Shown in pieces: positions 1 through 64,000 of a stretch of DNA of 64,000 bases. The number at the start of each line of letters is the position of its first letter. The first letter of the stretch is position 1. The position numbers and the translations under genes are program-made. The stretch comes from Gemmatimonadaceae bacterium (lineage in GTDB: Bacteria > Gemmatimonadota > Gemmatimonadetes > Gemmatimonadales > Gemmatimonadaceae), in assembly GCA_016742275.1 (NCBI GenBank), contig JACVCD010000004.1:186001-250000 (forward strand), read 5' to 3'. The notes under the pieces are model-generated. The model was not told the DNA's origin. It did not search any database and saw only the letters and a list, made by a program, of their open reading frames with translations.

Positions 1-2174
1 GTCGCCCGGCGCGCAACGCGCCACCGCCAGCTGACGAAGAGCGTGATACGCAGGGTGGTGGAGGCGGTGGTGGTGGTGGTGGTGGTGGATTTGGCGGAGG
101 CGGCGCTGGTCGCAACTTCCAGAACTACAATCCCGACAGCACCGCGTTTGTCTTCGCGCGCAATCACAATCTGTACTTCGTCGAAGTCGGCAAGCCCGAC
201 ACCATCCGCATCAGCACCGATGGCGTGGAGCACTACAGCTTCGGCTTCCGCGACACGACGGAGAATCGTCGTCAGCTGAACGCACTGAGTGGTGGCGGCG
301 GTCAGCAGAACCAGGGTGAAGACGACGAGCAGGAAGACAACAACTCCACCGACATGCGCGTGCGTCCGGGTGGCTCGTGGTCGCCCGACGGCAAAAGCTT
401 TGCCGTGGTGCGTCGCGATCAGCGCAAGGTGAAGGAGCTGTTCCTCGTGAACGTGCTCGCCAATCCGCGCCCCGTGCTGTTGCACTACAAGTACACGATG
501 CCGGGCGAAGACGACGTCACGCAGAGCGAACTGTGGGTATATCGCCGCGGTGAGCCGGCCATCAAGCAGGTCAACGTGCGCAAGTGGAAGGATCAGTCGC
601 TGCAGGATCTGCACTGGCCGCTCAACGGCGACAAGCTGCGTCTGCTGCGTCGTGATCGTCCGCAGCGCTCGGTGGACTTCATCGAAATCGATATCGCGTC
701 AGGCGCCATCAAAACGCTGTTGACGGATGCGATCGAAGGTGCCGCACTTGAACCCAAGCCCATTCAGTATCTCAAGAAAGGCGGTGACTTCCTCTGGTGG
801 TCACAGAAGACCGGCTGGGGCATGTACTACGTGTACGGCTTCGACGGCGGTGAGAAGAACGCGCTGACGACAGGTCAGTGGAACGTGAGCCGCGTGGTCA
901 AGATCGACTCCACCACTGGTCAGGTGTGGGTGGCCGGTCAGGGTCGCGAGCCCGGCGAACAGCTCTATCAGACGCACCTCTATCGCGTGAACGCCAACGG
1001 CTCCGGCCTCACGATTCTCGATCCGGGCAACGCGCACCATGCGTTGACGCTTGGCGAGAACGGCACCCCCAGCTTTGTGTCACCCACGAAGCGCTACGTG
1101 TACGACACATACTCGCGCATGGATCAGCCGCCGGTGTCGGTCGTGCGTGATGGTTTGACGGGACGTCAGATCGCCAAGCTGGAAGAGATGGATTTGACCA
1201 AGCTCAAGGAGCTGGGCTTCCAGGGTGCCACACCGTTCTCGGTGAAGGCGGCGGATGGTGTCACGGAACTCTTCGGCAACATGTGGAAGCCGATCGACTT
1301 CGACAGCACGAAGAAGTATCCGATCATCAACTACGTGTATCCGGGCCCGCAGACGGAAGCGGTCACGACCGGCTTCAGTGTGGGTGGTGGCCAGATGCAG
1401 CTCGCGCAGCTGGGCTTCATTGTCATTCAGGTCGGTCACCGTGGCGGCTCACCGCTTCGCTCGTTGGCGTACCATCGCTACGGCTACGGCAACCTGCGTG
1501 ACTACGCCCTTGCCGACAAGAAGGCGGCCATCGAGCAGCTTGCGGCGCGTCACAGCTACATCGATCTCGACAAGGTCGGTATCTACGGCCACTCGGGTGG
1601 TGGCTTCCTGACGGCTGCGGCCATGCTGCTGCCGCCGTACAACGAGTTCTTCAAGGTGGGTTGGTCCGAATCGGGTAACCACGACAACAACATCTACAAC
1701 CAGAACTGGAGCGAGTGGAATCACGGTGTGCGCGTGATTGCTCGTGCGGACTCTGCGCGTGGTGGCGCACGTGCTGGCGCCGGTGGTGCAGCGGCAGCCG
1801 CGGCGCAGCGTCGTGGTGGTGCAGGCGGCCCGGGTGCTGGAGCAGCGGCGCGTGAAGTGGTGCAGGACTCCACGAACTACGACAACGTGCGCTTCGAAAT
1901 CCGCGTGCCGACCAACCAGGATCTGGCCGCGAACCTCAAGGGCAACCTGGCCCTGATCACGGGTGACCTCGACAACAACGTGCACCCGGGTGGTACGATC
2001 AAGCTGGCCAATGCCCTGATGCGCGCCAACAAGCGCTTCGACCTGTACATCTATCCCGGCGAGCCGCACGGCTACCGTGGCATGGTGGGTACGTACAATC
2101 AGCGCATGCTCATGGAGTACTTCGCTGAGCACCTGCTCGGCGACTACTACCGCGGCAACAGCGAGATCAAGTAA
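1..2174 (+). CDS. S9 family prolyl oligopeptidase / DPP-IV-like peptidase, 5' end cut by window
   Basis: This is the C-terminal part of a secreted or periplasmic serine peptidase of family S9 (a beta-propeller followed by an alpha/beta-hydrolase domain) that would trim peptides after proline-like residues. The reading frame is open from the first full codon at position 3, so the gene starts upstream of the window; the GTG at 225 is internal. The catalytic serine lies in a GHSGGG motif (Ser codon 1593-1595). The acid is in GDLDNNV (Asp 1971-1973) and the histidine in GEPHGY (His 2067-2069), the canonical S9 order. Two low-complexity stretches stand out: a poly-Gly run near 55-110 in the propeller part, and an Ala/Gly/Arg-rich insert (about 1740-1860) between the Ser and the Asp. 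The family call is firm; substrate is unknown. A strong terminator follows. Confidence 0.93.
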   Translation, partial: RPARNAPPPADEERDTQGGGGGGGGGGGGFGGGGAGRNFQNYNPDSTAFVFARNHNLYFVEVGKPDTIRISTDGVEHYSFGFRDTTENRRQLNALSGGGGQQNQGEDDEQEDNNSTDMRVRPGGSWSPDGKSFAVVRRDQRKVKELFLVNVLANPRPVLLHYKYTMPGEDDVTQSELWVYRRGEPAIKQVNVRKWKDQSLQDLHWPLNGDKLRLLRRDRPQRSVDFIEIDIASGAIKTLLTDAIEGAALEPKPIQYLKKGGDFLWWSQKTGWGMYYVYGFDGGEKNALTTGQWNVSRVVKIDSTTGQVWVAGQGREPGEQLYQTHLYRVNANGSGLTILDPGNAHHALTLGENGTPSFVSPTKRYVYDTYSRMDQPPVSVVRDGLTGRQIAKLEEMDLTKLKELGFQGATPFSVKAADGVTELFGNMWKPIDFDSTKKYPIINYVYPGPQTEAVTTGFSVGGGQMQLAQLGFIVIQVGHRGGSPLRSLAYHRYGYGNLRDYALADKKAAIEQLAARHSYIDLDKVGIYGHSGGGFLTAAAMLLPPYNEFFKVGWSESGNHDNNIYNQNWSEWNHGVRVIARADSARGGARAGAGGAAAAAAQRRGGAGGPGAGAAAREVVQDSTNYDNVRFEIRVPTNQDLAANLKGNLALITGDLDNNVHPGGTIKLANALMRANKRFDLYIYPGEPHGYRGMVGTYNQRMLMEYFAEHLLGDYYRGNSEIK

Positions 2175-2194
2175 TTCTCACTGAGTGAAACAGA

Positions 2195-2246
2195 GCGGCC
2201 CGGTGGCCCTGGCATCCCGCCAGTGGTCACCGGGCCGCACTGTTTT
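2195..2246 (+). terminator. Rho-independent terminator after the S9 peptidase
   Basis: An 11-bp perfect stem (2195-2205 paired with 2228-2238, GC-rich) encloses a second inner pairing. It is followed by a five-T run at 2242-2246. It lies about 20 bp after the peptidase stop. Confidence 0.8.
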
Positions 2247-2255
2247 TCGCTCAGG

Positions 2256-3044
2256 CTATTCGTCTACAATGGGGAGCTCCGTGTAACGGCGATACGAAAC
2301 CGCCGTACCGATGCGATGCAGGACATGCAGACCACGGAGCGGTGCGCCAGCTGTGTGTTGCGACAATGCCTCTTTGAGTCCGTGACAGAGATGACTGTTG
2401 CAGATCGCCGAACGCATATCACGCGGCAGTGTGCACCCCTTGGTGCCCTGGTATACGCATCCCGGCACCTGACTGCGCGCTGGCAGTCGCGAGCGGTACG
2501 CTTCCGCGATATCCTCGTCGCTCATGGACGGGTGCCGCTCGCGATACTCCTGCATCGTCCGTTCGTTGAGATACGCGTGTTCTCCACCGCCGCGGCAGCA
2601 ATGCCCACGACAAGCAGCACACGCCGTTCCGAACAACGCGCCCACATCGGCTGGGAGTTCGGCTGGCTGCGCCCGATGCCGTGCGATCTGTTCCGGTGAC
2701 TGCTTTCGCGATTCCTGCAATTGCTCGCGCACATGAGCGAGCAGCTTCGCGTGTCGCCGCTTCGAGGCAACACGTGATGCGCTCTTGTTGCGAGGCACAA
2801 CCGCGATACCGCGCTGCGTATGATCGGCAGACGGGGGTAACGACACCTCTGCCTGAGCTCCGAGCGCGCGCGCTTCCTCCCATACACGATTCAGCTCGTC
2901 GCGCGCGTCCTGCAGGCGACGCAGAGATCCTGCGTGCAAACAGGCCGGCGCTTCACAGGTACCCGCACGCTGGCGCAACGCATCAAGCGGCGCCTGACAC
3001 AGGGCACAACGGGGAGCGGTCGACAGCGGCACGGAAGACGACAT
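2256..3044 (-). CDS. YkgJ-like cysteine-cluster protein (zinc/iron chelating)
   Basis: This 262-residue protein is rich in paired cysteines. The N-terminus has CALC at residues 13-16 and then C30 and C35, resembling a small zinc ribbon. The middle has the CxxCxxxCC pattern (CAACRGHCC), followed downstream by two more cysteine groups (PGC...KGC and ICNSHLC). This spacing is typical of the YkgJ / UPF0153 family of putative Zn or Fe-S binding proteins of unknown reaction. Helical charged sequence joins the two clusters. There is no signal peptide, so it is likely cytoplasmic. It is transcribed convergently to the S9 gene and divergently from the DUF2721 gene. Function beyond metal binding cannot be assigned. 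Confidence 0.75.
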   Translation of the reverse strand: MSSSVPLSTAPRCALCQAPLDALRQRAGTCEAPACLHAGSLRRLQDARDELNRVWEEARALGAQAEVSLPPSADHTQRGIAVVPRNKSASRVASKRRHAKLLAHVREQLQESRKQSPEQIARHRAQPAELPADVGALFGTACAACRGHCCRGGGEHAYLNERTMQEYRERHPSMSDEDIAEAYRSRLPARSQVPGCVYQGTKGCTLPRDMRSAICNSHLCHGLKEALSQHTAGAPLRGLHVLHRIGTAVSYRRYTELPIVDE

Positions 3045-3091
3045 AGCCGAATACTACCGCAGGTTTGCCCAGATGACGGTACATTGTTGCC

Positions 3092-3532
3092 ATGCAAACT
3101 GACGTCCAGATCGAATCGATTGCTCATGTCATCGAGCTCGCCATTGCCCCGGTCTTCATGCTCACCGGCATCGCGGCCTTGCTGGGTGTGCTCACCAACC
3201 GATTGGCGCGCATCATCGATCGGGCCCGCTTGCTGGAGGGTGGTCTTCCCGACCTCACGGGAGAGCACAAGAGTGTGGCCAGCGGTGATCTGATTTGGCT
3301 GTCGCGGCGCGCGCGTCACATCAATCGGGCAATCAGCCTTTGCACGATGGCCGCGCTACTCGTATGCCTGGTCATTGCCGTGCTGTTCGTGAGCGCATTG
3401 ATGTCATTCAATGCTGCGCAATTCATCGCTGCGCTATTCATCTGCACGATGGTTTGCCTCATTGCGGGACTCGTGAGTTTTCTGCGCGAGATCTCGCATG
3501 CCACCCGGTCGCTGCGTATTGGCCCGCACTGA
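3092..3532 (+). CDS. DUF2721 family membrane protein
   Basis: A 146-residue inner-membrane protein. It has a hydrophobic segment near residues 15-38, a charged amphipathic stretch with NRLARIIDRAR, and two further hydrophobic helices around residues 82-105 and 110-130. The arrangement and the N/R/I/D-rich motif after the first helix match the DUF2721 family, whose function is unknown. It is divergent from the YkgJ-like gene with 47 bp between them. It ends at a large bidirectional terminator shared with the cold-shock gene. Confidence 0.8.
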   Translation: MQTDVQIESIAHVIELAIAPVFMLTGIAALLGVLTNRLARIIDRARLLEGGLPDLTGEHKSVASGDLIWLSRRARHINRAISLCTMAALLVCLVIAVLFVSALMSFNAAQFIAALFICTMVCLIAGLVSFLREISHATRSLRIGPH

Positions 3533-3562
3533 CATTCGGCGAAGCAGCATCTCAACTCGCCG

Positions 3563-3608
3563 ATACACAACGGGCCACCAGTCAGATGACTGGTGGCCCG
3601 TTGTGTAT
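3563..3608. terminator. Bidirectional terminator, perfect 22-bp inverted repeat
   Basis: The arms 3563-3584 and 3587-3608 are exact reverse complements separated by only GA. It sits between the convergent DUF2721 and cold-shock genes. Each arm ends in an A/T-rich ATACACAA / TTGTGTAT stretch, so it can terminate transcription from both sides. Confidence 0.8.
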
Positions 3609-3626
3609 TTCACTCAGACGACGCGA

Positions 3627-3839
3627 TTAACCGCGGAGCTTCGTGACCTGCTCAGCGGCCGGACCCTTCTGACCCTGCACGATGTCGAACTCGACGCGCT
3701 CGCCCTCGGCCAGGGTGCGGAAACCGCCGCCCTGAATGGCCGAGTGGTGGACGAAGCAATCCTTCGAGCCGTCGTCGGGCGTGATGAATCCAAAGCCCTT
3801 GGCATCGTTGAACCACTTCACCTTGCCGGTCGTACGCAT
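3627..3839 (-). CDS. cspA: Cold-shock domain protein (CspA family)
   Basis: A single-domain 70-residue nucleic-acid chaperone. RNP1 is visible as KGFGFI and RNP2 as DCFVHHS, with the conserved GKVKWFN start. I place the start at the ATG at 3839, because AGGAG lies seven bases upstream (3847-3851) and the product then has the family's usual length of 65-70 residues. An upstream in-frame extension would add about 48 unrelated residues inside the leader. A perfect TTGACA promoter about 230 bp upstream implies a long untranslated leader, as in other cold-shock genes where the leader acts as an RNA thermosensor. This points to post-transcriptional cold control (inference). Confidence 0.95.
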
Positions 3840-4068
3840 GGCACTGCTCCTGTTGCTGTGTGTTCGGAGTCCGGCCCTGCCGTACGCACCGAGCACTCGT
3901 GTTGGTTCGCGGACCATACCCCCGCGCGGGTCGCGGTCGCCAATCGACAACCGCGTTGCTTTCAAAATCTCTCTGGACTTCACAACAAAGGGACCCGCTT
4001 CGCAGGTCCCGTGAGTCGCCCGCTATCGCGCTTCCCGCGCCGTGGCGCGTCCATATTGATCTGAATGC
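3840..4068 (-). other. Long 5' leader of the cold-shock gene
   Basis: About 229 nt lie between the predicted transcription start (near 4068) and the csp start codon. No convincing coding frame occupies it. Long leaders are known for cspA-type mRNAs and fold differently in the cold; here this is inferred from position and length only. The rest of the gap up to 4336 holds the promoter and no clear gene. Confidence 0.45.
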
Positions 4069-4074
4069 TGCTAG

Positions 4075-4103
4075 ACGCTAAAGCGCCTCCGCACAAGTGT
4101 CAA
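4075..4103 (-). promoter_or_regulatory. Sigma-70-type promoter of the cold-shock gene
   Basis: On the minus strand a perfect TTGACA (complement of 4098-4103) is followed after exactly 17 bp by TAGCGT (complement of 4075-4080), a weak -10. The predicted start lies near 4068. Confidence 0.55.
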
Positions 4104-4336
4104 CACTGATTTTTTGCTGGCCGGTCACGAGCGCGTCCCACGTCCGCGATCCACCCGTTTCCCCACGTACGGTCGAAGGAAAGCGTCGCGCTCCACACCA
4201 CGGGTCCGGCACCACTCCCCCTCATCGTCGGCCCATTCACATCACGGATACCGACCCCGGTACCGCTTTACATCGCGGGTGGCGACGCACAACGTGGAGG
4301 AGGTCCGTCGCCCATCCCTCTCCCCAAGGAGCCCCG

Positions 4337-4513
4337 ATGAAGGACGCTCAGCTCAAGGCCCTCCTCAAGAAGACGCAGCAGAAGGCCACGCAGGTCAAGA
4401 AGCCCACGCGCCAACCGTACGACCCGACACTCGAAGCGACGCGCAGCAAGCAGGAAGCGGACGACTCCGACGCCAAGGAAATTTTCAAGGAAATGAAGCG
4501 ACGGGAATTCTGA
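4337..4513 (+). CDS. Small charged hypothetical protein
   Basis: A 58-residue soluble protein rich in Lys, Gln, Glu and Asp with no cysteine and no hydrophobic segment. An AAGGAG ribosome site (4326-4331) sits five bases before the ATG, which makes this a convincing gene despite its size. The N-terminal third (KALLKKTQQKATQVKK) is strongly basic and the C-terminal third is acidic to mixed, predicted helical. It lies 51 bp before the first kinase gene on the same strand and may be co-transcribed with it. I do not recognise a family. Confidence 0.65.
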   Translation: MKDAQLKALLKKTQQKATQVKKPTRQPYDPTLEATRSKQEADDSDAKEIFKEMKRREF

Positions 4514-4564
4514 GCCACCGCTCCGTTTCGAAACCCCTCCCACCCGTCACTGCGTAGGGGAGCC

Positions 4565-6385
4565 GTGTATTCGACCCCGACTCCCCGTACGGACCCAGCA
4601 TTCCTCGCGCTGCAATCAGCGCTGGCTGGACGATTCTCTCTTGAGAGTGAACTCGGACGCGGAGGCATGGGAATTGTCTTTCTTGCGCGCGACGTCATTC
4701 TCGAACGACCGGTTGCCATCAAGCTGCTGGCACCAGCATTCGGCGCGCGCGAGGATATGCGTCGGCGCTTCCTGCGTGAGGCGCGCGTAGCGGCGCAATG
4801 CTTTCATCCGCACATCGTACCGATTCACGAAGTCGCCGAGTCGGGCGAATTGGCGTGGTTTGTCATGGGGTATGTGCAGGGTGAAACACTTGCCGACCGT
4901 CTGCAACGTATCGGGCCGCTTCCTCCTGACGCAGTACGCCGCATCGGACGCGAAATAGGGTGGGCGCTTAGCTACGCCCACGAACGCGGCGTCGTACATC
5001 GCGATGTGAAGCCAGAAAACATTCTGCTTGAGCAATCCACCGGCCGCGCACTCATTGCCGATTTTGGTATCGCCCTGCCAGATCGCGCCACCCACGCTTC
5101 CGGTGAGGTTATGGGTACGGCGCGATTCATGGCACCGGAACAAGCGCTTGGCGATGCGGTGGATGGACGGGCAGACCTGTATGCACTGGGCGTAACGCTC
5201 TATCTCGCATCCACCGGCCACTATCCGTTCGAAGGGGCATCGGCAATGGCCGTTGTCGCACGACAAACAACCGCGCGTGCACCCTCGGTGCGACAGCTGG
5301 CCCCCGGTCTACCGCATGCACTGGGGAATGCCATCGATCAATGTCTCGCACCAGTCCCCGACGACCGATACGACAATGCGGCGGCGTTTGTGGCCGCGTT
5401 GGAGCGTACGCCCGAGGGTGGTGAATTGCCCGCCGAGGCTCGTGACATTCGCCAGGGGATGTTGTCCACCGTGAACCTCGTGGACTGGGGAATCGCGATG
5501 GCGCTCGCCGGAATCTTTCTCGTCATGGGTGAAACACCGCGTTCTTTCGGACGCAGCCTCATGGCAAACATTGTGCAAACGGTGTTGTCCTTCACGGCAC
5601 TGGTGACGGCGCTGCGTGGTGGGGAAACCGTTTGGTCAGTCCATCGGGCGCTGCGCACGGGTGTTGATCCGGACATCGTCGTCGACGCGCTTGCCCCGGG
5701 ACCATCAATTCCGCATCGGGCATCCGGCCCACTCAAGGCAATAGCCATGCTATTTGCCGGCTTTCTGCTGGCATTGGGACAGGCGAAGGCAGACGAGTTG
5801 GGATTGCCTTCTGCGCTCCACCTGCTGGCCAACATCCTGACGTGGATTGTGCCTCCTGTGCTGATACACCGGGCCATCACCGGACTCCGAAGTGGATCGG
5901 GTGTCAGCGCCTGGTTGTACAGCTTCATTCGCAAACCGCTCGCCCAGCAATTTGTGCGCTTGCTTGGAGGCAGAAAGGCGGGTGCGGCCGCGCGTCCGGT
6001 ACCTGCCAGTGCACCAACCGAGGTGATGCTCGAGCACGCAGCCGACGCCATTTTTGCGCGACTCGCTCCAGCAACCCGCGCGCAACTCAGTGCGGTGCCG
6101 GGCGCTGCCGCAGCGTTGGCACGCGAGGCCGAAGCGCTGCGTGCACAAGCGCACATCGCGCAGGCGCGCGGTGAACGGCCCGAGATTGAAGCGCGACTCG
6201 GCACCACCATTGCCGCGCTCGAGAGCATTCGGGTTGATCTTCTGCGTGTTGAGGCCGAAGCGGCTGTGCCCGGCAATCTCACCGAACAACTCGAAGTCGT
6301 GCAAGAACTGCATCGGCGTATTGACGCCATGCAGGAAGTAGAACGCACGCTGTCCAGGCAATTCAGGGAACCAACACCGGCCTGA
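4565..6385 (+). CDS. Ser/Thr protein kinase with membrane helices and C-terminal coiled coil
   Basis: A Hanks-type kinase of 606 residues, GTG start preceded by GGGGAG. The N-terminal kinase domain (about residues 24-280) is complete: glycine loop LGRGGMG at 30-36, VAIK lysine 53, HRDVKPEN near 145, DFG near 165 and MAPEQ. Two hydrophobic clusters follow (about 300-345 and 390-445). They suggest membrane anchoring with the kinase in the cytoplasm. The last 130 residues are a charged, predicted coiled-coil tail containing ALESIRVDLLRV. The same tail pattern ends the two kinases at 47-51 kb. There are no PASTA, TPR or propeller sensor repeats. Substrates are unknown. Confidence 0.93.
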   Translation: MYSTPTPRTDPAFLALQSALAGRFSLESELGRGGMGIVFLARDVILERPVAIKLLAPAFGAREDMRRRFLREARVAAQCFHPHIVPIHEVAESGELAWFVMGYVQGETLADRLQRIGPLPPDAVRRIGREIGWALSYAHERGVVHRDVKPENILLEQSTGRALIADFGIALPDRATHASGEVMGTARFMAPEQALGDAVDGRADLYALGVTLYLASTGHYPFEGASAMAVVARQTTARAPSVRQLAPGLPHALGNAIDQCLAPVPDDRYDNAAAFVAALERTPEGGELPAEARDIRQGMLSTVNLVDWGIAMALAGIFLVMGETPRSFGRSLMANIVQTVLSFTALVTALRGGETVWSVHRALRTGVDPDIVVDALAPGPSIPHRASGPLKAIAMLFAGFLLALGQAKADELGLPSALHLLANILTWIVPPVLIHRAITGLRSGSGVSAWLYSFIRKPLAQQFVRLLGGRKAGAAARPVPASAPTEVMLEHAADAIFARLAPATRAQLSAVPGAAAALAREAEALRAQAHIAQARGERPEIEARLGTTIAALESIRVDLLRVEAEAAVPGNLTEQLEVVQELHRRIDAMQEVERTLSRQFREPTPA

Positions 6386-6443
6386 AGGCGCTGTATCTTG
6401 AGACCAGTGCGTGGTTCCTTCATCTCCTCCCCGCCCTGATGCC

Positions 6444-6971
6444 ATGATGCCCTTCACGTTCGATCTCATTCCGGCGCGCGCGCGGCTCGCCACCCTCGCT
6501 GTATGCGCCGTATTCATAACCGCGTGTACATCCGGTGATCGTGCCCCTGCCGATACCACCGCGACCGCCACGATGTCCAGTGATACGGGTGCGTGGCAGG
6601 ATGGTGATGAACAGATCGCCTGGTCCAGCGACATTGTGGACGGCAACATCACGGAGATCACCGAACAAGTCACGTTCGGGACTGATGGGCGCGCTGAACG
6701 TGTGTTGCGTTTCACGCCGAGCGGCAGTTTGACAGAGTTCCGCGAAACGCGAACGCAAACCGTCCAGAATTCCGCTCAGTCTCCCTCCACCATGCGCGTG
6801 GAGTTGCAAGTGACATTTGCGGGTGACACGGTAGTCTCTCAATCCAAGACCGTCGACGGTGCACCATCGACGGTGCAACCGTACGATCTCGACAACATTC
6901 GTCGACACGCGGCTGCCACGTTGCAGCAGCTCCGTCTTCCCGATTCCTCTGCCGCCGCACGTCGTGACTGA
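6444..6971 (+). CDS. Small putative lipoprotein
   Basis: A secreted protein of about 175 residues. A hydrophobic N-terminal segment ends in FITAC, a good lipobox, so it is probably anchored in the outer or inner membrane. The mature part is Thr/Asp/Ser-rich with beta-strand-like alternation (ITEQVTFG..AERVLRFT..LTEFRE), reminiscent of repeated beta hairpins. I use the ATG at 6444; an in-frame GTG at 6411 would give eleven more residues, and neither has a clear ribosome site. Its last eight bases (GTGACTGA) overlap the start of the following ATPase gene, so the two are probably translationally coupled. No family was recognised. Confidence 0.65.
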   Translation: MMPFTFDLIPARARLATLAVCAVFITACTSGDRAPADTTATATMSSDTGAWQDGDEQIAWSSDIVDGNITEITEQVTFGTDGRAERVLRFTPSGSLTEFRETRTQTVQNSAQSPSTMRVELQVTFAGDTVVSQSKTVDGAPSTVQPYDLDNIRRHAAATLQQLRLPDSSAAARRD

Positions 6972-9396
6972 TTTCGAAACACTTGGCGCCTTCTATCTCG
7001 GCAAGCGCTACGACATTCCTTCGCGCACACGGCAGAACGACTACGTCCTCTACGACGCGAAGGACCTAACCACTCATGCCGTGATCATCGGCATGACCGG
7101 CAGTGGCAAGACTGGCCTTGGTGTTGGCCTTATTGAGGAGGCCTTGATCGACAAGGTGCCCGTCATTGCTGTCGATCCCAAAGGGGACCTAGGCAATCTG
7201 GCACTGCGCTTTCCTCGCCTGGCAACGCAGGATTTCGCTCCATGGGTAGATCCTCAACAAGCTACGAATGCTGGTCTTACGCCGGAGCAATTCGCGGAAC
7301 AGCAAGCGGCGCTATGGGAAAAGGGGCTGGCTGGGTGGGAGCAGGACGGCGCGCGCATTCAGCGCTATTCCGATGCTGCCGACATCACGATCTACACACC
7401 CGGCAGCACCGCAGGACGGCCACTGTCGCTACTCAAGGCCTTCGACGCGCCGCCTCCGGTTGTTCGCGATGATGCCGAGGCACTGCAGGAACGTGTGAGT
7501 GCTACGGCAACCTCGTTGCTCGCGCTGCTTGGCATCGAAGCCGATCCGATATCGAGCCGTGAGCACATACTGCTGGCCAATCTCTTCCATCATGCATGGA
7601 GCGAAGTCCGGAGCCTCGACCTCGCCGGCGTGATTGGCGGTATTCAGAATCCGCCGTTCACCACCGTGGGCGTGATGCCGCTTGATACGGTGTTTCCGCC
7701 AAAGGATCGCATGGCATTGGCCATGCAGCTCAACAATCTATTGGCAGCACCTGGTTTTCAGACGTGGATGCAGGGAGAGGCGCTCAATACCGCCAATCTG
7801 TTGTATGACCCACAAGGGAAGCCACGCGGTTCCGTCATCTCCATTGCGCATCTGAACGATGCGGAGCGCATGTTTTTCATGACGCTGCTGCTGTCGGACA
7901 TTCTCGCGTGGGTACGCACGCAGCCCGGCACCGGATCACTGCGCGCCATTCTCTATATCGACGAACTGTTTGGCTACATGCCGCCGGTGGCCAATCCGCC
8001 GAGCAAGGTATTGTTGCTTACGCTACTGAAACAGGCGCGCGCGTACGGACTTGGTGTGGTACTCGCGACGCAAAATCCGGTGGACCTCGACTACCGTGGA
8101 CTATCCAATACTGGCACCTGGTTCATCGGTCGCCTGCAGACCGAGCGAGACAAGATGCGCGTGATGGAGGGTCTGGAAGGTGCTTCCGGAGGTCAGGCGT
8201 TTGACAAGGCGGCTATGGAACAGACCATCGCAGGACTTGGCAAGCGTGTGTTTCTGCTGCATAGCGTACACGAACCAACTCCCATCACGTTCGAGACACG
8301 CTGGACACTGTCCTATCTCGCGGGACCGATGACGCGGGAACAGATACGGCAGGTGAGTGCGCTTTCGGCTCCATCCGCTGCCGCACCAATCGCCGCGGCT
8401 CCATCCGTATCCGCCCGCACATCAACCACAGGTGCATCTGGCGAGTCGCAGTCGGCTCCGCCAGTACTGCCGCACGACATCGCGCAGTACTACTTGCCAG
8501 CAGACGATGGCGATGATGCCATTGAGTACTCGCCTGCCATTGTTGGATTGGCCGATGCAAGTTTTGCGAACGCAAAGCTCGGCATCACCGAACAGCGCCG
8601 CATCACGTTGCTCGCCAAGGTAGACGACGGTCCCATTGCGCTCGAGTGGGACGGTGCGGAGCGACTCGACATCGAACCAGCATCGTTGAGCAAATCACCG
8701 GCATCGCCGGCGCGATTTGCGGCTGTGCCACCGGCAGCGGCGAACGCCAAGAGCTATCCGGTGTGGAGCAAGACGCTGCAGAAGTGGGTGGTGGCCAACG
8801 AACAGATCACGCTGTTCAAGAGCGCGGCCTACAAAATCACGTCGAGTGCGGGAGAAGCCGAGCGGGATTTCCGCATCCGACTACAGGTTCTGGCGCATGA
8901 GGAGCGTGACCGCAAGATCGATGCGCTCCGAACCAAGTATGCCACGAAACTCTCGACGCTCGCCGACAAGGTGCGTCGTGCCGAGCAGTCCGTGCAGCGT
9001 GAGCAGCAGCAGGCCTCACAGGCCAAGATGGATACTGCCATTTCTGTCGGCGGAGCAATTCTTGGTGCGATCTTCGGGCGAGGCAAAGTAGGTGCCGGTA
9101 CGATTGGCAAAGTCGCGACAGCCACTCGTGGAGCAGGACGCGCGGCGCAACAGGCCGGTGACGTCACTCGTGCGCAGGAAAGTCTCGAAGCGGTTCGGCA
9201 GCAATACACCGAACTCGAGTCACGTCTGCAGGAAGAGGTCGATGCGCTCGGCGCATCTTACGATGCCCAGCAGGAGACGCTGGAATCGGTGGTGGTGAAA
9301 GCCAAGGCCAGTGACGTGCAGGTGCAGATCGTGGCGCTGCTGTGGCTTCCCCATCGGCGTGACGCACAGGGAATGACCATCGCCGCCTGGCGATGA
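6964..9396 (+). CDS. HerA/FtsK-like P-loop ATPase (DUF87-type ATP-binding protein)
   Basis: An 810-residue cytoplasmic ATPase, starting at a GTG that overlaps the lipoprotein stop. Walker A is GMTGSGKT at residues 43-50. The next conserved motif, AVDPKGD, is typical of HerA/VirB4-like enzymes. Walker B is ILYIDELFGYMPP near residue 333, and an ATQNPVDLDYRGLSN sensor region follows. A Ser/Ala/Pro-rich linker (about 465-500) leads to a C-terminal region with a long predicted coiled coil (about 640-700) and a short Gly/Ala-rich hydrophobic stretch (ISVGGAILGAIFGRGK) near 700-715. HerA-like enzymes usually act as hexameric DNA translocases. No nurA or other nuclease gene is adjacent, so a role in end resection or defence is not supported here. 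Confidence 0.8.
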   Translation: MTDFETLGAFYLGKRYDIPSRTRQNDYVLYDAKDLTTHAVIIGMTGSGKTGLGVGLIEEALIDKVPVIAVDPKGDLGNLALRFPRLATQDFAPWVDPQQATNAGLTPEQFAEQQAALWEKGLAGWEQDGARIQRYSDAADITIYTPGSTAGRPLSLLKAFDAPPPVVRDDAEALQERVSATATSLLALLGIEADPISSREHILLANLFHHAWSEVRSLDLAGVIGGIQNPPFTTVGVMPLDTVFPPKDRMALAMQLNNLLAAPGFQTWMQGEALNTANLLYDPQGKPRGSVISIAHLNDAERMFFMTLLLSDILAWVRTQPGTGSLRAILYIDELFGYMPPVANPPSKVLLLTLLKQARAYGLGVVLATQNPVDLDYRGLSNTGTWFIGRLQTERDKMRVMEGLEGASGGQAFDKAAMEQTIAGLGKRVFLLHSVHEPTPITFETRWTLSYLAGPMTREQIRQVSALSAPSAAAPIAAAPSVSARTSTTGASGESQSAPPVLPHDIAQYYLPADDGDDAIEYSPAIVGLADASFANAKLGITEQRRITLLAKVDDGPIALEWDGAERLDIEPASLSKSPASPARFAAVPPAAANAKSYPVWSKTLQKWVVANEQITLFKSAAYKITSSAGEAERDFRIRLQVLAHEERDRKIDALRTKYATKLSTLADKVRRAEQSVQREQQQASQAKMDTAISVGGAILGAIFGRGKVGAGTIGKVATATRGAGRAAQQAGDVTRAQESLEAVRQQYTELESRLQEEVDALGASYDAQQETLESVVVKAKASDVQVQIVALLWLPHRRDAQGMTIAAWR

Positions 9397-9431
9397 TCAG
9401 AGCAATTCTGAATCGCGTGTGATTGGATCGC

Positions 9432-9465
9432 GCTGACGGGTGCACTTTGGTGGCACCTGGTCAGC
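9432..9465. terminator. Possible terminator hairpin
   Basis: GCTGAC and GGTGC (9432-9443) pair with GCACC and GTCAGC (9453-9465), with small bulges. It lies between the convergent ATPase gene and the small gene at 9471. No T-run follows, so the assignment is weak. Confidence 0.35.
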
Positions 9466-9470
9466 GTGGA

Positions 9471-9593
9471 TCAAATCGCGCTGACGACGTAGGCTACCAC
9501 GTAGGCCAACAGGAACGCGAGACCGCCCTGCGCGATTGAGCTGGTATCAAGTCGCAGGGCGTGAGCACGAGGACGACGGCGAAGAAACGGCAT
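9471..9593 (-). CDS. Possible 40-residue single-helix membrane protein
   Basis: A short frame encoding an Arg-rich N-terminus (MPFLRRRPRAH) followed by one hydrophobic helix to the C-terminus (LAFLLAYVVAYVVSAI). A GGAG ribosome site sits six bases before the ATG, which supports it as a real gene. The positive-inside pattern suggests a bitopic inner-membrane miniprotein. It lies 55 bp downstream of the DUF547 gene on the same strand. Nothing else supports it and no homologue is recognised. Confidence 0.4.
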   Translation of the reverse strand: MPFLRRRPRAHALRLDTSSIAQGGLAFLLAYVVAYVVSAI

Positions 9594-9648
9594 TGGAAAC
9601 TCCGGGCGAAGGGTCGGTTCTATTTCGACGCTTCTCACCCTTGAGAGG

Positions 9649-10530
9649 TCACGGCGACCGGATAGCAGGTGGTGCCGGGCGGATTCCATTTAGTGACCAA
9701 TCGAACCGTGTCTGCCGGATGAAGAACCGTCCCTTCTGGATCAACTCGCGCCCAGCCGGGAAGAATGGAGCGAGATACACTCCCAGTTCTGCTGGGGTCG
9801 CGGCGAAGTCCGAGCGGTAATACGTGAAGATAGGACTCAGCCAGAACACGCCGTTCACAAATCGATTGCGGGTGGTATCGCCAAGAAAGTCCCGGGCCTG
9901 TGCATCGAGCTGATCGTTCAGTCGGTCGCCCGTATAGGCCTCATTGCGAAGCGACGGAGCGCCACGAGCGGCCGATACCAAGGCGAAGTGAATGCGCGGT
10001 TCGCGAAAATGCTTCCGAAGGATACGATGCTCGACTTCGTCGAGAGTCCAGCTCCGTCCCGCAGCCTTGCCGATTGGTTCGCTCCACGGCCCCTTGAGCC
10101 GCAGCACACCCAGCGTGCGATTGATATTGCGGATCGATTCACGCTCGCCATGCGCGATGATGAGCTGCACGGTCCACGCATTGTAGGCGTTGAGCCAGAA
10201 AGCAAGTCGTTCGTCTTCGTCGAGTCCGTCCACCGTGGTGGATGCCAGCGTCGAGAGATACCGCGAAAACGCTGGGTCACGGGCAACGGCATCGTAGTCC
10301 ACCTGACCCTGCCGCACGTGGCGCGACACCACCGCATCCCATTCACGGTGGTCGACCCGCCGTCCATCCGAGCCAGCGTCCGGCCGAGCCCCCGAGCGAG
10401 CATCCTGTCGGGCGGGCTCCTGTCGGGCAGGCTCCTGCGCGATCAGCTGGCCGTGCGGAGCGACCGGCATGACCGCGCCAGTGGTCAGCGCCGCGAACAC
10501 CAGCAGGCATCCGCGAATGCGGCGGCCCAT
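9649..10530 (-). CDS. DUF547 domain secreted protein
   Basis: A 293-residue exported protein with an N-terminal signal segment (LLVFAALTTGAVM) and a short Glu/Arg/Ala repeat (EPARQEPARQ). The remaining region carries the DUF547 signature: RLAFWLNAYNAWTV, then KGPWSEP and LDEVEHRILR, then RIHFALVSAARGAPSL. The family is common in environmental bacteria and plants; its reaction is unknown and a peptidase-like fold has been suggested. In many members the last motif reads CAARSCPPL with cysteines, while here it is AARGAPSL, so this copy lacks them. It is divergent from the gene at 10543 with only 12 bp between start codons. Confidence 0.85.
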   Translation of the reverse strand: MGRRIRGCLLVFAALTTGAVMPVAPHGQLIAQEPARQEPARQDARSGARPDAGSDGRRVDHREWDAVVSRHVRQGQVDYDAVARDPAFSRYLSTLASTTVDGLDEDERLAFWLNAYNAWTVQLIIAHGERESIRNINRTLGVLRLKGPWSEPIGKAAGRSWTLDEVEHRILRKHFREPRIHFALVSAARGAPSLRNEAYTGDRLNDQLDAQARDFLGDTTRNRFVNGVFWLSPIFTYYRSDFAATPAELGVYLAPFFPAGRELIQKGRFFIRQTRFDWSLNGIRPAPPAIRSP

Positions 10531-10542
10531 TATCGTTCACCC

Positions 10543-10854
10543 ATGTCTGAAGACTGGTTGCTGGGAACCTGGCGATTGATGCGTGCGGATCCGGCGCTCG
10601 ACTTTGCGCCCGGCGTCCGCATGGAATTTCGCCCGGATGGCCAACTTTTGTACCACGTGGACGTGGGCGGCAAGGACACGGTTATCGACCTCGTCTACCG
10701 CCAGGAAGGGGAGCTGCTCCACACCGACAATCCGGTTGCCCCACATTCGGTGACCGTGCGTATCGTGCACGGTCAGGGCGACGTACTCGTACTGGATTTT
10801 GCCGGTGCGCAGGCATTGCTCATTCGTGAGGCAGAGCTTTCTCGGCCGATCTAG
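10543..10854 (+). CDS. Small lipocalin-like hypothetical protein
   Basis: A 103-residue soluble protein beginning MSEDWLLGTWRL. A G-x-W near the N-terminus followed by alternating beta strands (MEFRPDGQLLYHVD, TVIDLVYRQEGELL, VTVRIVHGQGDVLVLDF) resembles small lipocalin-like or lipoprotein-fold proteins. There is no signal peptide. The start is set by the ATG at 10543, because the frame upstream runs through the opposite-strand DUF547 gene. Any promoter for this gene must lie inside that coding region. Function unknown. Confidence 0.65.
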   Translation: MSEDWLLGTWRLMRADPALDFAPGVRMEFRPDGQLLYHVDVGGKDTVIDLVYRQEGELLHTDNPVAPHSVTVRIVHGQGDVLVLDFAGAQALLIREAELSRPI

Positions 10855-10911
10855 TTCGCCCAGATCGGCCATAATTGACAGACACCGGGGGCGGTGGCCC
10901 GTCGGTGGACC

Positions 10912-11205
10912 TTACGGACCGTAGACGACGGGCGACGTGCCCTGGCGGATATCGCGCGCGCCGGCAGCCACACCAGAGCCAACCGCCAGGCCAGCGGTCA
11001 GCGCCGTGCCCAATCCGACCAGCGGCAGGACACCGGCACACAGGCTCCCGACCAGAAAGACTGCGCCACCGGCAAGCCAGGGAGCGCCACCCTTCTGGAT
11101 GGCATCAACATATCGCAGGCGACTGCGCACAAACTTGCGCGTAGAGCCATGCAGGACGATGGCCAGTATGCTGGCAATCGCAAAAGACAGCAGGAAGGAG
11201 ATCAT
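10912..11205 (-). CDS. Small membrane protein of unknown function
   Basis: A 97-residue protein with an N-terminal hydrophobic helix (MISFLLSFAIASILAIVL) and a second Gly/Ala/Leu-rich hydrophobic region (about residues 43-82) long enough for one or two helices. A basic loop between them (STRKFVRSRLRY) suggests a cytoplasmic loop. GGAGG lies five bases before the ATG, so the gene is convincing. No family was recognised. Confidence 0.65.
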   Translation of the reverse strand: MISFLLSFAIASILAIVLHGSTRKFVRSRLRYVDAIQKGGAPWLAGGAVFLVGSLCAGVLPLVGLGTALTAGLAVGSGVAAGARDIRQGTSPVVYGP

Positions 11206-11356
11206 GATTCCTCCGGGGTGTTGGGGCAGGCTGGCGATCTTTGGACCTTCCGCGACAGCCAGGTGCTGATCTCCCTAACGACGCCCCGTGCCGGAGGTTT
11301 CAAGCAGTGGTCGCCGTGTCGTTCCGCCACGTGATCCAGGTCGCCAGTCCGCAACT

Positions 11357-12049
11357 CTAGCGGCGCCGGGGCAGCTCGGCTCGCGTGAACTCAAGGGGGA
11401 CGGAAAACAGCGCCCGGTCGAGACGGCGACGGCTGATCGCCGTGACTTCCATCATCACCTCTCCACTCTCACGCGCGAGACGCAGCGGGAACCCGGCGTT
11501 GGCCAACGCCTGCTGCATCGGATCCACCGCGTTTCCGGCACCGGCCAGGAGGGCGAGCGGGTTGAGGTACGTCCCAAGCTCCGACGACAGGCACGCCACC
11601 ATGGTGCCACTGGCCAGTGTCACCCGCACCTGTTCACAACGCTGCCCCGCAATGGTTTCAAAACGACCGGTACGGTCGATGCCAGGTCCGGACAACGGGG
11701 CACGCGGTGACGGTTCCGCAGCCGGTGCCAGGGAAAGCTCACTGTAGCTCGACTGCGTGTTCATGAGGATGTACGCCTTGGACTCGGCGGGGATCATGAG
11801 CACGCTCATGGCGCCACCCGGAGCGTTCACCCGCATACGGCCATCACGGACGAAGTACTCAACCTGCTGTGGAACCGATGATGGGGCCGCGCCGCTGGCG
11901 CGCGCCGCCATCGGGGGCATCACCAGTCGCATCGTGACAACCCCTTCGAACGCGCGGCCACCGGATGTCGTTTGCGCGTCTGCAGCGGTAGTGGCCGCGG
12001 CGAGACCCAGTACCATCATTACGCCTTGAAACGCACGCAGCATACGCAT
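11357..12049 (-). CDS. DUF4412-like secreted protein
   Basis: A 230-residue exported protein. The signal peptide (MRMLRAFQGVMMVLGLAAATTAADAQ) ends in a plausible AxA cleavage site. The mature part has an EGVVTMRL strand, then VEYFVRDGRMRVN, then SKAYILMNTQSSYSEL, and later a single CEQVRVTL. This order matches the DUF4412 family of periplasmic proteins of unknown role. I chose the ATG at 12049, four bases after the stop of the upstream aminotransferase gene; an in-frame TTG at 12067 is less likely. The two genes are almost certainly co-transcribed. Confidence 0.75.
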   Translation of the reverse strand: MRMLRAFQGVMMVLGLAAATTAADAQTTSGGRAFEGVVTMRLVMPPMAARASGAAPSSVPQQVEYFVRDGRMRVNAPGGAMSVLMIPAESKAYILMNTQSSYSELSLAPAAEPSPRAPLSGPGIDRTGRFETIAGQRCEQVRVTLASGTMVACLSSELGTYLNPLALLAGAGNAVDPMQQALANAGFPLRLARESGEVMMEVTAISRRRLDRALFSVPLEFTRAELPRRR

Positions 12050-12053
12050 GTGC

Positions 12054-13382
12054 CTACGCGATACCAACTTTCATGGCTTGCATCACCAGTTCAGAGAAGC
12101 GGTCGATTTCATCCAGCGTGCTGTACACGTTGGGCGTAATGCGGATCCCCTTGAACTCGGCGTGAGAAATGGGCGTTTGCACCACACGGTACTTGCTCAT
12201 GAGCCAGTTGCCCAACTTCTCGTTGTCGAGACCGTCGACCGCAATGAAACCGATACCACCACCCCACTTCGAATCGAGTGGTGTGAGCACGCGCACGCGT
12301 CCCTTGCCCTCGGCAATCAGACGCTTGGCCCAGCGATCACGCAGGAAGCGCAGACGTGCGGCCTTCCGCTCGGCGCCAATGGTCCGATGAAACGCAAGTG
12401 CGACCGCCACAGCATTGTGATTTGCTGCGGGATGAGTACCGATTTCCTCGTACTTCCGAATGTCTTTTTCCTGCCCAGGATTCTGCGCCATCAAGGGCCA
12501 GATCGTTGGAATCTTTTCGCGACGTACGTAGAGGAATCCCGTCCCGATAGGTGCGGTGAGCCACTTGTGCAGGCTGGTGCCGTAGTAGTCGCAGCCCAGT
12601 TCATCGCGCGTGAATGGGAACTGCGCGAAAGCATGTGCACCATCGACGAATGTCTCAACTCCGCGCGCCTTGGCCATGGCCACCAATTCCTTCACCGGTA
12701 GAATCTGGCCGGTGAGATTGGTGATGTGCGTGATCTCCATGACACGCGTTTTCGACGTGATTCCCGCCGCGAAGGCATCGACGATTTGCTGGGGATCCGT
12801 GCACGGCACCGGGAAGGATATTTCCTTGATCACAATCCCTTCACGCGCCGCGCGCTGCTTCCACGCGTTGACCATGCGCCCGTAGTTCTGATTGCTGATC
12901 AACACCTCATCACCGCGCTTGAGATCGATACCGTAGATCAGCGTGATCAGCGATTCGGACGCGTTACGCGTGATGGCCATTTCTTCGGGGTCGCACCCGA
13001 ACTCCTGTGCCAACTCCCGACGCACGACTTCGATGCGGGGTTCGAGCGTCTGCCACATGTGAATGACCGGCAGCTCATTCGAAAACCGTAGATCGCGCTC
13101 CAACTTGGCCATGACATGCGCCGGCGCTGGAGAGCATCCCCCGTTGTTCAAGTTGATCCAGGTGCGATCGAGCTCGAAAGCACGCTGAATCGGCTCCCAG
13201 AAATCCTCATCAGATGCCAGCTGTTCTGCTGATCCGATGCGATCGGGAACGATTCGGTCATTGGCCACGCGCGAGGCATCGAGCAGTCGATGAATCGCGT
13301 CGGCGGCGTACACCGGCGAGGGAGTGATGGCGGGCAGCGCACTGGCGCCGGCCATGGCGGTGACAAATCGGCGACGGTCCAT
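12054..13382 (-). CDS. Tat-exported class V PLP aminotransferase (isopenicillin-N-epimerase-like)
   Basis: A 442-residue fold-type I PLP enzyme. The N-terminus MDRRRFVTAMAGASA is a twin-arginine signal, so the folded enzyme is probably exported with its cofactor bound. Catalytic parts: substrate-side NNGGCSP, phosphate-side TRNASESL, the aspartate in FVDGAHAF, and the PLP lysine in SLHKWLTAP. These match the CefD / isopenicillin N epimerase-like branch of class V, whose members include desulfurases, lyases and epimerases, so the substrate cannot be named. It ends four bases before the DUF4412-like gene, and they form an operon. Confidence 0.9.
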   Translation of the reverse strand: MDRRRFVTAMAGASALPAITPSPVYAADAIHRLLDASRVANDRIVPDRIGSAEQLASDEDFWEPIQRAFELDRTWINLNNGGCSPAPAHVMAKLERDLRFSNELPVIHMWQTLEPRIEVVRRELAQEFGCDPEEMAITRNASESLITLIYGIDLKRGDEVLISNQNYGRMVNAWKQRAAREGIVIKEISFPVPCTDPQQIVDAFAAGITSKTRVMEITHITNLTGQILPVKELVAMAKARGVETFVDGAHAFAQFPFTRDELGCDYYGTSLHKWLTAPIGTGFLYVRREKIPTIWPLMAQNPGQEKDIRKYEEIGTHPAANHNAVAVALAFHRTIGAERKAARLRFLRDRWAKRLIAEGKGRVRVLTPLDSKWGGGIGFIAVDGLDNEKLGNWLMSKYRVVQTPISHAEFKGIRITPNVYSTLDEIDRFSELVMQAMKVGIA

Positions 13383-13483
13383 GCCGAATACTGCGACAGG
13401 AACGCTCGTCCCGCGAGGGGCCGTCTCGGCCCAGCTGCCGGCGCACCATCGCGTTTCCCCTCGCCGCGTCGTAATCTCACCGC

Positions 13484-15418
13484 ATGATGCCCCTGTCAGC
13501 TTTCCGCGCGCCGCTCACGCGGCTGATCGCGTTGTCCGGTATTGTCCTCAGCGCCTGCGCTCAGCCACTCACCATAGCGCCCAGTGACGCCGCCACGGTG
13601 CTGGCCCACCGCACTATCACTGCGCCCAATCCCGGTGAAAAGGGTCCGCGGACCGTCGGACACTTCTACTACGGCAGCGGCAAGGACATTCGGCGCCCCG
13701 AGTTTCGCGATTCCATCACCTATCGCACTCGTACGGTGGATGCTTCGCCCTACGCGCGCATGGAGCCGGCTCAGGCCAAGAGTCGCAAGAAGTACTGGGG
13801 GTACGACAACACGGCCTTCCCACTCAACGGGCGTGTGTGGTATCCCCAGGGTGAGGGCAAGTTTCCGCTCGTGCTGGTCGTGCACGGCAATCACGACATG
13901 AAGGAATTCTCCGACCCGGGTTACCAGTGGCTCGGTGAACTGCTGGCTTCCCGCGGATTCATTCTCGCCTCGATCGACGAAAATTTCCTCAACGGATCCA
14001 TTCGCAACGAAAACGATGCGCGTGGGTGGATGCTACTCAAGCATCTGGAAGTGTTTCGCGCCTTGAATGACTCAACGGGGAAGCCGTTGTTCGGCAAGAT
14101 CGATATGACGCGCATTGCGCTCATGGGGCATTCGCGCGGAGGTGAAGCCGTGGCGATTGCCGGTGCGTTCAATCGTCTCCCGGCTTATCCGGACGACGCC
14201 ACACAACGCTTCAACTTCAACTTCGATATCAAGTCGCTGATTGCCATTGCGCCGGTTGACGGACAGTACCGACCCGCTGAACAGCCCACGCCCGTGAGTG
14301 ACTACAACTACCTGGTCATTCATGGATCGCACGACGGTGACGTGTCGAGCTTCTCGGGACTCACGCAGTACAACCGTTTCCGCTACACACGCTCTGGTCC
14401 CGAATTCAAGAGCGCTATCTGGATGCACCGGGCCAATCACGGTCAGTGGAATACCGTGTGGAACAACAAGGACAACGGCGACTATTCCGTGCGCGCCCTG
14501 CAGCTCAAGGCGCTCATCGACGGCGAGGAGCAGCGACGGTTCGGGCGTGTGGTGATCGGCGGATTTCTTGAGGCCACCTTGAATGGTCGCGATGAGTATC
14601 GCGCCATGTTCCGCGATTATCGCACAGCCGGTGACTGGTTGCCGCCAACCATGTATCTCACCCGCTACGCGGATGCGCGCACCCAGTTCCTCGCCACATT
14701 CGATGAAGACGTGGACGTCACCAGCGGAACGGTGCGTGGCGTACGTCTGTCGGGCGATTCGCTGAGCACGTGGCGCGAAGCCGACATGCCCTCGAGATCG
14801 CGCGCCAATACCTTCCGCAGCAATGCCGCCACTCTGGGGTGGAACAACACCCCGATCGGCACTGATACGACCACGCCGCGTTGGGCCGCCCGGTTCACCG
14901 TTTCGCTTTCGGACTCCCTGGTGCAGGCACTCGCGCTCTCCCCGCGCCATGCATTGGTGCTCACTGTTGGCAGCACCGATCAGAAGCCTGGCGCACGTCG
15001 TGTCACGCGCGACACCACCAAGCGGGATAGCACCAAGTCCGATTCGGCGTCCAAGGCGCGTCCCCCGCGGCCAGCCAACCGTCCGCCGGCCAAACCGGCA
15101 AAGGACACCGTGGCTCCTGATCTCACCCTCGAGCTCGAGGACGTGAATGGTCAGATCGCGCGTCTGCCACTCAGCACATTTGGCGCGGTGCGCATGCCCA
15201 TTGAGAGCTACATCTACCGCCGCCGCGGCCGCGACAAGACGCAATTTCCGACACTGTCGGAACCCGTCATGCAGACGTATATCGCTCCGCTGACTGCCTT
15301 CCAGGGCAGCAATAGCGCGCTCAATGTGTCCAAGCTCAAGGCGGTGCGGCTGGTGTTTGATCGCAAGCGCGTTGGCGCTATCCAGCTCGATGACATCGGT
15401 ATCGTACGGCCGGAATAA
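13484..15418 (+). CDS. Large secreted alpha/beta hydrolase (lipoprotein)
   Basis: A 644-residue exported protein. The hydrophobic N-terminus ends in VLSACA, a lipobox. The hydrolase domain (about residues 95-390) shows LVLVVHGNHD for the oxyanion hole and ALMGHSRGGEA with the nucleophilic serine. LVIHGSHDGDV carries the likely acid and WMHRANHGQWN the histidine, in the expected order. A Lys/Asp/Ser/Pro-rich linker (about 505-545) precedes a C-terminal beta-rich module of some 95 residues that may be a carbohydrate- or surface-binding domain. The fold resembles PET-hydrolase/dienelactone-type esterases. Substrate unknown. It is convergent with the TonB receptor. Confidence 0.85.
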   Translation: MMPLSAFRAPLTRLIALSGIVLSACAQPLTIAPSDAATVLAHRTITAPNPGEKGPRTVGHFYYGSGKDIRRPEFRDSITYRTRTVDASPYARMEPAQAKSRKKYWGYDNTAFPLNGRVWYPQGEGKFPLVLVVHGNHDMKEFSDPGYQWLGELLASRGFILASIDENFLNGSIRNENDARGWMLLKHLEVFRALNDSTGKPLFGKIDMTRIALMGHSRGGEAVAIAGAFNRLPAYPDDATQRFNFNFDIKSLIAIAPVDGQYRPAEQPTPVSDYNYLVIHGSHDGDVSSFSGLTQYNRFRYTRSGPEFKSAIWMHRANHGQWNTVWNNKDNGDYSVRALQLKALIDGEEQRRFGRVVIGGFLEATLNGRDEYRAMFRDYRTAGDWLPPTMYLTRYADARTQFLATFDEDVDVTSGTVRGVRLSGDSLSTWREADMPSRSRANTFRSNAATLGWNNTPIGTDTTTPRWAARFTVSLSDSLVQALALSPRHALVLTVGSTDQKPGARRVTRDTTKRDSTKSDSASKARPPRPANRPPAKPAKDTVAPDLTLELEDVNGQIARLPLSTFGAVRMPIESYIYRRRGRDKTQFPTLSEPVMQTYIAPLTAFQGSNSALNVSKLKAVRLVFDRKRVGAIQLDDIGIVRPE

Positions 15419-15439
15419 TTTCCGGAATCGCCGTTCAGC

Positions 15440-18091
15440 TTAGAAGCGTGTACGAATACCGAATGTGAGTGTGCGCCCCACCAGCACCGCCGTATTGTCC
15501 GGGGCGCCACTCTGCACGTCGAATAGATTATCGCCGCTCATCACGGCCGTGAGATCACCCCGCACGCGCCACATCAGTGCGCCACGCCACCGGGTCACAC
15601 TGGCCTGTTTCGTCCAGTAGTTGCGAAGCACCTGACCTTCCACCGCGCGCAGATCGGTGGTGTCCGACAGCATCGTGCCAATCGATACACGGTCGTACGA
15701 CATCCAGTCGGAGGCATGCGATAGGCTGCTGCTGATCGACCAGCGTCCCTTCGCCCACATGGCCGTGAGACTGGTGGTACGCGCCGGTACATCGAACATG
15801 CGATCACCGACCTGCAATTCACCACGATAGCCCTGCGCCACCTGCGCCACGCGACTGTCCACCAACGACATGGTGCCGGCCAGTGACAGGCCCGCCCAAC
15901 GTGTGGTGCCTTCGAACTCCCATCCGCGATTGGTGATGGCACCAACATTCTGCAGCGTGTAGCGCATCGACTTTACGACACGTCCACCACCAGTCAATGC
16001 GTTGGTCACTGTCGGCACGGCTTGAATGAGACCATCAGCACGCTGATCGAATCGCGTGACATGCAATGCGAATCGCGAACCCGCCAACAGATCCACCCCG
16101 ACTTCGGTGCCACGCTGCCGTTCGGCTTCCAGAGCCGCCGACGCTGTCACCAGATTGGATCCCGTCGCAGGCGCACCAAACGCGCCGCCGAGGCCACCGC
16201 CCCCCGTGCCGTTGTAGGCCGAAGCCTGCCCCATCCAGGACGCACTGCGCAGCAATGAACGAGCCGGCCGAATACCCGTTCCATATGCCGCGCGTGTCTT
16301 GAAGGACCAATCGCCCAAGTCGCGTACATGCGCCAGACCGAGCATGGGCAGCAACGATGTCTGCGGCTGCGGTGTGGCACCAACCGTACGTTCGACGCGA
16401 CCACCAACAGAAGCAAACCAGGCGTCGCGCCAGGCCAGCGTGCCCTGCATCAGTCCACCCAGATGACGATAGCTGTCATACAGAACAGCATTGCGCTGTG
16501 GCGCCTGTATTCCAGGTGGATGATTGTTATTGGCCGTCTCCATCGGTGGGGGCGACAGATCGGGTGCGCGCGACATCGACTCCTGCGTGAAGACCTGCTC
16601 AGCACCCAGTGTCACGGTGGCGAGCAGTTGGGGTGCAAGATCGAAACGTCCCACGCTCCGAAGACGCGTCGTCAACCGATGCGCCGAGCCATTGGAATCG
16701 CCGAGTGTCGCAACGGTGTTGAGGCCGAGCGGGCCTGGCAGCGCCGTACTTGCGAGTCCATGCAACATGTAGCCGTCGATGCCGCTGATGAGCGTGTGCG
16801 TCCATCGCAACGACGGCATGATGGAGACACTACCACCAACGGTGTACTGCGTGACATCCTGACCGGTCGCGCTATCGCGCATACTTCCGGTTCCATTCAG
16901 TGGCGCAGTGCCATTGCTGGCATTCGCTTCCTGGCGCGAGAAGCGGACAAGTCCGTTCCACACCGCACGATCACGTGAGTAACGCCCATTGATGTCGGCC
17001 AGCAGTCGCCGTTCGGCCGCACCAGGCAAATACTCGCCGACACTTCCGGCATTGATTCCGGCGCTCAAGCTCCGCGCCGCCGTGCCAGTGCGAAGTGTGA
17101 TCGCATGATCCTGCACAAATGGATCGCGGCCGACCAATGATGCACTCGCCACACCCACCATGCTCGAGAGCTGTACTTCTGTATTGCCCTGCGTTGTGCC
17201 GTCGTACCGCGTCAACACATTCACCACGCCGCTGATGGCATCAGCACCATACAGCGCGGCGCCTTGCGGCCCACGAATGATCTCGACACGCGCCACGCGA
17301 TTGGCATCGAGCTGCATGACCAGCAGTGGATTGGCCACTTCGATGCCATCCACGTACACCTTTGGAGCGGTCACACCGAACGAACTCGCACCACGAATAC
17401 TGCCGAATCGCGCGCTCACCGATCCGGCTGTGGTAGCCCAAGTCCAGATGCCTGGCACTGACAGTTCGAGTGCATCACCTAGCGTGCGCACACCATGCTG
17501 ACTGAGTGTGGTTCCCTCCACCACATCGAGCGCAAATGGCGACCCGCGTTGAGCCACACCATCCGGTGTGCCAGTGACCACCACGCGGTCGAGTACACTC
17601 GTCCGGCGCATGACAACGGGGTCCGCAGCGGCCTGCGCTACGGGTACCTGTGCTTCGCGCGTGGGAGCCAGCACGACACTCGTGGCTCCCACGACGATGG
17701 CGCGGAGTGCAGAACCTTCGAGCAGTTGTTCGAGCAATGCCCCGAGTGGGACTCGCTCGACGGCCAAGCACACACTGCGTTCCGCGGGTAGCAGGTCCGC
17801 ACTGTACGACACGGAAATGCCCGTACGACGCGCCATCTCATCGATGGATGCACGCACCGTAGTTGTCGGCAAGCGCAACGTCACAATGCGATCCAGCGGC
17901 GTTCCCCACAGTGCAGCGCGCTCGGCGCTTCCAACACGTGTGATGCACGCCGGATCATCGCGATCCATCGGCTGCTCCTCAGGCATCGCTCGCATGTCAC
18001 GCGGAAAGGCAAATGCCAAGAGCGCGATACACACGCTCCCGGCAATTCGCCGCCGTGACTGGGCGACGCGATGTGAATCGGGTATGGTCAT
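15440..18091 (-). CDS. TonB-dependent outer-membrane receptor with STN signalling domain
   Basis: An 883-residue outer-membrane transporter. After a signal sequence (about 1-35) comes a secretin/TonB N-terminal (STN) domain (about 60-140, with LPTTTVRASIDEMARRTG and VPLGALLEQLLEG). Then come the plug domain (VVVTGTPDG..., PKVYVDGIEV, RVEIIRGPQGAALYG) and a beta-barrel ending in aromatic GIRTRF. The STN domain normally contacts a FecR-type anti-sigma factor, and here fecR lies immediately upstream with a 4-bp ATGA overlap. An ECF sigma gene is divergent. This is a substrate-sensing transport module; the ligand (siderophore, glycan or other) cannot be read from sequence. Confidence 0.92.
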   Translation of the reverse strand: MTIPDSHRVAQSRRRIAGSVCIALLAFAFPRDMRAMPEEQPMDRDDPACITRVGSAERAALWGTPLDRIVTLRLPTTTVRASIDEMARRTGISVSYSADLLPAERSVCLAVERVPLGALLEQLLEGSALRAIVVGATSVVLAPTREAQVPVAQAAADPVVMRRTSVLDRVVVTGTPDGVAQRGSPFALDVVEGTTLSQHGVRTLGDALELSVPGIWTWATTAGSVSARFGSIRGASSFGVTAPKVYVDGIEVANPLLVMQLDANRVARVEIIRGPQGAALYGADAISGVVNVLTRYDGTTQGNTEVQLSSMVGVASASLVGRDPFVQDHAITLRTGTAARSLSAGINAGSVGEYLPGAAERRLLADINGRYSRDRAVWNGLVRFSRQEANASNGTAPLNGTGSMRDSATGQDVTQYTVGGSVSIMPSLRWTHTLISGIDGYMLHGLASTALPGPLGLNTVATLGDSNGSAHRLTTRLRSVGRFDLAPQLLATVTLGAEQVFTQESMSRAPDLSPPPMETANNNHPPGIQAPQRNAVLYDSYRHLGGLMQGTLAWRDAWFASVGGRVERTVGATPQPQTSLLPMLGLAHVRDLGDWSFKTRAAYGTGIRPARSLLRSASWMGQASAYNGTGGGGLGGAFGAPATGSNLVTASAALEAERQRGTEVGVDLLAGSRFALHVTRFDQRADGLIQAVPTVTNALTGGGRVVKSMRYTLQNVGAITNRGWEFEGTTRWAGLSLAGTMSLVDSRVAQVAQGYRGELQVGDRMFDVPARTTSLTAMWAKGRWSISSSLSHASDWMSYDRVSIGTMLSDTTDLRAVEGQVLRNYWTKQASVTRWRGALMWRVRGDLTAVMSGDNLFDVQSGAPDNTAVLVGRTLTFGIRTRF

Positions 18092-19248
18092 CGCCGTGCG
18101 GCTGGCGGCGCTCCCTGCGGTATACTCTGCGGTACAAGGCGAACAGTATCGCCGCTCTGCGCGATGTCGGCGCCAAGTGCCAGCGACAACACCTGCAGTA
18201 CTTGCGACAGCGAGTCTCCGGCAAATCGCGTCGTGATGGTGCGGGACGACAGCACCGGATCACTCACCTCGAGTGTTACCCCGTACCAGCGCCACAGATC
18301 GGCGCGTACCTCAGCAAGGGGCGCGTCACGATAGGCCAGCTCGCCCCGGGTCCACGCCACCTCGGCCTCTCCAGCCACACCGCGCTCCACCCGCAGTGAG
18401 TCCGCGATCACATCACCACGATCGCCTGCAGCCAGTTCGACTTCGGCCGAGGACGCTCCACGTGGCGCCACAGCCACCCGTCCTTCGGTCACAACCACAG
18501 CAACGCCACCTTCTGCCATGGACTTCACCGTGAACGCAGTACCGATGTCACGCACGGCCACCGCACCTACGTGCACGACAAACGGCCGCGAGGCATCGTG
18601 CGTGACAGTGAAATGCGCTGCACCGTCGAGTGTCAGATCGCGGGCGCCGGCAGCGTAGGTGTCCGCAAGCTTGAGCGTGCTACCGGGGGCGAGCACCACC
18701 TGCGTTCCATCTACCAGGGTGAGCGTATCCGTGTTGCCCACTTCCGTACGGTATTCCTGTGCAAATGTCGGCGCGTCGGGCTTCCGATCGCGCATGACCA
18801 GCATGGCCACCAACCCGGCAGCCGCGGCAAATCCGAGCGCGCGCCACGGAGCCCGACGACGGGCAGGCGCCGCTGAGCGGCGAATAGACGGTAGGGGCGG
18901 CGCGGGTGGCAGTCCACCGCGCTCCACACGCAGTGGCGTCTCACCGATCGCACGACCCGCAGACGGGGTCATGGTCGAGGCATCATACGCCTGCATACGA
19001 GCACGCACGGTCTCGAGCGCCGACTCGGCATTGATGATCAACGGCGCTTCACGTTCCCGACGCGTATCGCGCTGCGCCTCAGCCGACTTGAGGAGCGACA
19101 GCAGTGTCTGCTCTTCAGGGTGCGACGCCAGCCACGCCTCCACCACGGCCGCTTCCGCCGGGTCGCTTTCGCCGGCGAAAAAGCGAGCGAGCGCCTCCCC
19201 TTCGGCGTCGCCCCCCATCGTCGGATCAGTTCGGAGATCGTCGGTCAT
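18088..19248 (-). CDS. fecR: FecR-family anti-sigma regulator
   Basis: A 386-residue single-pass membrane regulator. The N-terminal cytoplasmic part (residues 1-130) binds the ECF factor. One helix (ALGFAAAAGLVAMLVM) crosses the membrane. The periplasmic FecR domain follows, with TLVDGTQVVLAPGSTLKL and FVVHVGAVAVRDIGTAFTV. The C-terminus carries an STN-like repeat (TITTRFAGDSLSQVLQVLSL). An AAGGGGT ribosome site precedes the ATG. Its stop overlaps the start of the TonB receptor, so both are made together. It most likely relays receptor occupancy to the sigma factor at 19358. Confidence 0.92.
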   Translation of the reverse strand: MTDDLRTDPTMGGDAEGEALARFFAGESDPAEAAVVEAWLASHPEEQTLLSLLKSAEAQRDTRREREAPLIINAESALETVRARMQAYDASTMTPSAGRAIGETPLRVERGGLPPAPPLPSIRRSAAPARRRAPWRALGFAAAAGLVAMLVMRDRKPDAPTFAQEYRTEVGNTDTLTLVDGTQVVLAPGSTLKLADTYAAGARDLTLDGAAHFTVTHDASRPFVVHVGAVAVRDIGTAFTVKSMAEGGVAVVVTEGRVAVAPRGASSAEVELAAGDRGDVIADSLRVERGVAGEAEVAWTRGELAYRDAPLAEVRADLWRWYGVTLEVSDPVLSSRTITTRFAGDSLSQVLQVLSLALGADIAQSGDTVRLVPQSIPQGAPPAARR

Positions 19249-19291
19249 ACCCCTTCAACACGGCTGGTGAATGGAACCCTACCTCGGGCAT

Positions 19292-19325
19292 TAGTATATC
19301 AGGACCCCGGCGCGCGTGCGCCGGG
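19292..19325. promoter_or_regulatory. Divergent control region of the ECF / fecR module
   Basis: On the minus strand TATACT (complement of 19293-19298) is a good -10 for fecR, about 45 bp before its start; no clear -35 is seen. Next to it is a perfect 8-bp GC palindrome (19306-19313 / 19318-19325, four-base spacer), which may be a regulator site or the start of a leader hairpin for the sigma gene. Confidence 0.35.
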
Positions 19326-19357
19326 CCGGCGCCTCCCTTCTCCCCCACCCATCGCCC

Positions 19358-19915
19358 GTGACAGAATCCGATCTGCTGGCACGCCTCCGGGCTGGGGACC
19401 ATGCGGCGTTCGATGCGATCTTCCGTCAATGGTACGAGCCGGTCGTGCGGGTGGCCCATCGGATTCTGCGGGATCAGGGGGTGGCCGAAGAAATCACGCA
19501 GGACGTGTTTCTGGAGCTGTGGCGTCGCCGTGAGTCATTGCCTGACGGCAGCAGTGCTCCCGCCTATTTGATGCAGGCGGCTCGCAATCGTTCGCTCAAT
19601 CATCTGCGCCACCTCAAGGTGCAACAGAAGTCCCAGGTGTTTGTGGAAGCGCTGTCAGAGCCCAGCGAGTCCGCTGATGCCGACGCACAATCCGCAGAGT
19701 TGTCGGCGGCAATTCGTACGGCAATCGATGGCCTGCCTCCTCGCACGCGCGAAGTCTTCGTGATGAGTCGCGAGCGCAATTTGCGGTATGCGGAAATTGC
19801 CGACCTGCTCGGCATTTCCGTGAAAGCGGTTGAAGCCAACATGAGTCGGGCGTTACGTCATTTACGCGAGCGACTCGCACCGTTCCTGTCCCGCGAATCG
19901 GGTGACGTGGGGTAG
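19358..19915 (+). CDS. ECF sigma factor (FecI-like)
   Basis: A sigma-70 family factor of 185 residues. Region 2 is visible as HAAFDAIFRQWYEPVVRVAHRILRD with EEITQDVFLELWRRR, and region 4 as LPPRTREVFVMSRERNLRYAEIADLLGIS with the recognition helix VKAVEANMSRALRHLRE. This is the FecI/ECF10-type pattern that pairs with FecR. I use the GTG at 19358, because VTESDLLARLRAGD is a typical ECF N-terminus; the frame extends to 19316. No clear ribosome site. It is divergent from fecR and the STN-TonB receptor, which it probably activates. Confidence 0.88.
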   Translation: MTESDLLARLRAGDHAAFDAIFRQWYEPVVRVAHRILRDQGVAEEITQDVFLELWRRRESLPDGSSAPAYLMQAARNRSLNHLRHLKVQQKSQVFVEALSEPSESADADAQSAELSAAIRTAIDGLPPRTREVFVMSRERNLRYAEIADLLGISVKAVEANMSRALRHLRERLAPFLSRESGDVG

Positions 19916-20013
19916 GACGCAGGCCGCGTGTCACTCGGGCACTACAGCATCACGCGCAAGACGCTGCACACGACATGCGTGTGCGCGCACGCGCCTCTGC
20001 CGGAGCTCCTGCG

Positions 20014-21009
20014 ATGTCTGTCTCTCCCTTCACGCCCATGCGCGCTGGTGCAGCGCTGCTGGCACTGGCCACTCTAGGCGCGTGCTCCACTGACTCGATG
20101 GGTCGACCATCGGCAGGGGACTTCGCTGTCGGCGGCGCGTTCTCGTCCACGCCAGCAGGCACGGACCTCACCTCATCGAGTTACGCCGCGTCGGAAAGTG
20201 ATGAAAGCTGGACTGGTCCATACCGCGGTCCGTTTGGTGGACCTGCAGGACCGCCACTCGGTGGACCGGCCATGCGGGGTGGACCAGGCATGGATGGACT
20301 GATGGGAGGCGGACTGCAGGGCGACTTTCGCGGTGAAGGTGCACCGGGACGCGGACCACTGCGTGGTGCATTCGGTGTGCGTATCGATTCCACTTGTACC
20401 GTGGCCGGCAGCGACGTGACGTGCGCATCCACGCGCAATGGTTTAACGGCGACAACGATCTACACGATCACGTCGCTCACGGGTGCTGCGCAGACAAAGG
20501 TCGATACACTTACAACCAACACCGTGCGCACGCGCACGACCGTATCCGGTACCACGACACGTGGTGGTGGACGTGCGCCGGGCCGCGACACCGCCACACT
20601 GCCCACGATCACGGCGACTGTGAACAACAGCAGCGATCGTACGGTGACGGGTCTCGCGCCAAGCAGCACGCAGCGCACCATCAATGGCTGGTCACGCAGC
20701 GCAGAAACACTGACCGGCACCAACCGCGAAGGTGATCGATTCACCGCCGTGCGCACCGCGAGCGACAGCACGAAGGGTCTCGTCGTGCCGGTCAGCAGCA
20801 GTACGACACCGACCTACCCGACCGCAGGCTCTGTGGTGCGTAACATGTCCGTGCAGACCACCATCACGGGTGGTGCCACCACAACCAATACGCGTAAGGA
20901 AGTGCTGACCTACAACGGCAGCACCACAGCGACGCTGGTGATCACGGAAAACGGCACCACGAAGAATTGCACGATTGCGTTGCCACGTGGGCGCCCCAGC
21001 TGTAGCTGA
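20014..21009 (+). CDS. Thr/Gly-rich putative lipoprotein
   Basis: A 331-residue exported protein. The signal segment ends in TLGACS, a lipobox. A Gly/Pro/Met-rich region (about residues 60-115: repeats such as GPFGGPAGPPLGGPA) is followed by a Thr/Ser-rich part with many TxT and TTT runs and two pairs of cysteines (STCTVAGSDVTC; CTIALPRGRPSC) that may form disulfides. GGAG lies eight bases before the ATG at 20014, so I prefer this start to the ATG at 19975. It follows the sigma gene by 98 bp and could belong to its regulon. No family recognised; a surface or adhesive role is only a guess. Confidence 0.7.
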   Translation: MSVSPFTPMRAGAALLALATLGACSTDSMGRPSAGDFAVGGAFSSTPAGTDLTSSSYAASESDESWTGPYRGPFGGPAGPPLGGPAMRGGPGMDGLMGGGLQGDFRGEGAPGRGPLRGAFGVRIDSTCTVAGSDVTCASTRNGLTATTIYTITSLTGAAQTKVDTLTTNTVRTRTTVSGTTTRGGGRAPGRDTATLPTITATVNNSSDRTVTGLAPSSTQRTINGWSRSAETLTGTNREGDRFTAVRTASDSTKGLVVPVSSSTTPTYPTAGSVVRNMSVQTTITGGATTTNTRKEVLTYNGSTTATLVITENGTTKNCTIALPRGRPSCS

Positions 21010-21034
21010 AGGACTCCTGCTGGTCGTGCGATGC

Positions 21035-21070
21035 AAAACGGGCGGCTGTCATTCGACAGCCGCCCGTTTT
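21035..21070. terminator. Bidirectional terminator
   Basis: A 16-bp perfect stem (21035-21050 / 21055-21070) with an ATTC loop and AAAA/TTTT ends, between convergent genes. The last base overlaps the stop of the PorV-like gene. Confidence 0.85.
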
Positions 21071-22038
21071 TACTTGAGTCGAAATCCGATGCGGTGCGAC
21101 ACCGGACGTCCACCTCGCATGGGCTCCATGGCGTAGTCGAGCGAAATCCGGTCGACGGTCACTCCGAGTCCGGCGGTCACCAATGGTTCGTCCGGTTCAC
21201 GCGGCAAACGTAGTCCTTGCCGAAAGACGATGGCTACACCCTCAATGGGTATATAACCAAGTTCGACGCCACCAGCAGGTCGCACAAAGCCATCAGCTTC
21301 CACGATGAGCTGTGTTTGCGCACCAATGTCGAAGTACTCACCCACCGGGAACATGCCACCACCAAAGCCAACGCCGAACCGACGAGGCAATACCGTCTCA
21401 TAATCCACGATGCGTGGACCGCTGCCGAGGTTCTGTGCCGTGATGGCAAGCGACCCGGGTCCAAATGGCATGGCGAAGCCGAGGTCAAATGCCGCCGTGC
21501 GATCATTGAAGCCTCCCACGCGATCCTGAACGTACTTCACACTTGCTCCAAATCGCATGCCCTTGATGATGCGACCGACACCAATGGTGGCGGCTTGACT
21601 CGCAGCATCGACGACGCCGCCATCGCTCAGTCGGGGAGTACCCTGACGCAAGGCTTCATCATATCCGAATGACGGTGCGCGCCATTCAAGCAATTGTATG
21701 CCAACACCCACTGTCATTGAACCCACTGTCGTAACGGTTGCCGCACTACCGGCCGTGGCGGCCGATCCATAGCGCTGCATGGAGACCGACAAGCCACGCG
21801 CATTGACCAGCATGCCGGGATTGGCAAACAGTGCATCGGCATCGTTGATCGCCAGGTTGGCATTGCCCATGGCCAGCGTGCGCGCACTGACTGGTGCGCG
21901 CAGCACGAGCGGCCCCTCACCACGCTGCGCCGCAGCGACAGACGGCCATGCAACGCCAGAGCACAGCAACGCCACCACACCCAACAGCCGCGCCGACTGG
22001 CACAGCGCAAATACATGCTTGCGATTCGAGATGATCAT
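21070..22038 (-). CDS. PorV/PorQ-like outer-membrane beta-barrel protein
   Basis: A 322-residue exported protein with a signal peptide (about 1-38, ending SVAAAQ). The start of the mature part is diagnostic of the PorV/UPF0164 fold: SARTLAMGNANLAINDADALFANPG. Alternating amphipathic strands fill the rest and the C-terminus is IGFRLK, fitting a 14-stranded FadL-like barrel. In Bacteroidota, PorV shuttles type IX secretion cargo. No other type IX component is in this window, so the role here stays open. It is nearly start-to-start with the acyltransferase gene at 22055. Confidence 0.75.
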   Translation of the reverse strand: MIISNRKHVFALCQSARLLGVVALLCSGVAWPSVAAAQRGEGPLVLRAPVSARTLAMGNANLAINDADALFANPGMLVNARGLSVSMQRYGSAATAGSAATVTTVGSMTVGVGIQLLEWRAPSFGYDEALRQGTPRLSDGGVVDAASQAATIGVGRIIKGMRFGASVKYVQDRVGGFNDRTAAFDLGFAMPFGPGSLAITAQNLGSGPRIVDYETVLPRRFGVGFGGGMFPVGEYFDIGAQTQLIVEADGFVRPAGGVELGYIPIEGVAIVFRQGLRLPREPDEPLVTAGLGVTVDRISLDYAMEPMRGGRPVSHRIGFRLK

Positions 22039-22054
22039 GTGTCAAATGAACTGC

Positions 22055-22678
22055 ATGAATGCAACACCCGCCAGCACCGAGCAGTCCTGGAAACTCGGTC
22101 CTCTGGTTCCGCAAACGCACCGCAACTGGCTTCGCTCGCTAGGATGGTGGCTCATGCAACGTGCCGGCTGGCGATTCACCGGCGCGATGCCCAACCTGCC
22201 GCGCTTTGTCGTCATTGTGGCGCCGCACACATCCAATTGGGATTTCGTGCTTGGTCTCAGTGCGAAGTGGGCACTGGGACTGGATGCGCACTGGTGGGGC
22301 AAAGACACACTCTTTCGCCCTCCACTGGGATGGTTCATGCGCGCCAATGGCGGTATTCCGGTCGATCGTCGCAACAAACAGAATGCCGTTGAACGCACCA
22401 TTACCATGATGACGTCGCGTGAGCAGTTCACCCTCGCACTGAGCCCCGAGGGCACACGAAAGCGCGTGCAGGAGTGGCGCTCGGGATTCTGGCACGTGGC
22501 CAAGGGCGCCGGCGTACCCATTTGCTGTGTGGCCTTCGATTGGGCACAGCGCGAAGTACGCCTGGGCCCAGTTCTCACGGCCGATGAAGACGATCCTGCC
22601 ACAGGCATTGCCCGCGTGCGGCGAGCGTTCGGCAACGTGCGCGGCTACGACGCAACGCAAAGCCTGGGCAGCGCCTAG
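22055..22678 (+). CDS. PlsC-like 1-acyl-glycerol-3-phosphate acyltransferase
   Basis: A 207-residue membrane-associated acyltransferase of phospholipid synthesis or remodelling. The catalytic HTSNWD (the HX4D motif) is at about residues 60-65. The acceptor-side SPEGTRKR lies near 140, and GWFMRANGGIPVDR in between matches motif II. This smaller branch is often seen for glycerol acyltransferases outside the classic PlsC length. Several ATGs lie close together (22031, 22037, 22046, 22055). I use 22055 because the earlier ones crowd the divergent PorV-like start at 22038; no ribosome site decides it. Confidence 0.85.
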   Translation: MNATPASTEQSWKLGPLVPQTHRNWLRSLGWWLMQRAGWRFTGAMPNLPRFVVIVAPHTSNWDFVLGLSAKWALGLDAHWWGKDTLFRPPLGWFMRANGGIPVDRRNKQNAVERTITMMTSREQFTLALSPEGTRKRVQEWRSGFWHVAKGAGVPICCVAFDWAQREVRLGPVLTADEDDPATGIARVRRAFGNVRGYDATQSLGSA

Positions 22679-22694
22679 ACCGGGCGACAAGAAC

Positions 22695-22715
22695 GCGACG
22701 AAATCGTCGCATTTT
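22695..22715 (+). terminator. Short terminator after the acyltransferase
   Basis: GCGACG (22695-22700) pairs with CGTCGC (22705-22710), followed by ATTTT. The stem is short but the T-run is in place. Confidence 0.5.
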
Positions 22716-22759
22716 CTGCGTTTTCCCCCTTCCGTCCCGCCGGTCCCGATCGGAACTTC

Positions 22760-22784
22760 AGGGATCCCTCACGGAGAGATCCCT
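22760..22784 (+). promoter_or_regulatory. Inverted repeat enclosing the fadN ribosome site
   Basis: AGGGATC (22760-22766) pairs with GATCCCT (22778-22784). The loop holds ACGGAGA, the likely Shine-Dalgarno, and the ATG is two bases further on. It could control translation or bind a repressor; the sequence alone does not say which. Confidence 0.35.
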
Positions 22785-22786
22785 GT

Positions 22787-25099
22787 ATGCGTGTGACCAC
22801 CGTCGGCGTGGTGGGAGCCGGCGCCATGGGCAGCGGCATTGCCGCGCTCGCGGCGTCTGCAGGCTGCCGCGTCGTCCTGCTCGATATCCCCGGCGATCCC
22901 GACCCGGCGTCCCCAAACCGCAGCGCCCCTGCGCGCACCGGTCTGCAAAAGACGCTCAAGGCCAAACCGGCGGCGTTCATGGACGCCAGCGCTGCTGCGC
23001 GCGTGCGGACAGGCAACACCGAAGACGATCTCGGATTGCTGGCCGAATGCGACTGGATTTGCGAAGCCATCATCGAGCAACCAGCGCCCAAGCAGGCTCT
23101 CTTCGAGCGCATCGAAGCGCTCATGAAGCCCACGGCGATCATTTCGTCGAACACATCGGGCATTCCCATGGGCGTGCTGCTCGCCGGACGTGGTGAGAAG
23201 TTCCGTCGCCGATTCCTCGGCACGCACTTCTTCAATCCGCCGCGGTACATGCATCTCCTCGAGATCATACCGACGCCGGAAACCGATCCCGCGGTCATCG
23301 GCGCGATACGTACATTCGCTGAGCGTACGCTGGGCAAGGGCATCGTCATTGCGAAGGACGTTCCGGGCTTCGTCGCCAATCGTCTCGGCGTGTATGGCAT
23401 GGTCGCCACCATGCGTCGCATGGAAGAACATGGCATCACCATCGATGAAGTGGATGGCCTGACGGGCGCACTCATTGGTCGCGCACGCACGGCCACGTTC
23501 CGCACGGGTGATCTCACCGGCATCGATGTGCTCGGACATGTCACCAAGGGCATTGGTGCTGCGACCGGTGAAGACTTTTCGATGCCTGGCTGGGTACACG
23601 AGCAGCTCATTGCTACGGGCAAGCTGGGCGACAAGACAGGCGGCGGTTTCTACAGCAAGACCAAGGAAGGCACGCTCACGTTCGACTGGAAGAACGGGCA
23701 GTACGTGCCGCAGCAGCGCCTCGAAGGTGGTGAGATTGGGCAGCTCATTCGCATGCCACTGGAGCAACGTCTCAAGGCGGCAGTGAAACTCCCAGGCGCG
23801 CAGGGCGCGTTCCTTCGCGATCATCTCGCGGACGCTGCGCACTACACACTCACGCTGGCCTCGACGCTGGCGTACGACATCGTCGCGATCGATCGCGCCA
23901 TGGAGTGGGGATACGGCTGGGAAGCCGGTCCCTTCCAGGTGATGGATGCGTTGGGCCTTGACTGGTTGCGTGAACAATTCAAGGCGGATGGCAAGGATAT
24001 TCCGCCGCTGCTCGATCAGGCACAGGGTTCGTTCTACAAGGGCGAGGATGCGCTCACCTTCGACAGCACGTATGAGCCGGTACCGACAATTCCGGGCCGC
24101 ATCTCGCTTGCGGGTCTCGCGAAGAGCGGACGTGTCCTCGAAGAGAACGGCTTGTCGCGTCTGCTCGATATGGGTGACGGTGTGGCCTGCTTCGAATTCC
24201 GCAGCAAGATGAATAGCCTTGGCGCCGGTGTACTGGAGGGGTTGGCGAGCGCACTCCGCAAGGTGGAGAAGCTCGGCTTCAACGGCCTCGTCATCGGCAA
24301 CGAAGATCCACGCGCCTTCAGCGTGGGTGCAGATCTGTCGCTCGTGTCATTCGCCGTGTCGGCTGGCGCATGGGATGACATCGAAGCGTCGATCAAGGCG
24401 TTCCAGGACGCGACGATCTCCATTCGCCGCGCACCGTTCCCGGTTGTTGTGGCACCTGCTGGCATGACGCTTGGCGGCGGTGCCGAGTTCACGTTGCACG
24501 CCGATGCGGTGCAGGCACACGCCGAGACGTATATGGGTCTCGTGGAAGTGGGTGTGGGGCTACTACCGGGTGGTGGTGGCACCAAGGAACTGCTTGTGCG
24601 ATTCACCGGCGAGCTGCAGCAGTATGAAGAAGTCGATCTGTTTGCTGCGGTGAAGCGTGCGTTCAAGCTGATTGCCTTTGCCACAACCAGCACGTCGGCC
24701 ATGGAAGCGCGCAGCTACGGCATGCTTCGCGCGAGCGATCGCATCAGCATGAATCGCGATCATCAGCTGTCCGACGCCAAGCAACGTGTGCTCGATCTTG
24801 CACCGGGGTATCTCCCACCGACCGAGCGCACCGTTCGTGCGCTGGGCCGCGAAGGGATCGGCAATCTTGAGTATGCACTGTGGGCGGCGCAGGAAGCCGG
24901 TCAGGCCAGCGCGCACGATGTGCGTGTAGGCCGCGCCGTGGCGTATGTACTGTGCGGTGGCAACGGCGCCGCGCGTGATGTGACCGAAACCGATATCCTC
25001 GACCTCGAACGCGAACAGTTCCTCTCGCTGCTCGGCACCAAGGAGACGCAGGAGCGCATCGCGCACACCCTCAAGACCGGCAAGCCGCTGCGCAACTGA
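22787..25099 (+). CDS. fadN: 3-hydroxyacyl-CoA dehydrogenase / enoyl-CoA hydratase (FadN type)
   Basis: A 770-residue bifunctional beta-oxidation enzyme. The dehydrogenase half comes first: the NAD motif GVVGAGAMGSG is at residues 7-17, followed by LGTHFFNPPRYMHLLEI and the second C-terminal dehydrogenase repeat. The crotonase half follows (about 465-690), with both catalytic glutamates in GGGAEFTLHAD and VEVGVGLLPGGGGT. The order dehydrogenase then hydratase is that of FadN (YusL) of Bacillus, the reverse of E. coli FadB/FadJ. It hydrates 2-enoyl-CoA and oxidises the 3-hydroxy product. The thiolase gene follows after 17 bp, completing the cycle except for the acyl-CoA dehydrogenase. Confidence 0.92.
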   Translation: MRVTTVGVVGAGAMGSGIAALAASAGCRVVLLDIPGDPDPASPNRSAPARTGLQKTLKAKPAAFMDASAAARVRTGNTEDDLGLLAECDWICEAIIEQPAPKQALFERIEALMKPTAIISSNTSGIPMGVLLAGRGEKFRRRFLGTHFFNPPRYMHLLEIIPTPETDPAVIGAIRTFAERTLGKGIVIAKDVPGFVANRLGVYGMVATMRRMEEHGITIDEVDGLTGALIGRARTATFRTGDLTGIDVLGHVTKGIGAATGEDFSMPGWVHEQLIATGKLGDKTGGGFYSKTKEGTLTFDWKNGQYVPQQRLEGGEIGQLIRMPLEQRLKAAVKLPGAQGAFLRDHLADAAHYTLTLASTLAYDIVAIDRAMEWGYGWEAGPFQVMDALGLDWLREQFKADGKDIPPLLDQAQGSFYKGEDALTFDSTYEPVPTIPGRISLAGLAKSGRVLEENGLSRLLDMGDGVACFEFRSKMNSLGAGVLEGLASALRKVEKLGFNGLVIGNEDPRAFSVGADLSLVSFAVSAGAWDDIEASIKAFQDATISIRRAPFPVVVAPAGMTLGGGAEFTLHADAVQAHAETYMGLVEVGVGLLPGGGGTKELLVRFTGELQQYEEVDLFAAVKRAFKLIAFATTSTSAMEARSYGMLRASDRISMNRDHQLSDAKQRVLDLAPGYLPPTERTVRALGREGIGNLEYALWAAQEAGQASAHDVRVGRAVAYVLCGGNGAARDVTETDILDLEREQFLSLLGTKETQERIAHTLKTGKPLRN

Positions 25100-25116
25100 G
25101 CGCGAGGAGCAGAACG

Positions 25117-26283
25117 ATGACTGAAGTCGTGATCGTGAGTTGCGCGCGCACTGCTGTTGCGCGTGGAAAAGCAGATGGCGCACTGGCCAATCTGCATCCG
25201 GTGGATGTGTCGTCGGCGGTGATGAAGGCTGCCATCGACCGAGCCGGCATTGAAGCGGGTCAAATCGAAGACGTGCAGTGGGGCTGCGCGATGCCTGAAG
25301 CGTCGCAGGGGCTCAATCATGCGCGTCTGGCGTGGCTGCGTGGTGGTTTTCCCGTGGAGACCGCTGCCGCCACTATCAATCGATTCTGTTCCAGCGGACT
25401 GCAGGCGGTGGCTTATGCCGCGCAGGCTGTTGCGGCAGGACAGGGTGACGCGGTGTTGGCCGGTGGCATCGAGATGATGTCGCAGGTACCGATGTCCGGA
25501 TACAACGCGCGACTCTCTCCGGAGATCGTGGAGTCGTACATCGGCATGGGCTTTACGGCAGAGCGTGTGGCCAAGCGTTGGGAGGTCACGCGTGAGCAGC
25601 AGGACGCGTTTTCTCTCAATAGTCAACAGAAGGCGGCCGATGCGCTTTCGCGCGGGGTGTTTGCCGATGAGATCGTGCCCATGACCGTTCCGCAGTATGC
25701 GTGGCAGGGTGCCAAGAAGACCGTGACCGAGCGGGTATTCAGCGTGGATGAATGTCCGCGTGTGGATACCACGGCTGCCGGTCTGGCCAAGCTGCGCCCG
25801 GCCTTCGTGTCGACGGGCTCAGTGACGGCGGGCAATGCCAGTCCGTACTCCGACGGCGCCGCTGGTGTGCTGGTGATGTCCGCTGCCGCGGCCAAGGCGC
25901 AAGGCCTCACGCCGCTTGCGCGTTTTGTGAGTTTTGGTGTGGGTGGTGTGGATCCAGACATCATGGGTGTTGGCCCCATCAAAGCCGTGCCCAAGGCACT
26001 CAAGCGTGCGGGTCTCACGCTCAACGACATCAAGCTCATCGAATTCAACGAAGCCTTTGCGGCGCAGGCGCTGGCCGTGATCAAGGAGCTCGAATTCGAT
26101 ACGTCGATCGTGAACGTGAATGGCGGCGCGATCGCGTTGGGTCACCCGCTCGGTGCGACCGGCGCCAAGCTCACCACGCAGCTGGTGTACGAACTGCGTC
26201 GTCGAGGTGGTGGCTACGGCATGGTCACCATGTGCATTGGTGGCGGCATGGGGGCGGCAGGCATCTTTGAGGTGTATGCCTGA
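25117..26283 (+). CDS. fadA: Acetyl-CoA acyltransferase (3-ketoacyl-CoA thiolase)
   Basis: A 388-residue thiolase, the last step of beta-oxidation, which cleaves 3-ketoacyl-CoA with CoA. The acyl-accepting cysteine is Cys91 in NRFCSSGLQA. The histidine is in NGGAIALGHPLGATGA and the second cysteine in CIGGGMGAA, so the active site is complete. An AGGAG ribosome site (25105-25109) lies seven bases before the ATG. It is 17 bp after fadN and surely in the same operon. A nested hairpin region with a terminator follows the stop. Confidence 0.95.
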   Translation: MTEVVIVSCARTAVARGKADGALANLHPVDVSSAVMKAAIDRAGIEAGQIEDVQWGCAMPEASQGLNHARLAWLRGGFPVETAAATINRFCSSGLQAVAYAAQAVAAGQGDAVLAGGIEMMSQVPMSGYNARLSPEIVESYIGMGFTAERVAKRWEVTREQQDAFSLNSQQKAADALSRGVFADEIVPMTVPQYAWQGAKKTVTERVFSVDECPRVDTTAAGLAKLRPAFVSTGSVTAGNASPYSDGAAGVLVMSAAAAKAQGLTPLARFVSFGVGGVDPDIMGVGPIKAVPKALKRAGLTLNDIKLIEFNEAFAAQALAVIKELEFDTSIVNVNGGAIALGHPLGATGAKLTTQLVYELRRRGGGYGMVTMCIGGGMGAAGIFEVYA

Positions 26284-26288
26284 AGAGT

Positions 26289-26406
26289 GAACTGCGCGAA
26301 CTGCGCTAGCGGAGTATCGCTAGCGGTAGTTCGCAAGCAAAACCAAACGCCACAGGGAGCGTCGCTCCTTGTGGCGTTCTTGTTGCTAGCGCAGTTCACG
26401 CAGTTC
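26289..26406. repeat. Nested palindromic element between fadA and ispH
   Basis: A 22-bp outer inverted repeat (26289-26310 with 26385-26406, one mismatch) encloses the terminator hairpin at 26346-26378. It also contains extra partial copies of CTAGCG / TAGCGG around 26305-26326. The outer arms are themselves made of a tandem GAACTGCG unit. It resembles a REP-type intergenic element serving as a bidirectional terminator. Confidence 0.6.
26346..26382 (+). terminator. Terminator of the fadN-fadA operon
   Basis: A 16-17-bp stem with one G-T pair (arms 26346-26360 and 26364-26378) is followed by CTTGTT. It lies 62 bp after the thiolase stop. Confidence 0.7.
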
Positions 26407-26408
26407 CT

Positions 26409-27662
26409 CTACGTGATCGACCCCGGCTCTATCCCACGCAGTGCGAAGACGCGCGCCACCGCTTGCCCGATCTTGTTGTTGGGCGTGCTCGCACCAGCGG
26501 TAATGCCAACACGCAGCGGCCCTGTAGTCGGCAACCATGGCGACATGGTGTCTTCGAAATGCTGCTTGTGAATGCGGCGATAACGCACGGCATTTCCGAC
26601 GACATCGATCTCGTCAGGATCAGCAATGTGGTACGTGGGCACCTGTTCGGCACACAACGCGGCCAGCGAAATGGTGTTGCTCGAGTTGTAGCCACCCACC
26701 ACGACCATGAGATCGATGGGCTCGCGCAAGAGCTCCATCACCGCATCCTGACGATCCTGCGTGGCGCTGCAAATGGTGTCGAAGGTGCGAAAGTGTTCGG
26801 CACGATGTGACTCGCCATACGCACGATCCATCGCGTCGCCGACCGCTGCACCGATGGCCAGAGATTCACGAGCCAGCATGGTGGTCTGATTGGCTACGCC
26901 AATGCGCTCGAGATGTACATCGGGGTCAAATCCATCCGACGCGGCCACCGCAAACTTTTCGAGGAAAGCTTCGCGCGAGAGGGCCGGACGCGGCGTAGTC
27001 TTGCCGGCCTTGGCCTCGATGTAATCCATGACCAAATCGGCTTCACCCATGTCGCGAACGACGAGATACTGACCACCGGCGTACTTCTCCACCTGCGACG
27101 CCGTAGCCCGCGTCTCCTCGTGGTAGTACTTGCCATGGATAAGCGAGGTGAAGCCATCGCGCGCGTAAACCTCCACGCGCTTCCACACATTCAGCACTGA
27201 ACCGCAGGTGGTATCAACCACCACGCACCCCAGATCTCGCAGTGTCTGAAAGTCCTGAATGGTGACACCGAACGCCGGCAGAATCACGACGTCCTGCGGT
27301 TCCACGGGTGCGTAGTCGAACCCCTTGCCGCTGGCCGCAAGAAATACCACGCCCATCTCACGCAGCTTTTCATTCACGTGTGGATTGTGGATGATCTCAC
27401 CGGCCAGGAAGATGCGACGATCGGGGAACTTGCGGCGTGTCTGATACGCATAGTCCACCGCACGCTCCACACCGTAGCAGAAACCGAACTCACGAGCCAA
27501 TCGAACCGTGGTGTCGCCGACTTCGAGCACGTAATCGCGCGCGCGCAGCAGATCCACGAGCTGGCCGGTGTAGTCGGCAGCCAGCGTGTCCTGGACCTCG
27601 GCCTTGAGGCCAAACCCCTTGCGGACGTACGTCGGTTCGGCGGATGGAGTGGGAGATGCCAT
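26409..27662 (-). CDS. ispH: 4-hydroxy-3-methylbut-2-enyl diphosphate reductase, long plant/cyanobacterial type
   Basis: The last enzyme of the MEP isoprenoid pathway, an oxygen-sensitive [4Fe-4S] protein. All three cluster cysteines are present: GFCYGVERAV (Cys62), VDTTCGSV and TICSATQDRQ. The catalytic loop reads HGKYYHEETRATAS, which is the plant/cyanobacterial form; E. coli has a HPE-type motif instead. At 417 residues, with an extra N-terminal segment of about 50, it matches that longer class rather than the 310-residue proteobacterial enzyme. A hotdog thioesterase gene lies nine bases upstream on the same strand. Confidence 0.95.
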   Translation of the reverse strand: MASPTPSAEPTYVRKGFGLKAEVQDTLAADYTGQLVDLLRARDYVLEVGDTTVRLAREFGFCYGVERAVDYAYQTRRKFPDRRIFLAGEIIHNPHVNEKLREMGVVFLAASGKGFDYAPVEPQDVVILPAFGVTIQDFQTLRDLGCVVVDTTCGSVLNVWKRVEVYARDGFTSLIHGKYYHEETRATASQVEKYAGGQYLVVRDMGEADLVMDYIEAKAGKTTPRPALSREAFLEKFAVAASDGFDPDVHLERIGVANQTTMLARESLAIGAAVGDAMDRAYGESHRAEHFRTFDTICSATQDRQDAVMELLREPIDLMVVVGGYNSSNTISLAALCAEQVPTYHIADPDEIDVVGNAVRYRRIHKQHFEDTMSPWLPTTGPLRVGITAGASTPNNKIGQAVARVFALRGIEPGSIT

Positions 27663-27671
27663 ACGCGAAAT

Positions 27672-28154
27672 CTAGCGGGGGGCCGAACCCTCGTGCGAAG
27701 CCTTCAGAGCCCTCTGAGAGGCCTGCGCTTCCTCCACGCTGCACACAAACGGCAGAAGCACCGACCGGAACTCGTCGGGGATGGACCGCTTCTTGAAGGT
27801 ATCGGACGCCACGCATACCACGACCATGGCGGCCGCTGCCACCAGTGTCCCGTTGGCTTGCCAGAGATCCACATTGATCGTGAGCGAGGTGTCGCCCATC
27901 CGGGAGACGTACGTCACCGTGGTCAAGGGATCATCGATGCGTGCGGGGGATACATAGTCGATGGAGAGGTGTCGACGTGGCATCCAGAACGGGGGATTGT
28001 CCATCAACCGTTCGTAGGGAAATCCGGCGGCACGCATCAGCTCCTGCTCTGCCATCTCCACGAAGCGCGTGACGGCGCTGAAGCGCATGATTCCCACCAG
28101 ATCCACATCCGCCCAGCGGACACGATCGGTGATCTCGAACGGTCGTGCAGTCAT
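27672..28154 (-). CDS. Hotdog-fold acyl-CoA thioesterase (YbgC/4HBT-like)
   Basis: A 160-residue cytoplasmic thioesterase. The catalytic N-terminal pattern RVRWADVDLVGIMRFSAVTRFVEMAEQELMRAAG matches the 4-hydroxybenzoyl-CoA thioesterase family, with the acid in WADVD. It likely hydrolyses an acyl-CoA or acyl-ACP; the chain is unknown. I start at the ATG at 28154; the frame extends 26 residues upstream into sequence that does not look like the family. It lies nine bases before ispH and shares its operon. The universal-stress gene is divergent. Confidence 0.82.
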   Translation of the reverse strand: MTARPFEITDRVRWADVDLVGIMRFSAVTRFVEMAEQELMRAAGFPYERLMDNPPFWMPRRHLSIDYVSPARIDDPLTTVTYVSRMGDTSLTINVDLWQANGTLVAAAAMVVVCVASDTFKKRSIPDEFRSVLLPFVCSVEEAQASQRALKASHEGSAPR

Positions 28155-28248
28155 CTTCGTCGTGGCTTGATGTAACGAACGGCGCGAGAACCCGCGCGTC
28201 AGGAAAAACCCACTGGCCGATTCTTCCGACACAATGCACCCTCAAGCT

Positions 28249-29175
28249 ATGTACCGGACTCTCTTTGTGCCTATCGATGGCTCCGCGCACAGTGCGCGGG
28301 CCTTGCCGGTTGCTGTCGCCATTGCGCGAAAGACCGGCGCCCGTATTCAGCTCGCGCTCGTGCATGATCCGAGTGCGTACATTCCCTTTGTGCCAGGTGA
28401 AGTGGCCATCCCGGTCTTTGATCAGGATGTGGTGAATGCCCATCGCGTGCGTGACCAACAGGTGCTCGACGCTTCGGTGGCCCACCTGCGTTCGGAAGGA
28501 TTGACTGCAGACGGTGTCGTGCTAGAAGGCACTGTCGTTGAAGCCCTCGAAGAGCATTGTCAGGGACAGTCGGTCGATCTCATCATCATGACCACCCATG
28601 GACGCAGTGGATTCGAACGACTGCGCGTGGGCTCGGTTGCATCGGCGTTTCTGTCGCGCGCCACATCACCGGTTCTGCTCGTTCGTGGCAGCGGCAGCGA
28701 GTCCGGAGATGATACACCGGCGCTTCCGACTGGTCCGGTACTCTGCGCGCTCGACGGTTCGGCATTCGCTGAACACTTGCTGCCTCATGCCCAGGCCCTG
28801 GCGTCTGTTGCTGGGGTGGGCTTGCTACTCGGCGCCATCACCGTCCCGCACGCCATCCCGATGGCACCGTTTGGCGCTGAAGCACTGCTTGCCGACGACA
28901 CGGCGCTCGCCGCTGAAGAAGAGGGTCGCGCTGGCTATCTCGAACGTTTGGCAGCAACGCTTCCACCGGGAACGCAGGTAGAGACGGTCACCGACATGAG
29001 CGTGGCTCGCGCGCTGGTGGAACTCGCGTCCAAGCGTGGTGCAGGAGCCATTGCACTCGCCACCCACGGACGCGGCGGCTTCAAGCGTTTCATGCTGGGC
29101 AGCGTGACCGATGAAGTCATTCGTCACGCGACCACGCCGGTGCTGGTCTATCGTCCTTCGGATTCCGAAGCGTAG
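28249..29175 (+). CDS. Tandem universal stress protein (UspA domains x2)
   Basis: A 308-residue protein with two Usp domains. The first starts MYRTLFVPIDGSAHS and ends with THGRSGFERLRVGSV. The second starts GPVLCALDGSAFAEHLL and ends THGRGGFKRFMLGSV. Both carry the HG-x9-GS pattern of the ATP-binding subfamily, although the first loop glycine is replaced by Thr. Such proteins protect against starvation or oxidative stress. An in-frame ATG at 28234 would add five residues; neither start has a clear ribosome site. The last 28 bases overlap the convergent ITP/XTPase gene. Confidence 0.9.
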   Translation: MYRTLFVPIDGSAHSARALPVAVAIARKTGARIQLALVHDPSAYIPFVPGEVAIPVFDQDVVNAHRVRDQQVLDASVAHLRSEGLTADGVVLEGTVVEALEEHCQGQSVDLIIMTTHGRSGFERLRVGSVASAFLSRATSPVLLVRGSGSESGDDTPALPTGPVLCALDGSAFAEHLLPHAQALASVAGVGLLLGAITVPHAIPMAPFGAEALLADDTALAAEEEGRAGYLERLAATLPPGTQVETVTDMSVARALVELASKRGAGAIALATHGRGGFKRFMLGSVTDEVIRHATTPVLVYRPSDSEA

Positions 29176-29720
29176 TACTCGGGAGCCAACCAGGGAGCCA
29201 GCGCGTAAGCGACCATAGGTTCGTAGGCGCGCTGGCGATCCACCAACCCTGCTGTCAGAATGCCCACCGCACCGCGACCGTGTTTGGTGCCCACGGTGCG
29301 CGCTTCGGCATCCATGGCCAGACCGAGTTCTTCGCCTGCGCGAATGCGACGCGCTACGGCATCTGGAAGCGGGATCGACAGGGATCCGCCCAACCCTTCC
29401 ATGCCCGTGCGGTCCACCACCACGCACCAGGCGCAGGTCCGCATACGGCCATTGGGCAGCACCACCACGCCCCCTTCGAGACCAACGCCCAGCGTGGCGT
29501 GAGGAGCCGCGGTGAGGGCCGCATGGGCCCGCTGCCGCGCACCGGCCTGCGTCTCTTCGTCACCGAGAGGCTGATCGGCCACTCCGCTTTCTACAGGCAC
29601 ACCGGACACCGTCGCCGTGGGCACGATCTGACGAATCACCGCTTCGACAGCCGCGCGTTTCACGGGATTGGTCGATCCCACGACGATCTGTAGATCCGTA
29701 GGCCAGTGCGCAGCAGTCAT
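29148..29720 (-). CDS. yjjX: Inosine/xanthosine triphosphatase (YjjX family)
   Basis: A 190-residue house-cleaning phosphatase that removes ITP and XTP from the nucleotide pool. Family features in order: GSTNPVKRAAVE at the N-terminus, SGVADQPLGDEET, GVGLEGGV, the strand ending CAWCVVVD, then GEELGLAMD and GAVGILTAGLVDRQRAYE. The length is typical. Its 3' end overlaps the convergent usp gene by 28 bp. A short frame ending ATGA overlaps its start (see findings). Confidence 0.88.
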   Translation of the reverse strand: MTAAHWPTDLQIVVGSTNPVKRAAVEAVIRQIVPTATVSGVPVESGVADQPLGDEETQAGARQRAHAALTAAPHATLGVGLEGGVVVLPNGRMRTCAWCVVVDRTGMEGLGGSLSIPLPDAVARRIRAGEELGLAMDAEARTVGTKHGRGAVGILTAGLVDRQRAYEPMVAYALAPWLAPEYYASESEGR

Positions 29721-29818
29721 ATCAGCAGCAAAAACAAAGGGAGAAGTGCGTCGATGAGCTCGTGGCGCTTGCTTGCAGCCACGTAGAGAAGTAACCTCCC
29801 ATCCACCGCTTTGACCAT

Positions 29819-30472
29819 ATGCCCGTCACCTCTCTCAAAGCGCGGCGGGTCGATTCGCGCGAACGTGCGCCCGGTCCGATTTCGCCGCGATCTCGTCTCT
29901 GGCTCGACTTCGTGAACACCGACGCGGCTGCGCAGCAGCCCGGCGGGGATTTGTTGCGCGATTTCGAAGCGCTACTGACGTGGCTGCAGACTCAGGCCGC
30001 TGTTGACGATGAGCGTGCCTCTGGCATTCGTCGTCGTGCGGTGTTGCAGCCCGCCGCAGCCGCCGCGACGCTGGTGGATGCGCGACGCGTTCGTGCCGCG
30101 CTACGTGCACTCGCCGAGCGTGGCCAGCACATCGAGCGCGTGCGTGATGATGCGCTGATCGAGATCAACCGTGTGCTGGGCCGCAGCGCCGGCACCCGCC
30201 GTCTCGATCCGCTCCCCGAAGGCGGCTTCTCCCGCATTTTTGTGCCGACGGGTGATGCCTTCGCCGGTCTCATGATTCCCATCGTGGAATCAGCGGCCGA
30301 CACCATGATCATCGAAGAACTGCCGCGTGTTCGGCGCTGCGCAGACCCGCGGTGTCATCGGGTGTTTCTTGATGGCACCAAGAATGGTCTTCGCCGCTGG
30401 TGCGATATGGGGACCTGTGGCAACCGGGCCAAGGCCGCTCGTCATCGCGCACGAGCGCAGGGCGCTGCGTGA
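29819..30472 (+). CDS. CGNR zinc-finger protein (ABATE-type)
   Basis: A 217-residue regulator-like protein. The N-terminal ABATE-type helical domain contains LWLDFVNTDA. The C-terminal zinc finger reads RRCADPRCHRVFLDGTKNGLRRWCDMGTCGNRAKAARHR, with the diagnostic CGNR and four cysteines. These proteins are presumed stress-linked transcription regulators. Start at the ATG at 29819. Its stop overlaps the GTG of the next gene (GTGA), so the two are coupled. Confidence 0.88.
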   Translation: MPVTSLKARRVDSRERAPGPISPRSRLWLDFVNTDAAAQQPGGDLLRDFEALLTWLQTQAAVDDERASGIRRRAVLQPAAAAATLVDARRVRAALRALAERGQHIERVRDDALIEINRVLGRSAGTRRLDPLPEGGFSRIFVPTGDAFAGLMIPIVESAADTMIIEELPRVRRCADPRCHRVFLDGTKNGLRRWCDMGTCGNRAKAARHRARAQGAA

Positions 30473-31185
30473 AGGACGGATTTTCCGACAGCTATCACCA
30501 CGGACATCACGACCCGTCGCATCATGCGGCGTCAGAGCATCGTGACGAGTCGCTGAGTCCTCCACGTGCACATGAAGCAGTAGATCCGCTTTCACTCGAG
30601 CGCGGATTCGTGGCATCGCTGCGATGGCTGGTGTCTGAAGGCGATGCCCGTGGCGTGCGCCGAATCGCCGTGGAATTGCGTGCACTACGTGAGGCGCTGG
30701 CCACCCTCGATGAAACCCGCGCGGCCCGTGATGAACAGACGCGGCGCGCCGTGGAGCTCGAGCGTGACCTGCATGCCGCACTGGCCATGCTCGGCCCCGG
30801 CACGGCCGTGAATGGCAATGGCACACTCGTGCAACGCCTGGCACGACTCCGCGACCGACTGGCAGAAGATTCCGCCACGCGGCGCCAACTCATGCTGGAG
30901 CGCGACGCCTGGCGCGCCATGTGCACACTGCTCACGCAGACGCGTGCCGGTGTGCAGGAGATGCTCGAGATTGCCGAGTCCGAACGCAATCTCGCGCTTG
31001 GTCAGCTCGATGTATTGCGGGAGCGGGTTGTCGAACTCACCGTACTGCACGATGATGCGGCTGCACAGGCGTCGTCATCCAGACAGGAACTCTCGATGCT
31101 GCGCGAACAGCTCCACGTGTGGGGTGATCGCGTCGAACTGGCGCTCGCCGAACTCACCAGCGAAGCGCGGCATCTCGCGGATTGA
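30469..31185 (+). CDS. Coiled-coil protein coupled to the CGNR gene
   Basis: A 238-residue hydrophilic protein starting at a GTG that overlaps the CGNR stop. The N-terminus is His/Ser-rich (SYHHGHHDPSHHA), a possible metal-binding patch. From about residue 65 to the end the sequence is almost continuous charged heptad-like helix (for example RALREALATLDETRAARDEQ). There are no membrane segments and no known catalytic motif. The coupling suggests a partner of the CGNR protein. I do not recognise a family. Confidence 0.65.
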   Translation: MKDGFSDSYHHGHHDPSHHAASEHRDESLSPPRAHEAVDPLSLERGFVASLRWLVSEGDARGVRRIAVELRALREALATLDETRAARDEQTRRAVELERDLHAALAMLGPGTAVNGNGTLVQRLARLRDRLAEDSATRRQLMLERDAWRAMCTLLTQTRAGVQEMLEIAESERNLALGQLDVLRERVVELTVLHDDAAAQASSSRQELSMLREQLHVWGDRVELALAELTSEARHLAD

Positions 31186-31196
31186 TCTGCGGTCGC

Positions 31197-31766
31197 CTAG
31201 ATGGCTGGCGCGCGCAGGTAACCCATCTCCACGGCGTAGTCGGCAAGCTGTCTCTGCAACAACCGGCGTCCGCGGAACAGCCGTGACTTGACCGTGCCTT
31301 CAGGCACCCCAAGTACGCGCGCGATCTCTCCGTAGCGCAGCCCTTCGAGATCACTGAGCATCACGGCGGATCGATACTCATCCGGCAATCCGCGCAATGC
31401 TCGTGTGATGCCTTCATCGAGGAACGAGTCATAGAATGCCCGCTCCGGGTCGATGGCCTGCGCGGCTTCAAACACCGCCCATCCGTCGTTGTCATCAGAA
31501 GGATGCACCTCACGTGCATCAATGCGACGCATGCGACTCACGAACACGTGATACTGAATGGTGAAAAGCCATGCGCGGATATTGGTCCCCACATGGAACT
31601 GTTCCCACCGCTCGATCGCTCGAAGCAGCGTATCGGATACCAGGTCTTCCGCATCATCACGTGAGCGCGCCAGCTTGAGCGCAAACGAGTACAGGGCATC
31701 GAGGTGTACCATGGCTTCGCGATCGAATTCTGCCCGCCGCGTGGCCAGATCGGGAAGACTCACCAT
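31197..31766 (-). CDS. ECF sigma factor (RpoE-like)
   Basis: A sigma-70 family factor of 189 residues. Region 2: LYSFALKLARSRDDAEDLVSDTLLRAIERWEQF and NIRAWLFTIQYHVFVSRMRR. Region 4: LPDEYRSAVMLSDLEGLRYGEIARVLGVPEGTVKSRLFRGRRLL. Its start overlaps the end of the tetR gene by 7 bp, so it is made from the tetR transcript. There is no anti-sigma gene next to it. An Asp-rich acidic loop (HPSDDNDGW) joins the two regions. Confidence 0.9.
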   Translation of the reverse strand: MVSLPDLATRRAEFDREAMVHLDALYSFALKLARSRDDAEDLVSDTLLRAIERWEQFHVGTNIRAWLFTIQYHVFVSRMRRIDAREVHPSDDNDGWAVFEAAQAIDPERAFYDSFLDEGITRALRGLPDEYRSAVMLSDLEGLRYGEIARVLGVPEGTVKSRLFRGRRLLQRQLADYAVEMGYLRAPAI

Positions 31767-32380
31767 GGACGTGCCCCCCGCGCATCGTCACGCACAGATT
31801 GCCGCACATGCATGGCGATGAAACGTTTGAGATCGATCGCGATCCCTTCCAGGACGCTCAAATCGCGCTTGACGCGTGTCATGAGCACCGCGCCTTCCAG
31901 CGTGGCAATGATGAAGCGCGACAGCCGAACCGCGTCGACGTCGTCAGTGAGCTGCGCGCGTGCTTCCCACAGCAATGAGCCGATCTGACTGGCCCATCGC
32001 TCAAAGACCGCTTCGATGCGAAGCCGAAAACCTTCGTGCGCGTCCGCGAGTTCTGCCGCGAGGTTGCCGAATGGCGATCCATGTCGGCCACCGTTCTCCG
32101 CCTGCAGCGCCACCACGCCATCGATAAAGAGATACAGACGCTCGATGGGGTCGATCATCGGCTCGCGCAGTACCGCGAGTCCGCGTTCGGCAAATCGTTC
32201 GAATTGCCGGTTCAGGACTTCGTAGCCCAGTTCTTCCTTGGACTTGAAGTAGTGGTAGAAATGGCTTTTCCCACTCAGCTTCGCGCCCTTGATAACGTCG
32301 TCAACCGACGTGGACGTGAATCCGCGCTCCGCAATCAGCACAGCAGCGGCGTCGAGAATCTGCGTGCGGCGTTGAGTCAT
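31760..32380 (-). CDS. TetR-family transcriptional repressor
   Basis: A 206-residue repressor. The helix-turn-helix is at the N-terminus: TQILDAAAVLIAERGFTSTSVDDVIKGAKLSGKSHFYHYFKSKEEL, the standard TetR form. The C-terminal ligand domain has no recognisable specificity. I use the ATG at 32380; an extension to 32416 would run through the operator-like palindrome. That palindrome (32394-32407) lies 13 bp upstream of the start, consistent with autoregulation. A second copy lies before the FIST gene. The downstream ECF gene overlaps it. Confidence 0.9.
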   Translation of the reverse strand: MTQRRTQILDAAAVLIAERGFTSTSVDDVIKGAKLSGKSHFYHYFKSKEELGYEVLNRQFERFAERGLAVLREPMIDPIERLYLFIDGVVALQAENGGRHGSPFGNLAAELADAHEGFRLRIEAVFERWASQIGSLLWEARAQLTDDVDAVRLSRFIIATLEGAVLMTRVKRDLSVLEGIAIDLKRFIAMHVRQSVRDDARGARPW

Positions 32381-32393
32381 GGCTAAGAGGATA

Positions 32394-32407
32394 GGACCAT
32401 GTGGTCC
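32394..32407. promoter_or_regulatory. Probable TetR operator, copy 1
   Basis: GGACCA-TG-TGGTCC, a perfect 6-bp inverted repeat with a two-base spacer, 13 bp upstream of the tetR start. Position and symmetry fit an autoregulatory TetR site. Confidence 0.6.
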
Positions 32408-32512
32408 ATAGCGCAAGTTCAGGAAATTAAGAAATCCTTAGCGCCACATCGTCATTTTCCAGAGGAGAAATGAAATCCCACAGCGGAGTCCGCTAAGAAA
32501 TTTCCTTGACTA

Positions 32513-32526
32513 GTACCACGTAGTCC
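32513..32526. promoter_or_regulatory. Probable TetR operator, copy 2
   Basis: GTACCACGTAGTCC matches copy 1 at 11 of 14 positions. It starts two bases after a TTGACT hexamer (32506-32511) that could be a -35 for the FIST operon. That position would let the repressor block the promoter. Confidence 0.5.
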
Positions 32527-32637
32527 GATCACGTACTGGACATCCGGAGGCCGTCACCATGGCCGACCAATGCCGTATCAGGGATGAGCCGAAACTGGTA
32601 TCCAACACCAGTTCCCCTTCACATTGGACGATCTGAC

Positions 32638-33813
32638 ATGAAGACCACCATTCATCGCTGGGCACAATCAACAGGTTGGCTTCCGGAACTGCCCCTGTCC
32701 GGTCGGAACGATCAGTTGGTTCTCATGTTTGGCCCCACTCGCTTTACGGGTACGTCTCATGAGGATCTTCGCCGTCACTTTCCGATGGCGGAGATCGTGT
32801 ACGTCAGTGGCGGCGGACAAATGTATGCGGACGCCACCGCTGAGCTGGCCGAGTCGGATGATGTGGTTTTGGCCGCATTGCAGTTCGATGACGTCACCGT
32901 CCATGCGCGCGCAGTATATGATGTTACTCGGACGTCGAGTGTGGAGAGTGCCTCACGTCTGGCCGCATCATTCCCTCCGCTTCCGGAAGGCAGTCACCTC
33001 TTCGTCTTCACTGAAGGGATTGACGTGCGCGGTGATCGCTTCATTCACACGCTACGCGAGCACTTCCCGTCCGGAATTTCAATTTCGGGTGGGCTCGCAT
33101 CGAATGGACTGGCCCTGACTGACTCCGTTGTGGGATTGAACGGACCGGCCACGCGGAACACCGCCGTTGCCGTGGCGGTGTACGGCCCACGTGTTCGCAT
33201 TGCCTGCGCCGTAGCGCAGGGCTGGACGGCCTTCGGCCCCACGCGACGCGTGACCAATTCGGAAGGCAGTCTGCTGACGCGACTCGACGATGAACCGGCG
33301 CTCGGTCTCTATCGGCGCTATCTCGGGCCATTTGCCGAAGAGTTGCCCGGTAGTGCGTTGCTCTTCCCCCTGGCCGTCAATGCACCCGGTAGTCGCCATG
33401 ACGTGGTGCGCTCGATCCTTGGCGTGAACGACAATGACGGCACCATGGCCTTCGCGGGCGATGTACCGGTCAATAGCACGGCGCGCTTGATGCGAACCAG
33501 TGAAGATCAGCTTATCGACGCCGTTGAACTCGCCACGCGAGATGCGCTGGAGCAGATGGGCGATGTGTCAACGGATCTCGCCATTTGTGTTTCCTGCATT
33601 GGCCGGAATGCCGTACTCCGGTCGCGAACAGAAGAGGAAGTCTCCAGTTGCCATGGCACGGGCGGCATCTCTCGCGTGATCGGCTTCTACAGCAACGGAG
33701 AATTCGGTCCGTCTGCACGAAGCGGCGAGGCCTTGGCGACGGACCGCGATGGTCCTGAGGACTATGTGATGCACAACCAGTCCATGACTATCACGCTTGT
33801 AGGTGAAGGTTGA
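32638..33813 (+). CDS. FIST-domain sensory protein
   Basis: A 391-residue protein with FIST_N and FIST_C domains. These are predicted to bind small ligands, perhaps amino acids, in signal-transduction proteins. Visible parts are LFGPTRF-like N-terminal strands, the EIVYVSGGGQMYA region, ISISGGLASNGL, a central GWTAFGPTRRVT and the C-terminal CVSCIGRNAVLRSRTEEEV. It has no output domain. The output is most likely the GGDEF-EAL protein encoded next, whose TTG start overlaps this stop (TTGA). The start at 32638 is chosen on fit; an ATG at 32584 is possible. Putative control by the divergent TetR. Confidence 0.85.
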   Translation: MKTTIHRWAQSTGWLPELPLSGRNDQLVLMFGPTRFTGTSHEDLRRHFPMAEIVYVSGGGQMYADATAELAESDDVVLAALQFDDVTVHARAVYDVTRTSSVESASRLAASFPPLPEGSHLFVFTEGIDVRGDRFIHTLREHFPSGISISGGLASNGLALTDSVVGLNGPATRNTAVAVAVYGPRVRIACAVAQGWTAFGPTRRVTNSEGSLLTRLDDEPALGLYRRYLGPFAEELPGSALLFPLAVNAPGSRHDVVRSILGVNDNDGTMAFAGDVPVNSTARLMRTSEDQLIDAVELATRDALEQMGDVSTDLAICVSCIGRNAVLRSRTEEEVSSCHGTGGISRVIGFYSNGEFGPSARSGEALATDRDGPEDYVMHNQSMTITLVGEG

Positions 33814-36050
33814 CACGCCACCCGTTTCTGGAGCGCCAGCTCCGCCGCTTCAAGGTTCACGACGTGGGGGCCATGGCTCCCGTGCTCGATTCCGTGAGTC
33901 GCATGCTGGAGGATGCCGAGCGGCAGCGGATGCTGGATGAGGTGGCCATGGAGGCACTCTCGAACGAGCTGTACGAACGGTATGAACGCGCCGAACGCAG
34001 CGAGCAGCGATATCGCCGGCTCATTCACGAGAGTCCGCTGGCCATGATCGTACTCCATCCGACAACACGAATCATCGAAACATGGAACGGAGAAGCCGAG
34101 CGCCTCTTCGGCTATTCGTGTGTAGAAGTGATGGGAAAGCCGATCGGTGAGCTCGTTCTATCACACACGATCCCGTGCGCGCTGAATCGCCAGGTCGACA
34201 CACTGCCGCACGGTGCAACGTGCAGTGTCGAACTCGAGCTGCTGCACCGTGATGGTGGCATTCGGGAGACGGCTGTCACATTGCAGCATCTGGCCCTGGC
34301 GGAACGACCAAGCGTTGTGGTCCACATTCGCGATCTCACCGAGAAGCGGCGCGCGGCGCGGCTCCGTGAAGAGAGCGACGCACGCTTTCGCGCGTTCTTC
34401 CAGTTTGCGGGCGTCGGCATTCACGTACTCTCCTTCGATGGTGTCATCCTGGAGTCGAATGACGCGGCAGACGCGCTACTCGGCTATGCACCGGGAGAAG
34501 TCATCGGACGAACTGCCACGTCGCTGTCACCCGAAGAAGACGTGGAAGCCACGCGAGAACTTGGGAGAGAACTCCGAGCTGGGCTACGTGATTCCGCTAC
34601 CGTGGAACGCCGATTTTTTCACAAGGATGGTCACCTTGTATGGGGCCAGCTCACGGTCTCCATCGTCCGCCGTGGCGATAAACCGCAATTCATCGGCATG
34701 ATCCAGGACATCAGTGAACGCAAGCGCATGGAAGCCGAACTCATTCGGCAGGCGTTCAATGACGATCTCACCGGACTTGCCAATCGCGCCCTCTTTCGGG
34801 ACCGCCTCCAGCACGCAATCCAACGAAAATCCCGCACAGGTGACAAGATTGCCGTGCTACTCCTGGACCTCGACGGATTCAAGCGCGTCAATGATTCGCT
34901 CGGGCACACCGCGGGCGATCTGCTCCTTCGGACTGTTGCCGGTCGATTGGCAACGGTACTTCGCGCTGGTGATACTGCAGCACGTCTTGGCGGTGATGAA
35001 TTCGCGATTCTGATCGAACAAATAGATTCGCCCGAACAACCGGCACAACTTGCGGAACGTCTGGTTGAGGTGATTGGTCGTCCGTCCCGTATTGAAGGAC
35101 GCGATGTGTCGATCGGTGTGAGCATTGGGTATAAGGTGGCCCATCTAGACGACGATGAGGTCACGCTCCTTCGCGATTCTGATACGGCGATGTACGCGGC
35201 CAAGGCCGCAGGTCGTGGAACCGTTCGGCAGTTCGATCCTGCCATGCACAGACAGGCACTGGAGTGGCTGGAGCTCGAATCCGACCTCCGTGAAGCTATC
35301 GCTGCCGAGCGCCTACAGATTGCGTATCAACCATTGGTACAGATGGACAGCGGCCGCACGATCGGCGCTGAGGCGCTTGTCCGCTGGCATCATCCTATTC
35401 GCGGTCCGATTCTTCCCGGTTCGTTTCTGCCGATAGCAGAAAGCACTGGCCTCATTGTTCCACTGGGGCGTTGGGTGCTTCGCGAGGCATGTCGACGCGC
35501 CGGCCAATTCACTGCGGAGGCGGGGGCACCATTCACCATCAGTGTGAATCTCGCGGCGCGTCAGCTCGAGGAGCCCGGCCTGCTGAACGATGTGCTCGAT
35601 GCACTCGAGTATGGAGGCCTCGCACCTGAACAACTGGTACTCGAGCTCACGGAGAGTGACCTCATGCGTAATCCGCATAGGGCACTGCAGCTTCTCAACG
35701 AGATTCGCGAAACCGGTGTCCAGATCGCCATCGATGACTTCGGTACCGGCTACTCATCGCTCAGCTATCTGCAGTTCCTGCCCTTTACAGAACTCAAGAT
35801 TGACAGAGCATTCGTACAACGAGTCGGTGAGAGCGATCGCGATCGCGCACTCATTCGCACCATTGTTCAGCTGGCAAAATCCATGGGAGCCGTAGTCGTG
35901 GCCGAAGGGATCGAAACGGACGAGCAGCATGAGCACCTATCCAACCTCGGATGCGACATTGGACAGGGATACTTGTATAGCCGTCCGATTCCGGCCGAAG
36001 ACTTCTCCGAGTGGCTGTATCGCACCGCACACTCACTGGCGCTTTCCTGA
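33810..36050 (+). CDS. PAS-PAS-GGDEF-EAL cyclic-di-GMP enzyme
   Basis: A 746-residue cytoplasmic signalling protein without membrane segments. A short coiled coil (about 25-65) precedes two PAS domains (about 65-185 and 195-305). The GGDEF domain follows, with an intact ARLGGDEF near residue 393, then an EAL domain with GAEALVRWHHP near 518, ELTESDLM, DDFGTGYSSLSYL and KIDRAFV. Both active sites look complete, so it could make and break c-di-GMP. TTG start overlapping the FIST stop; an ATG at 33873 is an alternative. The FIST protein is the likely sensory partner. Confidence 0.93.
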   Translation: MTRHPFLERQLRRFKVHDVGAMAPVLDSVSRMLEDAERQRMLDEVAMEALSNELYERYERAERSEQRYRRLIHESPLAMIVLHPTTRIIETWNGEAERLFGYSCVEVMGKPIGELVLSHTIPCALNRQVDTLPHGATCSVELELLHRDGGIRETAVTLQHLALAERPSVVVHIRDLTEKRRAARLREESDARFRAFFQFAGVGIHVLSFDGVILESNDAADALLGYAPGEVIGRTATSLSPEEDVEATRELGRELRAGLRDSATVERRFFHKDGHLVWGQLTVSIVRRGDKPQFIGMIQDISERKRMEAELIRQAFNDDLTGLANRALFRDRLQHAIQRKSRTGDKIAVLLLDLDGFKRVNDSLGHTAGDLLLRTVAGRLATVLRAGDTAARLGGDEFAILIEQIDSPEQPAQLAERLVEVIGRPSRIEGRDVSIGVSIGYKVAHLDDDEVTLLRDSDTAMYAAKAAGRGTVRQFDPAMHRQALEWLELESDLREAIAAERLQIAYQPLVQMDSGRTIGAEALVRWHHPIRGPILPGSFLPIAESTGLIVPLGRWVLREACRRAGQFTAEAGAPFTISVNLAARQLEEPGLLNDVLDALEYGGLAPEQLVLELTESDLMRNPHRALQLLNEIRETGVQIAIDDFGTGYSSLSYLQFLPFTELKIDRAFVQRVGESDRDRALIRTIVQLAKSMGAVVVAEGIETDEQHEHLSNLGCDIGQGYLYSRPIPAEDFSEWLYRTAHSLALS

Positions 36051-36062
36051 ATCTTCGTAAGG

Positions 36063-36088
36063 GCGGCGCTGCGATACCTCAGCGCCGC
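36063..36088. terminator. Bidirectional hairpin between convergent genes
   Basis: A perfect 9-bp stem (36063-36071 / 36080-36088) with an eight-base loop. It overlaps the stop codon region of the minus-strand helicase. No clear T-run. Confidence 0.55.
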
Positions 36089-38814
36089 TTCCCGCGATGC
36101 CGTCCTCCAGGACCCTTGCCGCGCCCACCCGGCCCACCACGTCCACCACCCTTTCGTCCGCGCTCATAGCCACGGTCGTTCATGCTGCGCTGACCATCGC
36201 GAGAGTCGCCTCGTGATCCATCGCGTGGTGATCCATCCCGTCGTCCGTCACCGGTGCGTTCCTTACGCCGGTGATAGGCCTCGCGCTCTTCATCGGTGAA
36301 CGGTTCGTCCAACCGGTCCTGCAACTCAGGCAACGTGGCTGCCCGCACAGCACCGCGCTGCCCACGAACGACCACGAAGCGCAGCGTGCGATCGAGCTTT
36401 GGCAACTCTTCTTCGATCAGTGTGCGGGCCAGCTTCTCCGGCAGACGCAGCCGCACTACCGGTGTAACAACGCCGTCCTCTTCCTCGATGTCATAGTCCA
36501 GCGTGACCGCACGATCGCGCACCTCAACGGAACCAGGCAACGCGCGCGCGGTTGCGACATCGGCATCGGAAACAAAGTCCCGCCGATCAAGCAGCATGGG
36601 CAGCGTGCGAATGCGCTCCCAGCTCGTCTCTTCTCCCATGCGCGCCTGATACCACGCGGCCAGTTCCTTCTGACCGAGACGCGGAGTTCGCGCTCCGAGC
36701 CGGCGATAGACTTCGCGAATCTCGTCTACCACCGGTTGGTTGCGCCGCACACTGGCATGCCGCAGTTCCCCACGTGCAGCCGCTTCGGACAGCAGCGCAC
36801 GCGCAGCATCGGCATACTCCGGTGGGAACTCCGGCAGTGGCTCACTTTCACGCGAGAGTTCAAAGCCGTAGTACGTCACACGCCGACGTAAGAGCACCGG
36901 CGAGTGCTTCCGTTCCGCATCCAGCGCCAGCTCCGGCGGATGACGCTGTGCATGCTGCCGCACGAGATCCATGGACAGCTGCGTGCCTTCAATGGCCGCG
37001 CGCGCGTTGCCATGCCGATCGGCGAAGTAGCGCAGACTTCCGGCTACGGCGCCCCATGAACCACAGACGCTGGTTTTGGAAACGCGCGCTTCATGCCCGT
37101 CTGCCGTCTGCTCTTCGATGACGAGATCAAATGGCATGAAACGAGCCAGCAACTCCGCGAATCGCCGGTGCGTGGCGTGTCCGGCCAGCGGCAGCGTCGT
37201 GGGAAGTGCCACACCCACGCTGCGATACACACTGGCCATCGCCAATGCGGCATCTTCGAGCGCCTTCACCAGCACCCCACGCTGCTCGGCCCAATGCGCA
37301 ATGCGCTCCGCGTCGAAGAGATGACGCGAAAGACCGTACACTTCGCCAATGTAGCCGGCCACTCGGAAGGCTTCGGCGTACACATTGTACGCCGTAAGAT
37401 GATCACTCCCTCGTACAACCAGCCCTTCGAGATCGCGCCCTTCGCGCGTCATGCGATGCAGTGAATCGATGCCACTCATGACAGCCAACGCGGGCAGCAA
37501 ATCGTCATCACCATTGACGATGAGCTCACCCCATGCGCGATCCACTGGCAGCGCTTCAACTGCACGACCATACGGCGTGAGACGATCGTTTTCTATCAGT
37601 CCGCGATGCGTGAGATGCTCGAGTGCGCGCCGATACGACGCGCGATCGAGCGGTACCGGCAAGTCGAGTGTGTCGGCGCGCACGCCAAGTCCGGCGCAGG
37701 TGAGCGCTACGCGCTCACTGTCACCAGCCAACTGGAACTCCGGCTCGGTAGGCCGCAGCGCCTCGAAGCGAATATCCCGATCACTCAGGATGTACACACG
37801 TCCGCCCTGTACACGCCCGTGCACACGACCCGCCATCTGCAGAATTTCATTCGCACCAAGATGCACGCGCGTCAGTACGTTGCGCCCGCGATCAATGATG
37901 TTCGTGAACCGCGTGTCGTCGATGATGACCGTATCGAGGCCCGGCACATTGAGCGCACTCTGTCCGGCGGCGGTCATGGCCAGGAAGTACGGCTTGGCGA
38001 CTACACCCTCGAGAAATGGGCGAATGACACGAATCGGTTCGCCGCCGTGATAGTGCGCGGCGCTGATGCGCGGGAATCGCTGACGTACCCATTCTGCCGC
38101 TTCTTCAACACCAGCGCGCGTCGGCAGGAAAATGGCCACGCCACGCTCGCTGCGCGCGAGCTTCTGGAGAAACCGATCATCGAGGAATGTGAGCGGCTGC
38201 TTGCGCTCCACTTCCACACGCGCAGCCTTGCTCGCATCGAACGCTGAAACCTCAAGGACATCGGCGCTTTCGAGATAGCGCGAGTAGAACGAGGGATCCA
38301 CCGTGGCCGATAGCCAGATGAATCGGCAGCCGACGCGCTTGCCCAGTGCGAGACAGAGCTCGAGCTCTGCACTGGTCTGGTGAATTTCGTCGACGATGAG
38401 TGTGTCGGACGCGAGGATATCACCGTCCTGAAACCATCGTCGCGCAATGCCCGTGGTCACGATGACCACATTCCACGAGGGCGTTTCCGGCGTGGCTTCA
38501 CGCTCACGATTCACCACACCAACACGCAGTGTCGTGGTCCCGAGAATCGTTTCGGCAATCGGGCGAATGGCCAGTGTCTTGCCGGTGCCAGTACCAGCGA
38601 CAATACCAAATCCCTTGCCACTCGCAGCCAACGATCTCAGATCGTGGCCACGTGTCCTTTCGAGAAAGGTGTCGAGGTGTAGCCCGACAGCCAGCTCAAT
38701 GGTCTCGCAGGCCGCCCGTGTGGGGGCGATGACGATGACGCGTCCGGTGGACGGCTTGGCTGCCAGGTAGGCCGCCTGATCGGGCGGCAGGTAACGGTCG
38801 GTTGGATTGCGCAC
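36079..38814 (-). CDS. DEIH-box (DEAH-like) helicase with basic Arg/Gly-rich tail
   Basis: A 911-residue superfamily 2 helicase. Walker A is AGTGTGKT at residues 73-80 and motif II reads VDEIH (142-145), a variant of DEAH. WLSATVDP is motif III and QMAGRVHGRVQGG is motif VI. The C-terminal half has HrpA/HrpB-like winged-helix and helix-bundle regions. The last 60 residues are highly basic with Arg, Gly and Asp repeats (DGRRDGSPRDGSRGDSRDG; GRKGGGRGGPGGRGKG), likely an RNA-binding tail. It resembles HrpB-type RNA helicases but is not close enough to name. Convergent with the c-di-GMP gene, divergent from the next. Confidence 0.85.
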   Translation of the reverse strand: MRNPTDRYLPPDQAAYLAAKPSTGRVIVIAPTRAACETIELAVGLHLDTFLERTRGHDLRSLAASGKGFGIVAGTGTGKTLAIRPIAETILGTTTLRVGVVNREREATPETPSWNVVIVTTGIARRWFQDGDILASDTLIVDEIHQTSAELELCLALGKRVGCRFIWLSATVDPSFYSRYLESADVLEVSAFDASKAARVEVERKQPLTFLDDRFLQKLARSERGVAIFLPTRAGVEEAAEWVRQRFPRISAAHYHGGEPIRVIRPFLEGVVAKPYFLAMTAAGQSALNVPGLDTVIIDDTRFTNIIDRGRNVLTRVHLGANEILQMAGRVHGRVQGGRVYILSDRDIRFEALRPTEPEFQLAGDSERVALTCAGLGVRADTLDLPVPLDRASYRRALEHLTHRGLIENDRLTPYGRAVEALPVDRAWGELIVNGDDDLLPALAVMSGIDSLHRMTREGRDLEGLVVRGSDHLTAYNVYAEAFRVAGYIGEVYGLSRHLFDAERIAHWAEQRGVLVKALEDAALAMASVYRSVGVALPTTLPLAGHATHRRFAELLARFMPFDLVIEEQTADGHEARVSKTSVCGSWGAVAGSLRYFADRHGNARAAIEGTQLSMDLVRQHAQRHPPELALDAERKHSPVLLRRRVTYYGFELSRESEPLPEFPPEYADAARALLSEAAARGELRHASVRRNQPVVDEIREVYRRLGARTPRLGQKELAAWYQARMGEETSWERIRTLPMLLDRRDFVSDADVATARALPGSVEVRDRAVTLDYDIEEEDGVVTPVVRLRLPEKLARTLIEEELPKLDRTLRFVVVRGQRGAVRAATLPELQDRLDEPFTDEEREAYHRRKERTGDGRRDGSPRDGSRGDSRDGQRSMNDRGYERGRKGGGRGGPGGRGKGPGGRHRGKRR

Positions 38815-38853
38815 ATCTCAAGTTACGCACCTGCACCCCTCGCAGTACGTTGG

Positions 38854-39741
38854 ATGTCCCTCGGCGGACTCGGCCATTCCGTCAGTACCATTCTCCTTTC
38901 CATGCTGCGCGACGAAGTCTCCCGCTCCGGGATCCCCATCCTGTTTGCCTTGCTCGGCCTCTGCACCATGGCATACGTGGCGCGGGTCCGCGGTGAGCGC
39001 CTCGCGCGATTCTGGACCATCGCGTGGGCATTGCTGCTCGCGCGTTTTGTCTGGAACAGGATCTGGGGCACGCCCTTCCCTACGCTCGAGTCGGCGTGGG
39101 TGGCGCAGGTGCTGCGCGTGGCGTTCGGTGGCGCCGTGCTTTCGGGTGTACTGGCTCTTCGCGGTGAGCATGTACCGCATCGACCACTGATGGCACTAGC
39201 CATCACGGCACCAACATTTGGCTACACCATTGATGTCGTGTTCAATTGGCCAGGACTGGGCAGTCTTGTCGGCCAGTTCACGATGCTCGCGCTCTTGCTC
39301 ATTGCGAGCGTGCGTCTGGCTGATGCGGAGTTGCTACCAGCACTCGAGCGACGCACCACCGGTCTCGCGCTCGCAGTCTACGCCCTGGCGGCCGCACTTT
39401 CTCCGCTCATTCCCGACGGCAGTCCCGCCTTCGGTGTTTCCACCTTTGTGGCCTGGTTCGCACAATTGGTGACCATCACCGGCGTGCTGGCCACGTTCTT
39501 CCGATTGAGCTACGCGCGCGAGATCGAAACACGGGCGGCTCTCGAGCGACGGCTCACCAGCGCACTTGGTGAATTCGTGGCCGTGTGCATGCACTGCAAA
39601 TCCGTGCGTGACGACAGCCAGCAGTGGCAAACGCTCGAACGCTATACGGCGAAGAAGACATCCACCCGACTGTCACACGGTGTCTGCGACAACTGCGCGG
39701 AGCAGCACTACTCAGACGAGCATCCCATCAAGCCCGCCTGA
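38854..39741 (+). CDS. Seven-helix membrane protein with C-terminal double CxxC motif
   Basis: A 295-residue inner-membrane protein. Seven hydrophobic segments fill residues 25-225. A short coiled coil (EIETRAALERRLTSALGEFV) follows, then a tail with CMHCKSVRDDSQQW and GVCDNCAEQHY. This tail is known from the ends of many sensor kinases and response regulators in soil bacteria (consensus CxxCKxIRDDxGxW...GICPxC). Here it is attached straight to a membrane sensor with no kinase or cyclase domain. The two CxxC pairs could bind a metal or a heme-like group. Divergent from the helicase by 39 bp. Confidence 0.75.
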   Translation: MSLGGLGHSVSTILLSMLRDEVSRSGIPILFALLGLCTMAYVARVRGERLARFWTIAWALLLARFVWNRIWGTPFPTLESAWVAQVLRVAFGGAVLSGVLALRGEHVPHRPLMALAITAPTFGYTIDVVFNWPGLGSLVGQFTMLALLLIASVRLADAELLPALERRTTGLALAVYALAAALSPLIPDGSPAFGVSTFVAWFAQLVTITGVLATFFRLSYAREIETRAALERRLTSALGEFVAVCMHCKSVRDDSQQWQTLERYTAKKTSTRLSHGVCDNCAEQHYSDEHPIKPA

Positions 39742-39750
39742 ACATCACAC

Positions 39751-40746
39751 TCAGCGCTGAATGAGCTTGACGCGCTGACCCTTGTTGAAGATCTCGATGC
39801 GGTCGGCGCGACCATCGCGATTGGTGTCCGTCCACACCTGCAGCAGTTGACTGTTGGTGTCGAGGAAAATCGCCCGCCATGGCACACCACCACGTCCCTG
39901 GTCGGGAATTCGCAGCACGAATTCGTTGGTGCCGAGCCACTGCATGATTTCCGTGCTCGGCCGCCCCTGAAGCACATCGAGCGTGCTGCGCATGGCCGGC
40001 AGCACCTGTGGATACGCGCGCGACGCAAACTCCGGCAGATCGTCGCATCGTCCATCCTTGTCGCGATCCAGGCAAACCGGCGGACCAAACCGCTGGTCGT
40101 CGCACCAACCGTCTTCATCACGATCCAGACAGGCCGACGATCCCGTACCCGGTGGTGTGGAACCCGGCGCGAAGTAGCGGGGATCATTGACGGCACCGCC
40201 GGGCACCAGCACGCCACTCGGCGTCACGTACCCGCCATATGACCCCATGGGCCCCTGCGGTGACACCGCGCCTCCCGGATATGACGACGCCGGCGCTTGA
40301 GACGCCGGCGCATCGCCGTGGAGTTGGGCATCGCTGATCTTTTTGGCCTCCCAGGCGTCACGCGCCCGCGTATCCGGCTGCGCAGCAAGCGGGGGAACGA
40401 GAGGCGGCCCCTTTTTCTCGGGCTTTAGACGATTGATGGGCAGATCATCGACCTTGCGCCCCTTGGACTTGTCATCGCCATAAATGACCCGACCATTTGC
40501 CGGCTTATTGCGGACAGCGGACGCACAGTCCGTGGGCGCCGGCTGCTGATTCGCCGGCACACCATCGACCCACACCCGGCACATCCCAGCCGGCGGCAGA
40601 TACTCCTTGGGAATGGAGTCCTTGGCCTGCGTCTTGGGCGTACGCGCGTCCTTGTCGGCTTTTGACTGGGCAAACGCCGACGTTCCCGTCGCCATCAGCG
40701 ACAGGACCACGCCAACCGTCAACACCCGCCAGGAAGTACGCATCAT
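39751..40746 (-). CDS. Secreted protein with Asp-rich calcium-binding-like repeats
   Basis: A 331-residue exported protein with a signal peptide (about 1-26, ending TSAFAQ). Three repeats of the form DxDxDGxxDD occur: DRDEDGWCDD, DRDKDGRCDD and DTNRDGRADRIEI. They resemble EF-hand or thrombospondin type-3 calcium loops. A Pro/Gly/Ser-rich linker (about 125-195) precedes them, and four of its six cysteines probably form disulfides around the repeats. GGAGAG lies about eight bases before the ATG at 40746, so I prefer it to the GTG at 40761. It is convergent with the membrane protein gene. Confidence 0.75.
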   Translation of the reverse strand: MMRTSWRVLTVGVVLSLMATGTSAFAQSKADKDARTPKTQAKDSIPKEYLPPAGMCRVWVDGVPANQQPAPTDCASAVRNKPANGRVIYGDDKSKGRKVDDLPINRLKPEKKGPPLVPPLAAQPDTRARDAWEAKKISDAQLHGDAPASQAPASSYPGGAVSPQGPMGSYGGYVTPSGVLVPGGAVNDPRYFAPGSTPPGTGSSACLDRDEDGWCDDQRFGPPVCLDRDKDGRCDDLPEFASRAYPQVLPAMRSTLDVLQGRPSTEIMQWLGTNEFVLRIPDQGRGGVPWRAIFLDTNSQLLQVWTDTNRDGRADRIEIFNKGQRVKLIQR

Positions 40747-41053
40747 GACAACTCTCTCCACCGGTGATCATGCTGCCGGTCCACCACGGACCGTACGCTG
40801 GTCACTCTGCCGCGATTGAGGTGCACGGACCGTGCCATCTCCAGGAATCCCGTGCCGTACGTCGATAAGTATCGGCACTACCGTACCCTACGGACAGGGG
40901 GAGGGTCCTGAGAGTCACGGGTTTTGGGCCATGTTGTCGCGCTCCGTGGACACTCAGGGTCCGAAATCTGGACAACACATTACCCGGAACCCGAACCCAC
41001 AACTCAGAACCGATCAGTTCTGAGTCCTGAGTGCGGGTTTCGAGTTGTGAGTC
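40747..41053 (-). other. Intergenic region with palindromes, no gene seen
   Basis: The 307 bases between pfkA and the secreted-protein gene hold no convincing coding frame. They contain the pfkA terminator (41002-41025), a 6-bp palindrome with one-base spacer (GCACGG-A-CCGTGC, 40823-40835) and a repeated GAACCC unit near 40987-40998. The promoter of the secreted-protein gene must lie here, but I see no clear -35/-10 pair. Confidence 0.4.
41002..41025 (-). terminator. Terminator hairpin after pfkA
   Basis: A perfect 9-bp stem (ACTCAGAAC / GTTCTGAGT) with a six-base loop. Flanking bases can extend the pairing (CACAACTC at 40998-41005 with GAGTTGTG at 41042-41049), so alternative folds exist. 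No T-run. Confidence 0.5.
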
Positions 41054-42133
41054 TCAATCCCCAAACGAAATCCCAATCATCCGCGCCGTTTGCACGATGT
41101 CATGCTTGGGATCCACGCGCTTGGTTTCCGCCAGCACCTCTTCGATGGGAAGCGTCACGAGATGTGGTGACTGCAGGGCCACCATATGCCCCCACTTCTT
41201 GTCGGCCACAGCCTGCACGGCCGCCGCGCCAAAGCGCGTGGCGAGCAGGCGGTCATAACCCGTTGGCGAGCCACCGCGCTGCAGGTGCCCCAACACCATC
41301 GAGCGCGTCTCCTTGCCAGTGATCTGCTGAATGTCGTACGCAATGCGTTCGGCGACGCCACCCAACCGGCGCTCCTGACCCGGCAACGACGCGCCGATGA
41401 TGGACTCGCTGCCGCCCTTGGGCTTCGCGCCTTCAGCCACCACCACGATGCTGAAGCGACGACCACCCGCATCACGCTGCATGATCTTTTCGCAGACCTT
41501 GCCGATCTCCCATTCGATTTCGGGGATCAGAATAACGTCCGCGGTTCCGGCGACACCCGCATGCAACGCAATGAATCCAGCTTCGCGGCCCATCACTTCC
41601 AGCACCATCACACGATCATGCGATTCCGCCGTCGTGTGCAGCTTGTCGATGGCTTCCATCGCGGTGTTCACCGCGGTGTCGAATCCGAAGGTCGTGATGG
41701 TACCCGCTACATCGTTGTCGATGGTCTTGGGCACACTCACCACCCGTACGCCCTTCTCCGACAACTGATGGGCAATCTTGAGTGAACCATCACCACCGAT
41801 GGAGATGATGGCTTCGATGCCAAGATTGCGTGCGTTTTCAATCAGTTCATCCGACCGATCGACGTTCTTCCATGAACCATCCGGCTGCTGGATGGGATAG
41901 GCGAATGGACTGCCGCGATTGGTAGTCTTGATGATCGTGCCACCCTGCGCCGCGATGCCTCGCACGGTGTCGGACGTGAGGGGGACGATTTCATCCTCGC
42001 CCAGCAAGCCCGCAAATCCGCGCTTGATGCCGAGGACATCCCAGCCACGAGTACGCGCCGAAAGCACCGCGGCCCGAATGACCGCGTTGAGACCGGGCGC
42101 GTCGCCGCCGCCCGTGGAAATGGCAATCCGCAT
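41054..42133 (-). CDS. pfkA: 6-phosphofructokinase (group III, mixed-type residues)
   Basis: A 359-residue glycolytic kinase that phosphorylates fructose 6-phosphate. The N-terminal STGGGDAPGLN and the nucleotide motif GGDGS are present, along with the catalytic PKTIDNDV and the substrate-binding MGREAGF and GHLQRGG. The glycine in GGDGS is the ATP-enzyme residue, while the lysine in PKTIDND is common in pyrophosphate-dependent or group III enzymes. The donor cannot be decided here. I use the ATG at 42133 because MRIAISTGGG is the usual N-terminus; an ATG at 42172 would add 13 residues. The pseudopilin gene is divergent. Confidence 0.93.
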   Translation of the reverse strand: MRIAISTGGGDAPGLNAVIRAAVLSARTRGWDVLGIKRGFAGLLGEDEIVPLTSDTVRGIAAQGGTIIKTTNRGSPFAYPIQQPDGSWKNVDRSDELIENARNLGIEAIISIGGDGSLKIAHQLSEKGVRVVSVPKTIDNDVAGTITTFGFDTAVNTAMEAIDKLHTTAESHDRVMVLEVMGREAGFIALHAGVAGTADVILIPEIEWEIGKVCEKIMQRDAGGRRFSIVVVAEGAKPKGGSESIIGASLPGQERRLGGVAERIAYDIQQITGKETRSMVLGHLQRGGSPTGYDRLLATRFGAAAVQAVADKKWGHMVALQSPHLVTLPIEEVLAETKRVDPKHDIVQTARMIGISFGD

Positions 42134-42279
42134 GGGTTCGGAAATGGTCAGGTGGTGTTGGAGTCCGCTCATAATCTACCGCGCAACGACGCAAGCAGCA
42201 GCGTCCCATGCGTCGCCATCGTCCCATGGACGTCAAAATGATGCAACACGGCACGCCGTGGTTCGCGATAGTGTGGCCC

Positions 42280-42753
42280 ATGAGACCTGTTCCAAGTCGT
42301 TCCAATCGTGATTTCCAATCGCGCGCGCGTACGCATCGACGCGGAGTCACACTTGTGGAGCAACTGGTGGTGCTAGCCATCGTCGGCATACTGCTCACAC
42401 TCGCGTTGCTCCGCACTGTGCCCATGCTCGACGCGGTAGTCGTGGAAACCGGAGCTGCAGAGGCGGCTGACCTGCTGGCCTATGCCAGAGACCATGCGTA
42501 TGCATCCGGCGCGCGAACGGCGGTGCATATCGATGCACCACACCGCCGCATGACGGTGCACGCCGGTGCCGACACGTTGGCGCGTGCCGACTTTGCGGAT
42601 CGTCGTCTCACATTGCAGACCACGCGGGATTCCATGGCCTACGGTGGCAACGCACTGGGTGTCGGTGCGGCCAACCTGCGCCTGATCATTTCGCGCGGTG
42701 CGCGCGCCGATACACTGACGATCTCGCGACTGGGCCGAGTTCAGCGTCGGTAG
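42280..42753 (+). CDS. GspH/FimT-type pseudopilin
   Basis: A 157-residue prepilin. A short basic leader ends in RRG, with the type IV prepilin peptidase site G^VTLVEQLVVLAIVGILLTL and Glu at position +5 of the mature helix. The C-terminal domain has a single disulfide-free beta-rich body (DLLAYARDHAYASGARTAVHI..., TLTISRLGRVQ), as in minor pseudopilins GspH or FimT. It is a minor component of a type II secretion or type IV pilus system, but no other part is in the window. Start at the ATG at 42280; earlier in-frame ATGs exist. Confidence 0.82.
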   Translation: MRPVPSRSNRDFQSRARTHRRGVTLVEQLVVLAIVGILLTLALLRTVPMLDAVVVETGAAEAADLLAYARDHAYASGARTAVHIDAPHRRMTVHAGADTLARADFADRRLTLQTTRDSMAYGGNALGVGAANLRLIISRGARADTLTISRLGRVQRR

Positions 42754-42774
42754 TGTGCGCCAACGACTCCTGCG

Positions 42775-43935
42775 TTACGTACCGAAATCGAAACCCGGCA
42801 CACTCACGCGCGGAATCTCCTGCCCAATGGTGCGTTCGATCGTACGCACCATACCGATTTCTTCAGCGCTCATGAATGTGTACGCGTCGCCCGTGCTGGC
42901 CGCGCGCCCAGTACGGCCGATGCGGTGCACGTAGTCTTCGGGCTGTTGCGGCACATCGAAGTTGATCACGTGCGTAATGCCGCTGATATCGAGTCCGCGC
43001 TGCGCGATGTCGGTGGCCACCAGCACACGCAACTTGCCGCTCTTGAAATCCTCGAGCGCCTGCATGCGTTCGCGCTGCGACTTGTCCGCGTGCATGGCAC
43101 CGGCATGCACGCCAGCACCGGCCAGGTCACGCACCACGCGGTCCGCTCCACTCTTGGTGCGCGTGAATACGAGCACCGACTCGTGATCATCCTTGGTGAG
43201 CAGATGCACGAGCAGATCATTCTTGCGATGACGCGGCACCGGATACACGGCATGGGTCACTGTCGTCGCGGCACTCGAACGACGGCCCACCTGCACCACC
43301 ATCGGCTTGCGTAAATACTTGCGTCCCAGCGCTTCGACTTCCGGCGGCATGGTGGCCGAGAACAGCAAGGTCTGACGATACTTCGGAATCTGATCGACGA
43401 TGCGATTGATCTGCGGCGCAAAGCCCATGTCCAGCATACGATCCGCTTCGTCCAGTACCAATGTCTCGAGGTACGTGAAATCCACGTTGCGCTTTTCGAG
43501 ATGATCCAGCAGACGTCCCGGTGTCGCCACCACGACATCGACGCCCTGTCGCAACGCACGTTCCTGCGGCTCATAGCCCACGCCGCCGTACACGGGAATC
43601 ACATCCACCGGCGCGTGGCGGGAATACTTGCGCACACTTTCTTCGACCTGAAGACAGAGTTCGCGAGTCGGCGTCAGTACCAGCACACGCGTACGGCGCG
43701 GACCACCCAGCAGACGATGCACCACCGGCAAGGTGAAGGAGGCCGTCTTGCCGGTTCCGGTTTGCGCCAAACCAATCAGATCACGGCCACGCAGGGCCAA
43801 CGGGATTGCTTCACGCTGAATCGGGGTCGGGCGCTCGTACCCGGCGTCGTGGAGTGCATCGAGCAGGGGCGCCGCCAGCCCCAAATCGGCGAACGTCACG
43901 TCGCCGATCATCGCATCAGGATCGATAATTGTCAT
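42775..43935 (-). CDS. rhlE: DEAD-box RNA helicase
   Basis: A 386-residue ATP-dependent RNA helicase of the RhlE/CsdA type. In order: FADLGL and the Q motif RPTPIQREAIP; then AQTGTGKT, PTRELCLQ, ATPGRLLDHL and DEADRML; then SATMPPEV, TDIAQRGLDI and HRIGRTGRAASTG. All catalytic motifs are intact and there is no long C-terminal extension. It probably remodels structured RNA in ribosome assembly or cold adaptation. An ATG at residue 9 is an alternative start. It lies 69 bp after the toroid-like gene on the same strand, with two small hairpins in the gap. Confidence 0.95.
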   Translation of the reverse strand: MTIIDPDAMIGDVTFADLGLAAPLLDALHDAGYERPTPIQREAIPLALRGRDLIGLAQTGTGKTASFTLPVVHRLLGGPRRTRVLVLTPTRELCLQVEESVRKYSRHAPVDVIPVYGGVGYEPQERALRQGVDVVVATPGRLLDHLEKRNVDFTYLETLVLDEADRMLDMGFAPQINRIVDQIPKYRQTLLFSATMPPEVEALGRKYLRKPMVVQVGRRSSAATTVTHAVYPVPRHRKNDLLVHLLTKDDHESVLVFTRTKSGADRVVRDLAGAGVHAGAMHADKSQRERMQALEDFKSGKLRVLVATDIAQRGLDISGITHVINFDVPQQPEDYVHRIGRTGRAASTGDAYTFMSAEEIGMVRTIERTIGQEIPRVSVPGFDFGT

Positions 43936-44004
43936 GGATGTGGGAAAGCTAATCGCGCCGCGCGTTTACGCGCGCCACAAGGCGCGAGAAAGCGCCATAA
44001 AACG

Positions 44005-45231
44005 CTATCCCAGCAGCAATTCCCGCCCCGCCAGTTGGGCCGTCAGTACCAGCCGGAAGGTCACGTCCACGGACCAGCCACGCTGCGCGTCCTCCCAGGC
44101 CGCGTCGAACAAGGGCGCGGCCGGCCACGCCCAGACCGGTACGTGCACCGGCATCACCACCGAACGCGGCGGGGTCCACACGCCATGCCGATCGCGATCC
44201 CCAAGCATGCGGTCCAGCAGCCGCCCCCAGCCCTCATGGCGGGAGACAAAACCCAATCTCGCCACGATTTCCAACCAGGCGAGTGCACTCACGATGTCGC
44301 TATCAAGTGCGGTTCGTGTCGCCAGAAAGTCACCTAGCGCCAGCTCGGGCTGATCGGAAACCGAATCGCCGATCACCTGAACGGCCGACTGACGTGGCCA
44401 CGGTTGAGTCAGCCAGATAAACAACCGATCCATGAACTCGCCCTGCTCACTGCAGAAGGACGGCATGTGTGCCAACATGGCCAACAAGTGAAACGATGGC
44501 GGAGCGGCGTCCGGGTGCAGTACATGCTGATTGCCTTGCCGAATCCACGGCTTGGCTGCGAGCGGCGAGCGCAGAAAGGCGTGCACCCGATCAACCAAAC
44601 GCCGAGCGGCACCACGGAGCCGCGGATCGGCTTCGTAGCCGGCGTGGGCCAGCGCGGCGGCAGCGGCCTCCCTCAGCTGACGGCGGCCATGAAGCACAAG
44701 CTCTTCATCGTCATCCGGCGGACGCAGTTCAGCGAGAACTGTCGGATCAAGATCCTCGGCCAGCAGTCGGTAGAGAGCACGTCTCGTGGACTGCAGCGCC
44801 GGTGATTCAGCGTCCCAGCCCAGCTCGAGTAGACGCCGATAGGCCGGGATCGTACCGACGCCGGTGAGTGTGGTCCCATTGGGAACGCTCAACCAGCCTG
44901 CGGGCCAGGTTCCGTCAGCCTGCTGCTGGCCGAGGAGATGCCATCCGGACCGACTGGCGTAGGGAAGGCGAGACAGTGCCGACGGATTTCCGGTTGCGAC
45001 GCCGGACGCGACCGCCGTGCGCATCCCGGGAACCCATGGGAGCACATCGCGAAACAGACGCCCCTGAACCCCGGCTCCCGCAGCATTGAGGAGCCAGCCA
45101 ACCGGAGCCAGCACCGGTGGTGGGGGCGGCGGCGGGGGCGGCGCCACAATGGGCGCGTCGAGCAATTCACCGGGGACCGGGACCACGTCGTCGGCCGGAA
45201 AGCCCGGAATGGACGGGGGAAGGGACACCAT
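44005..45231 (-). CDS. Hypothetical protein, possible alpha/alpha-toroid (terpenoid-cyclase-like) fold
   Basis: A 408-residue cytoplasmic protein with a Pro-rich start (a run of nine prolines near residues 31-39). The rest is Trp- and Ala-rich helical sequence with repeats such as GWHLLGQQQADGTWPAGW and GIPAYRRLLELGW-like turns. These resemble the QW motifs of the squalene-cyclase/prenyltransferase toroid. No DxDD catalytic motif is seen, so cyclase activity is not supported. It lies upstream of rhlE on the same strand. Fold assignment is a guess; a structure prediction would settle it. Confidence 0.5.
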   Translation of the reverse strand: MVSLPPSIPGFPADDVVPVPGELLDAPIVAPPPPPPPPPVLAPVGWLLNAAGAGVQGRLFRDVLPWVPGMRTAVASGVATGNPSALSRLPYASRSGWHLLGQQQADGTWPAGWLSVPNGTTLTGVGTIPAYRRLLELGWDAESPALQSTRRALYRLLAEDLDPTVLAELRPPDDDEELVLHGRRQLREAAAAALAHAGYEADPRLRGAARRLVDRVHAFLRSPLAAKPWIRQGNQHVLHPDAAPPSFHLLAMLAHMPSFCSEQGEFMDRLFIWLTQPWPRQSAVQVIGDSVSDQPELALGDFLATRTALDSDIVSALAWLEIVARLGFVSRHEGWGRLLDRMLGDRDRHGVWTPPRSVVMPVHVPVWAWPAAPLFDAAWEDAQRGWSVDVTFRLVLTAQLAGRELLLG

Positions 45232-45375
45232 GGCGCTAACGTACCGCCGATCCTGTCATCCGCCAGTAGCGGACGGTTCGTCCCCAATCTTCTCCACGTT
45301 CCGAAGGACGGGAATCGGCAAACCTATTGCCAATTGGCGACTTAACGTTTTCGCGATTTCAGCGTCTCACCCCCG

Positions 45376-45401
45376 GAGCACCGTCAGCATTGACGGTGCT
45401 C
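45376..45401 (+). promoter_or_regulatory. Perfect stem-loop in the Spy-like gene leader
   Basis: An 11-bp perfect stem (45376-45386 / 45391-45401) with a GCAT loop, 29 bases before the ATG. It could be a regulator site, an RNA stabiliser or an attenuator-like hairpin. No T-run follows. Confidence 0.45.
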
Positions 45402-45430
45402 GTCCCCCTTTCCATATCGGAACCCAGTCT

Positions 45431-45826
45431 ATGAAGACCTCGCTCCGTCTCTTTGCTGCCGTTGCCCTTCTCGCCGTTGCGGCGCCCGTTTATGCCCAGG
45501 GTGGTGGCGGCGGCGGTGGTGGCATGCAGATGTCTCCCGAGCAGCGCATGGCGCGCCAGAAGGAGATGCTGTTCAAGGACATCACGTTGACAGCCGATCA
45601 GTCGACCAAGATCGACACGATCTTCGCGCAGTCCGCGCGCAAGCAGATGGAGGCCATGCAGGCCGCTCGCTCCGGTGGCGGTGACCGTGCCGCGATGGGT
45701 GAAGCCATGCAGAAGCTGAACAGCGATCGTAACACCGCTCTCAAGGCCGTGCTGACCGACGACCAGAAGAAGAAGTTTGACGAGAACGTGGCCGCCATGC
45801 CGCAGGGTCGCCGCGGCGGCTTCTGA
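45431..45826 (+). CDS. Spy/CpxP-like periplasmic protein
   Basis: A 131-residue exported protein with a clear signal peptide (MKTSLRLFAAVALLAVAAPVYA). A run of eight glycines follows, then a helical region with Met/Gln-rich PEQRMARQKEML and two LTxxQ-type motifs (LTADQSTKID; LTDDQKKKFD). This is the Spy/CpxP/LTXXQ family of periplasmic chaperones or stress sensors. The N-terminus QGGGG and the C-terminus RRGGF are low-complexity. The ATG at 45431 is chosen because it gives the signal peptide directly. Confidence 0.82.
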   Translation: MKTSLRLFAAVALLAVAAPVYAQGGGGGGGGMQMSPEQRMARQKEMLFKDITLTADQSTKIDTIFAQSARKQMEAMQAARSGGGDRAAMGEAMQKLNSDRNTALKAVLTDDQKKKFDENVAAMPQGRRGGF

Positions 45827-45875
45827 GCGTAACCCGGCGCATGTAGCTCTGCGCCATCGGCAGTAAACACAACTG

Positions 45876-45926
45876 ATGGGGGCATCCCGCCAACTTGCTT
45901 AAAGCAACGGGCGGCGGTGCCCCCAT
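45876..45926 (+). terminator. Terminator-like hairpin after the Spy-like gene
   Basis: ATGGGGGCA (45876-45884) pairs with TGCCCCCAT (45918-45926), with further inner GC pairing. No T-run. Confidence 0.55.
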
Positions 45927-45989
45927 TGGCGTTCCGGCATTAGCCTTCACCCGCATGGTGGTGTCGACTCCTGACCGGCCGGTGCGCTG

Positions 45990-46844
45990 ATGCGCGGAGA
46001 GTTCGTCGATCTCGGCGGCGTCCGGCTCTACTGCTATGCGTTTGGTCAGCGCGGGGCAGGACACCCCATCGTGCTCGTTCATGGGTCGTTCACCTCGTCG
46101 CGTCTGTGGCAGGATGTCCTGCCGCGATTGCCCAAGGGGCATCGCGTACTGGTGCTCGATCTACTGGGACACGGACGCAGCGATCCGCCAGGGACGGCAT
46201 CCATGACCGTCGCCGGTCATGCCGGACGTGTGTCGCAGTTGCTCGACATCATGGGTGTTCAGGAAGCCGTCTTGGTCGGGCATGGCATGGGTGCAGCAAT
46301 TGCCGCACGCGTGGCACACGAACAGCCGGACCGTATCGCACAGCTGATGCTCGTGAATCCGGCATTGCTGACCAACACGCCTCGCGACGCGTTTCTTACG
46401 CGACGCATCAGTCGCATGGCCGCGTTGGTGCCACTGTGGAAACGACTGTCACCAGCCTGGATGGCCTCTGCGCTGCACGCGGCGCTCCTGCCCTGCTTTG
46501 CACATCGGGATGTTGGCGCACGCTCTCTCGACGTGTATCTCAAGCCCTATATGCTGCGCCCAGGCCGTGATGCGGCCTGCGCACAACTCAAGGCGCTTGG
46601 GTCGTCACGACTCGACACGATGGAAGCCTTGGCACCCAACGCCATCCGATGCGAAACATCACTGGTGCTGGGCAGCGCCGACCCATTTCTCAAGGAAGCC
46701 CGGACACGTCGACTGAGCGCCGCACTTGAGACCGCAACAGAACGCGCATTGGTCGTTCATGTATTGCCCGGTGTCGCACACGTGGCGCCGGAAGAAGCCC
46801 CCGATAGACTCGGCACATTGGTCGGCGAACTCTTGGCTCGCTGA
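45990..46844 (+). CDS. Alpha/beta-hydrolase fold protein lacking the catalytic serine
   Basis: A 284-residue cytoplasmic protein of the alpha/beta-hydrolase fold. The oxyanion-side VLVHGSFTSS and the LDLLGHGRSDPP turn are typical. The nucleophile elbow reads VGHGMGAA (Gly at residue 99, codon 46284-46286), where the family has GxSxG. The acid region (LGSADPF) and the histidine (GVAHVAPEEAP) are present. Without Ser, Cys or Asp at the elbow, ordinary esterase chemistry is not expected, so it may be a non-hydrolytic member. It lies 31 bp before the TPR gene on the same strand. Confidence 0.85.
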   Translation: MRGEFVDLGGVRLYCYAFGQRGAGHPIVLVHGSFTSSRLWQDVLPRLPKGHRVLVLDLLGHGRSDPPGTASMTVAGHAGRVSQLLDIMGVQEAVLVGHGMGAAIAARVAHEQPDRIAQLMLVNPALLTNTPRDAFLTRRISRMAALVPLWKRLSPAWMASALHAALLPCFAHRDVGARSLDVYLKPYMLRPGRDAACAQLKALGSSRLDTMEALAPNAIRCETSLVLGSADPFLKEARTRRLSAALETATERALVVHVLPGVAHVAPEEAPDRLGTLVGELLAR

Positions 46845-46875
46845 TCGGACACGAACCTCTACTTCTGATCGTCTC

Positions 46876-47187
46876 ATGACCGTTGATCGTCTCGCCACCA
46901 TGCGCGCAATGGCCGCGCGTCAGCCGGACAATGCGCTCGTGCGATTTGGCCTCGCCAACGAATTGCTCAAGGCCAATCTTCTTGAGGAGGCGGCGACGGA
47001 ACTGGCCGGATATCTCGCCAGTTACGATGACGAAGGGAACGGCTGGCTGCGCTATGTCGACACACTGACGGCACTGGGCAAGCGCGAACAGGCGCGCGAA
47101 GCGGCCCTCAAGGGTGTGGAAGCCGCCACACGATACGGCCACGGCACACTGGTGGCGGAATTCGAAGAGCGACTCGACGCGTTCTGA
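46876..47187 (+). CDS. Small TPR-like protein
   Basis: A 103-residue soluble protein made of helical hairpins of the tetratricopeptide type: ALVRFGLANELLKANLLEEAATELAGYLASY and GWLRYVDTLTALGKREQAREAALKGVEAA. These repeats usually bind partner peptides. It follows the alpha/beta-fold gene closely on the same strand and is convergent with the kinase genes. No catalytic motif. Confidence 0.75.
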   Translation: MTVDRLATMRAMAARQPDNALVRFGLANELLKANLLEEAATELAGYLASYDDEGNGWLRYVDTLTALGKREQAREAALKGVEAATRYGHGTLVAEFEERLDAF

Positions 47188-47233
47188 TTTCTACCAAGCT
47201 CGCGGCGCAACGCACTTCGAGCTTTCGAGCAAA

Positions 47234-49438
47234 TCAGAGACGCCGGCTTTCTTCCGCCGCGTCGAGCACGTACCCCAGATCACGCGACAACGCGCGCGCT
47301 TCCTGCGTTGCACTCGTCAGATCGTGCGCGGCGGCGTCCACACCCATCGTGCGCAACTTGACGATGTCGAACCGCAGCGAGCGCAGTGCCATCGCCGCGT
47401 TGTCGAGCTGGCGCTGCATGGTGTCGCGCCGCGTAGCGAGTTCCTGCAGCGATGCCCGCTGACGCGTCAGCAGTGACAAGCGCCGCTCGTGATCCGGTGT
47501 GTCAGCAGCCTCGCCTTCGATCACGGAAATGCGGCGCTCGAGATCGGGCAGCACGCCACCGGGCAGATCCCGATCCAGACGCTCGAGCCCACTCGCCAAT
47601 GCACCGACGCGCTCGAGCAATGCGTCCGCTGTTGGTTCGACATCGGGCACCATCATCCGATCAGCTTCAGACAGCTTCCCGGTGATTTCCTGAATGACCA
47701 GGCGATCGTCTGCAGCGTTGCGCACGGTCTCGCCATACTTTGACGCCAACACGGTGGAACCGGCGTGACGCTCCACGAGCTCCTGCAACTTCATTTCGTG
47801 CGAACGCGTGTCGTGCGACGCCGCAATCTTGCGCCAGCCCTCACCCCATGCTGCCGCAGGCGATACACCAACACGGCGCAGCTTGAGGAAGTCCATCATG
47901 GACATCTGCAGGAACGCTACGGATGCCAGGAGGCCGCCGAAGAACGGCACGAGCATCGGCTCGGCATTGAAGCTGGCCCCAATGACGAGTGACACGGTAC
48001 CCACGCCACTCGCGATGGCGAGCCCCTTCACATGCTTGCGGAAGCGCACGACCCGGTCAGCAATTTGCGCCGGAGTCATGAGTGGGCCCTGCGGCATCGG
48101 CAGCGTCGACGTATTGCGACGCCAGAAACGCAGACGCGAGACCTGCCGTGCCGGTCGCTGCGCCTGCTGCTGTTCGCGCCAGAGTTGTTGCTGCACCTCG
48201 CGCTGATCACGTACCGCGCGACGCCAATCCTTGATGGCTTCCTTGTTCGCCTTTTTCCACTCACGACGTGCGCCGCGATCCGCACCGGCAGGCAGCGGCG
48301 GCAACTGCGGAATGGGTGGCAACGCACCGGGAGCAGCATAGCTGCGCGGTGCCGGTTCAGCCTCGCTGATCACACGCGGCGACCAGTCTTCCGCACGATG
48401 ACCGAAGCGGTGCTCATCGCGGTCCGTGCGAGCAGGAGACGCTGGCGGCGCACCATATGGCACGAGCCCACGGCCATTGGCGTGTGGCACAGCCGGATTG
48501 CCATGCATCGGATTACCGGGAACCAACGCCGTACCACGCTGGAGATGACGCAACGCATCACGCAGTTGCAGCGCACTCTGCCAACGATCCTGTGGCCGCT
48601 TGGCGAGACAACGTTCGACGATTTCAGCGAGCCCCGGCGGTGTGTCCGGGCGAAGTGCGCGCACCGGCACCGGTGTTTCGCTCACATGCTTCATGAGCAT
48701 GGCCGGCGTATTCGGCGCCTCAAACGGCAGGCGACCCGTCAGCATCAGATACGCCACCACACCGACCGAATACAGATCGCTGCGTCCGTCGACATCCTTG
48801 TCGCCCATGGCCTGCTCAGGGCTCATGAACGCCGGCGTGCCCACGGCAATACCGGTCTGCGTCAGACGTGATCCACTTTCGGCAGCACGTGCAATGCCGA
48901 AGTCGGTGACCATGGCGCGGCCCGAATCCCGATCGAGCAACACGTTGTCCGGCTTCACATCGCGATGCACCACACCCGACGCATGCGCATAGGCAAGTGC
49001 GTCGGATGTCTGCTCGAGCACATTGGCAACGAAGGTGAAGGCTGGGCGCGGCTCCCGCTGCAAACGGAGTGCGAGCGTTTCTCCCGTCACCAGCGCCATC
49101 GCGAACGCCACCATGCCCTGCGATTCGTGCACCGCATAGATGGGCACGATGTGCGGGTGATTCAGCCGTGCCGCGGTCTGTGCTTCACGCACGAAACGCT
49201 CACGCACATCGCTCCGGAACGCGAGATCCGGCGGCAACACCTTGAGCGCGACCTTGCGCTGTAGTCGCACGTCTTCGGCCGAATACACCACCGCCATGCC
49301 GCCACGCCCAACCTCGGCGCCGATGAAATACAACTCACCGATGGCCGCAGTTATGCGGTCGCGTAGCATGTTGCCGTCGGTGGCGAATGCGCCGCCCTTG
49401 GCTGCGCCGTTGGGCGTGTCCACCATACCGACGCTCAC
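47234..49438 (-). CDS. Ser/Thr protein kinase, second of a tandem pair, with C-terminal coiled coil
   Basis: A 734-residue Hanks-type kinase with GTG start overlapping the stop of the preceding kinase (GTGA). The kinase domain (about 38-300) is complete: VGRGGMAVV, VALK lysine 66, HRDVKPDN, DFGIA and MSPEQAM. A Pro/Arg-rich cytoplasmic linker follows (about 305-440). Then come two close hydrophobic segments (about 470-525) and a coiled-coil tail with MALRSLRFDIVKLRT near 690. The tail also has the upstream KLSEADRMMVPDVEPTADALLERV segment, which is shared with its neighbour. Extracellular sensing seems absent: the two helices have almost no loop between them. Confidence 0.93.
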   Translation of the reverse strand: MSVGMVDTPNGAAKGGAFATDGNMLRDRITAAIGELYFIGAEVGRGGMAVVYSAEDVRLQRKVALKVLPPDLAFRSDVRERFVREAQTAARLNHPHIVPIYAVHESQGMVAFAMALVTGETLALRLQREPRPAFTFVANVLEQTSDALAYAHASGVVHRDVKPDNVLLDRDSGRAMVTDFGIARAAESGSRLTQTGIAVGTPAFMSPEQAMGDKDVDGRSDLYSVGVVAYLMLTGRLPFEAPNTPAMLMKHVSETPVPVRALRPDTPPGLAEIVERCLAKRPQDRWQSALQLRDALRHLQRGTALVPGNPMHGNPAVPHANGRGLVPYGAPPASPARTDRDEHRFGHRAEDWSPRVISEAEPAPRSYAAPGALPPIPQLPPLPAGADRGARREWKKANKEAIKDWRRAVRDQREVQQQLWREQQQAQRPARQVSRLRFWRRNTSTLPMPQGPLMTPAQIADRVVRFRKHVKGLAIASGVGTVSLVIGASFNAEPMLVPFFGGLLASVAFLQMSMMDFLKLRRVGVSPAAAWGEGWRKIAASHDTRSHEMKLQELVERHAGSTVLASKYGETVRNAADDRLVIQEITGKLSEADRMMVPDVEPTADALLERVGALASGLERLDRDLPGGVLPDLERRISVIEGEAADTPDHERRLSLLTRQRASLQELATRRDTMQRQLDNAAMALRSLRFDIVKLRTMGVDAAAHDLTSATQEARALSRDLGYVLDAAEESRRL

Positions 49439-51525
49439 GTGCCCGAACGTGCCGCCGTGAGATCGCGCACTTCGCTCATGGCCTGCACAGCGATGTCCAC
49501 TTCACGTGCGAGCTGCATGGCCTGTTCGGCCACCAGCGTCACGCTCTGCACATTGCTGTTGCCAGTGCGGAGACGCACGAGATCGAGTCGTACATTTTCG
49601 AGCGCCATGCGGCAGCTCTCGAGCTGCGCGCGACGCGACTCGATCTTTTGCTGGCCGTCGAGAATCGCGCGGCGCTCACGGCGCAGCTGCGCCAGACGAC
49701 GTACACGCGTTTCACTGCGACTCGTGTCGAGAGGATTGGCTTCGGCTTCGAGCGTCGTGATTTCGCTGTCGACGCGAGTCAGCTGACCGGTGCCCATTCC
49801 CTGCTCAAGACGCACCAGATCACGGGCAATCGTTTCGACCTTGTTCACCAGATCGATTGCCGTATTCGCCACATCCGGAATACGCTTGCGCTCATCAGGC
49901 GGCAGCGTGCCGAGCAAACGGCCGATTTCCTCGCGATCACCGCGCGCGGCCTGCACCAGCGACAGATACTGACCCAACTCATCGTCTCGCACCGGCGCCT
50001 GCGGTGTGTGACGCGAACCTGTGGGATTCCCACTGGCCGGCGTCGGGCCCGTCGGTGCGAGCACACCGGACAGCCGGCCACGCAAACGGCCCTGCGCGCG
50101 CAGTTCTTCGCGCTTCTTGGGGCTGAAGGTCGCGACCACGCTGTTGCCCATGTCTTCGATGACTTCGCCAGCGAGTCGATGGCGGGGCTGACGGAGTACG
50201 TCCTTCCAGTCGAAGCCATCCGACCAGAGCTTGGCGTACTTCCAGGCAATGAACACGGTCCACACCGTGGTCACGCCCCAGAAATCCGAGTTACCGAAGA
50301 TCGAGAAAAACAGGAATGCGCCGTTGACCGCGAGATACGGTACCAGCGACTTCCGGAACTTGACGACCGGTGGCGCTTCCCAGCGCGCGAGATCCGACGC
50401 CGTAGCCGTATAGCCATCGACGTCCGTCGGCATGTTGTTGCCGGCCGGGAACGGAACCGGCGAATAGCCACCGGGTGCAGCAGGTGCACCCGTCAGGGTG
50501 CGCTGCGTGTAGGCAGGCGCCTGATAGCCGCTGCCCGGAGTGCCCGGGGGCGACATGGGCATACCGCCAATGGGCGCGCCATTGAACGACACCGGTGCGG
50601 CTGGTGCCGGCATCGTGGCCGATGTCGAACCCGGAGGTGCAGGCGGCACAATACCGGTGCGCAACGCCTTCACCATTTCGGTGGCGCTTTGGAAACGATG
50701 ATCCGGATTCTTTTCAAGCAACCGCATCACCGTGGCCGCGAGATCGGGCGGCACATCGGCACGGCGCTGCGAAATGGGGACCGGCTGTTCTGCCAGGTGC
50801 TTCACCAGCAACGCGGGCGTGCTGTTGCCAAGGAATGGCGGTTCACCACACAGCATCTGATACGCCACGATGCCGAGCGAATACAGATCGCTGCGTGCAT
50901 CAAGATCGCGATCACCAGAGGCCTGTTCAGGTGACATGTACGCCGGCGTACCAATGGCCGTACCGGTGGCCGTCAGACGCGACGTTTCTGCGCTGTCGCT
51001 GGCAGCACGGGCAATACCAAAATCTGTGACGAGCGCACGGCCATCGATGGAATCGAGCAGGATATTGTCCGGCTTGATGTCACGATGCACGACGCCACGC
51101 GTATGCGCGTAAGCCAGCGCCTCGCCGACTTCCTGAACCCAACGACGCACGTCTTCGATGGGAAGCGGGCCACGCTTCTGCAGCTTAGCGGCGAGATTGT
51201 CGCCGTCGATGCACGCCATGACGAAGAACACCAAGCTTCCGACTTCGTCAACCGAATAGATCGGGACGATGTTCGGATGACTGAGCTGCGCGGCCGTTTC
51301 GGCTTCGCGCAGAAAGCGTGAGCGGACGTCGCGCCGGAACGACAGTTCGGGCGGCAGCAGCTTGATCGCGACGTGTCGCTTGAGACGCCGGTCCCGGGCC
51401 CGATACACGATGCCCATGCCACCACGACCGATCTCCTGATCCAGCTCATAGGCGGCGCTGAGCGCCTGCTCCACATGGGCGCGCAGCTCGGCGTCTTCAG
51501 CAGATGGCGAGACGGATTCGGACAC
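49435..51525 (-). CDS. Ser/Thr protein kinase, first of a tandem pair, with C-terminal coiled coil
   Basis: A 696-residue Hanks-type kinase. The kinase domain (about 28-290) is complete: IGRGGMGIV, VAIK lysine 55, HRDIKPDN, DFGIA and MSPEQAS. Next is a Pro/Gly-rich linker (about 315-420), two hydrophobic segments (VPYLAVNGAFLFFSIF; VTTVWTVFIAWKYAKL) around 440-485, and a charged tail. The tail carries LPPDERKRIPDVANTAIDLVNKV and MALENVRLDLVRLRT, the same order as in the second kinase. I choose the GTG at 51525; the frame extends upstream to 51705 but lacks a good start. It is divergent from lon and overlaps the second kinase by 4 bp. Confidence 0.92.
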   Translation of the reverse strand: MSESVSPSAEDAELRAHVEQALSAAYELDQEIGRGGMGIVYRARDRRLKRHVAIKLLPPELSFRRDVRSRFLREAETAAQLSHPNIVPIYSVDEVGSLVFFVMACIDGDNLAAKLQKRGPLPIEDVRRWVQEVGEALAYAHTRGVVHRDIKPDNILLDSIDGRALVTDFGIARAASDSAETSRLTATGTAIGTPAYMSPEQASGDRDLDARSDLYSLGIVAYQMLCGEPPFLGNSTPALLVKHLAEQPVPISQRRADVPPDLAATVMRLLEKNPDHRFQSATEMVKALRTGIVPPAPPGSTSATMPAPAAPVSFNGAPIGGMPMSPPGTPGSGYQAPAYTQRTLTGAPAAPGGYSPVPFPAGNNMPTDVDGYTATASDLARWEAPPVVKFRKSLVPYLAVNGAFLFFSIFGNSDFWGVTTVWTVFIAWKYAKLWSDGFDWKDVLRQPRHRLAGEVIEDMGNSVVATFSPKKREELRAQGRLRGRLSGVLAPTGPTPASGNPTGSRHTPQAPVRDDELGQYLSLVQAARGDREEIGRLLGTLPPDERKRIPDVANTAIDLVNKVETIARDLVRLEQGMGTGQLTRVDSEITTLEAEANPLDTSRSETRVRRLAQLRRERRAILDGQQKIESRRAQLESCRMALENVRLDLVRLRTGNSNVQSVTLVAEQAMQLAREVDIAVQAMSEVRDLTAARSGT

Positions 51526-51914
51526 TCGAGGGGGTCTAAGGAATTCGGGCCGGTTCCTCCTAGTGTAGCACATGGGAGGACACCGGAACAGCACGGACCG
51601 GCATCGTCTCGCTGCCTGACGCACCCGAGACCGGGAACACGACAGGCAACTGGGACAACCCGCGTCCCTACGTACCCACCTGCCAGAAAAGTTCCAGCCT
51701 GCCAATCAGCCCGCCACACAGATGCAGAAGAAGCATTCGGGCGTCGAACGACCCCGCCCATGCTGCTGCCGAACTGGCCGGATCCGGGCACAACGGCAGG
51801 AGCCTTGCAGTACAGCTCATAGACGACGCCTCCGAACGCGACAGTTTGGCAGTAAAGTCAGGGTGCGGTTCCTGCGGTGTATGAGGCGTCATTCCCTCTG
51901 CTCAGGATTTTGTC
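51526..51914. other. Divergent intergenic region between the kinase pair and lon
   Basis: The 389 bases hold no convincing gene. An AGGAGG occurs on the minus strand near 51552-51557, but with no ATG or GTG at a usable distance. A TATGAG near 51880 could be a weak -10 for lon. I found no CIRCE-like heat-shock operator. Confidence 0.35.
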
Positions 51915-54464
51915 ATGGGTCAGCGTCAGACACTTCCGGTTCTGCCATTGCGCGGAACCGTCATGTTCCCCGGAATCACCGCTCCGATTGCGGCCGGTCG
52001 CCCCGGCACTCTGCGGGCCATTGAAACGGCCCTCAAAGGTGATCGGCTGGTGTTTGCTGTCGCGCAGCGCGACAACAGCGAGGAACCCACACCCGACATC
52101 CTTTTCACCACCGGCGTGATCGCACGCATTGGCCAGGTTCAACGTGGCCTTGGTGGTGTGCAGTTGCTGCTCCAGGGCGAGCAGCGTGCCACAGCGTTGC
52201 AGTACAGTGAAGTCGATGGGTACCTGTCGGCCGTGTTGGTCCCGGCCGAAGAGATGATGCCGCTCGACCTCAAAGACGCCGCATTCACGGCGCTCCATAA
52301 GGAAGCGCGCGAGCGGGCTGCAGAACTCGGCGAAAAGCGCGGGCTTCCTGAGGAAGTCGTGCACCAGGTACTCGACTCGGTCGAAGACGCCGGCCGTTTT
52401 GCCGACCTCGTGGCTGGCTACATCGAGCTCACCGTTCCCGAAAAGCAGGGACTGCTTGAGACGCTCAGTGTTGAAGAGCGTCTTCGCCGCGTCCTCGTGC
52501 ACGTGCAGCGCCAGATCGGCCTGCTCGAAGCCCAGGAAGACATCAAATCGCAGGTGCAGGAAGAACTCGGTGAACGTCAGCGCGAGATGTTCCTGCGTGA
52601 GCAGCTCAAGGCCATTCAGAAAGAGCTAGGCGACGACGACACCGGCAAGGAAATCGCCGAGCTGCGCGAAAAGATCAGCAAGCTCGAGTTGCCGAAGGAA
52701 GCACGTGCCGAGGTAGAGCGCGAACTCGGTCGTCTCGAGCGCGCAGGTCGCGAAAGTATGGAAGCGCAGGTCATCCGCACGTATCTCGAGTGGATCGCCG
52801 AGCTGCCGTGGAATTCGCGCAGTGATGATCAGCTCGAACTGGCCAACGCGGGCACCATTCTCGATGACGACCACTATGGTCTCAAGGATGTGAAGGATCG
52901 CATCCTCGAATTCCTGGCCGTGCGTCAGTTGCGTGCGCAGCAGGTGGCGGCCGAAGTGGCGACCACTGGTGAGTTCCCGGTCTCCAAGCTCAAGGGAGAC
53001 ACCAGCGATGCCAATCCGGCATTGGGTGGCGCTGATTCAGAGCGACAGATCACCGACACGCGCGAGGCCAAGTCGCGTGCCATGGCACGTGGTCCAATCC
53101 TGCTGTTCAACGGTCCGCCGGGTGTCGGTAAGACGAGTATCGCCAAGTCGATCGCCCGGGCACTCGGACGTGAGTACGTGCGTGTGGCGTTGGGTGGTGC
53201 ACGTGATGAAGCTGATATTCGCGGTCATCGTCGGACATATGTCGGTGCCATGCCCGGTCGCATCATTCAGGGCATGAAGCAGGCCGGCACACGCAATCCG
53301 GTCTTCCTGCTCGACGAAGTCGACAAGCTCGGCCAGTCGTACCAGGGCGATCCGTCGAGTGCACTGCTCGAAGTACTCGATCCGGCGCAGAACGACTCGT
53401 TCACTGATCACTACCTCGGCGTGCCGTTTGATCTGAGCGAAGTGCTGTTCATCGCCACGTCGAACTTCATTCAGAATATTCCGGGCCCGCTGCTCGACCG
53501 TATGGAAGTGGTCGAATTCAGCGGCTACACGGAACGCGAGAAGGCGGAAATCGCCAAGAAGTACCTCGTGCCGCGTCAGCTGGAAGAGTCGGGGTTGTCC
53601 AACCGCGATCTTGATTTCAGCGACGATGCGGTGATGAAGGTCATCAGCGAGTACACGCGCGAAAGCGGTGTGCGTCAGCTCGAGCGCGAGCTTGGCAAGG
53701 TGGCCCGCAAGGTAGCCCGTCGTGTTGCCATGGGTGACACGGGCACCATCGACGACAACGTGATCAGCGCCGAAGAAGTGCGCGAGTTGTTGGGCCGTCC
53801 GAAGGTGCACCCGGAGCGTGCAGCGGAGCATGACGAAGTGGGCATCTCCACGGGCATGTATTACACCCCCATGGGTGGTGACATCATGTTCGTTGAAGCC
53901 AGCATTCGGCGGGGTTCACGCACACGTCCTGTGACCGATGAGGAAGAAGTACGCGTAGGACCCATTTCACTCATCCTCACCGGTCAGCTGGGTGACGTGA
54001 TGAAAGAAAGCGCACGGGCTGCGCTGACTTATGCCACCAATAACGCGGAATTGTTGGGTATTCCGCTGGATCGTGTGGCTAGCGCCAGTGAAGCGCACAT
54101 CCACGTGCCGGCCGGTGCCATCCCGAAGGATGGTCCGAGTGCAGGCATCGCGATTGCTACCGCACTCGTCAGCGAAATGTCCAACCGCAAGGTGCGGCGC
54201 GATGTGTCCATGACGGGTGAGATCACACTGCGCGGACGTGTACTCCCCATCGGAGGCGTGAAGGAAAAGGTGCTTGGCGCCCATCGAGCGGGCATCAAGG
54301 ACGTCATCATCCCGAAGGCCAATGAAGCGGACCTCGAGGACGTGCCAGCGGAAGTTCGCGAGCAGTTGTCCTTCCATCCGGTGGAGACACTGCGCGATGT
54401 GCTGCGAATCGCGCTCGTGGATGCACCAGCCGCTGCTGCGGTTGAGGAACTGATCGGCGTGTAA
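51915..54464 (+). CDS. lon: ATP-dependent Lon protease (LonA)
   Basis: An 849-residue AAA+ protease that degrades misfolded and regulatory proteins. It has the N-terminal substrate domain (about 5-200) and a coiled-coil linker. The ATPase has GPPGVGKT and LLDEVDKLG. The protease domain carries the Ser742 nucleophile in KDGPSAGIA and the Lys785 partner in GGVKEKVLGA. Between the linker and the Walker A motif is an extra segment of about 40 residues (FPVSKLKGDTSDANPALGG...), not usual for E. coli Lon. AGGA precedes the ATG. A GC-rich hairpin follows the stop. Confidence 0.97.
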   Translation: MGQRQTLPVLPLRGTVMFPGITAPIAAGRPGTLRAIETALKGDRLVFAVAQRDNSEEPTPDILFTTGVIARIGQVQRGLGGVQLLLQGEQRATALQYSEVDGYLSAVLVPAEEMMPLDLKDAAFTALHKEARERAAELGEKRGLPEEVVHQVLDSVEDAGRFADLVAGYIELTVPEKQGLLETLSVEERLRRVLVHVQRQIGLLEAQEDIKSQVQEELGERQREMFLREQLKAIQKELGDDDTGKEIAELREKISKLELPKEARAEVERELGRLERAGRESMEAQVIRTYLEWIAELPWNSRSDDQLELANAGTILDDDHYGLKDVKDRILEFLAVRQLRAQQVAAEVATTGEFPVSKLKGDTSDANPALGGADSERQITDTREAKSRAMARGPILLFNGPPGVGKTSIAKSIARALGREYVRVALGGARDEADIRGHRRTYVGAMPGRIIQGMKQAGTRNPVFLLDEVDKLGQSYQGDPSSALLEVLDPAQNDSFTDHYLGVPFDLSEVLFIATSNFIQNIPGPLLDRMEVVEFSGYTEREKAEIAKKYLVPRQLEESGLSNRDLDFSDDAVMKVISEYTRESGVRQLERELGKVARKVARRVAMGDTGTIDDNVISAEEVRELLGRPKVHPERAAEHDEVGISTGMYYTPMGGDIMFVEASIRRGSRTRPVTDEEEVRVGPISLILTGQLGDVMKESARAALTYATNNAELLGIPLDRVASASEAHIHVPAGAIPKDGPSAGIAIATALVSEMSNRKVRRDVSMTGEITLRGRVLPIGGVKEKVLGAHRAGIKDVIIPKANEADLEDVPAEVREQLSFHPVETLRDVLRIALVDAPAAAAVEELIGV

Positions 54465-54501
54465 GGTCGTCCCGAAGGTCGTCGTCAGATGCGTGGGTAC
54501 C

Positions 54502-54533
54502 GGGCCGGGAGTGGCGTTTGCAACTCCCGGCCC
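54502..54533 (+). terminator. Hairpin after lon
   Basis: An 11-bp perfect GC-rich stem (54502-54512 / 54523-54533) with a ten-base loop. The T-run is poor. Confidence 0.55.
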
Positions 54534-54554
54534 GTTGCGTCCGTAGTCCCGGCC

Positions 54555-55814
54555 ATGAGTCATTTTCTCGCCAGTGTCCGGACCGGCGCCTGGGTGGGCG
54601 TCGATGCGATGCGCGTGAATCCGCTGCGCACACTGCTGTCCACCCTCGGTGTAGTCATTGGCGTGGGATCATTGGTCGCCGTGCTCTGTCTGGGCGACGG
54701 CATGGAGCAAGCGGCACGCACCCAGATCGAACGCGTGACCGACGTGCAGACCGTGAGTATTTCGGCACGCACGAGCGAACGCGTGGATGGTCAGTCCTTC
54801 CCCATTCGCGACTACCCGATTTTCACACCGGTCGACGCCAAGGCCGCCCAGACTGTCCCGCTCGCGGAGGCCGTGGCATTGCAGATGGCGGGCACGAGTA
54901 CGGTCGATCTGCCTGAGACCGGCAAACGTCGCCAAACACAGATCACCGGTACTCTGTCGCGAGCAGAAGACTTCTATCATCTCGAACTCGAAGCAGGACG
55001 CTTCTTTACCGAAGCAGAAGCATCACGCGGCACACGCGTGGCCGTGGTGTCCTGGTTGCTCGCCCGTGATCTGATGGCCGGTCGTGCGCCGGATCAACTG
55101 CTCGGTCGCACGGTGCGCATCAATGGTCAGCCGACTGAAGTGATTGGTGTACTCGCACCATACGAAGGCGAGCGCGATGGCAGTCAATCGGCCATGGTTC
55201 CCTTTGCCGCCGCACCAGCGATGCTGCCACCGATGGCAAACCCGCGCCCCACCACTCTCGTCGTACGAGCTCCGCGCGTGGAACAGGTCGGAGCACTCGA
55301 AGCCGAGATACAGGGTTGGGTGGCCGAACGATGGGGCAAACGGAGCGAAAAAGTACAGGTCAGCACGTCAAAGGCGCGACTGCAGCAGGCCATGCAAGGC
55401 ATTCTGATGTTCAAATTGTTTCTTGGCGCCATCACGGGCATTTCACTCATTGTCGGCGGTATCGGCATCATGAATGTGTTGCTTGCTTCCGTCAGCGAGC
55501 GCACGCGAGAGATTGGCATTCGCAAGGCCATGGGTGCGCGCAGTCGTGACATCCTGTTGCAGTTTCTCGCCGAATCGGTGGCGGTTGCCGGCACGGGCAG
55601 TGCCATTGGCATCGTGATCGGACTGATCGCCGCATTCGGGATCACGGCGATCATTCGATCGCAATCCGAAGCCGGTTTTCTGCAGGCGAGTTTTTCACCG
55701 TCCACGCTGGCCGTGGCCGCGCTGGCACCGATCCTTGTGGGGCTGATCTTCGGCACCTATCCCGCGCGACGTGCGGCCCGCCTCAGTCCAATCGACGCGA
55801 TTCGTCACGAGTAG
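54555..55814 (+). CDS. MacB/FtsX-type ABC transporter permease
   Basis: A 419-residue inner-membrane permease. The N-terminal helix (LRTLLSTLGVVIGVGSLVAV) and the MacB-type periplasmic core domain (about 50-250) are present. Three C-terminal helices follow, with GGIGIMNVLLASVSERTREIGIRKAMGAR, a hallmark of the MacB/FtsX superfamily. It ends in YPARRAARLSPIDAIRHE, the usual C-terminus. No ATPase or membrane-fusion gene is next to it, so its partners are elsewhere. The ATG at 54555 is chosen because the family starts there; the frame runs back to 54489. Confidence 0.92.
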   Translation: MSHFLASVRTGAWVGVDAMRVNPLRTLLSTLGVVIGVGSLVAVLCLGDGMEQAARTQIERVTDVQTVSISARTSERVDGQSFPIRDYPIFTPVDAKAAQTVPLAEAVALQMAGTSTVDLPETGKRRQTQITGTLSRAEDFYHLELEAGRFFTEAEASRGTRVAVVSWLLARDLMAGRAPDQLLGRTVRINGQPTEVIGVLAPYEGERDGSQSAMVPFAAAPAMLPPMANPRPTTLVVRAPRVEQVGALEAEIQGWVAERWGKRSEKVQVSTSKARLQQAMQGILMFKLFLGAITGISLIVGGIGIMNVLLASVSERTREIGIRKAMGARSRDILLQFLAESVAVAGTGSAIGIVIGLIAAFGITAIIRSQSEAGFLQASFSPSTLAVAALAPILVGLIFGTYPARRAARLSPIDAIRHE

Positions 55815-55823
55815 ACGCTCGCC

Positions 55824-56309
55824 TCATTGACGGATAGTGAAGTTGAGCGGAGGCGCCTCCCACACGGTTGTCGTGCCTCGCAAGACGCGGATGTTGAGTC
55901 GTGATGCACCAACTGCCTGACCAATGAGTGCCCCACCTGCTCGGTCGCCCTCCCAGCGCGCCCGCGTTGGGTCTTCGATCACGACTGGCAATGCGTGATC
56001 GGGATGTCCTGAGAGCGAGATCCATTCGTTGCGTGGTGGAATGTCGTGGTCATCCGGTGCGCGCCCCTGTTTCACGAAGTACACGCGGAGTTCGCGACGT
56101 CCACCTACGGACACAATGGGAAATCCGTGCCAGTGATCGTCATGCGAAAACATGACCTCACCGGAAACGGCATCTTCGACGACGATGCTGTTGATGGACA
56201 GCGCATCGGGCCCACCGGGTGGTGACGCAGGATCGCCCTCGCCACCACAGGCCACGAAAGAAGCGACCAGTACCGCCGCCAGTGCTGCAGACTTGAACGG
56301 GAATGACAT
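55824..56309 (-). CDS. Small lipoprotein with HDDHWH motif, putative zinc-binding
   Basis: A 161-residue lipoprotein with lipobox FVAC at Cys21. The mature part contains SHDDHWHGFPIVSVGG, a cluster of three histidines and two aspartates likely to bind a metal, probably Zn. DDHD and SGHPDHALP follow further on. A beta-sandwich-like body follows (RLNIRVLRGTTTVWEAPPLNFTIRQ). It is the last gene of the four-gene operon that begins at 60426. Together with an AztD-like protein and a TonB receptor, it could hand metal between membranes. The family is not named; the metal and role are inferred. Confidence 0.65.
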   Translation of the reverse strand: MSFPFKSAALAAVLVASFVACGGEGDPASPPGGPDALSINSIVVEDAVSGEVMFSHDDHWHGFPIVSVGGRRELRVYFVKQGRAPDDHDIPPRNEWISLSGHPDHALPVVIEDPTRARWEGDRAGGALIGQAVGASRLNIRVLRGTTTVWEAPPLNFTIRQ

Positions 56310-56336
56310 CGCTTTGAAGTAAGAGGCAGTTAGTCG

Positions 56337-56816
56337 TCAGCGTGCATCGGCACACGACGCAGCGGATGTGACGTGGATGTCGAGCCACGGCGTGACCATA
56401 TCGGCATGGGTTTCGTGCCACACGAGAAAGCGCACGCGTGTCCGGCCGACTGCGAGCCCCGTCAATCGCCCCCGTCCTTGCAGGGGCTCCCAGGACACCA
56501 GTGGCTCTTCGCTTTCCGCCCTGAGATCGAGGTCGCGGCGTGACGCCAGTTCTACTGGCTGGCCGCGAAAGTCGATCGCCCGTGCGGTAAGTGTTCGCGT
56601 CGTGCCATCACATAGCGTGAGGGGACCACCGCTCCACGTGCGATTGTCGTTTGTACGGGCCAATTCACCTGTGCTGATCGAATCGACGAGCACGATATCG
56701 GCGATTTCGGCGTGCGGCGTAACAACGGCGATGGGATGATCGCATGCAGCAGCAACAGCGAGCGCCGATGCGAGCCACATGCGGAACACCCGTGGTCTTG
56801 GTTTCGCGAAGCGCAT
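56337..56816 (-). CDS. Lipoprotein of the putative zinc operon
   Basis: A 159-residue lipoprotein, start ATG at 56816 overlapping the TonB receptor's stop by one base (TAATG). The lipobox is AVAAAC (Cys25). The body is beta-rich, with TWSGGPLTLCDGTTRTLTARAIDFRGQPVEL and a second half with RGRLTGLAVGRTRVRFLVWHETHADM, which looks like an immunoglobulin-like (BIG2-type) domain. Two cysteines (CDG and the CADAR tail) may form a disulfide. Scattered histidines could bind metal. Role unknown beyond the operon context. Confidence 0.65.
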   Translation of the reverse strand: MRFAKPRPRVFRMWLASALAVAAACDHPIAVVTPHAEIADIVLVDSISTGELARTNDNRTWSGGPLTLCDGTTRTLTARAIDFRGQPVELASRRDLDLRAESEEPLVSWEPLQGRGRLTGLAVGRTRVRFLVWHETHADMVTPWLDIHVTSAASCADAR

Positions 56817-59161
56817 TACCAGCTCCACCGGTAGTGTGCTCGCCAGTTACGCCCGGGTTGTGGCGCTACCTGCTTGGCACGCCACAGGTGATCACGCCAC
56901 TCAGTATCAAGTGCGTTCTCCACCGACAGCATGATCTCATGCAGTTGGGCGCCTCGCATCCACCGCCGACCGAGACTGGCTTGCAGGGTGACCCATCCTG
57001 GCGTAGCGCAGTACTCGGCCGGCAGCAATGTCGGCGACACCGTCCGCTGCGATGGCAATGCACATGACGCGGAGGACACGACCGGCGAACGTGGCACACG
57101 CGATTGACGTGCCGCGGCGTCTGCCGTAAGCGTCGCGCTCCATGCCGTGCGCTCCCAACGAGATTCCATTCGTGCCCGGATTGGCGGCATGGCCGGGAGC
57201 GCATCGCGTCCGGTGGTCGTATGTTGTGTTCCCTGAACCCACGACCACGTGCCTTCGAGACTCAGGCCACGCACATGTGGTGATGTCCAACGCGTGCGGG
57301 CTTCTGCGCCATGCAATCGTGCGTTCACCTGATCGGCGCGATACACGTTGTATCGACGTAGTCTCGGATCCGTAATAGGTTGCCCGGACAATGAATCGAC
57401 CAGCGGACGCTGCACAATGAAATCGCGCATATGCATGGCAAACAGGGCGAGTTCCGATGTCCATGGTCCGTGGGCAGTGCGCAGAAATACATCGAGTCCA
57501 ACCCCGCGTTCACCGCGCAGCTCGGGATTGCCGACTTCATACGCATAGGTGGCGAGATGTGGCCCCGCCGAAAAGAGTTCTTCGATGGCGGGCGGGCGAA
57601 ATGCGCGTGCTACGCTGGTGCCTATGGTGATACCTGGACGCAGCTCCATGGTCAGCCCTACAGCACCAGTGACTTCTGTGAAGGCGCGGGTGCGCACATC
57701 CGGCACCAGACGAGTGGGGGTGCTGTCGAGTGGTGTGATAACGGAACGGTCCAGTCGCGCGCCCCATTGCAACCGCACCGAACGCGCAGCACCGAACATC
57801 ATCCGTACGAGTGAATCGAGTTGCCAGTCTTCCATCATGAACACCGCGGCCGCTCGCATGACAGCCGGTCTCGTGCCAGTGAAGCTTCCGTCCGCACGAA
57901 AATCTCTCCACTGATGCCAGACACCCACATTACCGCGAATGGGTGTGCCGCGTATTGGTGCGCCTTGCCTCTCGTATTGCGCCAACACATCGGTATTGGC
58001 ATGGAGCTGACCAAAGCGCGTACCAACGAATCCTCCGCGCTCAAGTTCGGACTGGGCAAACCGCACATACTGCGATGACGCGGAAACCTTGGTGAATCGC
58101 GGCCGTGCGTCGATGATGGTCTCATTCTTTTCGTTCGGTGCGATCGCGCCACGTTCCCACGACAGATCGACCCGCCCGCTCCTGCGCGAGAGATCCACAT
58201 ACACACCGCCATCGTGCGCACCAGGCAGTACGACATCACCGAAGCTGCTGGGAACACCGTAAGTGCTGACCACATCGCGCGCCGCGCCTCCTACACGCCA
58301 TCGTCCACCGGTGGCTCCGATGTCCAGCAATGCAACGCCTGCACCGATGTCATGCCCTCGTGCGTCGGAATACGGGAGTGCACCACCTGGCGCGCGCGTA
58401 TTGCCAGCCGTTCGCCAGGCACCACCAGCGCGCCATGCCAGTGCCCCATATCCGCCATGCAATTGTCCCTGCGCCACACCGCCGTCATTGACCGATTCAC
58501 CTTGCCCGCTCATACGACCTGCAAGGATCCGCTCGCTGCGTGCCGTCGGCACATCATCCCGCACCACATTGATCACACCACCGAGGCTGTTGCTTCCGAA
58601 AAGCAAACCGGCAGGCCCGCGTATGATTTCCACACGACGGGCCGTCATGGGATCGATGGTGACTGCATGATCGGGCGCGGTGGTGGCGATATCGCCCGTC
58701 CGCTGTCCGTCCTCCAGAACAAGCACACGATCACCCGTAAGTCCGCGAATCACCGGCTGGGTAGCCATCGGCCCATTGCTTCGCGCTGTAACCCCAGGTT
58801 CACCGGCCAGCGTTGCCGCAAGTGACGGTGCCAGGCGTCGATCCAGCTGGCGTCCTTCGAGCACACTGACCGGACGCGCCATCGATACTCCGCCGCCCTG
58901 CACGGCCGTAATACGCACAGAGGACAGCACCTGCGCGCGGATGGAGTCCACTCGTGCACTGTCGGGTCGCACAGTTGCTGTGCGACCTGCTCCAGTGGCT
59001 TGGCCAGTTGACTGACCAGTGGATTGACCAGTGGATTGACCAGTGGATTGACCAGTGGATTGGGCGTGCAGCGCAGTCGCTGTGGCACCCATGCTCACGA
59101 GTGCCAACACGAGACAAAGCGCAACACAACGGAGGCGACCACGCACCGCTGACGTGCTCAA
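56816..59161 (-). CDS. TonB-dependent receptor, ZnuD-like
   Basis: A 781-residue outer-membrane transporter. A signal peptide (about 1-34) is followed by the (STGQ)n repeat and then the plug (SVRITAVQGGG, ATQPVIRGLTGDRVLVLEDGQRTGD, RRVEIIRGPAGLLFGSNSLGGVINVV). The barrel ends in WRAHYRWSW. There is no STN domain, unlike the receptor at 15440. TTG start overlapping the upstream stop (TTGA). Plug style and operon partners (AztD-like, two metal-binding-like lipoproteins) favour a ZnuD-type zinc receptor over a siderophore receptor, but substrate is inferred. Confidence 0.85.
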   Translation of the reverse strand: MSTSAVRGRLRCVALCLVLALVSMGATATALHAQSTGQSTGQSTGQSTGQSTGQATGAGRTATVRPDSARVDSIRAQVLSSVRITAVQGGGVSMARPVSVLEGRQLDRRLAPSLAATLAGEPGVTARSNGPMATQPVIRGLTGDRVLVLEDGQRTGDIATTAPDHAVTIDPMTARRVEIIRGPAGLLFGSNSLGGVINVVRDDVPTARSERILAGRMSGQGESVNDGGVAQGQLHGGYGALAWRAGGAWRTAGNTRAPGGALPYSDARGHDIGAGVALLDIGATGGRWRVGGAARDVVSTYGVPSSFGDVVLPGAHDGGVYVDLSRRSGRVDLSWERGAIAPNEKNETIIDARPRFTKVSASSQYVRFAQSELERGGFVGTRFGQLHANTDVLAQYERQGAPIRGTPIRGNVGVWHQWRDFRADGSFTGTRPAVMRAAAVFMMEDWQLDSLVRMMFGAARSVRLQWGARLDRSVITPLDSTPTRLVPDVRTRAFTEVTGAVGLTMELRPGITIGTSVARAFRPPAIEELFSAGPHLATYAYEVGNPELRGERGVGLDVFLRTAHGPWTSELALFAMHMRDFIVQRPLVDSLSGQPITDPRLRRYNVYRADQVNARLHGAEARTRWTSPHVRGLSLEGTWSWVQGTQHTTTGRDALPAMPPIRARMESRWERTAWSATLTADAAARQSRVPRSPVVSSASCALPSQRTVSPTLLPAEYCATPGWVTLQASLGRRWMRGAQLHEIMLSVENALDTEWRDHLWRAKQVAPQPGRNWRAHYRWSW
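59014..59061. repeat. Four perfect 12-bp tandem repeats inside the TonB receptor gene
   Basis: GACCAGTGGATT is repeated four times without mismatch, with two degenerate copies on the side at 58990-59013. The unit is 12 bp, so a change in copy number keeps the frame and adds or removes one STGQ block right after the signal peptide. Confidence 0.9.
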
Positions 59162-60426
59162 CGCTGCAGTGTGCGATTTTCGGCCACACCAAGCACCACG
59201 ATGCGCTCCGGCGTGCCGCCAACCTGTAGTGTGCGCGTCAACGAGGGCACACCGTTCGCACTCAGCGCGATTTCGTACACACGACCCTGAGTCGGGCTTG
59301 TCATGTACACGGCGCCTTCAACGAAGGCAAGAAATGGCGTGAGTACCGTGCCACTGGTCGGCATCGCTGGCACGACGCCACCCAATGTACCGGTCACCTG
59401 TCGTGTGCTCATGTCGACGATGTACAGCGCACCAGTGCGTCCAAGCACGACGGCAAATCGTCCGCTGTGATCGATGTTCGCCGTCCAGTCGAGATCACTG
59501 TTCGGCAGGATGATCGGCAGCATCGTGCGCGTCGATGCCTGCGTGACCCCCAGACTCCGTGTTTGTGTGCTCACCGGTTGTCCACGAAGGGACATGAGCA
59601 CGAGGAAATTGGATTGCCCATCGCGCGCCCAGACGGTGCCCACACCAAATCGTGTATCGGACGCGTGCACGAACTTGGTGAAGGTGGCTCCCGTACTTCC
59701 CGTGCTCACGAGCAGCGCACCATCGGCGCAGCCGTAGAGGGCTCCCGTACTATTTCCGGCCAATCCATGGAGCCCCGTGCAATCACGGGAACGTCCCACC
59801 TCCTGACCGGCCCGGTTGTAGACCACCACACCAAGTGGAGACGTCCCGGCCGCGGGATCGCGCAATGATGCGGAGACGAATGCCCCATCCGCCGACGCCA
59901 TGCCCGCGCCATGATGGGCAGATCCGGTATTCACCGTCATCGTCGGAGTGAGATTGCCACCAGCGACTCCCTGTTCACTCCACAGGCGCACATTGCCGCT
60001 GCCATCGAAATGGGCAGAGACCCAGTCACCGACATAGTTGCCATGGATGGGCACTGAGTCCGTGAAAAAGCCCAGTATGCGTGGCGCCGTGAGTACACCA
60101 CGATCGCCCTGTGCGTAGACACCGCCGTCAATGAATCCGACGCGATTGCGGGTCTGGAAATGAGCGAAGGCGACGCGTCCCTTCGCGGTATAGAGGTAAG
60201 TCACGCGGGATGGCAGCCCGCCAATGGAGTCCACTCGTTGGCCATTTGACGCCTGAAGAACCCGGACAAACGGGGCAGTATCAGATACGACCAGGCGACG
60301 GAATTCACTGCTGGGAACCGTATCCTCACCGTTCCCAGTGGGAGAATCGGAGTCGTCGCAGGCAGCGAGTGCGATCAGCGCGACTGCCAGCAACGGCAGC
60401 GGCCGAGGGCGGCGGGCAAAAGACAT
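59158..60426 (-). CDS. AztD-like lipoprotein, putative zinc metallochaperone
   Basis: A 422-residue lipoprotein with lipobox ALAAC at Cys23. The body is a beta-propeller-like protein whose order of motifs follows AztD, the periplasmic zinc chaperone: GRVAFAHF..., VGFIDGGVYAQGD, then WVSAHFDGSGNVRLW. After it come TGSAHHGAGMASADGAFVSAS, GVVVYNRAGQEV, DCTGLHGLAG and LYGCADGALLV. The His pair in SAHHG and the LHG histidine are candidate metal ligands. The AztD N-terminal His-rich loop is reduced here. It is the first gene of the operon and precedes the TonB receptor. Zinc is inferred from family likeness only. Confidence 0.7.
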   Translation of the reverse strand: MSFARRPRPLPLLAVALIALAACDDSDSPTGNGEDTVPSSEFRRLVVSDTAPFVRVLQASNGQRVDSIGGLPSRVTYLYTAKGRVAFAHFQTRNRVGFIDGGVYAQGDRGVLTAPRILGFFTDSVPIHGNYVGDWVSAHFDGSGNVRLWSEQGVAGGNLTPTMTVNTGSAHHGAGMASADGAFVSASLRDPAAGTSPLGVVVYNRAGQEVGRSRDCTGLHGLAGNSTGALYGCADGALLVSTGSTGATFTKFVHASDTRFGVGTVWARDGQSNFLVLMSLRGQPVSTQTRSLGVTQASTRTMLPIILPNSDLDWTANIDHSGRFAVVLGRTGALYIVDMSTRQVTGTLGGVVPAMPTSGTVLTPFLAFVEGAVYMTSPTQGRVYEIALSANGVPSLTRTLQVGGTPERIVVLGVAENRTLQR

Positions 60427-60453
60427 GTGGGGAATGGGCTGGAGGGTTCCACA

Positions 60454-60473
60454 ATCGGTATTGAGTTACCGAT
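60454..60473. promoter_or_regulatory. Palindrome in the zinc-operon leader, possible metalloregulator site
   Basis: ATCGGTA-TTGAGT-TACCGAT: a perfect 7-bp inverted repeat with a six-base spacer. It lies between the predicted promoter and the start codon of the AztD-like gene. A repressor such as Zur or another Fur-family protein could bind here; the sequence does not match the classic E. coli Zur box. Confidence 0.5.
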
Positions 60474-60488
60474 CTCATTAACAGCCGA

Positions 60489-60517
60489 TAAGTAAAATCT
60501 CCGTATTGCGATGTCAA
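60489..60517 (-). promoter_or_regulatory. Promoter of the putative zinc operon
   Basis: On the minus strand a perfect TTGACA (complement of 60512-60517) is followed after 17 bp by TACTTA, with a shifted ACTTAT as alternative -10. Transcription would start near 60483, just before the palindrome. Confidence 0.45.
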
Positions 60518-60567
60518 TATCGTTAAGCGATCCACGTTGCCCCGCAGCAGAACGTGGCGCAGCCCGA

Positions 60568-61734
60568 TCAGGCTCGGGTCAGCTCTCGCAGGACGAGACG
60601 GGTCACACGGCGCGCGAGCTCGTCGGCGGAGCCGTCACCATGCTCGGCAGCGACGGCAATGGCGCGCTCTTCGAGTGCGCCCAGGCGGGCGCCGAGCTGA
60701 ATGCGATGCGTGGCACGGGCGAACCGATCGAGTTCGAGTTGCAACGCAGAGCCAGCGCGGCGTGCACGCGCATCGGCAATGGCCGGAGCACTCCGCTCCT
60801 CGAGTGCAGCCAGTGAAACGATCTGCAGCAGTGTGTCCTGTGCGCTTTGTACAAGCGCGTCGTCCGACACAGCGCCGGGGACTCCGAGGTCCACCCAAAG
60901 CTTTGCCGACGCACAAAGACTCTGCAGCGTCTCGACTTCGTCGCCACCAATCAGCGGCGACGTGACCTGGATAGCAAACACCACCATGCACGCCTGAGCA
61001 ATGGCAGCATGACGGGTCTCCCAGGGCACCACTTCGAGACCGTATTCCGTCGCCGCGGCCTGTGCACGCGCATCGGTGCGGTTGGTGATGCGTACGACCG
61101 TGCGCTCCAGCGGCTGGCGCTTTAGCGCTTCCAGTACGCCACGCGCCGCGTCGCCCGAACCCACGATCAGGAGTGATCGTTCGGCATCGGCATGCACACG
61201 GGCCTGTGCCTCTGCCTGCGCATTCACAAACGCCGCCAGTCGCGCGTGCACACGCTCTCCCAGCGCAGGATCGGCATCACCACCCATCGCGACACGAATA
61301 TGGCGCGCAGCATCGATGGCATGGCGGAATGTGCCATCGAGCGCGCCGCGCGATGTGCCGACATTGCGGGCGGTAGTCCACGCCTGACGGACCTGACCCA
61401 GAATCTCCGGTTCGCCATAGCGCGCGGATTTCATTCCGGCAGCCACGGCAAACAGATGACGCACCGCGAGATCCGCGTCAGCCCGCTCGACTCGCAATGC
61501 AGTCGAAGACTGGCTCAACACCTGATGCGAGAACCATGGCGCAAGCTCCGCCTCGCCCCACCAATACAGCTCTGTGCGATGGCAAGTGCTGACGAGCACC
61601 GCGTCAACCTGCTGCTCGCGCAAAGTCGTCAGCATGTCGCCGGTTCGCTCCGGTGACAACCGCACACCGCCCACCTGCTCTGCTGCACTCGACTCGTGCG
61701 AGCAACCCACCACGTGAAACGGCAGGAGGAACAC
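60568..61734 (-). CDS. hemA: Glutamyl-tRNA reductase
   Basis: The first enzyme of C5 tetrapyrrole synthesis, reducing Glu-tRNA to glutamate-1-semialdehyde with NADPH. 388 residues. The nucleophile Cys51 is in STCHRTELY, where nearly all family members have TCNRTE. AAGMKSARYGEPEILGQV and the NADPH-side LLIVGSGDAARGVLEAL follow. The C-terminal dimerisation helix region is present but short. The GTG at 61734 is one base after the hemH stop, so both are translated from one transcript; a longer frame to 61770 overlaps hemH. It is the downstream gene of the hemH-hemA pair. Confidence 0.92.
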   Translation of the reverse strand: MFLLPFHVVGCSHESSAAEQVGGVRLSPERTGDMLTTLREQQVDAVLVSTCHRTELYWWGEAELAPWFSHQVLSQSSTALRVERADADLAVRHLFAVAAGMKSARYGEPEILGQVRQAWTTARNVGTSRGALDGTFRHAIDAARHIRVAMGGDADPALGERVHARLAAFVNAQAEAQARVHADAERSLLIVGSGDAARGVLEALKRQPLERTVVRITNRTDARAQAAATEYGLEVVPWETRHAAIAQACMVVFAIQVTSPLIGGDEVETLQSLCASAKLWVDLGVPGAVSDDALVQSAQDTLLQIVSLAALEERSAPAIADARARRAGSALQLELDRFARATHRIQLGARLGALEERAIAVAAEHGDGSADELARRVTRLVLRELTRA

Positions 61735-61735
61735 G

Positions 61736-63028
61736 TCAGTTAACCGAAGCAGTAGTCGCCAATGCTGCAACAGATCCAGCTACAGCGGATCCAGCTGCAA
61801 CCGACTCAGACGCGCATTGCACCGCACGTCCTCCAGCGAACTTCTCACGCGGCAAACCTGAATCAAGACGCGAGTGTATGCGTGATGGTACCCCACGGCA
61901 TGCGGTGTTCACACATCCGGGGCATTTGCTCCGGTACTGCGTGCTGAAAGGCTCGCCTGAGTTGAGATGTGCAGAAACAATATCTGCCAGCGCATCGAGA
62001 AACTCGGGACGCGCGTTGAGTGCTGGTGCCCGCCTGAATCCCGTCATGCCATGGGCATGCGCCAACTCAGCGTATTCGATATCGAGCTCAGACAGCGTCT
62101 CGATGTGATCACTGGTGAAAGCGATCGGCACCACGAGCACGTTTTTCTGACCACGTGCCGCGAGCTGTTCGATCACCGTCTCCGTGCTCGGACCCAGCCA
62201 ACGCACTGGCCCGACTTCCGACTGATACGTGACGAGGTACGGATTACGCATTCCGATGTTCTGCACCACACGGCTCACCGTAGCCGCAATCTCCGAGGGA
62301 TAAGAATCACCACGATCGATCACGGAGAGCGGCAGGGAATGCGCACTGAACATCACCAGCACATCGTCACGATCAGCTGCCGGATATTCCTCGAGTCCGT
62401 CCTCAATAGCGCTGGCCATCGCACTCACAAACCCCGGATGCTCACCCCAGCGATCGATGATGCTCCACTCAAAGGCATCTTCGAGTCCCGTGCGCTGTGC
62501 GGCCCGCCAGAGATCATTGAGACTCGAACCAGTGGTCGCGCAGGACCACTGTGGATACTGCGTGAACGCCACCGCGCGCGTGACCCCGTCGGCCTGCATG
62601 GCCCGCAGGGCATCGTCAGCAAAGGGATGCGTATACCGAAAGGCCACGTAGAAGCGATGCGGGGCCGTCTCCGGCGACATCTCATCAAGCCGACGGCACA
62701 TCGCCTCACCCTGCGCCGTTGTCCAACGCAGAATGGGTGAGCCACCACCAATGGCTTCGTACAGCTTGCGAACCTTCGGCGCACGACGCGTGGCGATGAA
62801 CTTTCCCAGCACATCCTGAAACGGCAGCTGGATGATCTCGCGGTCGGCAAACAGGCGCAGCAGAAACGGCTCTACATCGCCGAGCGTGGCCGGACCGCCA
62901 AGATTCATCATCACGATGCCGGTGCCGCCGTTGGCTTTGCCTCTCGTCTCTCCTCTGGTGCCACCGATCTGCGAAGACGGTGCCGGGGTGGGGGTCCGGC
63001 CAGGCGATGGCACATCGGTGGGAGTCAT
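61736..63028 (-). CDS. hemH: Ferrochelatase with vertebrate-type [2Fe-2S] ligands
   Basis: A 430-residue terminal heme enzyme that inserts Fe(II) into protoporphyrin IX. The core is standard: GIVMMNLGGP, MFSAHSLPLSVIDRGD (His230), AFTSDHIETLSELDIEY (Glu310). Four cysteines match the [2Fe-2S] ligands of human ferrochelatase: Cys163 in SCATTGSSL, and Cys369, Cys372, Cys377 in KCPGCVNTAC. The protein continues some 50 residues past that point, ending in an Ala/Val-rich stretch that could touch the membrane. The Pro/Thr/Gly-rich first 32 residues are not part of the fold. hemA follows one base after its stop. Confidence 0.95.
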   Translation of the reverse strand: MTPTDVPSPGRTPTPAPSSQIGGTRGETRGKANGGTGIVMMNLGGPATLGDVEPFLLRLFADREIIQLPFQDVLGKFIATRRAPKVRKLYEAIGGGSPILRWTTAQGEAMCRRLDEMSPETAPHRFYVAFRYTHPFADDALRAMQADGVTRAVAFTQYPQWSCATTGSSLNDLWRAAQRTGLEDAFEWSIIDRWGEHPGFVSAMASAIEDGLEEYPAADRDDVLVMFSAHSLPLSVIDRGDSYPSEIAATVSRVVQNIGMRNPYLVTYQSEVGPVRWLGPSTETVIEQLAARGQKNVLVVPIAFTSDHIETLSELDIEYAELAHAHGMTGFRRAPALNARPEFLDALADIVSAHLNSGEPFSTQYRSKCPGCVNTACRGVPSRIHSRLDSGLPREKFAGGRAVQCASESVAAGSAVAGSVAALATTASVN

Positions 63029-63163
63029 CCGTCAATTTTCGATCACTGCACCGACGCATTCCATTGGGTTCTCTACCGTCGTACGCCCCGTAGTGTTACG
63101 GAGCAAATCACCGACTGCTTCAATCGGGTTTCACAAAGACATTCAGTTGCATCTTGAATGGAA

Positions 63164-64000
63164 TCAGTGACCGATAGGGCCAAAACGGAAGAGCGCGAGC
63201 GGCCACGCCGTGGCGCCCGGTTCGGTACCCATCAGGAACCATTCCGTGTAGCGTCGATCAGCGGGGGTGGCAGTCGTGGCAATAGCCCCAGTCGCACGAT
63301 CGAGCTCAACAGGCACCACGCCCGGTGGCGGAGACCAGGCACCAGCACTTCTGCCTTCATAGGCCGACGCGATGACGCGGCCCGCGATCGGAGCAGCCAG
63401 CGTACCACCAGCCGCACCCGGCGCAATCATCGCCGGCTTATCAAAGCCCAACCACACACCGGTCACCAGTTCGGGTGTCATACCGACGAACCAGACGTCG
63501 GCGTTGTCGTTGGTTGTACCGGTCTTGCCGGCAACGGGCACACTGGCTGGCACCATGCGCCGAAGTGATGTCGCGGTGCCACGCGTCACCACATCCTGCA
63601 TGATGTCGCGCATGATGAAGGCCACGCGCGGATCCATGGCTGCGCGCAGTGGTGCACCGGGCGCGGTGTGTACCACACGACCCGTGCGATCTTCGATGCG
63701 TTGGAGGAAACGCGGTTCCACTGCCACACCACCATTGTCGAAACTGGCGTATGCGGCAACAAAATCGAGCGGCTGCACGACACTCGCGCCGAGTGCGCTC
63801 GATGGATACGGCGCAATGGGCGCCCGCAATCCGGCACGCCGCGCGAGTGCGGTGACCGAGTCCATACCAATCGACAACGCGAGTTGCACGGCCACTGGAT
63901 TGCGTGAGCGTGTCAGTGCCTCACGCACCGTAAGCGCGCCCTGAAACTCGTTGTCGGCGTTGTCAGGCGAATACACCTGTCCGTTATCGAGACGCACGCG
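63164..64000 (-). CDS. Class A penicillin-binding protein, C-terminal transpeptidase part, cut by window
   Basis: The last 279 or so residues of a bifunctional peptidoglycan synthase (PBP1A-like). The frame is open to the window edge, so the glycosyltransferase domain and the SxxK serine lie outside. Visible motifs: SRN in TRSRNPVAVQLAL (the SxN box) and KTGTT in VAGKTGTTNDNADVWFVG. After the KTG box come GVWLGFDKP and GRVIASAYEG, typical of PBP1A. It crosslinks cell-wall peptides in the periplasm. The gap to hemH (63029-63163) holds no gene that I see. Confidence 0.93.
   Translation of the reverse strand, partial: RVRLDNGQVYSPDNADNEFQGALTVREALTRSRNPVAVQLALSIGMDSVTALARRAGLRAPIAPYPSSALGASVVQPLDFVAAYASFDNGGVAVEPRFLQRIEDRTGRVVHTAPGAPLRAAMDPRVAFIMRDIMQDVVTRGTATSLRRMVPASVPVAGKTGTTNDNADVWFVGMTPELVTGVWLGFDKPAMIAPGAAGGTLAAPIAGRVIASAYEGRSAGAWSPPPGVVPVELDRATGAIATTATPADRRYTEWFLMGTEPGATAWPLALFRFGPIGH

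Follow-up and report, generated by a model that had tools for sequence, protein, structure and literature searches.

A putative zinc-uptake operon of Gemmatimonadaceae joining an AztD-like propeller, a ZnuD-like TonB-dependent receptor and two undescribed lipoproteins

The window analysed here is a stretch of 64,000 nucleotides from a member of the Gemmatimonadaceae whose genome assembly (G000) comprises 4.57 Mb in 33 contigs and is 99.6% complete. Within it, four minus-strand genes at 55824-60426 form an operon in which neighbouring genes are tightly joined by two overlaps and one 27-bp gap, with positions and junctions exactly as given in a preliminary description of this DNA. In the order of transcription, the operon consists of:

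59158-60426, minus strand: gene of the AztD-like propeller lipoprotein (422 aa; lipobox LAAC)
56816-59161, minus strand: gene of the ZnuD-like TonB-dependent receptor (781 aa; its TTG start overlaps the propeller stop, TTGA)
56337-56816, minus strand: gene of lipoprotein A (159 aa; its ATG overlaps the receptor stop, TAATG)
55824-56309, minus strand: gene of lipoprotein B (161 aa; 27-bp gap after lipoprotein A; the protein contains FSHDDHWHG)

The propeller matches the NCBIfam model of AztD (NF038015) with an E-value of 2.6e-24 and 85.6 bits, under the cut-off of 400, and AztD sequences of the PDB with E-values of 6.7e-13 (6cmk) and 7e-7 (6ck1); no match was found in Pfam. An AF2 model built from 16 sequences (pTM 0.85) aligned with the AztD chains of 6cmk, 6n01 and 6ck1 with Z scores of 42.0-42.4 over 356-361 residues at 2.3-2.4 Å, the best non-AztD propeller listed in the same comparison reaching 24.8, and the first nine Foldseek matches of the model were all AztD. 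The AztD-like nature proposed in the preliminary description was thus borne out, no other family matching better, and the protein is indeed a lipoprotein encoded next to an outer-membrane receptor. It is AztD-like by sequence and fold, and is not classed here as AztD.

Two zinc sites have been described in PdAztD, site 1 (His124, His167, His218) and site 2 (His99, His102, Asp104 and, in part, His408), and a published docking model puts site 2 in the cleft of AztC (PMC6689063). When residues were matched by counting along the phmmer alignment, site 1 was found to be kept in the window propeller as His128, His172 and His220, and the AztD disulfide cysteines (Cys214-Cys231) as Cys216 and Cys233; all 24 aligned propellers have the site-1 histidines and both disulfide cysteines. 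Judging from these residues, the propeller probably binds zinc at site 1. Site 2 is lost, the corresponding segment reading GVYAQGDRGV with Gln, Arg and Val at the site-2 positions, and it is gone in nearly all aligned Gemmatimonadota, its histidines being kept only at loci L032/L074 and L075. This loss fits a genome in which no ZnuA-family protein was found; a linked aztABC with the cluster A-I binding protein AztC is also absent. Without site 2, the published AztD-AztC model of transfer cannot apply, and a propeller with site 1 only offers a natural test of the roles of the two zinc sites of AztD. The window protein shares with AztD of the AztABCD systems (Paracoccus denitrificans, Citrobacter koseri; 6ck1, 6cmk) the propeller fold, the three-His pore site 1, the disulfide and export. 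In contrast to AztD, to which it is 21% identical, it is a lipoprotein in a Gram-negative bacterium and adjoins a TonB receptor rather than aztABC, which gives AztD a second setting outside ABC operons. AztD-like proteins with site 1 and the cysteines, and with a divergent site-2 hairpin (WTEGSEHY), also occur in Rhodococcus (L033, L034, L037).

The receptor comprises the plug and barrel domains PF07715 and PF00593 of Pfam. Its best NCBIfam match is the ZnuD model NF038289 (123.8 bits, under the cut-off of 950), its best PDB match is ZnuD (E 2.4e-29, followed by PhuR at 6e-15), and a profile search with the receptor retrieved ZnuD (4rdr) with an E-value of 4.4e-57. The high-affinity zinc ligands of ZnuD are Asp99, His100, Glu340 and His499 (PMC4557270). 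In the profile alignment to 4rdr, once a uniform shift of 14 in chain numbering is applied, they align with Asp164, His165, Glu372 and His535 of the receptor, and none of the four varies among the 11 cassette receptors. ZnuD has a His/Asp-rich extracellular loop 3; the sequence of the window receptor shows no His-rich run. The protein therefore resembles ZnuD of Neisseria meningitidis (4rdr) as a TonB receptor with its four-residue zinc site, and also resembles the Zur-regulated TonB receptors ZnuK and ZnuL of Caulobacter; it differs from all three in that its gene is joined to those of an AztD-like protein and of two new lipoproteins. The receptor has the whole zinc site of ZnuD and is the expected route across the outer membrane. 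The earlier suggestion that a series of lipid-anchored chaperones moves zinc across this membrane is not supported; such a series could exist only as a collector at the surface or a relay in the periplasm, to either side of the receptor, and not as the passage itself. A 12-bp tandem repeat at 58992-59062, not seen in the aligned relatives, encodes STGQ repeats in the receptor's N-terminal linker.

Lipoproteins A and B are paralogues (hhalign probability 96.6, E 5e-10), and both bear histidines, which lie in invariant motifs: C-[DE]-H-P, H-x-E and W-H-x-x-H-x-D in lipoprotein A, and S-H-x-x-H-W-H-G and D-D-H-D-x-P in lipoprotein B. Neither protein has a match in Pfam or NCBIfam, or in the PDB by profile search; they are undescribed, and no curated family matches them. 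Comparison of a model of lipoprotein B with known structures returned only weak Ig-like matches by Foldseek, and the S-layer protein SbsC together with other Ig-like/Big_2 domains by VIA-align (Z up to 9.9). On this model, lipoprotein B is predicted to be an Ig-like/Big_2-like beta-sandwich, a similarity of fold that says nothing on function. We infer that both lipoproteins bind metal.

Named relatives of the locus belong to Gemmatimonas and other Gemmatimonadaceae. The propeller was found in 10 of 99 genomes of the same family and, across the phylum Gemmatimonadota, in 18 of 395 genomes (19 of 395 for lipoprotein B); a scan of IMG/VR yielded no relatives of it. The order propeller, receptor, lipoprotein A, lipoprotein B on one strand was observed at all loci of the host family that were checked and had enough flank, and a second family of the phylum, f5, has complete cassettes too (loci L074, L075). 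Because the order recurs across loci, the linkage is not due to chance. The lipobox of all three lipoproteins is kept in relatives. Partial sets exist in the second family as well: the propeller is present at L104 with no receptor recognised alongside, and receptor and lipoproteins A and B are present at L077 with no propeller recognised. At the latter locus (L077 4221-11177), the receptor, both lipoproteins and a third, A-like lipoprotein adjoin a His-rich ZrgA, DUF3299, an ABC ATPase and a MacB-type permease. At L105 (G350:C20), the propeller gene is broken over two frames, probably through a frameshift or an assembly error.

Upstream of the propeller gene, the following elements were located, the promoter being placed by eye from the alignment:

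60489-60517, minus strand: sigma70-like promoter (-35 box TTGACA at 60512-60517, 17-bp spacer, -10 box TACTTA at 60489-60494)
60502-60522, minus strand: operator A, CGATATTGACATCGCAATACG, overlapping the -35 box, with one mismatch to TGATAnTGnnnTnnCAnTA
60457-60477, minus strand: operator B, TGAGATCGGTAACTCAATACC, downstream of the -10 box

The aligned Gemmatimonas promoters have in common the -35/-10 pair and two operator-like sites, and the position of the promoter is conserved. The overlap of operator and promoter is as at znuK/znuL of Caulobacter (PMC4176598). A matrix built from the cassette promoters alone gave background maxima of 8.6-14.0 in 55 kb of the window, and scored 20.2 and 19.7 at two sites within a 14-kb stretch of another contig, hereafter the second zinc locus:

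694-7972 of L084 (G000:C26:62000-76000): genes for an MbnP-like protein, a COG0523 GTPase, DUF3299, ZrgA, a 617-aa permease, PAP2, a Fur-family regulator and an SCO1-like protein

One of these two sites lies between the COG0523 gene and DUF3299-zrgA, the other before the 617-aa permease. The pattern TGATAnTGnnnTnnCAnTA was written from them together with operator A of the window, and was searched for by exact matching only in four whole genomes. Six exact matches were obtained, all at a cassette promoter or the second zinc locus, roughly 0.1 per genome being expected by base composition. The test is not fully independent, since both host matches had served to write the pattern and those in the relatives were known beforehand; independent of this is the lack of any further exact site in the four genomes. 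In the second family, a cassette promoter (L075) also carries an operator site (score 19.7). The operator is thus common to the operon and the second zinc locus. Its regulator is most likely a Fur-family repressor, the Zur-like protein encoded at the second zinc locus, an assignment made by position only: the gene lies 0.8 kb beyond the start of the 617-aa permease, and its product matches generic PerR/Fur models, none of them Zur-specific and all under cut-off. Close to this locus, at L117 5268-5721 (G000:C26 near 59.7 kb), the gene of a small membrane protein, MerC-like by eye and with no NCBIfam match, starts at a third operator-like site (score 19.2).

The ZrgA of the second zinc locus (C26, 65.8 kb) scores 96 bits with PF10986 (cut-off 27.4) and 59 bits with NCBIfam NF047873, under the cut-off of 185. 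In Vibrio cholerae, ZrgA binds zinc and is needed for zinc import through ZrgABCDE (PMC9820375). The 617-aa permease (L084 4377-6230) has an ArsP_1 C-terminal half and a central His-rich stretch, and its best-matching family is SO_0444 Cu/Zn efflux (NF033936). The corresponding region of another genome (G022:C1 near 3333478), however, gives a ZIP-domain match, which suggests that a ZIP-like and an ArsP-like half are fused in the protein. Further Zrg-like genes are located on a third contig:

4177-7021 of L148 (G000:C29:251.2-254.0 kb): Zrg-like operon of DUF3299, an ATPase and a MacB-type permease

The permease of this operon is 53-57% identical, over two segments, to the permease beside the L077 cassette, and no operator was found at the operon. 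A Pro/Ala-rich insert and an EEHDHGDD stretch were also observed in this permease. Genome-wide, neither ZnuA (PF01297) nor an ABC-3 permease (PF00950) nor ZIP (PF02535) was detected at family cut-offs; Nramp is present. The earlier statement that ABC genes are missing consequently stands for the neighbourhood of the operon, where there are none, and for importers of the ZnuABC type, but not for the genome as a whole, which encodes a Zrg-type ABC permease and ATPase (C29) as well as ZrgA (C26) elsewhere. As in ZrgABCDE of V. cholerae (PMC9820375), ZrgA, DUF3299, a MacB-type permease and an ATPase are all encoded by the host; unlike in that system, they are spread over two loci apart from the outer-membrane cassette, which they adjoin only at L077. 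ZrgA was found in 5 of 10 cassette carriers and in 1 of 89 other genomes (Fisher test, 2e-5, ignoring shared ancestry). ABC-3, ZIP and ZrgA are also absent from G048 and G086, which belong to the same genus and do not carry the cassette. Mutual exclusion of cassette and ABC-3 was considered as evidence and set aside as weak, with a p value of 0.012 only if two weak matches are discounted and of 0.31 otherwise, ancestry again being ignored.

The zinc-acquisition role put forward in the preliminary description is well supported by the AztD-like fold with site 1, the ZnuD ligands and the operator common to the zinc locus, and we consider it quite probable that the four genes form a zinc-starvation operon for zinc uptake at the outer membrane. 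At low zinc, the Fur-family repressor would leave the two promoter operators and the operon would be transcribed. The ZnuD-like receptor would then bind zinc in its buried Asp-His-Glu-His site, TonB energy driving passage inward. The propeller may hold zinc in its pore, at site 1, and the two Ig-like lipoproteins may also hold zinc at the envelope; together they could collect the metal at the surface for the receptor or, more likely, buffer receptor-delivered zinc in the periplasm. Zinc might be handed from there to the unlinked ZrgA and the Zrg-like ABC permease and ATPase for entry into the cytoplasm, possibly also to the second-locus permease; cytoplasmic uptake would not proceed by ZnuABC or AztABC. 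Counting against this scheme are the missing operator at the Zrg-like ABC genes of C29, the loss of site 2 in the propeller, and the lack of ABC-3, ZIP and ZrgA also in the cassette-free genomes G048 and G086. Such a set of genes would represent a predicted zinc regulon for Gemmatimonadota without ZnuABC-type importers.

The propeller and the lipoproteins could alternatively store or protect zinc as an envelope buffer without any relay, the receptor alone being the transporter. The loss of site 2 speaks for this, as it removes the very site docked onto AztC; the tight coupling of the genes into one set that is conserved with the receptor argues against it, and we regard a pure buffer as rather unlikely. 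Supply of another divalent metal (copper, nickel, cobalt), or of metals in general, under a Fur-family regulator that is not Zur is possible given that the second-locus permease is nearest to a Cu/Zn efflux family, that SCO1, MbnP and MerC-like genes are nearby and that the models leave the Fur-family protein unassigned. However, AztD-like, ZnuD-like, ZrgA and COG0523 proteins all indicate zinc and occur together, which leaves little probability for a different metal. Uptake of haem or another chelate, with the operon serving iron or tetrapyrrole supply, was rejected as highly improbable: the receptor also scores with the haem-receptor models TIGR01785 and TIGR01786 and with PhuR/ShuA, and hemA- and hemH-like ORFs lie just upstream of the operon (60568-63028), but ZnuD is best in every receptor search, its zinc ligands are invariant and PhuR has no counterpart of His535, the operator is common to the zinc locus, and, among the aligned Gemmatimonas upstream regions, only those of the window and L013 have a hemA-like 3' end ahead of the operon.

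Zinc uptake at the outer membrane being the preferred role, ZnuD-type uptake with an added propeller and lipoproteins looks like a previously unrecorded system. The available part of the AztD neighbourhood survey makes no mention of TonB receptors, and a search of the open-licence literature returned no paper on TonB-linked zinc uptake in Gemmatimonas. A bolder proposal, which falls somewhat short of probable, is that of a distinct outer-membrane system in which an AztD-derived, site-1-only lipoprotein propeller and the two Ig-like His lipoproteins act as a relay or surface collector on a ZnuD-like receptor and feed ZrgA instead of a cluster A-I binding protein. The route of zinc from TonB receptors to inner-membrane importers is poorly known, and the operon makes this question directly testable, a ZnuD-like receptor, a propeller of zinc-binding type and two lipoproteins not described before being encoded together. 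A close parallel is a pair of genes in Colwellia psychrerythraea ND2E (L038 6534-10266), where a ZnuD-like receptor with the Asp-His-Glu-His ligands directly precedes an AztD-like gene; it differs in that a site-2-like motif is kept, the gene order is reversed and lipoproteins A and B are not recognised. The Colwellia receptor contains a His-rich insert, and downstream of the AztD-like gene lie the gene of a Crp-type regulator and ABC genes of another type.
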